This document shows, in pieces, positions 1 through 31,297 of a stretch of 31,297 nt of DNA; the first letter of the stretch is position 1; the number at the start of each line of letters is the position of its first letter. This DNA comes from a virus. Both the position numbers and the translations under genes were made by a program. The notes under the pieces were generated by a model. That model ran no database searches, was not told where the DNA came from, and saw only the letters and a list, made by a program, of their open reading frames with translations. The DNA lies in IMG/VR virus record IMGVR_UViG_3300043540_000402, positions 1 to 31,297 of that record. One strand, given 5' to 3'.

Positions 1-66
1 AGCATAATGCTAATATTGATACTGTCATATCAAAAAATGATAATAGATGCAAGCAAAAAATGAAAT

Positions 67-102
67 TCGAATCGAATTGATCGAATCGAATTGAATCGAA
101 TC
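67..102. repeat. 14-bp tandem repeat
   Basis: Two perfect tandem copies of TCGAATCGAATTGA (67-80 and 81-94) are followed by a partial copy, ATCGAATC. The tract is built from CGAAT words. I see no gene around it, and its role is unknown; it lies at the outer edge of the putative origin region. Confidence 0.7.
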
Positions 103-570
103 TTCAGACGACAAACGAAAAAGCTTGTCAAACGATTCTAAGGCCATTTAAGCGCCAAAATTCATTGAGCCATACGTTTCACCTTGCCATATCAGAAAAA
201 CCGCTTAAAAAGCTTCTCACGCTATTTGAACACGATAAAATAAAACAAACATAATCCCCCCATATACATCATAAAAATGAGGATAATATCCAACTTTCTC
301 AATTTATCCCCGTTCCACAAAAAATAAACTCTCCACAATCCACAAAAAGCACAGATATCCTCCATATATATAAAATTTGTTTATCCCACAGATGTTTATC
401 CAACTTTTACCTATCCCCCAAAAACCAAAATTATCCCCAAAAAACAGTATTCAATTTTCCAAATGTGGTTCCGGCGTTTGCCGATTAAGGACAAAATTTT
501 GATTTTCCCAAAACTTTATCCACGGATTTTTAGGGTAGGATATCCTAAATGAGGATCATTCAGTGTTTGT
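103..570. other. AT-rich non-coding region with DnaA-box-like words
   Basis: I see no convincing gene here. From about 300 to 525 there are several + strand words close to the DnaA box (TTATCCACA): TTATCCACG near 517, TTATCCCACA near 381, and TTATCCCC or TTATCCAAC near 304, 397 and 430. A 12-bp palindrome, TAGGATATCCTA, lies at 536-547. AT-rich DNA with DnaA-like words next to the iterons that follow is the usual make-up of a plasmid-type origin. None of the boxes is a perfect match, so DnaA binding is inference. Confidence 0.35.
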
Positions 571-809
571 ATATCCGTTCGCTGATTGCATATCCGATTC
601 GGAAACAGGATGTCTATTCAGCGAACGGATATACATTCGCTGAACGCATATCCTATTCGTGAACGGGATGTCCTCTTTGTGAACGGGATGTCCATTTAGT
701 GAACGGGATGTCCTCTTTGTGAACGGGATGTCCATTTAGTGAACGAAACGTCCTCTTTGTGAACGGGATATCCATTCGCTGAATGGATATCCAATTTGTG
801 ACGTTTCGT
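571..809. repeat. Iteron array, candidate replication origin
   Basis: Nine direct repeats of 19-20 bp run head to tail from 623 to 799, starting at 623, 642, 661, 681, 701, 721, 741, 761 and 781. The central units read GAACGGGATGTCC followed by CTCTTTGT or ATTTAGT in alternation, which gives a 40-bp higher-order period. The outer units are diverged. An inverted half-site, ATATCCGTTC (571-580), mirrors GAACGGATAT (623-632). ACGAAACGTC (743-752) is mirrored by GACGTTTCGT (800-809). Direct repeats of about 20 bp spaced two helical turns apart, with an inverted half-copy, are characteristic of iteron origins bound by a plasmid Rep initiator. No classical Rep gene is visible in the window. A transcriptional operator array is the main alternative. 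Confidence 0.7.
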
Positions 810-930
810 CCTATTTTTCCCAAAGTCGATTTTTCCCAAAGCTGTTTGGCATATTTCGATTCTGCTTTGCCAAAAACTGCTGTTTGCTGAATCTGTCTTC
901 AATTGGATATAAGACGGTATCATTTTTCCC

Positions 931-959
931 TTGACCTATTGAAAAAAACGATGTATAGA
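931..959 (+). promoter_or_regulatory. Sigma70-type promoter for the 1101 gene
   Basis: TTGACC (931-936) is separated by exactly 17 bp from TATAGA (954-959). It lies about 140 bp upstream of the start codon at 1101, leaving a long structured leader. The nearby repeated TTTTTCCCAAAG words (about 813-840) could be operator sequences. Confidence 0.6.
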
Positions 960-1006
960 GGAATCAAACAGTATATATACGGTCTTTGATAATCGATGGG
1001 TTTTGG

Positions 1007-1074
1007 TTTTTCTTGTGGGAATTTTTCCTTCCTTTTTTCCCACAAGAAAAAAATAATCGGAAAAAGGAAGGAAA
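1007..1074 (+). promoter_or_regulatory. Structured mRNA leader, possible pseudoknot
   Basis: TTTTTCTTGTGGGAA (1007-1021) pairs perfectly over 15 bp with TTCCCACAAGAAAAA (1037-1051). The loop between them contains TTTTCCTTCCTTTTT (1023-1037), which is a perfect 15-nt complement of AAAAAGGAAGGAAAA (1060-1074) just upstream of the ribosome site at 1088-1093. The loop-to-downstream pairing makes an H-type pseudoknot, or two competing helices, possible. It probably controls transcription read-through or translation of the 1101 gene; the mechanism is inference. Confidence 0.5.
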
Positions 1075-1100
1075 ATCAAATACATATAAGGAGAAGAGCA

Positions 1101-1601
1101 ATGAAAAAGGAAATGGCAAAGGAACAAGGAAAAGAAACAGAACAACAAAAAATGGCAAGGGAAAAGTTCCTTGCAACGCTTGAGCGGAAAGCCAGAAAGC
1201 AATTTCTGGCTGATACGAAAGAATATGAACGTTGCATTTATCTGCAGACCACAAAGAAAGAAATGGAACTGATAAAAGAGAAGATGCAAACGTTAGAAAA
1301 GCGCTTGCGAAGATTAGGTACTTCATCGACAACGTCAACAACGTCAACAAAGTCTATTTCATCGACATCTTCAACGATAGACTTTAAGTCTATCGCTCAA
1401 GCCATGAAGGGTGAGAAAAAACCCAAGGAATTGGGTGAGAAGGAACGCAAGGTGTACCAGAAGGTACATTCCTATTCAACATGTTTCAAGTCTGAAGCAT
1501 GGGGACTCAATGAATTGAGTCCTTCGAATATTTCCGCTCTTGAGGGGTGGAAAAAATCAACCGTTAGGACGTATTGGGAACAAATACATCCTTTGCTGTA
1601 G
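1101..1601 (+). CDS. Unknown coiled-coil protein with C-terminal helix-turn-helix-like segment
   Basis: The protein has 166 residues and I do not recognise its family. ATG 1101 is chosen because AAGGAG (1088-1093) sits at the right distance; an in-frame ATG at 996 lies inside the structured leader. Residues 1-73 are highly charged and helical, probably a coiled coil. A Ser/Thr-rich linker follows at about 74-92. The C-terminal part ends in a segment containing NISALEGWKKSTVRTYW, which resembles a helix-turn-helix recognition unit. It lies between an iteron array and a parS site and has its own promoter and structured leader. A role as replication initiator, partition accessory or local repressor is therefore plausible, but this rests on position and a weak HTH resemblance. 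No catalytic motif is visible. A hairpin (1610-1645) closes the transcript. Confidence 0.7.
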   Translation: MKKEMAKEQGKETEQQKMAREKFLATLERKARKQFLADTKEYERCIYLQTTKKEMELIKEKMQTLEKRLRRLGTSSTTSTTSTKSISSTSSTIDFKSIAQAMKGEKKPKELGEKERKVYQKVHSYSTCFKSEAWGLNELSPSNISALEGWKKSTVRTYWEQIHPLL

Positions 1602-1609
1602 GTCTCGAT

Positions 1610-1645
1610 AACATCTGGCAGGCGATAGGAAACCTGCCAGATGTT
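1610..1645 (+). terminator. Hairpin terminator after the 1101 gene
   Basis: AACATCTGGCAGG (1610-1622) and CCTGCCAGATGTT (1633-1645) form a perfect 13-bp stem with a 10-nt loop, 8 nt after the stop codon. There is no clean T-run, so termination may be weak or the hairpin may act in another way. Its 3' arm overlaps the first bases of the parS palindrome. Confidence 0.55.
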
Positions 1646-1657
1646 TCACGTGAAACA
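1642..1657. other. parS: Canonical parS centromere site (ParB-binding)
   Basis: TGTTTCACGTGAAACA is a perfect 16-bp palindrome and an exact match to the bacterial chromosomal parS consensus TGTTNCACGTGAAACA, the site loaded by ParB-family CTP-dependent clamps. It lies between two hairpins (1610-1645 and 1657-1691). A chance match of this quality in a window this long is expected roughly 3 times in 100,000 under equal base frequencies. No parA or parB gene is in the window, so the binding protein would be supplied by the host or by phage genes elsewhere. Confidence 0.85.
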
Positions 1658-1691
1658 TGGGATAACCAATAAAATCGGTGGGTTATCCCAT
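1657..1691. repeat. Inverted repeat abutting parS
   Basis: ATGGGATAACC (1657-1667) pairs with GGTTATCCCAT (1681-1691) over 11 bp around a 13-nt loop. It begins on the last base of parS, so parS is bracketed by hairpins. It could be a terminator for the opposite strand or part of a partition complex. Confidence 0.5.
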
Positions 1692-1750
1692 ATCCCCCAC
1701 CCGTCGGATGTTGGGATAGTTTTTTGTTGGCAAAATCGGCACCTCACCAC

Positions 1751-2074
1751 AAAATTTTTTGTAGATTTTGGATGGATTTTGCAAATTTTGGATGGATTTT
1801 TTAAATGGTACCCCACCATAAAATTTTTTGTGGATTTTGGATGGATTGGGAAAATTGGATAAACAGACAAAAGTGGATAAATAGACAAAATTTTTTGTAG
1901 ATTTTGGATGGATTGGGAAAATTGGATATATGGAGAAAACGATGCCTCCCCACAAAATTTTTTGTGGATTTTGGATGGATTGGTCATTTCTCCCATAAAA
2001 TTTTTTGTGGATTTTGAATGGATAGGGTAAATTGGATAAATAGACAAAATTTTTTGTGGATTTTGGATGGATTG
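1751..2074. repeat. Six dispersed copies of a 28-bp AT-rich repeat
   Basis: A unit starting AAAATTTTTTGTGGATTTTG and continuing GATGGATT recurs at 1751, 1820, 1887, 1954, 1997 and 2046, with spacings of 69, 67, 67, 43 and 49 bp. Between copies, variants of AAATTGGATAAATAGACA recur. The array lies just to the right of parS. Open frames across it are repeat artefacts. It may be a protein-binding or spreading array or simply repeat-expanded DNA. From the end of the array to about 2340 I see only T-rich DNA without a gene. Confidence 0.7.
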
Positions 2075-2339
2075 GTATATACTGGACAAAGCATTTATTT
2101 GTGGGATATATCAGAAGTTGGATAATATAGTTTGTATATATGTATATGATGTGGATATTTATATTTCTTTGAATCAGTGTCTATATTTGTTCCTTACGTT
2201 TGTTTTTGATTCCTATGTATTTTAGTTCTTGGATTCTTTTGTTCTTGGATTCTTTTATTTTGAAATTATTTGTGTCCTTCCTTGTTTCTGTTTATCCTTC
2301 CTTGTTTTTTCTTATCCTTTTAGTGTTTATTTTTGAAAT

Positions 2340-2982
2340 TATTTATCCAACTTGTTTGATTTTTATTTATCCAACTCATTTGATTTTTGTGAAAAATACA
2401 ATTTTTGGATTTTGATTTTTCTGTATATAGGAGCAGATTTTTTTATTTTGTGTAAAATCAGATGGTTAATTTTTTGGGGAATTTTCTGTGGAATCTGACA
2501 ATCTGTGTGGATACAGTATTTTCGGTTGGATAATTGGAGGAAAATTGTATTATTTGATTGGATAACGATGAATACTGGGTTTGCTGGAGTCAATGTTTAT
2601 CGAGGTGGATAAATGAATGTCTGTTTGGTGTTATTTTTTGATTTTTCCCTCGCCCCATGTGCAGAGAGTGAATGGTGCTTGAATGAAATCCTTAAAAATC
2701 AAACGGTTACAATTTTAGAGAATTTTGATGGAATTTTATCAAATTTTTTTGTTTTTTGTTTGTTTGAAATTTTTGTTTTGCATAAAAATCAAACAGTTAC
2801 AAATCCGATTAAAATCTGATTGTTTGATTTTTTAATTTTTGATAAATTTTGATTTATCCAACTATCCAACTTTTTATTTTATCCAACTTTTTGTTGGATA
2901 AATATTTATCCAACAAGGATTTATCCAAAAAGGATTTATCCAACAAGGAGGATAAATATTTTGGTTTTGTTGGATATAAATA
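2340..2982. repeat. TTATCCAAC repeat cluster 1, non-coding
   Basis: This gene-free, T-rich stretch has scattered TTATCCAAC and GTTGGATAA words that become dense from 2858. A perfect inverted pair, TTTATCCAAC (2878-2887) and GTTGGATAAA (2893-2902), encloses a T5 loop. AAAAATCAAACGGTTACAA (2694-2712) recurs with one change at 2784-2802, and GTTTGATTTTTT (2822-2833) is its partial inverse. Short open frames here have no plausible starts or protein-like composition. Confidence 0.6.
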
Positions 2983-3011
2983 TTGACTTTGCAATATGTA
3001 TAATATATTTT
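2983..3011 (+). promoter_or_regulatory. Promoter for the 3043 gene
   Basis: TTGACT (2983-2988) is followed at 17 bp by TATTTT (3006-3011); TATAAT at 2999-3004 is an overlapping alternative -10. The arrangement and the shared ATATGTATA word resemble the promoter ahead of the terminase genes (5103-5131), which suggests common control. Confidence 0.5.
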
Positions 3012-3042
3012 ATCCTTAAAAACAAGAAAGGAGGGATTCAAT

Positions 3043-3384
3043 ATGACTGTTGTTTATGTGGATGTAATCAAAAAATTAAGTTTGGAGAAACTTGTTCGAA
3101 CATATAGAGAAAACTATCCATGCAATCCTGAACTTATGCAGTTGTTGGATGAGTTGGATTATTTGATTGCAAATCCAACTCAACACAGGATTGGTCCATA
3201 TACTCCACCAAAAAACTCATCGGATGGAAAAAAACAAAAAAAGAGGAGAAAACGTAAATACAAGGAGGAGGATAATGTCACGATCAGGTATAATAAAACA
3301 CAAACAGGACGTGGACGCAATGTTTTCAAAAATTTGAAGACAGGATCAGAGGACAATAGATTGGATTTTATCCAAAACACTTGA
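3043..3384 (+). CDS. Small basic protein of unknown function
   Basis: The protein has 113 residues and I do not recognise it. The start is well supported: AAAGGAGGG lies directly upstream (from about 3027) and a promoter lies at 2983-3011. Residues 1-50 look like a small alpha-helical domain (SLEKLVRTYRENYPCNPELM). A very basic tract, KKQKKRRKRKYK, follows at about residues 63-74, and then a polar tail. Strong basicity suggests nucleic-acid binding. It is the only credible gene in about 3.6 kb of repeats, so it may act on those repeats or be a small regulator. A second strong ribosome site (AAGGAGGAGG, 3262-3271) lies inside the gene, ahead of an out-of-frame ATG at 3275 with a 20-codon frame. 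A hairpin at 3391 may end the transcript. Confidence 0.6.
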   Translation: MTVVYVDVIKKLSLEKLVRTYRENYPCNPELMQLLDELDYLIANPTQHRIGPYTPPKNSSDGKKQKKRRKRKYKEEDNVTIRYNKTQTGRGRNVFKNLKTGSEDNRLDFIQNT

Positions 3385-3390
3385 TCGAGG

Positions 3391-3417
3391 ATTTATCCAA
3401 CTTTTTGTTGGATAAAT
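3391..3417. terminator. Palindromic hairpin after the 3043 gene
   Basis: ATTTATCCAAC (3391-3401), loop TTTTT, and GTTGGATAAAT (3407-3417) make a perfect 11-bp stem, 6 nt after the stop codon. The same element recurs around 2878 and 5016. It may be a bidirectional terminator or a binding site for a dimeric protein; it is too AT-rich to be a confident intrinsic terminator. Confidence 0.4.
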
Positions 3418-3795
3418 ATTTTGTTTATCCAACAAAGTTTATTTATCCAACTTTTTATTTATCCAACAAAGTATTTATCCAATGACAAAATACTTTGTTT
3501 TATCCAACAAATGGGATAAACGGATTTGTTTTTATCCAACTATCCAATTGAAAAACAAATCAGTTTATCCAAGGACAAGAAAAACATTTATCCAAGGATA
3601 AAACAAAGTATTTATCCAATGGACGAAATAATTTATTTATCCAACTATTTGTTGGATGAATTTTTTGTTTATCCATTGGATAAAACAAAGTATTTATCCA
3701 AGTACAAACTGATTTGTTTATCCAACTATATAAATATAAAATAATTTGTTTATCCAACTATCCAATTAAATAACAAATCAGTTTATCCAACCCAG
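3418..3795. repeat. TTATCCAAC repeat cluster 2, non-coding
   Basis: TTTATCCAA followed by C, T or G recurs every 15-40 bp in this stretch, mostly in one orientation, with a few GTTGGATAA copies. It also contains TATCCAACTATCCAA doublets near 3536, 3640 and 3755. No coding sequence is credible: the open frames simply translate the repeat. Confidence 0.65.
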
Positions 3796-3920
3796 GGATA
3801 AATCCTTGATCAAGGATAAAGCAAGTAAGGACCGAGGATAAAGCAAGTAAGGACCGAGGATAAAGCAAGTAAGGACCGAGGATAAAGCAAGTAAGGACCG
3901 AGGATAAATCCTTGATCAAG
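3796..3920. repeat. Four perfect 22-bp tandem repeats with flanking 19-bp direct repeats
   Basis: A 22-bp unit (starting AGGATAAAGCAAG, ending TAAGGACCG) is repeated perfectly at 3813, 3835, 3857 and 3879, with a partial fifth copy at 3901-3908. The array is bounded by two identical copies of GGATAAATCCTTGATCAAG (3796-3814 and 3902-3920), each containing CTTGATCAAG, a 10-bp palindrome. The unit length and lack of divergence match a second iteron or centromere-type protein-binding array. Confidence 0.75.
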
Positions 3921-3979
3921 TAATCCTGTACATTTCTTGGTCCTATCTATTCCTTTGCTAAATAAAACGAAATCTCCCC

Positions 3980-4046
3980 GAAAACCTGGAGAAACAAAGT
4001 ATAGGCTTGCTCCGCAAGCCGTATACTGCAGTTTCGTAAGGTTTTC
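3980..4046 (+). other. Long imperfect hairpin A
   Basis: Nested pairings are GAAAACCT (3980-3987) with AGGTTTTC (4039-4046), GAAAC (3991-3995) with GTTTC (4031-4035), GTATA (3999-4003) with TATAC (4022-4026), and GGCTTGC (4004-4010) with GCAAGCC (4014-4020) around a TCC loop. This 67-nt rod has symmetric internal loops, as in a folded RNA or a single-stranded DNA hairpin. No gene overlaps it credibly. Confidence 0.6.
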
Positions 4047-4047
4047 C

Positions 4048-4124
4048 GTTTTTGTGCGATGGTTGTTATGAGCAAAGGCTTGCGAAGCAAGCCTGTAGCT
4101 ACATAACAACCTGAGCACAAAAAC
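4048..4124 (+). other. Long imperfect hairpin B
   Basis: Nested pairings are GTTTTTGTGC (4048-4057) with GCACAAAAAC (4115-4124), GGTTGTTATG (4061-4070) with CATAACAACC (4102-4111), and AGGCTTGC (4076-4083) with GCAAGCCT (4087-4094) around a GAA loop. It begins 2 nt after hairpin A ends and has the same GGCTTGC-N3-GCAAGCC tip. Together the two rods look like a paired structural element, either RNA or DNA. Confidence 0.6.
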
Positions 4125-4136
4125 TTTCTGCAAGTG

Positions 4137-4199
4137 ATGTTTCAATTTGGAACAGGATAGATTTTGTAATGTTTCAATTTGGAACAGGATAGATTTTGT
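4137..4199. repeat. 31-bp direct repeat, two copies
   Basis: A 31-bp unit beginning ATGTTTCAATTTGGAACAGG is present perfectly at 4137-4167 and 4169-4199, separated by one base. The spacing is too short for a CRISPR spacer. Function unknown. Confidence 0.7.
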
Positions 4200-4218
4200 T
4201 GGATTGAATCAAAATTTC

Positions 4219-4321
4219 AAAATTTTTTCGAAAAAATTTTTCCGCGACAAATGAAATAATATCCAAATCCTCATATTAAATTTCTAACGAAATTTAATAT
4301 TCATATTTAGATATTATTTCA
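4219..4321. repeat. Palindrome and long AT-rich hairpin
   Basis: A perfect 22-bp palindrome centred on TTCGAA spans 4219-4240. It is followed by a 70-nt hairpin: TGAAATAATATC (4252-4263) with GATATTATTTCA (4310-4321), AAAT with ATTT, and ATATTAAATTT (4273-4283) with AAATTTAATAT (4290-4300) around CTAACG. With hairpins A and B this makes a run of cruciform-capable sequences within 340 bp. Confidence 0.55.
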
Positions 4322-4362
4322 TTCAGGAGGATCTTGTTATTAGTATCTAATATCCAGGACTT

Positions 4363-4452
4363 ACGCGCGCGCGCGAGAGTACTTGCGCGTGAGTACTTGC
4401 GCGAGTACTCGTGCGCGCGTATATATTTGCGCGAGTACTCGTGCGCGCGTAT
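4363..4452. repeat. CG-rich alternating purine-pyrimidine block
   Basis: In strongly AT-rich surroundings, this block is made of GCGCGC runs and four AGTACT palindromes. A 26-bp unit (starting TTGCGCGAGTACTCG) is duplicated at 4397-4422 and 4427-4452. The left half is an approximate inverse of the right half. Alternating CG/GT steps favour Z-DNA. From 4453 to about 4617 I see no gene, only a short inverted pair, GGCTCT and AGAGCC, near 4549-4572. Confidence 0.6.
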
Positions 4453-4561
4453 TAAAGATCGATTTTAAGGCACCTAATAGACCGAATAAGCCAAACCATA
4501 TCTGATCTGGTGTGATTCTCTTCCCCACCATGATAATTTTGATCCTTGAGGCTCTCAGTTC

Positions 4562-4601
4562 GTTTTAGAGCCATTCCTGAATCAGTTTTCGGACCAAAAA
4601 C
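4562..4601 (+). other. Solitary type II CRISPR-repeat-like sequence (tentative)
   Basis: The 40-nt stretch begins GTTTTAGAGC, identical to the first 10 nt of the Streptococcus pyogenes-type II-A repeat, and ends GGACCAAAAAC, close to its GGTCCCAAAAC end. The middle does not align well, the length is 40 rather than 36, and there is only one copy. Terminal GTTTT and AAAAC are complementary, as in type II repeats. It could be coincidence. Confidence 0.2.
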
Positions 4602-4617
4602 GGGGGTGTCTCGAACC

Positions 4618-5036
4618 AAGTTGGATAAATATGGAAATAATTTGTTTTATCCAACAAAATTTGTTTACCCAACTATCCAACAAAATTTTGTTGGATAAAT
4701 ATTTTGTTTATCCAACTATCCAACTTTTGATTTATCCAGCAAAATTCTATTGAACAAATCAAAAGTTGGATAAATAAATTTCACTTGATGAAACTTTGTT
4801 GGATAAATCAAAGTTGGATAAAATATTTGTATATTTATCCAACCAAATTCTATTGAAAATAATTTATTTATCCAACAAAATTTATTTATACAACTATCCA
4901 ACAGAATTTATCCAACAAAATTCTGTTGGATAAATATTTTGTTTATCCAATTATCCAACAAATTATTTTATCAAATTATTTAATTATCCAACAAAATATT
5001 TATCCAACTTTGATTTATCCAACTTTTTGTTGGATA
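4618..5036. repeat. TTATCCAAC repeat cluster 3, non-coding
   Basis: This is the densest cluster, with TTATCCAAC and GTTGGATAA in both orientations. Composite palindromes include a perfect 24-bp one at 4674-4697, a 12-bp stem at 4906-4935 (ATTTATCCAACA with TGTTGGATAAAT), and TATCCAAC-T5-GTTGGATA at 5016-5036. No gene is credible. The cluster ends just before the terminase promoter. Confidence 0.65.
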
Positions 5037-5102
5037 TATCCACTAATTTTTAATTAAATTTATCCTTTTTTCATTGATTTTGATAAAAATGTTGAAAATC
5101 CT

Positions 5103-5174
5103 TTGACTTTTCCATGAAATATGTATATTTTGTACCAAAATTATGGAAAATTTATCGAAATTTTCCATAATTTT
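5103..5174 (+). promoter_or_regulatory. Terminase-operon promoter with 17-bp hairpin operator
   Basis: TTGACT (5103-5108) is followed at 17 bp by TATTTT (5126-5131). Immediately downstream, a perfect 17-bp inverted repeat (5137-5153 and 5158-5174) encloses an ATCG loop. TTTTCCAT occurs at 5108-5115 (overlapping the -35 region) and at 5161-5168, and its inverse ATGGAAAA at 5143-5150. This is the layout of a repressor or activator operator, or of a transcript hairpin that modulates expression. It is the probable entry point for the packaging and head operon. Confidence 0.6.
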
Positions 5175-5208
5175 GTTGATAATTTCAACCTAAAATAGGA
5201 CTATGTCC

Positions 5209-5760
5209 ATGAAAGACATTGTTGCAAAAAAACGAATAGGTGGAACAGTAAAGAACGGAGAAACAGTCATCCGAGAGATGATTTATTGGAATGCTGTAAA
5301 TCCATGCGATCCAGAAAAATGTGGCTGTTCTTCTATATGCAAATTTTTGTCTGAGAACAATCAATTAAACAAATGTGAGGTTATATACGAATACATGTCT
5401 TCAGTGTTGGATATGTTGCTACGCAATTATCCAAAGGAGATGACAGAAGACGTTGCATATAGAATTGGCCTGCACCTAATCCCCTTGTACAAAATTCTTT
5501 GTCGATTGAAAATGGCCGAATTTGCCACTGTTGATGTAACCACATTTTCAAGTCGTGGAGACATCAAGATTACTCCTATTTTCAAGGAAATTCGTGATAC
5601 TATCCAAGCAATTGAGAGAACATGGAGAGCTATAGGTTTTGATGTATCCAAACCAGACAAAGTTAGTCCTCTGAAACAAGTTGGATTTTTTAATGGCAAA
5701 TCGTACTACGAAGTGATTGAGGGAGGCGCCAATGTCCAGGCTCTTGAAGCGAAAGTCTAA
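5209..5760 (+). CDS. Terminase small subunit (probable)
   Basis: The protein has 183 residues from ATG 5209; an in-frame ATG at 5203 would add two residues, but TAGGA (5196-5200) is spaced better for 5209. The small terminase recognises the packaging start on phage DNA and regulates the large subunit. The call rests on position directly before the large terminase, on size, and on a helical C-terminal half (FKEIRDTIQAIERTWRAIG) typical of these proteins; sequence similarity alone is weak. Counting from 5203, an unusual cysteine cluster, C35, C40, C42, C46 and C58 (NPCDPEKCGCSSIC), suggests metal binding near the N-terminus. The gene overlaps the large terminase start by 29 nt, implying coupled translation. 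The repeats and hairpin upstream are candidates for the cos or pac site. Confidence 0.65.
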   Translation: MKDIVAKKRIGGTVKNGETVIREMIYWNAVNPCDPEKCGCSSICKFLSENNQLNKCEVIYEYMSSVLDMLLRNYPKEMTEDVAYRIGLHLIPLYKILCRLKMAEFATVDVTTFSSRGDIKITPIFKEIRDTIQAIERTWRAIGFDVSKPDKVSPLKQVGFFNGKSYYEVIEGGANVQALEAKV

Positions 5761-7675
5761 GGACAACATAAATGATGATTTATCCAATGAAACGTTTTCA
5801 AAGGATTTATCCAATGAAATTTCTGCTTCGAGAATTGCATCCTACAGAAATGGATGGGAAGGATTTGTAAAATGGTGTGAAGATTTTGTTTATATTCCAA
5901 TTTACCAAGAAGGATTTGATTCTGCTATTTGGAGTCCTCTTGGAAATCTTCCAAAAACTCCGAATCCAAAAACTGGACGAAGTCCACATTTCTTTTGGAC
6001 AAAAATTAAAGAAGCTCTTCATGAACCTCTCCAGATGGAAAAAGGACGATTTAGGTATCGTCTGATAATTTTGTGTTGGGAAAGAGGAGAGGCTAAAAGT
6101 CTCGTAGCATGTCTTATCCAACTTTGGAAATTTTTTAATTGGCCTCGTCAACAGATTATGCTTGGAGCAAATTCCAAGGATCAGGTCAAGTTTGTCCATT
6201 TTGATATTATGCGGGATATTATCCTTAATTCTCCAATATTGTTGGATATGATTGGTGGACAAAAGAACATTCAAGAAAAAGAATTGCGTCTTACTGATTC
6301 CAATGGAAACATAAAAAGCATTATTCGATCTATATCCTCCTTTTCTGGTATTGTATCCAACATTACAGGATACACATTTTCAGAAATCTTTGATATGAAA
6401 AATCCAAAGTTTTTCATCCAACTTGATGGTTCTATCCGTAATATTCCGAATGCTCTTGGTGTAATCGACTCCACTGTATCCACCAAAGATCATATCCTCT
6501 ACAAACTTTATACTGGATGGTTAGCACAAACAACCAAGACAGTTTATTTCTCCTATCGATATAGTTTGAGAGGATTACAGGAAGATTATTGGAACCCAAA
6601 TATGGATCAAGACCAATTGGAGGATTATCGATCTAAATTTCCATTTGGAGAATTTGAAAGATATTTCCAAAATCTTTGGGAAGCAGGAGGACAAAAGGTT
6701 TTTTCTGACGAAATGGTGGATGAAATAGGTTTCATTGGTGCGGATGGATATGAATTTAATCATGAAACTGTTGTATCCATACTTCAGGATAGAAAAGAGG
6801 CAATGATAGCCATATCCGATCTTCAAAACAAGATAATGGATATATCCAATCAAAACAAAACTATTTCTATATTTCAAAACAAAATTAAAAATTGCGAAGC
6901 TCGTTTAAATCCAATGGATAAATTATATCGTCTTTGTGATGATTTTAGGCAACCGAGACCTATGCGTTTAGATGATCTTCTAACGCTCTCAGACGTGTTT
7001 AAAACAGACTTTGCTATTTTGGCAGGTCTCGATATGGCTGATCCATTTGCAAAGCATATTCGGGCTCGTAGTGTCGTTACAGTGATTGCTAAGGGATTGA
7101 TCAATAGCAAAGAAAATACACATATCGTTGCAAGCATGGATTTATTGAATCCACGTTATATTTATTTTGTGGTTGGAATATTTGCTGTTCCTGATAATTC
7201 TCTTGACCTTGCAAAGGATTATTTGGAAGAGATAAACTGGGCGTTGGATGGAATAGACGTTCTGTGTAGTGAACGATATGGTTCCTGGGATATGGTGAAT
7301 TGGGGAGAGGAAAAAGGAATTTTGTTTGAACCAGTATTTCCAACCTACGATAAACAGAGGGAGGCTTTCAAAGAACTTTTTATTGCTATCCAACAAGGAC
7401 GATTTAAATCACCAAAGGTTTTTGTTCCAGGAACAAAAGGGGATGATATTTTGAGGGAAGAACTTTTGATGTTTGATCACGATCAAAATAAAAAATGGTT
7501 TGGAAGTCCAGAGAAAAATGATTCTCATGGAGTACAGGATGATACTATTTTTTCCTTGATATGGTGTTTGTATGGAGGACGAAACATAACTTCTGATCAT
7601 TTTCGAAGACGAAAACCAAATGAGAAGGATTTTGGAGCTTTTTATAAAGGAGAACCTGGATACGGAACCTATTGA
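5732..7675 (+). CDS. terL: Terminase large subunit (packaging ATPase and nuclease)
   Basis: The 647-residue protein powers DNA translocation into the prohead and cuts the genome. ATG 5732 is chosen because GAGGGAGG (5719-5726) precedes it by 5 nt; a TTG at 5717 is in frame but less likely. The ATPase domain shows a deviant Walker A, WERGEAKS, at about residues 116-123, a Walker B-like region with SEIFD at about 217-221, and a coupling-like GVIDSTVS at about 243-250. The C-terminal nuclease has an RNase H-like first acidic motif, GLDMADP (about 432-438), and a late acidic pair, VQDD (about 601-604), as in the family. An insert of about 70 residues (about 340-410), rich in Lys, Asn and Ile, separates the two domains. 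The N-terminus is built of repeated DLSNE codons that carry the TTATCCAA word. Confidence 0.93.
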   Translation: MSRLLKRKSKDNINDDLSNETFSKDLSNEISASRIASYRNGWEGFVKWCEDFVYIPIYQEGFDSAIWSPLGNLPKTPNPKTGRSPHFFWTKIKEALHEPLQMEKGRFRYRLIILCWERGEAKSLVACLIQLWKFFNWPRQQIMLGANSKDQVKFVHFDIMRDIILNSPILLDMIGGQKNIQEKELRLTDSNGNIKSIIRSISSFSGIVSNITGYTFSEIFDMKNPKFFIQLDGSIRNIPNALGVIDSTVSTKDHILYKLYTGWLAQTTKTVYFSYRYSLRGLQEDYWNPNMDQDQLEDYRSKFPFGEFERYFQNLWEAGGQKVFSDEMVDEIGFIGADGYEFNHETVVSILQDRKEAMIAISDLQNKIMDISNQNKTISIFQNKIKNCEARLNPMDKLYRLCDDFRQPRPMRLDDLLTLSDVFKTDFAILAGLDMADPFAKHIRARSVVTVIAKGLINSKENTHIVASMDLLNPRYIYFVVGIFAVPDNSLDLAKDYLEEINWALDGIDVLCSERYGSWDMVNWGEEKGILFEPVFPTYDKQREAFKELFIAIQQGRFKSPKVFVPGTKGDDILREELLMFDHDQNKKWFGSPEKNDSHGVQDDTIFSLIWCLYGGRNITSDHFRRRKPNEKDFGAFYKGEPGYGTY

Positions 7676-7696
7676 ATTATTTTTTATTCAAATCCC

Positions 7697-7724
7697 TTGA
7701 CTTTTCCTAAAAAACATAGGAAAA
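7697..7724 (+). promoter_or_regulatory. Intergenic hairpin and possible promoter before portal
   Basis: TTGACT (7697-7702) overlaps the start of an 8-bp inverted repeat, TTTTCCTA (7702-7709) and TAGGAAAA (7717-7724). The TTGACTTTTCC core matches the terminase leader at 5103, so both may be controlled by one regulator. No good -10 is seen at 17 bp, so promoter activity is uncertain. Confidence 0.35.
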
Positions 7725-7751
7725 GAAATCCAAAACTAAAGTGAGGTTAAT

Positions 7752-9407
7752 ATGGCTGAAGAATTTAATGAACTATCCCCTCAAGAATTTGCTATGCCCT
7801 GGCAATACTCCACAGATGGTTATGAATCTGATCCTGATGGATTCAGCATGATTGACCGTAGTGGAACAGATGATTCTGAATCTCGAAGCACGCTACAAGA
7901 TGAGTGTTGGAAGAAATTCTGTAAAAATCCTCAGATGAATACTTCTGTACGAGGATTGGTTGGACGATTAACCGGATTTGATTTTGGTGTAACGTCTGAT
8001 ATTAAAGAGATTCGGGAGGTGATTGAAGAAATTGAATATGATCCAAGAAATAAACTTTATAGTTTATGGCCGTCCTTTGTTGGACGAGCAAATATTGAAG
8101 GAGAGCTTTTCCTTTGTTTATCCTGCCATGCTGATGGATTCATCGAAGTTGATTTTATTGATCCTGGAACCATAAAAGGCTGTGGATCAGATGATTCTGG
8201 AATTATTTTTCATCCAACTAAGACACACTTCCCTCTATTTTACAACATTGAAATATCCTCAGAAGAACCCATATTTTCCAACAAAAAATATGTCCAAATT
8301 CCAAGTATAAATATAGCACGTTATCCTGAACTTATTTCTATAGCAAAAAATAGTACATACTGGGATGATTCTAATGGAGATTATTGCAAAAACAAAAACA
8401 AAAAATTTAAACAGTTTGGTGGATATTTTCGTTTTATTATTTCTTGGAATAGAGGATTTGTCCAAAAAAGAAATTTTTCATTTTTGAGAACTACATTAGA
8501 ATGGATGAATCATTACGAAAATCTCAAAAAATTTGAAATTGATCACAAAAAATCTGCTGGAAGTTATTTATGGATATTTAATTTTGAGGATATAAAAGCA
8601 TTCAAACAATGGGCAGCTTTATCTGATGAAGAAAGAAAGAAAACTGGAATTTTAGCAAAGAAAACACCTGGAGGTTCTCTTATCCTTCCTCCTGGTATTA
8701 AAGTTGATGTAAAATCTCCAACCTTGCCAGCAATATCCAATACCGATACTGATATTATGCAAATGATTGCGTCAGGATTGAATGAACCAGAGGATATTTT
8801 AACAGGAACATCGTCAGGAACATACGCATCTGTAAAAGCATCTCGTGGACCAATGTCCGATAGAACTTCAGATGAAGTAGCATACTTTGAAAGATTTTTG
8901 CGACATGAGTTTTGGGGAAATATTTTCTTTTTGAAATCCAAACTCACAAAATTTCCTGAAGTTTTTGCTGTAAAAGAAGCAGTGGATTTCAATGACAAGA
9001 AAGAACCTATTTTCAAGAAGGTAAAAAGAAAACCAGAATTTTTAATTGGGATTTCTTTTCCAATTTCTGAAACTATTGACCTTGAAACTCGTGCTAAAGC
9101 ATTACTCGGTGTAAAACATGGAAATATGTCCGCATCTCTCGGTATCCCAAATTCTGAAATTGCAAGAAGACTTGGAATTGGTGGATATGGATATTTGAGA
9201 TTGAAAAAAGCTACAGAGGATGCACGTTATCCTGATCTTTTGATTGAAGCTGACTTTGCTGCTGCATCGGTAAATAATCCAAAAGATAAAACACAAACAG
9301 CGGATCAAAATGACCAAGAACAATCCACTCCTGGAAATAATGAAGAACAATCCACTGTCGAAAAAAACAAAACCCAACCAGCAAAAAAGAAATTGGTTAA
9401 AAAATAA
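7752..9407 (+). CDS. Portal protein
   Basis: The 551-residue protein forms the dodecameric ring at one capsid vertex, through which DNA enters and to which the neck attaches. Support comes from length, position after the large terminase and before the protease, and typical portal segments: an N-terminal part around NTSVRGLVGRLTGF, a central wing-like region with DFIDPGTIKG, and a C-terminal conserved stretch, MIASGLNEPEDILTG followed by YASVKAS (about residues 336-360), corresponding to the region before the clip and crown helices. The last 45 residues are a Gln/Glu/Thr/Lys-rich tail ending AKKKLVKK. The start has GTGAGG upstream. The gene is followed at once by an IS605-like mini-element rather than by the next head gene. 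Confidence 0.9.
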   Translation: MAEEFNELSPQEFAMPWQYSTDGYESDPDGFSMIDRSGTDDSESRSTLQDECWKKFCKNPQMNTSVRGLVGRLTGFDFGVTSDIKEIREVIEEIEYDPRNKLYSLWPSFVGRANIEGELFLCLSCHADGFIEVDFIDPGTIKGCGSDDSGIIFHPTKTHFPLFYNIEISSEEPIFSNKKYVQIPSINIARYPELISIAKNSTYWDDSNGDYCKNKNKKFKQFGGYFRFIISWNRGFVQKRNFSFLRTTLEWMNHYENLKKFEIDHKKSAGSYLWIFNFEDIKAFKQWAALSDEERKKTGILAKKTPGGSLILPPGIKVDVKSPTLPAISNTDTDIMQMIASGLNEPEDILTGTSSGTYASVKASRGPMSDRTSDEVAYFERFLRHEFWGNIFFLKSKLTKFPEVFAVKEAVDFNDKKEPIFKKVKRKPEFLIGISFPISETIDLETRAKALLGVKHGNMSASLGIPNSEIARRLGIGGYGYLRLKKATEDARYPDLLIEADFAAASVNNPKDKTQTADQNDQEQSTPGNNEEQSTVEKNKTQPAKKKLVKK

Positions 9408-9415
9408 TAATTGAC

Positions 9416-9584
9416 CAGAAGAAACGCCGTAAGACCCCTGACTTTAGACATAGGGATATAAGTCGAAAAAAAAGACTTGACATTATACATAAAACATGAT
9501 TAGTGTAGTCCAACTTGGGACTGGGGCTACAGTCCCTTGGCTCTGCCATAGAAGCCCCTGGCTTTAGTCGTGGGGAGTAGTCAC
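9416..9584 (+). mobile_element. IS200/IS605-family mini-element (copy 1), transposase-less
   Basis: This 169-bp sequence from CAGAAGAAACG to GTAGTCAC lies between portal and protease. Both ends carry related hairpins: CCCCTGACTTTAGACATAGG on the left and CCCCTGGCTTTAGTCGTGGG on the right, in the same orientation, as expected for ends recognised by a Y1 (HUH) transposase. Upstream flanking bases are TTGAC, a plausible target/TAM sequence. Inside are TTGACA (9477-9482) and TAGTGT (9501-9506) with an 18-bp spacer, then a hairpin GGGACT/AGTCCC (9517-9522, 9531-9536) and the right-end hairpin. In tnpB elements this 3' part is the omega-RNA scaffold. No tnpA or tnpB reading frame is present. It is about 80% identical to copy 2. 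Confidence 0.8.
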
Positions 9585-9656
9585 ATGAATTTCAAATGTC
9601 AAATTTCATAGTTTTTTGTAGTATTTATGAGTTTCCCAAATTTTGGGAGGATTACT

Positions 9657-10760
9657 ATGGACAAAAAAATTACAGTTTCATCCAATGCATTGTGTTTCGC
9701 TGATCCTGGTTGTTTTGCAATAACAAGTGTACAAGAAACCGAACCTGAGAAAAAAGTAAAACTGAATATGAAAGTTTATTCAGGATCGGTTATCAAAGGA
9801 CACTGGTATTGGGGTGATTTGGCAATTGATCTTTCTGGTATTGATGTACAAGGAGAAAAATTTCCGATTTTAGAAGATCATGATGTTTACAGAAGAATTG
9901 GATTTTCTGGAAAACCTGTTATACAGGATGATGGAGTTCACATCGATCCTGAAACCACTGTTTTGGTTGATACACCTACCGCTAATGAGTTTGTAGCATT
10001 GTCCAAACAAGGATTTCCTTTCCAATCAAGCATTTCAATTATCCCTCTTTCTGTAGAACGAATCGATGAGGATGTTGAAACTACTGTGAATGGGTATTCG
10101 TTTAAGGGGCCGGGTACCATTTTTAGGAAATCTTTGTATCGTGAAGCTTCAGTGTGTGTGTTTGGTTGGGATTCCGCCACATCATCCACTGTTGCAGGAA
10201 TGTCGAAATCTAATGGAGAATTAGAATTGAATTTTAAGGAAACCGTTGTTGGGAAGGAGGTTGAAAAACTGATGGATATCACTGAATTGAAAGAAAAATA
10301 TCCTGATTTGATTCAAAAAATTCAGGAAGAGGTTAAAGCGGAACTGTCCAAGACCACTCCAAAAAATCAAGAAACGGAAACTTTGATTGCCGAACTATCT
10401 CAGAAACTCCAGGCAAGTGAAGCAAAGGTTCTTGAATTGGAGAAAAAGGATGCTATCCGTGCCGAACGAGAAATTTCTCTTCGAGCGGAGAACATCTGGA
10501 CAGTCAAATTGTCGGAATCTTCTCTAAACGAAAGCTTGTATCCTAAAGTTCGGAAGCATGTTTCTCATACAGACTTTGTTAAAGATGGAAAGTTTGATGA
10601 GGAAGGTTTTTCGAAGGCAATTGATGCAGAGATTGAAGATTGGGAAAAACTTATTCCGACTTCAACTCCAGTAATTGGAACAGGTTTCTCTCATGATGCT
10701 ACGAAAGTAACTGTTGAGAAAACCATTTCCGATCTTGCTGCGTTGGCTGGTATTAAATAA
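9657..10760 (+). CDS. Prohead protease fused to scaffold domain
   Basis: The protein has 367 residues. ATG 9657 is preceded by GGGAGG; an in-frame ATG at 9627 lacks a ribosome site. The N-terminal 200 residues have the features of a herpesvirus-assemblin-type prohead protease: a candidate catalytic His in ILEDHD (about H75), a candidate Ser in FQSSISI (about 124-127), and the family segment YREASVCVFGWDSA. A charged, helical coiled-coil region with repeated Glu and Lys (about 205-285) looks like an internal scaffold. The C-terminal part (about 290-367) would contact the capsid protein. Protease and scaffold in one chain is known in many siphoviruses. It would shape the prohead and then be degraded. 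The position just before decoration and capsid genes agrees. Confidence 0.82.
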   Translation: MDKKITVSSNALCFADPGCFAITSVQETEPEKKVKLNMKVYSGSVIKGHWYWGDLAIDLSGIDVQGEKFPILEDHDVYRRIGFSGKPVIQDDGVHIDPETTVLVDTPTANEFVALSKQGFPFQSSISIIPLSVERIDEDVETTVNGYSFKGPGTIFRKSLYREASVCVFGWDSATSSTVAGMSKSNGELELNFKETVVGKEVEKLMDITELKEKYPDLIQKIQEEVKAELSKTTPKNQETETLIAELSQKLQASEAKVLELEKKDAIRAEREISLRAENIWTVKLSESSLNESLYPKVRKHVSHTDFVKDGKFDEEGFSKAIDAEIEDWEKLIPTSTPVIGTGFSHDATKVTVEKTISDLAALAGIK

Positions 10761-10778
10761 CGAAAGGCGGTGATTTTT

Positions 10779-11435
10779 ATGGATTCTCCCCGTATGAAAA
10801 GAGGAATTCAAAGCCCCGATTATCGAGTTCTGTATTACTCGAATCCTGAAGCTGCTTTGAAGGTTCCTGTTACTTTGTCTGGTGGGTTTGGCGTAGTTCC
10901 TGCTGGAACCATTTTGGCTATGAACACTTCTACATCTGTTGTTCGACATGGGTTTTTCGTTCCCTATGATCCTACTGCGATCACTGGTAATGAATTCGCA
11001 CCCGGTAGGGCATATCTTATTTCCAATACTGCAAGCGGTGAAGCTAATCTTTATACTTCGGTGGATGATAGCTACAAATTTGAAGTTGGTGATGATGTTG
11101 TTGTCATCGACGATACAACTGCTGCACAAAATCTTGGAGCTATTACTGCCATTTCCAGATCGTCCAATAGAGCCACTATTACTGTGACTACTGCTCCTAC
11201 TGCTGCTTTTACGACAGCACGTTTTGCTTATCTGGCGACCAAAGGATATCGTACTCCTATTGGAATCCTTGAAAAGGCGGTTGATACTGGAACAGGTTCG
11301 AATGCTTGGCGAGCTAATACAACAATGATCCTTGGTAATTGTGTGCTGTATCAGGCTACTTTGGAAAATATGGATTCCGCTGCGAAGTCTGCACTGAGCA
11401 TTACTGTTCTTGGTCAGTATGCTTATATTAAATAA
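10779..11435 (+). CDS. Capsid decoration/stabilisation protein (probable)
   Basis: The protein has 218 residues. ATG 10779 follows AAAGGCGGTG; an in-frame GTG at 10770 is within that ribosome site. It is rich in Thr, Ala, Ser and Val and predicted to be all-beta. Position between the protease-scaffold and major capsid genes is typical for lambda gpD-like decoration proteins, which clamp the expanded capsid. The first 90 residues, with LKVPVTLSGGFGVVPAGTIL, resemble such beta-tulip proteins. A second region, about residues 101-152 (FEVGDDVVVID then RATITVTTAPTA), resembles the segment inserted in the capsid protein encoded next. Functional assignment is by context and composition. Confidence 0.72.
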   Translation: MDSPRMKRGIQSPDYRVLYYSNPEAALKVPVTLSGGFGVVPAGTILAMNTSTSVVRHGFFVPYDPTAITGNEFAPGRAYLISNTASGEANLYTSVDDSYKFEVGDDVVVIDDTTAAQNLGAITAISRSSNRATITVTTAPTAAFTTARFAYLATKGYRTPIGILEKAVDTGTGSNAWRANTTMILGNCVLYQATLENMDSAAKSALSITVLGQYAYIK

Positions 11436-11453
11436 GAAAGGTGGTGAGTAACT

Positions 11454-12701
11454 ATGCCAAGAGGACAAAGTGATATCCCTGAACTGAGGCTTGAAGTTCT
11501 TCAAGGGCTTGTAACGAAGTTTACAGCCCCTCCGAATCTTCTCTTGATGAATTTGTTTCCGGAGTCTGATGCTGCATCCAATACGATTAAATGGGAGTCC
11601 CAAGAAGGTACTCGTGGAATGACTCCTTTTGTTCCGCCTGGTGCTCCTGCTCCTGAGACGGCTCCTGTTGGACTTGCATCCCATTCGGCTGAAGCAGCTT
11701 ATTGGAAAGAAAAGATGTATTTTGACGAAGAGTTTTTGAATAATCTCCGTCAGGCAGGAACTGTCCAGCAATATCAGGAATCCAGAACGACTTTGGCAAA
11801 AGAAACCGCTCGACTGACCTATCGTTGTATGCGTAGGAAAGAGTGGATGTTTGCCAAAATGCTTTTTGATGGCACTATCAACTATAACGTTGCAAGCGGT
11901 ACTAAATTGGGTGTTGATTATGGCATTTCTGCTAATCATCAGGTTACTCTAACTTCGAACTATAAGTGGGGGACTGGTACAACTCCTGATATCCTTGGTG
12001 ATATTATGGATGCAAAGCAGGCTATTTCGGATGCGTGTGGTGCAAATGTAGATTACGCCATTTGTTCTACACAAGTTTTGAAATATCTTGCTGCTGACAA
12101 GACCATCCGTGAACTTTTGCAGAAGAGCATGTTTGGTGATGGTTCCTTGTTTAGTGGAACAAAGAGTCCCATTGTTGGTGTAAATGTCAATGTCATTTCC
12201 GGTCTTCTGAACATTCCCAATCTTGTTATTTATGATGAAAAGTTCGAAGCACGGGCATATTTGACTGGTGCTGTTACTGGTAGTTCTACCACATCTTTTA
12301 CCGTTGAAGACGCTTCTGATTTCGTTACTGGAAGCACCATTCGGTTTGTGGATGTATCTGCTGGAACCTACGAAGACAGAACCATCTCCTCAATCACCAA
12401 TGAGACCAATACAATTACCGTATCGTCTGCTCCTTCAAACAGCTATCGTGCTGGTGAAGACTATGTTTTTATGCGACGGAACTTCGTTGCAGACAATAAG
12501 TTCGTCATGTTTGCTTCGACTGTTGAAGGACAGAAGATCGCTGAATTCAAACGTGCTCCTTTTGGTCTGGATCGCCATTATGGTATTAAGGCGGATGTGG
12601 ATCAAACTTGGGACCCCGAAGGCATGTATATTCGGGTGCAGGACAAAGGTCTTCCAGTTCTGTACCAAAACGATGCAGTCTATATCCTGACTGTTGAGTA
12701 A
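11454..12701 (+). CDS. Major capsid protein, lambda gpE-like
   Basis: The 415-residue protein is probably a HK97-fold major capsid protein of the lambda-E group. Features are the N-terminal LLLMNLFP segment with nearby acidic residues, a long region with TLAKETARLTYRCMRRKEWM (about 113-132), NVDYAICSTQVLKYLAADKTIRELL, and the C-terminal DRHYGIKADVDQTWDPEGMYIRVQDKGLP, typical of that group. A beta-rich insertion lies at about residues 270-341 and resembles part of the decoration protein. A strong ribosome site, AAGGTGGTGAG, precedes the start. Codon choice is notably less AT-biased than in neighbouring small genes, consistent with high expression. Confidence 0.9.
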   Translation: MPRGQSDIPELRLEVLQGLVTKFTAPPNLLLMNLFPESDAASNTIKWESQEGTRGMTPFVPPGAPAPETAPVGLASHSAEAAYWKEKMYFDEEFLNNLRQAGTVQQYQESRTTLAKETARLTYRCMRRKEWMFAKMLFDGTINYNVASGTKLGVDYGISANHQVTLTSNYKWGTGTTPDILGDIMDAKQAISDACGANVDYAICSTQVLKYLAADKTIRELLQKSMFGDGSLFSGTKSPIVGVNVNVISGLLNIPNLVIYDEKFEARAYLTGAVTGSSTTSFTVEDASDFVTGSTIRFVDVSAGTYEDRTISSITNETNTITVSSAPSNSYRAGEDYVFMRRNFVADNKFVMFASTVEGQKIAEFKRAPFGLDRHYGIKADVDQTWDPEGMYIRVQDKGLPVLYQNDAVYILTVE

Positions 12702-12711
12702 AAGAGGCGGT

Positions 12712-12966
12712 ATGGCTACTATCAAACAATGCGAGTTTCTTACGTCATTGAAAGTGGCCGGTAAAGTCTATGTGAGGGGGACTATCCTTTATCCCCCTCT
12801 ACCTCATGAAGTTGTATCCGAAATCGAGTGTGGATCAAACCATTTGAAAATTATTTATGAAGACAGGAGTCCTGTGTACGATGAGGATACAACTTCAGTC
12901 CCCCAATCTGTTGTAATTGAGGAAACGACAGAACCGACCAAAAAAATCAGGAAAAAAAGAAAATGA
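12712..12966 (+). CDS. Small head protein of unknown function
   Basis: The protein has 84 residues. ATG 12712 follows AGAGGCGG; an in-frame TTG at 12694 lies inside the capsid gene and is unlikely. The N-terminal half, with KVAGKVYVRGTILYPPLP, looks like a compact beta domain. The C-terminus is acidic, then strongly basic (KKIRKKRK). Many siphoviruses carry a small protein between the capsid gene and the first connector. It might be a minor head or connector-associated protein, but I do not recognise the family. Its stop overlaps the next start (ATGA). Confidence 0.65.
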   Translation: MATIKQCEFLTSLKVAGKVYVRGTILYPPLPHEVVSEIECGSNHLKIIYEDRSPVYDEDTTSVPQSVVIEETTEPTKKIRKKRK

Positions 12967-13388
12967 CCTCAGACGATATGGTTGATCTGGTAAAAGCAGA
13001 GGTCAAATCTTTGTCTTCAAAATTGGCTGAAGACGATTATACAAATGCAATCGAAGATGCCAAAAGAGAGACAGGATTTGGCCTTCCAACAGATGATCCG
13101 TTTCGTATTCTTTGGCTAAAGAATCGAGCTAAACGACATCTGTTTTTTTATTTGATGTCGGAGAGTGCTCATAAATTTAAGTATGACACGATCAACCTTA
13201 ATCAACGCTTTGAGCATTATATGAGTTTGATTACAATGATGGATCAGCAGTTTGAAAAAGCAATGGAGGATAATCCAGAACTTTTTGGAGACGAAGTACT
13301 TGCCGCTTATTTGTATGGTGGAATGAAAGTCGAGGCAGGATTCATCTACGATTATTTAGGTAAGGATGTTACCTATAAGGCAAGATAA
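12963..13388 (+). CDS. Head-tail connector, adaptor protein (probable)
   Basis: The protein has 141 residues and is almost entirely alpha-helical. The segment DPFRILWLKNRAKRHLFFYL followed by KYDTINLNQRFEHYMSLITM is typical of gp6/gp15-like adaptors that dock under the portal. It is the first connector gene after the capsid gene, as expected. The start overlaps the preceding stop (ATGA), so translation is probably coupled. The C-terminal GGMKVEAGFIYDYLGKD could contact the next neck ring. The assignment is from context and helical pattern. Confidence 0.7.
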   Translation: MTSDDMVDLVKAEVKSLSSKLAEDDYTNAIEDAKRETGFGLPTDDPFRILWLKNRAKRHLFFYLMSESAHKFKYDTINLNQRFEHYMSLITMMDQQFEKAMEDNPELFGDEVLAAYLYGGMKVEAGFIYDYLGKDVTYKAR

Positions 13389-13411
13389 TCTGAAAAAGGA
13401 AAACGACTTCG

Positions 13412-14044
13412 ATGACAATAGGGCCAGATATTCAGGAAGCATTGGACGAACTTGGGGTGTCCACGTTGATTCGGGTTTATGACCCTGTCTCGAAGTCGTT
13501 TTCTTTTTCCAAATCTGAACAGATATTTTACAAGATAAATAATCAAGCTACACGTCCTTTCATTCGTGAAGTTTTTATCGATGGACAAATTGGATATCAA
13601 TCATCTATAAAATCAGGAACCATAATTAAAATCCATAACGTGCCTTATATTGCCACAAGCTGCACACCTATATATTTCGAAGATGAAGTAATTAAATACG
13701 ACATAATTTTTTACAAATGCAATGTAAGTGGAGAAATTCAAAGGTTGTCCGGTGAATCGAATTGGGATAGGACAACTATGAGAAAAAATCCTTCTTTTGC
13801 AACACAATGTGCCAATGTTTATGCACTTTTAACTGAAACTGACGTTCGTGTAAATGAGACCATTTTACCACCTATTGGAGATAAAACCGAAATTAACCAT
13901 TATTTATATTTAGATAATTTTTACAAAATACAAGAAAAGGATAGATATGTAGCAAGATCAGGAGAATATTACAAAGTGAATGCTGTTTTTCGAAACATTT
14001 TTGAAGGAGTTGATTTGGCTGTTCTATCCAATGACACAAGGTAG
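13412..14044 (+). CDS. Neck/head-closure protein (probable)
   Basis: The protein has 210 residues and is mostly predicted beta, with segments such as SSIKSGTIIKIHNVPYIATS and a C-terminal YVARSGEYYKVNAVFRNIFEG that looks like an SH3-like or beta-barrel stopper fold. Position after the adaptor and before the tail completion genes fits the head-closure (stopper) ring. AAAAAGGAAAA upstream is a weak ribosome site. I do not recognise the exact family, and a minor structural protein is the alternative. The gene ends just before the glycosyltransferase insert. Confidence 0.55.
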   Translation: MTIGPDIQEALDELGVSTLIRVYDPVSKSFSFSKSEQIFYKINNQATRPFIREVFIDGQIGYQSSIKSGTIIKIHNVPYIATSCTPIYFEDEVIKYDIIFYKCNVSGEIQRLSGESNWDRTTMRKNPSFATQCANVYALLTETDVRVNETILPPIGDKTEINHYLYLDNFYKIQEKDRYVARSGEYYKVNAVFRNIFEGVDLAVLSNDTR

Positions 14045-14067
14045 TTCAATCCTCAAAGGAGGAAATT

Positions 14068-16062
14068 ATGAAGAAAAAAGTTTTGATGGTTGGCGAGCAT
14101 CCATTTGGTTTTACTGGCAACAGTATGATGATGCTGTCAATACTTGAAAAATTAAATTTGTCTAAATACAATCCCATTATTTTTTGTCCTACAAATGTTC
14201 CCACCTATAATCCAACAACGACATTAAAAATAGTTCCAGATATTGTGTCCTCTGAAGAGGAAAAGGATGAATGGGGCAATAAAAAACTGGTTCAATTTTT
14301 AAGTAACGAAAAAACGGATGTTTTGTTGTTTGTTGGTATCGATTTTTGGCGTTATCTCAAAATTTTCCCTGATATTAAAAATCTAAAACGAGAAAATAAG
14401 TTCTATTTTTTAGGAATTATCCCATACGATATCCATTATGTGCGGAAAGAATGGATAGCTTTCTTAAAATTATTTGATCACATTGGATTTTATTCTGAGT
14501 TTGGATATAATTTAACAAAAGATATTTTACCCAACACATCACTATTTCGTCCTCCAATGATGAACATGGAGTTATTTCATCCAATAGACGAATCTCGAAA
14601 AATTAAATTGAAAAAAGAAATATTTCCTTTTCTTCCTGAGAATGGGTTTTTGTTTGGATGTGTTTGTGGAAATCAATTTCGAAAAGACCCTCAAACTACT
14701 CTTTTAGCTTTTAGAAAACTCATTGATATTAAAGACAATGTTTATTTTTATATGCATACATCATTGGATAATGGAGTGTATAATTTAGAACAATTTGTCA
14801 ATGATTTAGAATTTCCAAAAAATAAAGTTTTTTTCAAAGACCCACATACCAGACTACCTTTTAATTTGATGCCAAAACTCTATTCTATTTTTGATTGCTA
14901 TGTGAATTGCTCTCTTCAAGAAGGTTTGTCATGGACTGTGCTTCAATCTTTGTTGTGTGGTACTCCTGTTTTGATTTCTGATACAACTGCACATAAAGAT
15001 TTTAATGGACTTCCTGGAGTTGAGTATGTTGTTCCTGACAGAACTTGTTATATTCCAATTTATACAAGTAGTGGACAATCTTGGATAGAAACAAAAGGTT
15101 GTGACGAAAACAAAATCCTTGATGGAATGATCAAAGCTATTGATCATAAAACAAATAGTAATGAAATTTCTAATTCTGCTAAAAAATTTTATTGTCCTTC
15201 CAACATAAATGAGTTTTTAGGCAATATCGTCCAAGCCCCAAAGATTCAAAATGCTTTTGTGTTTGCACAACATTCATCGGCTGGTGATGTTCTAATGACA
15301 ACACGAAGTTTCAAGGCATTGAAAGAAAGACATCCAGATAAAAAATTTATCTATATGACACAGAAACAATACTTTGATATTTTAAAAAATAATCCTTATA
15401 TCGATTCATTGATTGATTGGGACGAATCTGTATTCAATAAATATGAAATTTGCTATAATCCACATGGAGATAGAATTTTGAAAGGCGAATTTAATAGTTT
15501 AGATGTGAAACTGTCTGATATATATCACAAACTATTAGGTGTAGAGCCAAATGATTTCTTTATCCATGAAGAATCAATCAATAATATCCAACTTCCAGAA
15601 CATTTTGTAATTATCCATTCATCTGGTCAGGAGAAATTTTATCGAACATATAAAAACATGAACCAAGTTGTAAAACGAATTCCATATCCAACTATTCAAA
15701 TTGGTTCATTGGATGATCTTTATTGTCCTAATGTAACACTTGATTTAAGAGAAAAACTCACATTTAATCAGACAGCATGGTTAATGAAACGAGCAAAAGC
15801 AGCTATTGTGATCGACTCCTTTCCATCCCATCTTGCAGGAGCTTTAGGAACTCCTGTCGTTGTACTTTATGGTCCTGCACCAGCACGAGTTACAGGTCCT
15901 GTAGGCGATCCATCAAAAATTAGAAATGTTGAACCTGATAAATTGAAATACTGTAAAAGACTTACAAATTGTTGGGGGCGTTTTAGAGGATGCAAAGAAC
16001 CTTGTATCGATAAACTGACGGTGGATGAAATAGTCAAATCATTTCAGGAATTGGTGGGATAA
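14068..16062 (+). CDS. Bifunctional glycosyltransferase, GT4-like plus GT9-like
   Basis: The 664-residue protein has a perfect AAAGGAGG site upstream. Residues 1 to about 390 look like a GT-B fold GT4 enzyme: a Gly-rich N-terminal EHPFGFTGNSMMML, GCVCGNQFRKDPQTTLLAF (about 197-215) and NCSLQEGLSWTVLQSLLCGT (280-299). In the last motif the family's E-x7-E pair is E285...Q293, so the second Glu is replaced. Residues about 395-664 resemble GT9 heptosyltransferases: HSSAGDVLMTTRSFKAL (402-418), FVIIHSSGQ, and IDSFPSHLAGALGTPVVVLY (582-601). It probably transfers sugars from activated donors to a virion protein or a host glycan; the acceptor is unknown. It is embedded between head and tail genes, which points to virion glycosylation or cargo gained by transfer. 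The DNA is more AT-rich than the capsid genes. Confidence 0.85.
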   Translation: MKKKVLMVGEHPFGFTGNSMMMLSILEKLNLSKYNPIIFCPTNVPTYNPTTTLKIVPDIVSSEEEKDEWGNKKLVQFLSNEKTDVLLFVGIDFWRYLKIFPDIKNLKRENKFYFLGIIPYDIHYVRKEWIAFLKLFDHIGFYSEFGYNLTKDILPNTSLFRPPMMNMELFHPIDESRKIKLKKEIFPFLPENGFLFGCVCGNQFRKDPQTTLLAFRKLIDIKDNVYFYMHTSLDNGVYNLEQFVNDLEFPKNKVFFKDPHTRLPFNLMPKLYSIFDCYVNCSLQEGLSWTVLQSLLCGTPVLISDTTAHKDFNGLPGVEYVVPDRTCYIPIYTSSGQSWIETKGCDENKILDGMIKAIDHKTNSNEISNSAKKFYCPSNINEFLGNIVQAPKIQNAFVFAQHSSAGDVLMTTRSFKALKERHPDKKFIYMTQKQYFDILKNNPYIDSLIDWDESVFNKYEICYNPHGDRILKGEFNSLDVKLSDIYHKLLGVEPNDFFIHEESINNIQLPEHFVIIHSSGQEKFYRTYKNMNQVVKRIPYPTIQIGSLDDLYCPNVTLDLREKLTFNQTAWLMKRAKAAIVIDSFPSHLAGALGTPVVVLYGPAPARVTGPVGDPSKIRNVEPDKLKYCKRLTNCWGRFRGCKEPCIDKLTVDEIVKSFQELVG

Positions 16063-16063
16063 C

Positions 16064-16456
16064 ATGGAAGACCTACTTGTTTTTTTATTCAATTCTTTTG
16101 ATAAAAAAGAAAACCTATCCAATCTCAAAGAATCTCTGAATAATTTAAATGTTGAATATATTCAAGTATCTGATTATAATGAAGTCAATGAATATAAGAA
16201 GGATAAATGGTTTTTGCTACTTAGGAAGGATGAATATTTACAGGATTTATTAGCAAATTCTATACCGATTTATATTTCCAATCCAGATCGGTATAAAGCA
16301 TTTGCATTTTTCAAAACTGAAGATATAGATAAATTCTCTCTTTGTCCAAGATTATTTCATCCTTCAGTTGTAATTGACAATAATTGGTATCCTGTAAACA
16401 TAGATAAACATTGCGTAATAAATGCTCTTGATGGTTGGATATATAAAGGTACTTAA
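16064..16456 (+). CDS. Unknown protein linked to the glycosyltransferase
   Basis: The protein has 130 residues and starts 2 nt after the glycosyltransferase stop, so it is surely co-expressed. I do not recognise the family. The N-terminus (LLVFLFNSFDKKENLSNLKE) looks like a Rossmann-type beta-alpha start, and the C-terminus has FHPSVVIDNNWYPVN then a Trp-containing end. Such segments occur in carbohydrate-active or nucleotide-sugar proteins, but the match is weak. It may be an accessory subunit or a degenerate glycosyltransferase. The next gene begins immediately after its stop. Confidence 0.55.
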   Translation: MEDLLVFLFNSFDKKENLSNLKESLNNLNVEYIQVSDYNEVNEYKKDKWFLLLRKDEYLQDLLANSIPIYISNPDRYKAFAFFKTEDIDKFSLCPRLFHPSVVIDNNWYPVNIDKHCVINALDGWIYKGT

Positions 16457-17002
16457 ATGGCTATCTCGATGCAAATTCAAAAGATCGATTTTTTTATTTA
16501 TCAGTCAACAAGAGTCTATGACTTTTATGATAAATATATTCGATATGAATTTATGAGGAGAGTAGCCGAACGTTTTCGTCGTTATTTAACAGAAGTTATT
16601 GTATCCCAAGAATTTGATTATCCAAAACTTTCTGAGAAATATGCAGAATGGAAACAACTTCATGGATTGCCGAATAGTTTTTGGATTCAATATGGTATTT
16701 TGAAAAAGAGTTTTTTGATTAAACGAACGGATAAAGGATATAGTGTTACATTATCCGACTCTCTACCAAATAAACATTTGTCCATATTTGATCTTCCAGG
16801 TAAGAAAACTACGGGAAAGGCAACTCCGATACCGATTTCAGAATATGGATATTATATGGAATATGGTCGTGGACGGTCTGGAAGTTTTAAGGCCCAACCT
16901 CCACGACCATTGATTCGTCCAGCATATCTGCAATTTAAGAAGGATGTTTATCCAGATATGTTGGAAAAGGAAAGACAAAAATTCAAATACCTGTGGAAAT
17001 GA
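16457..17002 (+). CDS. Tail completion/neck protein (HK97 gp10 or gpZ-like)
   Basis: The 181-residue protein shows the pattern of phage tail completion proteins: an N-terminal helical part with YAEWKQLHGLPNSFWIQYGI (about 55-75), followed by LKKSFLIK, and a C-terminal beta part YGYYMEYGRGRSGSFKAQPP (about 134-153) then RPLIRPAY. The family usually has EFGT-type and RPFLRPA motifs at these places. It sits between head and tail genes and precedes the tail terminator, as in lambda and HK97. Its role is to join the tail to the neck. The start is directly next to the preceding stop, and AAAGGT upstream is a modest ribosome site. Confidence 0.75.
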   Translation: MAISMQIQKIDFFIYQSTRVYDFYDKYIRYEFMRRVAERFRRYLTEVIVSQEFDYPKLSEKYAEWKQLHGLPNSFWIQYGILKKSFLIKRTDKGYSVTLSDSLPNKHLSIFDLPGKKTTGKATPIPISEYGYYMEYGRGRSGSFKAQPPRPLIRPAYLQFKKDVYPDMLEKERQKFKYLWK

Positions 17003-17005
17003 ATT

Positions 17006-17203
17006 ATGGAAGTACTTGGAATTTACCCAATGAGTGTTCGAGTAGAACTTTCTTTTCCAATTGAAGAATTGAAGGATATTCTTGAAGTTTATGATTCGGT
17101 AAAAGACCATATCCAACCTGAACTTCTAAACAAAGAAGCTGGTTTTGAGCGAATAAGACAGCTTGTTGAGTTTGTAGAATCTGGAGGACGATCCAATGCT
17201 TGA
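17006..17203 (+). CDS. Small helical protein of unknown function
   Basis: The protein has 65 residues from ATG 17006; an alternative ATG at 17030 gives 57 residues. Neither has a strong ribosome site. The sequence is acidic and helical (FPIEELKDILEVYDSVKDHI). It lies between the tail completion and tail terminator genes and overlaps the latter by 8 nt, so it is probably real and translated by coupling. I do not recognise it. Confidence 0.5.
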   Translation: MEVLGIYPMSVRVELSFPIEELKDILEVYDSVKDHIQPELLNKEAGFERIRQLVEFVESGGRSNA

Positions 17204-17645
17204 TCCAACTTTGAAATCATCAAATTTTGTTTTTTCTATCAAAAAGCACTTGATTGAAAATTTGTATGATGCTGGTGGCATTGAGTTGATTTTTGATGAA
17301 TTTTTATCACCTCCAGATAATATTAAACAATGGATTTTTGTAGATTTTGGGTCGATTTCTCGCAATACAGTTTCGCAAATCAATCTCGATATCTATTGTG
17401 TTTCAAGGGAGGATTTTGAGAGTTTTGAATTATATCGTCTTGTAGATTTGGTATTGGGATGTTTTGATGATTCAACGACTACAGATGGAAAAAAGAGAAT
17501 CGCTTGTTATGACAGCACCAATCCAACTGACCCAATAGGTTATTTTTTGGTATTGGATGTAGATCAAAATCCGATTGCATTGGCAAAGCAGGATAATTCA
17601 AAATACATTGTTCTTACAATTTCCTTTCAGATTGCGACAAAATGA
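17196..17645 (+). CDS. Tail terminator protein (probable)
   Basis: The 149-residue protein is predicted alpha/beta with the layout of gpU-like tail terminators: an N-terminal helix, strands around QWIFVDFGSISRNTVSQINL and DIYCVSRED, a helix FELYRLVDLVLGCF, and C-terminal strands around YIVLTISFQIATK. GGAGG lies 8 nt before ATG 17196. Its place just before the tail tube gene fits. It would cap the tail tube after the tape-measure-defined length is reached and mediate head attachment. The stop overlaps the next start (ATGATGA). Confidence 0.75.
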   Translation: MLDPTLKSSNFVFSIKKHLIENLYDAGGIELIFDEFLSPPDNIKQWIFVDFGSISRNTVSQINLDIYCVSREDFESFELYRLVDLVLGCFDDSTTTDGKKRIACYDSTNPTDPIGYFLVLDVDQNPIALAKQDNSKYIVLTISFQIATK

Positions 17646-17857
17646 TGAAAGAAAAAAACTTTATTCTGTGCGAAAAATGTGGTAAACGTCTTATTGAGCG
17701 TATGGAAAATGGACTTTGGCATTTTGTTTTTGGAAAAAGTCAACAAGGATGCCAATACGTTCCAGTTGAGATGTATATCCATGGCAATGTAAAAATAAAA
17801 TGTCTGAGACGAGGTTGTGGTCATTGGAATGTATTAAATTTCTTTCCAAACACTTGA
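17642..17857 (+). CDS. Small Mu Com-like zinc-finger protein
   Basis: The protein has 71 residues with two cysteine pairs: CEKC (about residues 10-13) and CLRRGC (about 54-59). Cys37 and two His residues are nearby. The pattern, an N-terminal CxxC followed by KRLIERM and a C-terminal VKIKC...CGHWN segment, resembles phage Mu Com, a zinc-finger protein that binds mom mRNA and activates translation of the DNA-modification gene. Here it lies between the tail terminator and tail tube, with no mom-like gene visible. Translation appears coupled to the previous gene (ATGA overlap, no clear ribosome site). Nucleic-acid binding is likely; the target is unknown. Confidence 0.65.
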   Translation: MMKEKNFILCEKCGKRLIERMENGLWHFVFGKSQQGCQYVPVEMYIHGNVKIKCLRRGCGHWNVLNFFPNT

Positions 17858-17869
17858 TTTTTTATTTAT

Positions 17870-18034
17870 CAGAAGAAACGTCGTAAAACTCCTGACTTTA
17901 GACATGGGGATATAAGGCGAAAAAAACTTGACATTATACATGAATATGGTTAGTGTGGCTCCCCTTTGGACTGGGACTACAGTCCATTGGCTATGCTATA
18001 AAAGCCCCTGGCTTTAGCCGTGGGGAATAGTCAC
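17870..18034 (+). mobile_element. IS200/IS605-family mini-element (copy 2), transposase-less
   Basis: This 165-bp relative of copy 1 lies between the Com-like gene and the tail tube gene. It keeps the left hairpin (TCCTGACTTTAGACATGGGG), a promoter-like TTGACA (17928-17933) with TAGTGT (17951-17956) at 17 bp, the hairpin TGGACT/AGTCCA (17967-17972, 17981-17986) and the right-end hairpin with CCCC (18005-18008) and GGGG (18022-18025). Flanking upstream bases are TTTAT. No transposase or tnpB reading frame exists. Relative to copy 1, both arms of the middle hairpin change together, so the fold is preserved. Bases after GTCAC (18035 onward) would be the guide if this is transcribed as an omega-RNA. 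Confidence 0.8.
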
Positions 18035-18108
18035 GGATAATTAAGTACAATAGGATTTATCCTAAGAATGCTAACAGCCCCTTTTGTTTTAAATGAATGG
18101 AGGATTAT

Positions 18109-18690
18109 ATGAGGACAGGACCAGTAACAAAGGATACTTCGACTATTGCATTGGGTTTGGCACAGATTCGAATTGGAAAAGCAGCGACATACATTGCTTC
18201 TGGTGAAGCCACGTTGACTTCATCTGATTCGATTGGTGCCTTGGCAAACACCAAATTTACCGGAAAAACTGACTGGTATAAACTGGAATCTGGTTTTCCT
18301 TTGCTGGAAGACTACGTTGTGGCAATTCGGGAATCTGCTTCGTTGGAATGTGCCTTTAAGGAACTTACACCGTACAATATGTATCTGGCCTACGGTCTTG
18401 ATCCTACTTCTGCATCTCTTGCTGCACATTCTGGTGAAATCGCTCTTGGAGGCCGTACAGCTCCGAGCTATGTCCGGATGGAAGCTGTGTACACCTTTCC
18501 GAATGGCACCAACAAACTCACTATCATCTTTCCGAGGGCACAGGTTGTTGCTTCTACGGAACTTGATTTCAAGTCAGAATCTGAAGCACAAGTTCCAATC
18601 ACTTTTGAAGCCAAACGTGCCGATTCCGAAGTTTCTGGTGGCAATGCAATTTGGGACAACAGTCCACTTGGAAAAATTGTCTGGAGCTAA
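18109..18690 (+). CDS. Major tail (tube) protein
   Basis: The protein has 193 residues. ATG 18109 is preceded by TGGAGG; an in-frame ATG at 18097 overlaps that site. It is a beta-rich protein with Thr/Ala/Gly-rich loops and the typical C-terminal half of siphovirus tube proteins: MEAVYTFPNGTNKLTIIFPR, ASTELDFKSESEAQVPITFE and a final NSPLGKIVW. Codon use is less AT-rich, as in the capsid gene, consistent with high expression. It is followed by a strong terminator and then by the chaperone genes, as expected for a tail tube gene. No sheath gene lies before it, which supports a siphovirus. Confidence 0.88.
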   Translation: MRTGPVTKDTSTIALGLAQIRIGKAATYIASGEATLTSSDSIGALANTKFTGKTDWYKLESGFPLLEDYVVAIRESASLECAFKELTPYNMYLAYGLDPTSASLAAHSGEIALGGRTAPSYVRMEAVYTFPNGTNKLTIIFPRAQVVASTELDFKSESEAQVPITFEAKRADSEVSGGNAIWDNSPLGKIVWS

Positions 18691-18701
18691 TTTTCAATCA
18701 G

Positions 18702-18726
18702 TGATGGGGGAAATTCTCCCCCATCA
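18702..18726 (+). terminator. GC-rich hairpin after the tail tube gene
   Basis: TGATGGGGG (18702-18710) and CCCCCATCA (18718-18726) form a perfect 9-bp stem around AAATTCT, followed by TTTCT. It would attenuate transcription into the chaperone and tape measure genes, so tube protein is made in excess. Confidence 0.75.
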
Positions 18727-18744
18727 TTTCTAAAGGAGTAAAGT

Positions 18745-19119
18745 ATGAAACTTAATCCTCAAATCCGAACCATTGAAATTGGTATTCGTGAATTGCGGGA
18801 AGTTATGGTTTATCCAATGTCCCTTGCTGATCAATTGAAGTTGAGTGATCTAATTACAGATTCTTTGGCAAAACTTCAAAGTGTTTCTGAACTAAATTCT
18901 TCTGTAGGTTTGATTTCATTTATTTTGAATTTGATCAAGGAAAAGTCTTCTTTTGTGTTGAAAATGGTCTTGGATGAAAATGAAGACCCCGATGAATTCA
19001 TGGGCAATATTTCAAATGAACAGTTTGTTGAGTTTGTAAAACTGATTATTGAAGTGAACTTTGATCCGATCTCAAAAAACTTGAAGGGCCTTCTGAAGAA
19101 AGCGGAGACGGCGGTATAA
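18745..19119 (+). CDS. Tail assembly chaperone (gpG-like)
   Basis: The protein has 124 residues, is acidic and helical, and sits between tail tube and tape measure, the fixed position of the lambda G chaperone. AAAGGAG precedes the start. The G protein coats the tape measure and helps recruit tube subunits, and is absent from the virion. Close to its end, codons AAA AAC (19075-19080) form part of the A AAA AAC slippery site, from which a fraction of ribosomes would enter the -1 frame and make the longer GT protein. Confidence 0.85.
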   Translation: MKLNPQIRTIEIGIRELREVMVYPMSLADQLKLSDLITDSLAKLQSVSELNSSVGLISFILNLIKEKSSFVLKMVLDENEDPDEFMGNISNEQFVEFVKLIIEVNFDPISKNLKGLLKKAETAV

Positions 19120-19133
19120 GTCTTCAGGAGGCC
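19074..19133 (+). promoter_or_regulatory. Programmed -1 ribosomal frameshift signal
   Basis: A slippery heptamer, A AAA AAC (19074-19080), is in phase with the G reading frame (TCA AAA AAC). After a 6-nt spacer, GGCCTTCTGAAG (19087-19098) pairs with CTTCAGGAGGCC (19122-19133) over 12 bp with one G-U wobble, loop 23 nt. These are the three canonical parts of a -1 frameshift site. Shifting joins the frame that continues to 19475. Confidence 0.9.
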
Positions 19134-19475
19134 ATTGCTACCGTATGTGAAGCGTACAAAATTCATCCAAATGATTTTGTTCTAAAAAGTTTTCGTGATG
19201 GAGGATTGACAGCTTCACAGCTTTTGTTTTTGTATGATTCTTATATAAAACGAGAAAAACTAAGATTTCAAATAAATGCGTCTTTGCATGGGATAAAACT
19301 TGATGATGATGATATAAATTCGGATAGTCCTCCACAACAGACGAAAGCTGCCAAAATTTCTAAAAACGAATTTCTATTTCGTGATCCTACGGAATATGAG
19401 AAAATGTCGTCGGAGGAAAGGGAGCGTCTGACCAAAAAGATGATGCAGCATTATTCATCTATCAAGTTGTTTTAG
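19080..19475 (+). CDS. T extension of tail assembly chaperone GT, made by -1 frameshift
   Basis: In the -1 frame after the slippery site, translation continues for 131 residues, giving a GT fusion of about 243 residues starting at 18745. The extension begins with an acidic linker (EGPSEESGDGG) and then a helical domain with LQEAIATVCEAYKIHPNDF and LLFLYDSYIKREKLRF. There is no good start codon or ribosome site for independent translation; a TTG at 19206 in the same frame is only a formal start. In lambda-like phages the T part binds the tube protein while G binds the tape measure. The stop (19473-19475) overlaps the ribosome-site region of the tape measure gene. Confidence 0.85.
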   Translation, partial: LEGPSEESGDGGISLQEAIATVCEAYKIHPNDFVLKSFRDGGLTASQLLFLYDSYIKREKLRFQINASLHGIKLDDDDINSDSPPQQTKAAKISKNEFLFRDPTEYEKMSSEERERLTKKMMQHYSSIKLF

Positions 19476-19486
19476 TGGAGGAATAC

Positions 19487-22400
19487 ATGGCTGATTCGAA
19501 TACCCTCGAAACAAAATTTACTGCTGATGTAACTGATGCATTACGGGGCATTAAAGAGTTTAAGGAAGCCCTTGAGGCTGTAGGTAAAAAAGCATCAGAA
19601 GTCGTTCAAAATTTCCTCAAACTTGATTCTGGTGTAGAGCAATCTGCTCGAACGTTTGATAAATACTCACAGATCATCCAGCAATTCCAAGCCTTTGCCT
19701 CTAACCTTGGCAAAACATTAGACTCTGTTACAACAAAAATTTCTAATTCCCAAGCTGCAATGTCTAATATAGCCAATGCTACTGGTAAAGCTACAAAGGC
19801 TTTATCAGAATATGATCAAGCATGGGGATTTTTGCACACTGTTTTTGAGGATCAGCCTGCTATTTTTGGACGAGTTTTACAAGAACTTAATAAACTCGAA
19901 AATGAATATACTGCTCTATCACTTGGTGGGAAAGATTTACAGAAAACTCTTACTTGGCAATATGATGCACAAACTCTAATTAAAAAAAGTCTTGAAAACT
20001 GGATTGCAAATACCAAAACACTAACTGCACAGCAGAAAAATCTTATTGAAGCCAATGCGCAATTGAACACTGGTCTTACTGATTCTTCTTTTGCTCAGAC
20101 CGCTCTTGGAAAAGCTATATTAAGCACTTACAATAATGGACAAATGTTTTATAACGCCTTGGTAAAAGGCGGTATGACTGTTGGTGTAAACACAGAAAAG
20201 ACCACTGAATATGTTGCTGCATTAAAGGAAGTCTATGCACATCTAAAATCCGTATCATCCAACTCGATCAATTATAATTCTGCTGTAAAGGAACTAAAAA
20301 ATTCTGAAGATTTGCATGTCAGAGCTATGCAATTGATGAATGGAGAGATTTCCAAAGTATCCAATGGATTTTTGGCAATGAAATCATCAGTTGCAGAAAC
20401 TGGTACAGTAATGACCAGTTATAGATATAATCTTGATCAGGTTGCACAATCCAATAAAAGTTTGGTTCCAATTTATGAAAATTTAGCAGCAAAGTATAAA
20501 AACCAACCTCTTCTTTTGTCCGCCGCCACTAATTCCCTGTTAAAATATGGTGAATCACAAGAAGGATTAAGAACAATACAGCGATCTTTGTTGGAAAATC
20601 TTGTTGAAACATCTAATGGAATGGTGAATTATGGAGGTAAGCTTCTTCAAGGACAAGAACTTACACGAAAACTAAACTATGAAAAATCCAGACTTACCGG
20701 TCTTCTGAATCAGGAAGGCACTGTATTAAAATTTCTTGCATCTGGATATGATAATACTGAACAAGGATTGATGCAGTTTATCAACTCCAGTATGCAAGGA
20801 ACAGTTACCTATAAAGAGTTTCAGAAGGAACTTACAGGATTTAATACAACTGTTCGGCAACTCGGAGAATATAACGAGGTTTATGCCAATAGTTTTAAGA
20901 AATCTGCTTCTGCTGTTTTAGAAAACAAAGGACAAGTTGAAGCTGCTTCCCAAGCTTATTTGAAGTATGCTCGTACTTCTGAGCAGATTATTTACCAAAT
21001 GAATGAGTATGTTCGTGTTGGAAAGCAGAAAGCTGCCCAGGATTATGAAGACAACAAAAATATCGGAAATTATGTTCGACGTGTTTCTGAGTTAGAATCC
21101 CAACAACATCTTTTAACTGAAACTTTACGAAATCAAGGAACAGTATCTTCTTTTACAGCACACGCAAATTCTATAAATACCACAAATCTTCTTGAATATG
21201 CTAAAGCCAGTGGTGTTTCCTCAGCTACTACGTTAAACCTCTCCAATGTTCTTAGTGGATTGACCACAAAATATTCTGCTTTATCCCCATTTGTGGATAA
21301 ACTTCGTGTTTCTGTTTTGTCCGGAAATATGGAGTTTGAGAGAGCACAAACCGTTCTTGCTGGTATTGTAAAATCGCATGAAGCTTATTTAGAGACTCTA
21401 AAAACTACTGAGTCTTGGTCAGCAAAGGTACTTGGTAAGATAAAAGAGTATGTAACCTACTATGCTGCTGCCACAGCTATCTTTGCAGCTACAGTTGCAT
21501 TGCGAGAAGGTGCTGTTGCAATTGCAAATTATGATCAAGCACTATATGACCTGCAAGCCATTTTAGGTTCTACACGAGGAGAAGCAAAAACTCTTGGCGA
21601 AGAGATGAAAGATGCATCCTCCAAAACAATTTACTCTCTCAACGAAATTGGAGATGGAGTAAAGTTGATGGGGCAGGCAGGTTTAAGTACTCAGCAAATT
21701 ATCCAATCACTTACGCCAACATTAGATTTGGCGATGGGTACATTAGAAAAAATGGAACCGGTTGTAGATTTACTTACATCTACAATGGTTGCATTTGGAA
21801 AAGAAGCATTTCAGGTTTCAGAAATTGCCGATGTAATGGCGCTGGCAATCAACCGTTCTAAGTTGGATGTTGAAAAACTTAGAACCATTTTCAATTATAT
21901 TGGTGTTTCTGCAAAACAAGCTGGTTTATCTCTCCAAGAAACTGCTGCATCTGCAATGATTTTGGCTGATTCTGGTTTGAAAGCAAGTAATATTGGTACA
22001 AGCTTACGAAATGTTATCTCTAAACTCATTGCACCAAATGTCCAACTTCGTCAAACACTTCAAGCCATTGGTCAAACCACATCAGACCTTAATCCATTAG
22101 TTGTAGGATATGAAAAAGCTTTAGAAAATTTGAGTAAAGCTCTATCTGTTACTTCAGTTACTATGGATGGATCAATCCAGACCACTATGGATGCTTCAAA
22201 AGCCTATGAAATGTTCGGTCTTCGTGGTGCACAAGCTGCACTTGCTTTGACGAGCGCATTTCTTTCGGGTAAATATCAAGAGACATTGGAATCGTTGGAT
22301 GAAACAGGTGTAGCTGCAAAAATGGCTCGTACTCAGATGGAAGGTCTTGAAGCAAGATTTAAAAATCTTATAGCCAATACAAAATTATTGGCGGTTGCAC

Positions 22401-25400
22401 TTGGTGAATCTGGTCTTGTTGGAAGTTTAAAAATTATTGTCTCATCATTTAATGGTTTGGTCAAAACAATTAATGCTTTTTTGTATGTTTGGAACAATAC
22501 TTTTGTTGGTCAGATTTTACAAGGTATTGTTATGATTATTGCTCCGATTAAGCTTTTGGTTTCCTTAGTGGAAACATCTTTTGGTATAAAAATGACCGCT
22601 TCTTTTCTTAGTTTTCTGAAATCGTTTAATTCTGCAGGAGGGGTCATTACAGGCATTGTTTCAAAAATAGGCACTTCTTTGGCCGCATTGCAAACATCTA
22701 TTGTTGCTGCTTTTGTGGCCCATCCAATAACTTCATTTATAGCTGTATTGATGACTCTTAGTGGATTTATTTTGATGGCAGAAGGCAATATGAAGAAATT
22801 TGTTGATAAAGCAATAGATTTAGGAGAATCTTTTGTATCCAACAAAAATACAATCGAAGCTTTTATTGGTGGACTGAAACAAATATCCCTTCATTCAAAT
22901 GAACAAAAAGAAGTTATAGAGAAATTAAGAGGAAAATATACTGATTTTGAAACAGAGCTTTTGCGAACAACAGGAAAATCTGATTTGGCAGAACTTTCTT
23001 TCAAAGACCTTTCATCTGCATTGAGTGATCTCAATGAAAAATTTGGCGAAACTGAAGCATATCAAGTTTATGTGTCCACAATTCAAGAAGCTATTAGAAA
23101 TACGAAAGCATATCAAAATGCATTTAATGAACTGAAAAAGGAATTTCCTGATTTATATGAAAAATTGACCAAGATGATTTCACCTATGGATGAATTTGGA
23201 ACAGAGACTGATGAAACTGCTGATTCAATAAACAATGTGAAAAAAGCCATTGATCTTTCCAAATTGTCTATGGATGAATTAAACATTGTTTTTAAGACCA
23301 TGCAGGTTGACCAATTTAAAAAATCAATGGATTCTTTAGGTGAAGTTTTAAGCTTAGAGACTGGTGGACTATTAGACACTTTGATTGATGGATTGAAACG
23401 AACTGGTGATGTTATGATGGATTCATCAGAACAAACATCAGTAGCCAAAATTAGTACGGAACAATATGATAGAGCGGTAAAAGCAGCACGAGAAACTTTG
23501 ATTCAATATGCAATGACACATGAAAATTTTACTGACGAACAAATTGATGATGAATTGAGACGACGAGGTGTTACAGAAAAAGCATTTAATGATATAAAGA
23601 AAGGATTAATGGAAGAAATTGAATTTCGAAAAACTATGGCAAAAAGTCATGAAGATATAACGAAAAAAATGAAAACCGACATTGAAGGTCTCACCATTTT
23701 TGAAAAAATGGAATTTCAAAAGACGATGAGACAGTATGATGAAGAAGCAGCTTCTTTTAAGAAACTGGTTGAGGATAAACAAATTACTGAAGAAGATTAT
23801 GAAGCAGTTATGATTGCTTTGAGACAAAAGTATCATTTGAAAGCACAACAACTGATTTCTGATGCAGCTAAAAAAGAGAATGAGACAGAAGACCAAAAAT
23901 ATCAACGCGAGAGAAGTCTTCTCGCCAATCAGATCAATTATATTTTGTCGGAAAATGAATCTTTGGCACAGAGTATCCTTAAACTAAAGGAGCAAAATAA
24001 AGGCAATCTCGATAAACAAATTGCTGCAGAGACAATGGCTCTTGAATCCGGTTTGAAAAAAGAACAAGAGTTGAGGGAGAAATACGCCGCAAATGAATTG
24101 GAACAGTATTCTAAATCTGCAGCAAGAATGTTGAGCACGTTAAAAACGAATGCGTCCTTGTTTACTTCTGTTATAACCAAAAGAGAGGAAGAGAAACTTC
24201 AAATCCAAATTGATACTGCCGAACAAGAATATAAAGTGGTGCAAAGTAGTCTTGAAAAAATTCGAGCACTATATGGAAGTCATGATCTTCGTGTCATTGA
24301 TGCAATGAACAAAGAGGTTGAGGCCCGTAAAGCTGTGCTTGATGCCCAGTATAAATTGATTGAATATTATTTGTCTAAATATGAAGAAGCTTATGCAAAG
24401 AAACAAGATTCTGTCCAACTTTTTTATGAAAGGGAAAAACAGTTAGTTCAAATTTCGTATGAAAATTATGTACGTGATTTGGATGAACGACTTCAATACA
24501 GTAAAGCTTGGTTGGAGAATACTTTTCAAGACCAGGAGGAAATTGATAGACGAAAATTCTACCTTGAAAAGAAGTATAACGAAGATTTGATTCGAGAAGC
24601 TGAATCTACGACCAATCAACTGGTTGAACTTGCGGAGAAAGAAACAGAAGAATCTATTGCAGCTATCAAAGAAAAATATCAATTAAGAGAACAATTTCTG
24701 AATCAAGAAGCACTTCTTGCTGGTTCAGAGACGGATAAATTTATTCAATCCGAATGGAAAATAACTGATGAAACTAAAGAATCTTTGCAAGCACGTCATG
24801 CATCGTATGTAGAATATAATGGGAAAATTTATGTTCTTGAACAACAAGCTGTTGAACAGTCAAAAAACATAAACAATCAAAGGACAGAACTTGAAAAGAA
24901 AATAGATTCTGAGATTTTGGAAGCAAGGAGAAAAGGTCTTGAACAAATAAAGAAAATTTATGAAGAAGAGAAATCTTCACTTGTATCCAGATATAATGCG
25001 GAAAAATCTCAACTTGATTCTCTTATTGCAAAACGCAAAAGTCTTAATGAAAAATTGCGGGAGTTGGACCGAAGTTACCAATCAGATTTGTTTGATCTTC
25101 AAACACAGAATATGTCTGAGTATGAAAAATATTCAGCCACTATCAAACGTATCAATGAGCTTATGAATCAAGCTCGTTCGACTGGTGATGCGGAATATTT
25201 GAATGAAGCCAAAAGCCTTACAAAGTCTTTAGCCAAAGAAGTTGTAGATGAAAATGGATTTGTTGTAAAATCCACAGAGGAAATGACCTCCATAAAAACC
25301 AATCTGCTAACCAGTGCGTATAATTTACAAAAACAGCTTATTGAGAGACAGAAAAAGGATACCGAAGATCAGATTTCATCCACAAAAAATTCTCTTGATT

Positions 25401-26470
25401 CGTTAAAGTCAAAAATTGATGAATATAGTGCCAAGATTGTTGAAGTATCCAATAAAGAATTGAAATTGAAGAAGGATGATGTTGAAAAGTCAATAAATGA
25501 AGTGAAATCCAGTTTGGAGGCATTGGATGTTTTGATTACCAAAGCTCGAAAATTGGAAATTGATATGGGAAATTTCCAAGAGGTGTTGGATAAAGCTAAA
25601 CAAGCCTTTGCAGAATTGAATGAATCGTATGAAAAAAACAAAAATATGAGTTTTACTGTTTCTTTTAAGGATACAAATGATACAGAACTATCCAAATCTA
25701 TTGATGAAGTTAAAGGAAAGGTGGATGATCTTAAAAAGTCCATAGAAGAATCGAAGGTCAAACTCAATATTTCTATATCCTTGAATGAAAATGAGAAAGA
25801 TCCTCTCCAAGGATTGACTGATATTTATGAAAAGGTAAAAGGAATTGAGGAAAAAAACAATGTTACATCCAAGATCAATATACAAGTAAAAGGAACTTCG
25901 AATGATCAAGATGCGGAAATATCCTCTTTACTCACATTTATCCTTGAACAGGTGGATAAGTTTGTGGACAAAACAGTAACATATACTATAAAGGTTATTG
26001 GTTTGGAGGACCTAAAAGCCGCTGTTGATTATCAAGAAAGTCTCCATGATACAACGACCACTCATACTATTATTACACATTATGAATCAGATGGATCAGA
26101 ATCTGATCGTGAAGGAGGATTGGTAGGCGCAAAGAAGTTTGCAACAGGTGGATTTACAGGAGCTCTTTCTGGATTTGGTGGTGGTGATATTATTCCTGCT
26201 ATGCTCGAACCAGGTGAGTTTGTATTGAGAAAAGAATCAGTCCAACGTTATGGACTTAAATTCTTTAAAATGTTAAATGAAATGAAACTTCCTTCTATGT
26301 TTATGCCAAAATTTAGTGTTGGAGGCCCTGTTTCTACTTCAGTAAATGAATCCCCCATGCAGGTCATTGAATTTCGTGTTGATTCTTCAAGCCATACATT
26401 GTATGGAGATTCGGACACTATACGAAATCTTACAAATAGTCTTCGAAGATCAAAGTTGGTAACAGTTTAA
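19487..26470 (+). CDS. Tail tape measure protein
   Basis: The 2327-residue protein sets tail length and is ejected at infection. ATG 19487 follows TGGAGG; an in-frame GTG at 19475 overlaps the preceding stop. A TP901-type tape measure core lies at about residues 669-858 (NYDQALYDLQAIL, IGDGVKLMGQAGLS, QETAASAMILADSGL). Hydrophobic, membrane-spanning-like segments follow at about 1007-1028 (GQILQGIVMIIAPIKLLVSL) and 1083-1100. Long charged coiled coils occupy about 1390-2120. The C-terminus has the usual Gly-rich end, FATGGFTGALSGFGGGDIIP then EPGEFVLRKESV (about 2216-2250). At about 0.15 nm per residue the tail would be near 350 nm. No lytic transglycosylase or peptidase motif was recognised. 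Confidence 0.95.
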   Translation: MADSNTLETKFTADVTDALRGIKEFKEALEAVGKKASEVVQNFLKLDSGVEQSARTFDKYSQIIQQFQAFASNLGKTLDSVTTKISNSQAAMSNIANATGKATKALSEYDQAWGFLHTVFEDQPAIFGRVLQELNKLENEYTALSLGGKDLQKTLTWQYDAQTLIKKSLENWIANTKTLTAQQKNLIEANAQLNTGLTDSSFAQTALGKAILSTYNNGQMFYNALVKGGMTVGVNTEKTTEYVAALKEVYAHLKSVSSNSINYNSAVKELKNSEDLHVRAMQLMNGEISKVSNGFLAMKSSVAETGTVMTSYRYNLDQVAQSNKSLVPIYENLAAKYKNQPLLLSAATNSLLKYGESQEGLRTIQRSLLENLVETSNGMVNYGGKLLQGQELTRKLNYEKSRLTGLLNQEGTVLKFLASGYDNTEQGLMQFINSSMQGTVTYKEFQKELTGFNTTVRQLGEYNEVYANSFKKSASAVLENKGQVEAASQAYLKYARTSEQIIYQMNEYVRVGKQKAAQDYEDNKNIGNYVRRVSELESQQHLLTETLRNQGTVSSFTAHANSINTTNLLEYAKASGVSSATTLNLSNVLSGLTTKYSALSPFVDKLRVSVLSGNMEFERAQTVLAGIVKSHEAYLETLKTTESWSAKVLGKIKEYVTYYAAATAIFAATVALREGAVAIANYDQALYDLQAILGSTRGEAKTLGEEMKDASSKTIYSLNEIGDGVKLMGQAGLSTQQIIQSLTPTLDLAMGTLEKMEPVVDLLTSTMVAFGKEAFQVSEIADVMALAINRSKLDVEKLRTIFNYIGVSAKQAGLSLQETAASAMILADSGLKASNIGTSLRNVISKLIAPNVQLRQTLQAIGQTTSDLNPLVVGYEKALENLSKALSVTSVTMDGSIQTTMDASKAYEMFGLRGAQAALALTSAFLSGKYQETLESLDETGVAAKMARTQMEGLEARFKNLIANTKLLAVALGESGLVGSLKIIVSSFNGLVKTINAFLYVWNNTFVGQILQGIVMIIAPIKLLVSLVETSFGIKMTASFLSFLKSFNSAGGVITGIVSKIGTSLAALQTSIVAAFVAHPITSFIAVLMTLSGFILMAEGNMKKFVDKAIDLGESFVSNKNTIEAFIGGLKQISLHSNEQKEVIEKLRGKYTDFETELLRTTGKSDLAELSFKDLSSALSDLNEKFGETEAYQVYVSTIQEAIRNTKAYQNAFNELKKEFPDLYEKLTKMISPMDEFGTETDETADSINNVKKAIDLSKLSMDELNIVFKTMQVDQFKKSMDSLGEVLSLETGGLLDTLIDGLKRTGDVMMDSSEQTSVAKISTEQYDRAVKAARETLIQYAMTHENFTDEQIDDELRRRGVTEKAFNDIKKGLMEEIEFRKTMAKSHEDITKKMKTDIEGLTIFEKMEFQKTMRQYDEEAASFKKLVEDKQITEEDYEAVMIALRQKYHLKAQQLISDAAKKENETEDQKYQRERSLLANQINYILSENESLAQSILKLKEQNKGNLDKQIAAETMALESGLKKEQELREKYAANELEQYSKSAARMLSTLKTNASLFTSVITKREEEKLQIQIDTAEQEYKVVQSSLEKIRALYGSHDLRVIDAMNKEVEARKAVLDAQYKLIEYYLSKYEEAYAKKQDSVQLFYEREKQLVQISYENYVRDLDERLQYSKAWLENTFQDQEEIDRRKFYLEKKYNEDLIREAESTTNQLVELAEKETEESIAAIKEKYQLREQFLNQEALLAGSETDKFIQSEWKITDETKESLQARHASYVEYNGKIYVLEQQAVEQSKNINNQRTELEKKIDSEILEARRKGLEQIKKIYEEEKSSLVSRYNAEKSQLDSLIAKRKSLNEKLRELDRSYQSDLFDLQTQNMSEYEKYSATIKRINELMNQARSTGDAEYLNEAKSLTKSLAKEVVDENGFVVKSTEEMTSIKTNLLTSAYNLQKQLIERQKKDTEDQISSTKNSLDSLKSKIDEYSAKIVEVSNKELKLKKDDVEKSINEVKSSLEALDVLITKARKLEIDMGNFQEVLDKAKQAFAELNESYEKNKNMSFTVSFKDTNDTELSKSIDEVKGKVDDLKKSIEESKVKLNISISLNENEKDPLQGLTDIYEKVKGIEEKNNVTSKINIQVKGTSNDQDAEISSLLTFILEQVDKFVDKTVTYTIKVIGLEDLKAAVDYQESLHDTTTTHTIITHYESDGSESDREGGLVGAKKFATGGFTGALSGFGGGDIIPAMLEPGEFVLRKESVQRYGLKFFKMLNEMKLPSMFMPKFSVGGPVSTSVNESPMQVIEFRVDSSSHTLYGDSDTIRNLTNSLRRSKLVTV

Positions 26471-26481
26471 GGAGGAAAACC

Positions 26482-27453
26482 ATGCCATTAAGTACATCGG
26501 ACATTATGTTCTATCGATCTAAATATTTCAATGATACTCCATCAAATGGAGGAGTTATAAGTTCGACTTCTATTTCATCAGGTGTTATGAACAATGTTTT
26601 CCCAAATGTAACATCCTATGAGAGGACAAATGGTATTGTTCGGTATCGAAAAATCTTTCTCAAAAATAATAATGTGTCCAACATTTCATTAGAACAAACA
26701 AAATTTTATTTATCCTCTATAAATTCTGGGGAAGACGCTTTTTTGTTCAGAACTGGTACTGATACAGATACTCAGAGCGATGTTACTACATCGACTGATT
26801 GGCTTACAACTGGGAAAACTACTGATGTTATGATTAGTGGAGAATCCTCTGTTCAAGTGTCATATAAGGTTTCTGGTGAAGGAGTTTTTTCCGGAGAAGA
26901 TGTCATAATCAGAATAACAGATGGGGTTAATTTTGATGATCTTAGTTTGTCTGGTAATCCATCATGGGTTGGTTCAAATGCTACATTAAATTTTATCAGT
27001 CCAGTGACACATAATTACAACACAAATTCCCTTGTTTGTAGTATGAAAAGTTTAGGGGATATTAAACCAACTTTGTCCAATTGGACAATTACAAGTGCGT
27101 CCGGAACCTTTGATTTGGATACTTATCCAATAATACTATATAATCTTGGCACTGTTTCAGATGATTGGACAATTTTGTTTACCAGTATCAGTGCATTTTC
27201 AGTATCTGGTGCTTTAACAGGTTCGGTTGGTACTGGAACAATATATGCCAGTTTTTCTCCATCCAATGCGTCCAGTTTTTATTTCTTGATCAATAAAGAT
27301 GGATGGGGAGGAACATGGCAATCAGGGGACAGAATTACATTTACAACGAATCACGCAGCGAAAGCTGTTTGGTTAAAGGAAGTAGTTCCAGCAGGAGCTT
27401 CCTCTATTTCTTCAAATATTCAAAGAATTTGTTGGGAAGGTGAAGCTATTTAG
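26482..27453 (+). CDS. Tail-tip structural protein, unknown family
   Basis: The protein has 323 residues, with AAGGAGG overlapping the tape measure stop. The N-terminal segment (STSDIMFYRSKYFNDT, then SGVMNNVFPNVTSYE, then GIVRYRKIFLKN) matches a pattern I know from tail components encoded after the tape measure in diverse phages, where it is often followed by WLK..VPAG near the C-terminus; here AVWLKEVVPAGASSIS (about 295-310) is present. The middle is Ser/Thr/Gly-rich and all-beta, perhaps Ig-like. It is probably a distal tail or tail-fibre-associated protein. The exact function is not known to me. Confidence 0.7.
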   Translation: MPLSTSDIMFYRSKYFNDTPSNGGVISSTSISSGVMNNVFPNVTSYERTNGIVRYRKIFLKNNNVSNISLEQTKFYLSSINSGEDAFLFRTGTDTDTQSDVTTSTDWLTTGKTTDVMISGESSVQVSYKVSGEGVFSGEDVIIRITDGVNFDDLSLSGNPSWVGSNATLNFISPVTHNYNTNSLVCSMKSLGDIKPTLSNWTITSASGTFDLDTYPIILYNLGTVSDDWTILFTSISAFSVSGALTGSVGTGTIYASFSPSNASSFYFLINKDGWGGTWQSGDRITFTTNHAAKAVWLKEVVPAGASSISSNIQRICWEGEAI

Positions 27454-27461
27454 TATATTTT

Positions 27462-27508
27462 GAGAATACTCCACATGCCTAAAGGCAGTGTCTTTATGGT
27501 GCTTCTTC
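27462..27508 (-). mobile_element. Possible IS200/IS605 right-end remnant
   Basis: On the minus strand the sequence runs from GAAGAAGCACC to GGAGTATTCTC and contains CTGCCTTTAGGCATGTGGAG. It resembles the right ends of the two mini-elements (CTGGCTTTAGTCGTGGGGAG). TGCC-TTTA-GGCA is the tip of a hairpin extended by CAC/GTG. There is no left end and no coding sequence. It fills most of the 74-bp gap between two tail genes and may serve as a terminator instead. Confidence 0.35.
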
Positions 27509-27527
27509 GATAATTAGAGGAAAAATC

Positions 27528-28604
27528 ATGTCTGATCAACAAAACCTTCTTGGTTTGATGCACTTTGATGGACCAGGTATATTAAATGATGCTGAGCCTA
27601 TTTCACAGATTGATATAATAGAGTTGGAACAAGCATCACTATCCAATGAGAAAGTTAAGTTTGGTGTTTCATCATTCAAACCAACTGGCGATGGATATGG
27701 TTATTGTTATTTTAATGGAGACAAACTCCCTGAAAATTTTTTGCAAACTGTTTTTACCGTTGATTTTTGGATATATGTTCCATCAGGAGAAGATTATAGG
27801 GGAGCTGAATTTTATTTTTCTGAAATGGAAACATCTATCGGTCTTAGCAACATAGTTTATGTTTGTTTTGAATATCGTAGTTGGATACCAGATTGGACGA
27901 TAAAACTTTATTTATATTCTAATAAAACCTCTTCTCCAACTTACTCATTGATCAATGACCAAATCTATATTTTCCCTTCTATGACTGTTGATTCATGGCA
28001 TCATATAGCCATTGTTAAGAGAAGTAATGCATATTTTCGTGTTTATTGGGATGGTGTTTTGGTGTTGACAAGCACCAATCAATGGCCTTTTCCTTATACA
28101 ACATCTGCCAGTAGGATTATTGATGTTGGTGCATATTCTGATGGTGATGTTGTTTATTTAGATGAATTTCGTTGGATTAAAGAAGAACTTTGGACTGGAA
28201 CCAGTTTTGATGTTCCTATAGGTCCAATGATATTACAGAAATCATCAATTTCAGATATATTGTTATCTTTTAACAGTATTTATTTGAGTGCTTATTTAGA
28301 ATTAAAAAACAATCTACAAGAGCTTAGGTCAAAAACCGATGTTTTTGATCTAAAAACATCGATATTGTTTTATCAAGCCAATAAAAATGTTTTTAAAATT
28401 GAAAATTCTTATGTGCAAAACCTTCAAGATAATTTATATGTCCAAAATCAATTTACACAGCAGGTAAAATCCATGACTCAATTAAAAAATGCTGTTGGAT
28501 TTAGTCCCATTTCAGGAAACTTTATGTTTAAGAACAGTATTGATTCAGCTTCTCCAATTTTGTTCGATCAATATATTTTTGATGAAACTTATCTTGGAGT
28601 ATGA
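27528..28604 (+). CDS. LamG/concanavalin A-like tail protein
   Basis: The 358-residue protein has GAGG 7 nt upstream. Residues from about 1 to 225 form a concanavalin A-like (LamG) jelly-roll: FTVDFWIYVPSGE (about 75-88), DSWHHIAIVKRSNAYFRVYW (about 155-175) then DGVLVLTST, and VVYLDEFRWIKEELWTGTSF near the end, which are hallmark LamG strands. The remaining 130 residues are polar and helical with Asn/Gln-rich segments and could form a trimeric stalk or tail attachment region. The domain usually binds carbohydrates, so a receptor-binding or adhesion role at the tail tip is likely. Its stop lies 3 nt before the hub start. Confidence 0.8.
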   Translation: MSDQQNLLGLMHFDGPGILNDAEPISQIDIIELEQASLSNEKVKFGVSSFKPTGDGYGYCYFNGDKLPENFLQTVFTVDFWIYVPSGEDYRGAEFYFSEMETSIGLSNIVYVCFEYRSWIPDWTIKLYLYSNKTSSPTYSLINDQIYIFPSMTVDSWHHIAIVKRSNAYFRVYWDGVLVLTSTNQWPFPYTTSASRIIDVGAYSDGDVVYLDEFRWIKEELWTGTSFDVPIGPMILQKSSISDILLSFNSIYLSAYLELKNNLQELRSKTDVFDLKTSILFYQANKNVFKIENSYVQNLQDNLYVQNQFTQQVKSMTQLKNAVGFSPISGNFMFKNSIDSASPILFDQYIFDETYLGV

Positions 28605-28607
28605 TCC

Positions 28608-31297
28608 ATGTCAAAAAAGATAAATATTTTATGCAACAATAGATCGATTTTGAAATATTTTGAAAGCGCAAGAATATCTATGTCAGAATCGAGTTATTGT
28701 TGGACGTTGGATTTATCTCTCAATTCATTGGAATTATGGGATTTGTTCAATCCATTGGGCAAAAAAGGTGAATTGTGTATCAAGATTTTGATTGATGATT
28801 CAACCTATGAATTTATGTGTGAAGAACGCACTGCTCCTATAGAAACAAACGGCACTGTGTTTTCAGTTTGGGGACGATCAAAACAAGCTTTGTTGGATAA
28901 GCCATATTCTTCGGTTATTACAGACACAGAAGAAACCAATCATATTTGGCAAGAACAAACATGCTCTGTTACTCAAATCATAAATTATATTAAATCGAAT
29001 TTTTGTCCTCCTGGAACTGATATCCGTTGGGAAGTTGAAGATTTTATAGTCGAGAAAACAACTTATTCTGTTTCCAACAAAACTCCAATTGAAATTATTT
29101 CTGAGCTTGCGGACATTATTGGTGCTCAATTGGTTGCTAATTTAGATGGAAGTTTGAGCATAAAAACTTATGAGGTTTCATCTGATTCTGTAGTAGCTTC
29201 TTATAATGATTTAGATCATTTAATTTTGCTTGATGAAAACGTCCACCAGGGATTTGGATATAATGCTGTTACTGTTGTTGGACATTCTGGTTCTGGAAAC
29301 TCAGCACAAATCCAACATGAGGTTTTGGAATCTGAGGAAAAGGAGAAATGGGAACTAAATAAATCAAGAACTATTCGTGTTTATTATTATCATCCAAAAG
29401 GAAAACCTCTCTCATATTATCACCTTGATGGAATATATGCTCAGTCACGTGGTGGAGGCATTGTTTCTAAGACCGAAAAAATTGTCTTAACTTGGGGAAG
29501 TGGGAATACATCATATTTTGATGTAAATGGAAATAATGAAATTAGTGGGAACAAAGAACTTCCTTTAGAAATTAAGTATATTACTTATTCTGTAAAATAT
29601 GAAGATTTTTCAGTTTCTGTTAGTGATACGAATGAACATTATATTTTGTTTTATTTTTCGGATAAATCAGCAAATGATCTTTTTTCTGTTCAAATTGATG
29701 TGGAATCTGTTGAGGATAAACAATGTTCATCATTGGATATAGAAGCAAAAATCACAACTTATCCAAAATTTGAAATTTGTATTTATGGAAATATACATCA
29801 TGTAAAATATGGTATTGACATAATGGGTGCTCCTATATATGTCCCCCTACTATATCGGTCTGAAACTATAAAAGAGTTTATTGTTTTTATTAACGGAAAA
29901 GCCAGTTTATCCAAACCAATTTTTGGCTATTTAAAAAAATTTATTCCTTGTGGAAATAATCCTGGTTATCCTTCTTTTACACAATACACAAAAGAATTGA
30001 CAGTTAATTATGAAAATCCTATTGGTGTTTACGTGGAATATGATACTCCATGTTATTACTGGGAGCTTTCTATACCAATGACTTTTCAAGCAAACAGTGA
30101 GCAGTTTCCAAACTATACTGTTTATTATTTCACAACATGTGGATCGCTTTCAGCATCTGTTTCTTCTGATAAGAATTCTCAGAAAAATCAGTCGGATTCA
30201 TCGTCTAATGTTTCGTTTGAAAATACAAAATTATTGAGTTCGAATGATTCCCAAAAAGTTTATTCTACTGAAATGGTAAAATATGGGGATACTTCAAAAA
30301 TAGATTCCATAAAAGACGAAAATGGATCATCATATTCTGTAAATTTTTCACCAAAACAAGAGACTGTTGAAGACAAACTTGTTTTTGTTAATGGAGAAGC
30401 CTCTTTGTCAAAACCATATTCCAGTGGACTTTCTGTTGAATTTTTGGATGGTCATAGTGATACAGCAAAAGTTTCAGAAAACGAAACAGGTATAAGTATA
30501 TCAGATACGGAAAATGAACACGTGGCTAAAGTTACATATAATGCTGCTAAATATGCAAATGAAATGACAATTACAGCAAATAAAAACGAAGAAGGTTCTG
30601 TTGATCCAATTGACTTTTTGGTTAAAGATAAAGATGGAAATTCTACTTCGGCAACGTTTGATCCTGTTTCTGATGCTTCAAAATCCGAAGAAGACTCTGC
30701 TTCAGAATCCGAAGAAGACTATGCTTTGGAAATTGATCCAAGATGGAAAGAAACAAATGGAATTGAAACACGTTTACATTCTTCTTTGAGTGCTACTGAA
30801 CGTATATTTCATTTTCTATTTTATGGTGATCCGGATCAAATTAAACGATCTTTTTCATCCGAAGGATTTCCTGTTACAATCAATAAAACTGTTGGCTATG
30901 CTTCAAAAATTGAAGAACAACTTGATTTTGAGGATAAACAGGCATCGTTATCCGGAGAGTATTTTTCGGGAATGAAACTAACTCCTACTGGTGCTAATCC
31001 AGATTTATATTTTACTGAAGGTTCTGGACAAAGTTCTACCGGAAATACCGTTATTTTCTCCGTCAAAAAATATTCCAAAAAAGTGACCATAGATTGTGAT
31101 CAGAAATATGTTTTTGCAAAAGCAGAATATAATACTTATGGCTATGAAGGTTCTGTTAATGTGAGCACGACCTTTTCTGGTGAATTAACTACTTATGTTG
31201 AAACAAATAATGAGAAGCTCTATTCTATTTCAACAAAGTTTGAAGATTTGTTTGGATCGGAACAGCGTCGTATTACATTGAATGTTAAGGATTATAC
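28608..31297 (+). CDS. Tail hub/tip protein with repeated C-terminal domains (partial, runs off window)
   Basis: The frame is open from ATG 28608 to the window end, at least 896 codons. GGAG (28596-28599) lies inside the previous gene. The first 250 residues look like a tail hub (gp27/gp44-like) protein: SYCWTLDLSLNSLELWDLF, then FSVWGRSKQALLDKPYS and TPIEIISELADIIGAQLVAN (about 158-177), patterns I know from baseplate hub proteins. After that the chain is beta-rich with Ig-like repeats: INGKASLSKP (near 29893) recurs as VNGEASLSKP (near 30390) and as DKQASLSG (near 30935). An acidic Ser/Glu tract, SKSEEDSASESEEDYA, lies near 30679-30726. The hub closes the tube and probably carries receptor-binding appendages. 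The C-terminus is not visible. Confidence 0.75.
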   Translation, partial: MSKKINILCNNRSILKYFESARISMSESSYCWTLDLSLNSLELWDLFNPLGKKGELCIKILIDDSTYEFMCEERTAPIETNGTVFSVWGRSKQALLDKPYSSVITDTEETNHIWQEQTCSVTQIINYIKSNFCPPGTDIRWEVEDFIVEKTTYSVSNKTPIEIISELADIIGAQLVANLDGSLSIKTYEVSSDSVVASYNDLDHLILLDENVHQGFGYNAVTVVGHSGSGNSAQIQHEVLESEEKEKWELNKSRTIRVYYYHPKGKPLSYYHLDGIYAQSRGGGIVSKTEKIVLTWGSGNTSYFDVNGNNEISGNKELPLEIKYITYSVKYEDFSVSVSDTNEHYILFYFSDKSANDLFSVQIDVESVEDKQCSSLDIEAKITTYPKFEICIYGNIHHVKYGIDIMGAPIYVPLLYRSETIKEFIVFINGKASLSKPIFGYLKKFIPCGNNPGYPSFTQYTKELTVNYENPIGVYVEYDTPCYYWELSIPMTFQANSEQFPNYTVYYFTTCGSLSASVSSDKNSQKNQSDSSSNVSFENTKLLSSNDSQKVYSTEMVKYGDTSKIDSIKDENGSSYSVNFSPKQETVEDKLVFVNGEASLSKPYSSGLSVEFLDGHSDTAKVSENETGISISDTENEHVAKVTYNAAKYANEMTITANKNEEGSVDPIDFLVKDKDGNSTSATFDPVSDASKSEEDSASESEEDYALEIDPRWKETNGIETRLHSSLSATERIFHFLFYGDPDQIKRSFSSEGFPVTINKTVGYASKIEEQLDFEDKQASLSGEYFSGMKLTPTGANPDLYFTEGSGQSSTGNTVIFSVKKYSKKVTIDCDQKYVFAKAEYNTYGYEGSVNVSTTFSGELTTYVETNNEKLYSISTKFEDLFGSEQRRITLNVKDY

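Follow-up and report, generated by a model that had tools for sequence, protein, structure and literature searches.

A twelve-unit iteron-like array at a strand-composition switch as the probable replication origin of an uncultured phage lineage

Introduction

The iterons bound by the O protein of phage lambda have embedded symmetry. There are four of them, each 18 bp long, inside gene O and joined to an AT-rich stretch, as described in the cited part of PMC3349717. In the lytic phage SPP1, gp38 binds direct repeats at oriL and oriR, from which theta replication proceeds with a DnaB-family helicase; oriL is embedded in the initiator gene, and an AT-rich unwinding element is present at both origins (cited part of PMC6316719). 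Plasmid iterons measure 17-22 bp and, in the origins of P1, F, RK2 and R6K, stand in tandem near two-turn spacing (cited part of PMC4980987). The extrachromosomal mycobacteriophages RedRock and Miko combine a phage origin with partition repeats and encode ParA and ParB (cited part of PMC7157519).

Here we analyse a virus record of 31,297 bases (the window, meaning the whole stretch of DNA analysed), which is a 31-kb fragment of a genome, and describe near its left end an array of 12 iteron-like units, probably the site where an initiator binds within a theta replication origin that belongs to the phage itself. The 19-20 bp units fit the plasmid range and, as in the iteron plasmids, are arranged in tandem near two-turn spacing; unlike those plasmids, the locus shows no Rep_3 initiator, no exact DnaA box (window 1-5200) and no plasmid match, and is accompanied by a phage replisome. 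As at oriL and oriR of SPP1, direct repeats would serve as (putative) initiator sites in theta replication with a DnaB-family helicase, but the array is intergenic, no AT-rich unwinding element adjoins it, and no relative of gp38 was recognised here. It shares short iterons and embedded symmetry with the lambda origin, and a distant relative (G3) has an O-like/DnaD-like initiator, whereas no O-like protein was found in close relatives and the 12 units lie outside genes. The probable phage origin and the partition-type repeat recall RedRock and Miko, although neither ParA nor ParB was found in the 14 records searched. An uncultured group of 80-90 kb phages thereby gains a likely origin described down to the sequence level; a limited literature search found no replication origin assigned in this lineage.

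Methods

Relatives were collected by searching viral contigs with the capsid protein, which gave 54 loci. Two close relatives among them, G001 (44,999 b) and G002 (24,916 b), were turned to the window direction and are referred to as G1 and G2; G3 denotes G003. The unit consensus was derived from 12 units of the window, 8 of G1 and 9 of G2 (29 in all), without the tenth unit of G2. Non-coding skew in the window was computed from positions 1-535 (left) and 1602-3040 (right). The partition search covered ParA and ParB, and the plasmid initiator search covered Rep_3 alone.

Results

Relatives of the window

G1 and G2 are approximately 94-98% identical to the window over the structural genes and just 71-74% identical across the array region (longest alignments), where the position and order of the array and the adjacent gene 1101 are unchanged in both. 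The array had no match in phage and plasmid collections. A 15-mer from the array unit gave 75 single matches in viral contigs, of which only one (L065, from G001) was recognised as related, the others being at about chance level by our estimate; a two-unit pattern search gave 0 matches. In other relatives, seven near-identical 23-bp repeats at the edge of one contig (L105) and three 20/21-bp repeats in another (L088) are unrelated to the array in sequence and were not counted as support.

Architecture of the array

571-806, + strand: array of 12 iteron-like units of 19/20 bp that contain dyads, unit sequence ATRTCC(N)YTTNNTGAAC(R)GG

When split at the ATRTCC word, the units start at 571, 590, 610, 629, 648, 668, 688, 708, 728, 748, 768 and 787, and every one is 19 or 20 bp long; the array thus shows the multiple in-register direct repeats, roughly 17-22 bp in length, that are expected of an iteron origin. 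A preliminary description of this DNA had reported nine units at two-helical-turn spacing: the array itself is real, but the count is 12, and the spacing is approximate because 19-20 bp corresponds to 1.8-1.9 turns. Two further details of that description were confirmed, namely the alternating subtypes, seen in the middle units (TCTTTGTGAACGGG at 668, 708 and 748, ATTTAGTGAACG at 688 and 728), and the inverted half-copy at 571-580, which is the exact reverse complement of 623-632.

When chained at 19/20 spacing, the motif forms runs of 12 (window), 8 (G1) and 10 (G2) links, and since the longest chain in 200 dinucleotide shuffles of the window was 3, a chance origin of the array is ruled out. 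The opposite strand also yields a chain of 8. Partial dyads occur within the units, with three axes having at least 9 of 12 pairs, where 500 mononucleotide shuffles average 0.16; a reversed-sequence control is uninformative here because reversal preserves dyads. The unit consensus is common to the window, G1 and G2, with positions T4 and A15 invariant (29/29 units) and C5, T9 and G14 (28/29) and C6 (27/29) nearly so, and the outermost units are the best kept across the three sequences.

Flanking non-coding elements

240-530, + strand: C-rich non-coding left flank with TTATCC words (TTATCCCCA at 431, TTATCCACG at 516, TTATCCAAC at 396)
467-491, + strand: 25-bp block GGTTCCGGCGTTTGCCGATTAAGGA, identical in G1 and G2 although the flank around it has diverged, and containing a short CGGC/GCCG dyad
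1710-2075, + strand: G-rich non-coding right flank with AATTTTTTGTGGATTTTGGATGGAT repeats, partly the inverse of the left flank
2343-5037, + strand: dispersed TTTATCCAAC words, about 60 sites with at most 1 mismatch, between the probable origin region and the terminase genes

DnaA-box-like words had been noted upstream of the array. Two one-mismatch words are indeed present there on the + strand (those at 431 and 516, and only those), but the signal is weak, the exact box TTATCCACA being absent from window 1-5200; G1 has one exact box. One-mismatch words number 10 in the first 5.2 kb versus 3.6 per 5.2 kb elsewhere, and the TTATCC words of the left flank are possible sites for DnaA-like or other proteins. 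The conserved 25-bp block, used as a query against viral contigs, returned G001 and G002 only. AT content is 53-58% in the array and 60-69% in the flanks, and no AT-rich unwinding element lies next to the array, stretches of at least 76% AT being 1.4-2 kb off. The TTTATCCAAC words occur in both orientations at spacings of around 16-33 bp, and are present in G1 and G2 too. The non-coding DNA also has GGATAAAGCAAGTAAGGACCGA repeated in tandem and a block of palindromic GCGCGAGTACTCGTGCGCGCG repeats, at window 3835-3905 and 4360-4452.

GC skew and probable origin position

The preliminary description had predicted a GC-skew switch at the array as a check on its origin reading, and the switch was found. 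Cumulative skew reaches its minimum at 523 in the window (array 571-806), 15341 in G1 (array 14951-15106) and 10786 in G2 (array 10499-10693), that is, 50-350 bp from the array, and at a homologous place in distant relatives; the origin reading is accordingly supported. Non-coding DNA is C-rich to the left of the array and G-rich to its right in all three sequences (left/right skew of -0.315/+0.269 in the window, -0.193/+0.271 in G1 and -0.222/+0.244 in G2), and therefore the switch is not purely a coding effect. The array thus coincides with the strand-composition switch expected of an origin, which is partly confounded with gene direction; G1 genes diverge from the array region on either side, with the left arm starting more than 1.5 kb from the array. 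Minority-strand genes, based on mechanically called open reading frames, mostly follow the skew of their half and not that of their own strand. The minus half of G4, for example, contains 7 plus-strand genes with a skew of -0.082, and the plus half of G9 contains 3 minus-strand genes with a skew of +0.122. The contrary cases, at +0.024 to +0.08, are plus-strand genes of the minus halves of G1 (1), G5 (1), G6 (1) and G7 (2).

Among distant relatives, six of seven long records (G3, G4, G5, G6, G7 and G9; G8 was without a TerS match) have their skew minimum upstream of the TerS-like gene, at a distance of 0.1-4.6 kb. The more distant relative G3 (82.5 kb) carries a 99-bp exact terminal direct repeat and is therefore probably complete and apparently circular, the tool nonetheless classing it as linear. 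Its minimum lies upstream of the terminase, at the same place as in the window, and its maximum almost diametrically opposite, the two splitting the genome into arcs of 40.5 and 42.0 kb. The array was not detected in the distant relatives that share this minimum, and therefore cannot define their origins.

Promoter-like site and leader of gene 1101

931-959, + strand: sigma70-like promoter of gene 1101, TTGACC, 17 bp, TATAGA, read from alignments
1007-1075, + strand: two perfect inverted repeats of 15 bp that interleave, one at 1007-1021/1037-1051 and the other at 1023-1037/1061-1075
1101-1601, + strand: gene 1101, 166 aa, 72-residue helix, Ser/Thr linker and small helical C-terminal domain, hypervariable, candidate array-binding protein

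The promoter-like site is not listed by a strict consensus promoter scan; its counterparts in G1 and G2 read TTGACA/TATAAG and TTGACC/TATAAG with spacing unchanged. The interleaved inverted repeats, placed between this site and the start codon of gene 1101, are unique among 1561 window stretches and were reached by 0 of 2000 shuffles. Both recur in G1 and G2 with changed letters that still pair, the second repeat being shorter in G1, although such paired changes would be equally expected from DNA-level dyads. Judging from the interleaved arrangement, the leader RNA has a pseudoknot topology and is possibly a pseudoknot or RNA switch, while stems of this length may be mutually exclusive. The minimum-energy fold contains the second stem, and its stability is not unusual (z -1.5). 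Every Rfam match fell below threshold; all except one were to microRNA models, and we took them as chance.

The gene 1101 protein

In the AlphaFold2 model (mean pLDDT 77.5, pTM 0.41, from just 3 sequences), the 1101 protein has a 72-residue helix that a disordered linker joins to a small helical domain. Fold searches returned none at E <=0.001, sequence comparison with the PDB gave nothing significant, the gene had no match in phage and plasmid collections, and a profile search of viral contigs returned G001 and G002 only. A Pfam MG280 match at a loose limit (E 0.0013, below the curated cut-off) lies over the coiled coil and was taken as coiled-coil similarity.

Gene 1101 is linked to the array in 3/3 sequences. 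Between G1 and G2 the TerL and TerS-like genes are 100% identical and gene 3043 97%, the array and left flank are intermediate (88-91%), and gene 1101 is 67% identical in DNA and 63% in protein, with a synonymous divergence of 1.4 (against the window it is saturated and not computable). This hypervariability is sharply bounded and adjoins the probable origin. Old alleles acquired via recombination, we infer, fit the divergence better than local drift. Since the unit consensus is common to all three sequences, the specificity of the 1101 protein, if it binds the array, would be without visible change, which counts against simple co-evolution of the two.

Replisome and initiator candidates

The replisome genes of G1 encode a DnaG-like primase, a ResIII-type helicase and a DnaB-like helicase, together with a weak processivity-factor match and, at the record end, a UDG domain and a 3'-5' exonuclease domain; G3 also encodes PolA, a gp32-like protein and a DNA polymerase III delta-type ATPase. 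Between its DnaB-like helicase and primase genes, G3 codes for a 451-aa winged-helix protein matching phage replication-initiation/DnaD-like families (HTH_36 3.5e-13, phrog_270 4.4e-12, phrog_186 2.2e-10). The syntenic proteins of G1 (263 aa) and G4 (287 aa) match each other weakly (E 0.013) and gave no winged-helix/DnaD-like match; the profile joining the G1, G3 and G4 proteins was itself built from those three. The window does not extend to this region, and from its position and co-divergence the gene 1101 product is an origin-linked candidate initiator.

Plasmid and partition functions

1642-1657, no strand assigned: parS-like palindrome TGTTTCACGTGAAACA, exact 16-mer, window only

The locus had been read as a plasmid-type origin and, with a parS site, as support for a phage-plasmid lifestyle; neither reading is supported. 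In none of 14 records, several of which are fragments, was a ParA-type ATPase, ParB, a tyrosine integrase or a Rep_3 initiator found, while control genomes were positive. A search of the repeat unit among plasmids, which had been suggested as a check, gave 0 matches, as did gene 1101; the capsid protein gave one distant match only (27.7% identity across half of the protein), and the relatives encode a phage replisome. The 16-mer, named parS following the earlier reading, is missing from all 11 relatives even when up to 2 mismatches are allowed, and other sequence stands in its place in both G1 and G2.

Discussion

The array lies at the strand-composition switch and the head of divergent gene arms, and is kept in two relatives with varying unit number, and the phage lineage encodes a primase, a DnaB-like helicase and PolA of its own, which makes the iteron part of a theta origin its probable identity; by analogy, this origin would work like those of SPP1 or lambda. 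A phage initiator, perhaps the 1101 product or an O/DnaD-like left-arm protein, would bind the units cooperatively, bend and open nearby DNA, and load a DnaB-like helicase, so that the circularised genome is replicated in both directions prior to concatemer formation, with unit number shifting through tandem duplication and loss. Several points count against this reading: gene direction changes at the place where the skew does, some minority-strand genes depart from the skew of their half, the DNA next to the array is not strongly AT-rich, distant relatives with the same skew minimum were not found to carry the array, and the window covers just 31 kb of a genome.

An operator or enhancer, through which a phage regulator (perhaps the 1101 product) controls the 931-959 promoter and the divergent left arm, would agree with the embedded dyads, the setting between divergent gene arms, and the distance of approximately 125 bp to a promoter-like site that is kept in three sequences. 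Twelve contiguous units are, however, far beyond a usual operator; the array does not overlap the promoter, the left arm of G1 begins far from it, and the skew switch would be left unexplained, making this reading unlikely. Tandem repeats adjoining gene 1101, and an exact parS 16-mer 836 bp away, would suit a centromere whose units are bound by a host or phage adaptor in the manner of parC/parS repeats, and parS repeat arrays are carried by RedRock-type phages (cited part of PMC7157519), but given 0/14 records with ParA or ParB (ParM-like and TubZ-like partners aside) and relatives devoid of the 16-mer, we regard a centromere as very unlikely.

A pac-like packaging or concatemer-processing element is very improbable: the array does lie in non-coding DNA, with the TerS-like gene 4.4 kb downstream, and origin and pac can be close neighbours, as in ICP1 (cited part of PMC7145576), but the TTTATCCAAC sites are far nearer TerS than the array, and a packaging function does not predict a skew switch.

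Within the theta-origin reading, a split, exchangeable initiator can be envisaged. The O/DnaD-like protein of G3 would combine the DNA-binding winged helix with a C-terminal domain, whereas in the clade of the window the syntenic protein would lack the winged helix and the hypervariable 1101 protein would have taken over recognition of the iterons; its translation would be set by the leader pseudoknot, and 1101 and array alleles would be exchanged between phages. We consider this quite unlikely; if true, phages infecting the same cell would fall into origin-compatibility types according to their 1101/array alleles. The sharp limits of the hypervariable gene next to a probable origin raise a testable question, namely whether phages diversify their origins as plasmids diversify incompatibility groups.

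Three observations concern other parts of these genomes. The left arm of G001 starts with an amidoligase-like protein (435 aa) adjoining a 261-aa protein without a family match (L138, 11936-14047). Within the structural gene block, window 14068-16062 encodes a protein of 664 aa that matches glycosyltransferase family 9 and group 1. A 5-kb contig (L156) filed under a Bacteriovoracaceae MAG carries a capsid fragment that is 76% identical, the sole match among genome contigs.

Follow-up and report, generated by a model that had tools for sequence, protein, structure and literature searches.

Gene-less IS200/IS605 mini-elements in a tailed phage as candidate carriers of omega-RNAs for a TnpB encoded elsewhere

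The window, by which we mean the whole 31,297-base stretch analyzed, is an incomplete IMG/VR virus record (IMGVR_UViG_3300043540_000402) of a tailed phage whose terminase, portal, head-protease, major head protein, tail, and tape-measure genes lie on the + strand. It is the source record of two mini-elements, e1 and e2, which a first-pass annotation had placed in gaps of the structural operon in the same orientation; coordinates and strand were verified (Table 1). e1 lies between the portal gene, which ends at 9407, and the head-protease gene, and e2 lies between the ORF at 17642-17857 and the major tail gene starting at 18097. The record contains no further copies. The two elements had been described as about 80% identical; they are indeed similar, at a somewhat higher figure of 85% (blastn, E value of 2.7e-50). 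The left ends are mismatched at 5/49 positions and the AT-rich/promoter stretches at 5/45, with an additional 4-base gap; mismatches number 7/66 within the omega-RNA and 4/9 in the short spacer that precedes it. RNA folding of e1 and e2 was better than that of shuffled sequences (z-scores of -2.67 and -2.47). An Rfam search of the window gave no relevant match up to an E value of 1, with Rfam covering few TnpB RNA types; matches within 568-4778 were dismissed as miRNA models fitting palindromic AT-rich repeats. The gene-poor stretch at 1-5200 is dense in AT-rich repeats and palindromes based on TTTATCCAAC/GTTGGATAAA, with tandem units of 20 to 22 nt at 648-787 and 3808-3917 and GCGCGAGTACTCGTGC palindromes at 4371-4458, and is a possible origin or protein-binding region. 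Within the head-tail operon, positions 14068-16062 encode a protein of 664 aa that matches glycosyltransferase family 9 (heptosyltransferase) and is also group-1-like.

Table 1. Positions of the two mini-elements and their parts in the window
Feature	Position	Strand	Remark
Mini-element 1 (e1)	9416..9584	+	Complete, without ORF; site empty in L003 and L013
Target/TAM-like motif TTGAC, left of e1	9411..9415	+	First five bases of the TTGACA conserved in relatives
Left-end imperfect hairpin, e1 (CCCCTGACTTTAGACATAGGG)	9435..9455	+	Left end common to L093-L098, L074, L076, L087, and L130
Promoter-like block, e1	9477..9506	+	TTGACA 9477-9482, 18-nt spacer, TAGTGT 9501-9506; conserved in e2 and L114
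Omega-RNA stem 1, e1	9517..9536	+	9517-9522 / 9531-9536; loop 9523-9530
Pseudoknot 5' strand, e1 (GGCUAC)	9525..9530	+	Pairs with 9577-9582 (GUAGUC)
Right-end hairpin, e1 (CCCCTGGCTTTAGTCGTGGGG)	9555..9575	+	
Pseudoknot 3' strand, e1	9577..9582	+	Two nt upstream of the guide
Predicted guide, e1 (ATGAATTTCAAATGTCAAAT)	9585..9604	+	20/20 in empty relative L003
Mini-element 2 (e2)	17870..18034	+	Complete, without ORF; site empty in L013
Target/TAM-like motif TTTAT, left of e2	17865..17869	+	TTAY in other family members
Left-end imperfect hairpin, e2	17889..17909	+	Same basis as the e1 left end
Promoter-like block, e2	17928..17956	+	TTGACA 17928-17933, 17-nt spacer, TAGTGT
Omega-RNA stem 1, e2	17967..17986	+	17967-17972 / 17981-17986; loop 17973-17980
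Pseudoknot 5' strand, e2 (GACUAC)	17975..17980	+	5/6 pairs with 18027-18032 (AUAGUC)
Right-end hairpin, e2 (CCCCTGGCTTTAGCCGTGGGG)	18005..18025	+	
Pseudoknot 3' strand, e2	18027..18032	+	
Predicted guide, e2 (GGATAATTAAGTACAATAGG)	18035..18054	+	L013 has one extra T

A scan with the major head protein yielded 54 related loci. The relatives L003 and L013 are 96 to 97% identical to the window across thousands of bases; L013 lacks both e1 and e2, and L003 lacks e1 (the L003 locus stops short of site 2). The comparison with related phages that had been proposed for these sites thus revealed empty ones, and since the empty relatives are nearly identical to the window, e1 and e2 are insertions. In L003 and L013, as well as in more distant relatives (L004, L005, and L010), TTGACAG comes right after the portal stop codon, in a conserved spacer that may be a phage promoter. 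e1 starts immediately 3' of the TTGAC in this conserved motif and interrupts it; therefore, site 1 was ancestrally empty. Both elements have a target-like motif on their left and no target-site duplication, and compared to the empty relatives, site 1 is short of 22 bp (AGTAAATATATATTTATTGTAT) and site 2 of 10 bp (TTTTTGTTAT). Insertion with a target-site duplication was rejected because the duplication is absent. The missing stretches begin after TTGAC (e1) and TTTAT (e2) and finish with TGTAT and GTTAT, respectively, so that either small deletions were followed by a precise insertion or insertion at the right-hand motif was followed by loss of the left flank. A precise empty site 1 (TTGAC plus guide) was not found in viral contigs, and the approximately 54 phage relatives contained no IS605-type right ends. 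e1 and e2 are 15% apart, but the divergence of their flanks from the empty relatives is 3 to 4%, which makes two separate acquisitions from a diverse family the most likely origin. The gap of e2 holds another element in L041, where a probable HNH-type endonuclease ORF (14870-15520) sits between the homologue of ORF 17642 and the tail gene, behind a duplicated tail-gene start. The record of L041 (G011) also encodes an intact TnpB (L111, 1444-2661, - strand, 406-aa open frame) near the portal gene of this related phage; it was the one intact gene that a search of the relatives for TnpB gave, and it is not linked to e1 or e2.

Sub-terminal imperfect hairpins were present at both ends of e1 and of e2, and the same ends occur on TnpB elements. 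As neither contains an ORF, they are non-autonomous at most. The Y1 transposase TnpA (PF01797) is absent from the incomplete 31-kb record, and neither TnpB nor TnpA was found in this record or in those of L003 and L013; because the window record is incomplete, tnpA or tnpB could sit elsewhere in the phage. Absence of an ORF, IS605-type palindromes, and evidence of mobility are features that e1 and e2 share with gene-less IS605 elements of the type called palindrome-associated transposable elements (PATEs). The earlier assignment to transposable IS200/IS605 mini-elements is supported by the ends, by the near-identical relatives whose sites are empty, and by a related TnpB-bearing element, and we regard it as almost certain that e1 and e2 are mobile.

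DNA similarity searches revealed no match in annotated phages and, in plasmids, a match solely to a TnpA element of Finegoldia, at its right end; neither set contained a full copy of e1 or e2. Exact right-end and left-end patterns had no match in viral contigs, and the middle-hairpin pattern led to a single contig of 131,684 bases from an unrelated phage (IMGVR_UViG_3300035180_002250, loci L114 and L130; here, the 131-kb phage). The matching block comprises left end, TTGACA block, and omega-RNA and is 84% (e1) and 87% (e2) identical over 163 to 167 nt. It directly precedes the gene for an intact, ISDra2-like TnpB of 378 aa, which is followed by a second omega-RNA that is 92% identical to e1 over 74 nt; e1 and this RNA at the tnpB 3' end are homologous. 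All three expected Pfam domains are present in the encoded protein (PF07282, PF01385; ISDra2 TnpB match at 6.6e-58), its RuvC motifs GIDMG, VVEDLS, and SRDVNAA are preserved, and it is apparently an active nuclease. The 131-kb phage likely carries the source family of e1 and e2. Its further elements of the left-end family are a second TnpB (L128) and a mini-element of ~180 bp (L129), besides an isolated left end (L127) and part of a right end; TnpA was not found in its record. Hence, of the related tnpA and tnpB that were to be sought in hosts, tnpB turned up in another phage and not in a host, and tnpA in neither phage record. The L114 element has omega-RNAs on both sides of tnpB. The upstream unit (reverse complement, 3742-3920; ~2424-2620 in L130) is flanked by two AACCACT repeats and immediately precedes the tnpB start codon, and its guide would run into the beginning of the element's own tnpB. 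It may be a mini-element that inserted after TGTAT in the 5' leader, one copy of the left end having been lost afterwards.

The left-end family, with TTAC or TTAT in front, was also detected in Anaerolineae, Sulfobacillus, Treponema, and Deltaproteobacteria genomes and in viral contigs. The genome scan gave no full copy and six loci that share just the left end. A host search of the Treponema family and samples of three phyla gave no close copy at cut-offs of 1e-9 to 1e-11, which exclude most left-end-only matches and render empty answers weak. The viral contig L072 (13 kb) combines the left-end family with TnpA, TnpB, and three minis: a TnpA-TnpB element at 1-1374 (- strand), its tnpB cut by the contig end, and nearly identical mini-elements of ~160 bp at 2240-2399, at 5815-5974, and from 13024 onward, with a stem 1 and a pseudoknot match. 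Contigs of a Treponema genome (L098, L099, and L105 in G025) break inside a left-end-family element after a TATACT-like -10, which suggests that the assembly failed to resolve a mini-element family present in many copies.

The internal promoter-like TTGACA reported for both elements is present in both; the accompanying -10, TAGTGT, is poor, with only 3/6 consensus matches, and a consensus promoter scan called no promoter in e1 or e2. TAGTGT ends 10 nt upstream of stem 1 in each element, and a transcript would thus begin approximately at the start of the omega-RNA, with no tnpB message in need of processing. The bases directly preceding stem 1 vary (GTCCAAC, GCTCCCC, and AACCAC), so that separate deletions, or a single deletion with later drift, gave the same layout.

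Fourteen loci encode relatives of the L114 TnpB (51 to 70% identical apart from the source locus), and each of these 14 tnpB genes has an RNA of the same plan at its 3' end. We compared 15 omega-RNAs, namely, e1, e2, two from L114, and eleven from the TnpB relatives. All 15 have a 6-bp stem 1 enclosing the 8-nt loop GGGNNNAC, and loop bases 3 to 7 pair in every case with a strand finishing two bases upstream of the guide. The pseudoknot core occurs as GACUA/UAGUC, GAUUA/UAAUC (L134, L141, and L142), GAACA/UGUUC (L135), GACAA/UUGUC (L137), GGAUA/UAUUC (L138), and GGCUA/UAGCC (L143). Pairing was found in 75/75 cells of the five core pairs, compared to a mean of 66.2 and a maximum of 73 in 10,000 trials of row shuffling, which leaves relatedness in. 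An independent count gave 94.4% paired cells versus 73.0% after shuffling and 39 two-sided changes versus 10.9, with a score of 0.622 versus 0.192 (0/500 shuffles). Sliding of the partner strand, a control that keeps relatedness, left only 28.9 to 37.6% paired, and the changes were of several kinds. The topology is that of the ISDra2 TnpB cryo-EM structure, in which nucleotides -5 to -3 pair within the stem 1 loop (PMC10097598). e1 and e2 retain stem 1 (6/6 pairs each) and the pseudoknot (6/6 and 5/6 pairs).

The first-pass annotation, from which the pseudoknot was absent, had argued for selection from two hairpin changes. Stem 1, its middle hairpin, does read GGGACT/AGTCCC in e1 and TGGACT/AGTCCA in e2; the compensatory interpretation is weak, since the outermost pair is G.A in both copies of the 131-kb phage and e1 and e2 may each be one change away from G.A. 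The right-end change from G.T to G-C preserves the pair but is a single change. Covariation of the pseudoknot is much stronger than these hairpin changes, and the hairpins are not in decay. e1 and e2 very probably hold a complete omega-RNA scaffold. Since the same scaffold ends every related-family TnpB gene examined, the proposal that they are solitary omega-RNAs is well supported at the level of structure, by a complete stem 1, pseudoknot, right-end stem, and guide junction.

The predicted guides were expected to begin at 9585 and 18035. Comparison to the empty relatives places the insertion boundaries at 9584/9585 and 18034/18035, exactly where the scaffold ends. The RNA would end in flank sequence, and its guide would therefore be specific for the empty site. 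Among the sequences compared, the guides match their own flanks and the corresponding site of the empty relatives; one other match was partial (16 nt) and without target motif. In L003, the full e1 guide match is preceded by TGTAT and not by a TTAY motif. In L013, TTAT precedes the e2 site, and the guide is interrupted by the extra T.

Because a promoter-like block and a complete scaffold are kept in both, each element looks like a minimal self-transcribed omega-RNA in a mini-transposon. The best explanation, to which we assign a probability of roughly 0.55, is that e1 and e2 are TnpB-deleted mini-elements with a self-transcribed omega-RNA and that a TnpB from elsewhere could cut the empty sites. 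Deletion of tnpB from a TnpB element of the type seen in the 131-kb phage would have left the left end, promoter region, complete omega-RNA of ~70 nt, and right end, and TnpA acting in trans would have moved two already diverged members of this non-autonomous IS200/IS605 family into the phage lineage, with insertion 3' of TTGAC and of TTTAT. From the TTGACA block, transcription would begin near stem 1 and cross the right end into the flank, with downstream phage sequence as the guide. A TnpB supplied in trans by a co-infecting phage or the host could then load the omega-RNA and cut genomes that have the target motif and flank but no element, so that element-bearing genomes would be favored; the outcome of such homing would be retention or drive with a borrowed nuclease. 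Whether the omega-RNAs of e1 and e2 are used by a TnpB in trans is, in our estimate, evenly balanced. It seems rather unlikely that solitary self-transcribed phage guide RNAs hijack the nuclease of other phages or of the host and cut element-free siblings at co-infection, as a split gene drive. IS605-type elements have been reported to displace empty plasmids in a TnpB gene drive (PMC11870625), and phage genomes present in many copies would offer similar conditions. Against the favored explanation, the promoter-like blocks have a poor -10 and are not called as promoters, the incomplete record has neither tnpA nor tnpB, the host search gave no close copy (weak, at its strict cut-offs), the empty relatives have no clean target motif plus guide at site 1 or site 2, and freshly inserted elements would appear intact even without selection in the phage.

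The latter point leads to an account in which e1 and e2 are plain gene-less mini-elements after a recent tnpB deletion, with an omega-RNA that is neither transcribed nor used and is passively retained via its overlap with the right end. We consider this possible, if somewhat doubtful. The weak -10 and insertions that are recent relative to the 3 to 4% flank divergence would fit it, and gene-less IS605-derived elements that arose by core deletion are known from Haloquadratum (PMC3119063). However, stem 1 and the loop strand of the pseudoknot lie outside the right-end hairpin, yet they are complete in both 15%-diverged copies, and three unrelated minis (L072, L129, and L087) also retain stem 1 together with a four-pair pseudoknot match (GACA or GGCA with UGUC). 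Moreover, the deletion junction lies at the 5' end of the omega-RNA in e1, e2, and L114, whereas an element with a larger deletion should still be mobile.

Two further readings would give the elements a regulatory role. As promoter cassettes, e1 would have swapped the phage promoter before the protease gene for its own TTGACA block, and e1 does interrupt the TTGACAG that follows the portal stop in the five relatives named above, and the remainder of the spacer is gone; this is very unlikely, as the consensus scan calls neither the native nor the element promoter on that strand, no comparable promoter was seen at site 2, and it would be a single case. Even less probable is the earlier suggestion of guide RNAs for a TnpB-like repressor, i.e., a nuclease-dead, TldR-like protein acting on phage or host genes. 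Enterobacter prophages are known to carry a TldR together with its guide RNA (PMC13418256), and e1 is located upstream of the head-protease gene. This suggestion is not supported: the related TnpB keeps all RuvC (DED) motifs (the actual partner may be another TnpB), the guides match, among the sequences compared, just their own flanks and the empty-relative locus, the record has no TnpB-like gene, and the ends of the elements are still of the mobile type.

IS605 mini-elements and TnpB omega-RNAs are already known, and gene-less IS605 elements have long been described (PMC3119063). The fusion of a promoter to a minimal omega-RNA in phages is not known to have been described before. If the RNAs are made and loaded, TnpB guide and nuclease would be separable between genomes, and gene-less elements could in this way share the retention or drive effect that complete IS605 elements have in plasmids. 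e1 and e2 would then provide natural minimal TnpB guide scaffolds of ~70 nt with their own promoter, and drive-like competition of co-infecting phages would be testable with the sequences of e1, e2, and the L114 TnpB.

Altae-Tran et al. reportedly described stand-alone omega-RNA loci for IscB in 2021, and Meers et al. are said to have described gene-less IS605 elements in Geobacillus in 2023. In both cases, as in e1 and e2, the guide RNA stands apart from the nuclease gene; they reportedly differ from e1 and e2 in host, in nuclease family, and in the location in a phage. Virus-borne mini-CRISPR arrays, reportedly described by Medvedeva et al. in 2019, are comparable in that the virus holds the guide and the nuclease would come from the cell or another element, but they rely on CRISPR spacers and Cas proteins in place of a transposon omega-RNA and TnpB. 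Core-deleted PATEs of Haloquadratum walsbyi are terminal-only and 52 bp long (PMC3119063), whereas e1 and e2 keep the promoter-like block and a complete omega-RNA and are located in a tailed phage. With ISDra2-type elements (PMC10097598, PMC10278001), e1 and e2 share the right-end order of stem 1, pseudoknot, right-end stem, and flank guide. They differ from this type in the lack of tnpB, in a scaffold of ~70 nt compared to 116 nt in ISDra2, and in an omega-RNA that would arise from its own start and not by processing of the tnpB mRNA, which TnpB normally trims itself (PMC10278001).
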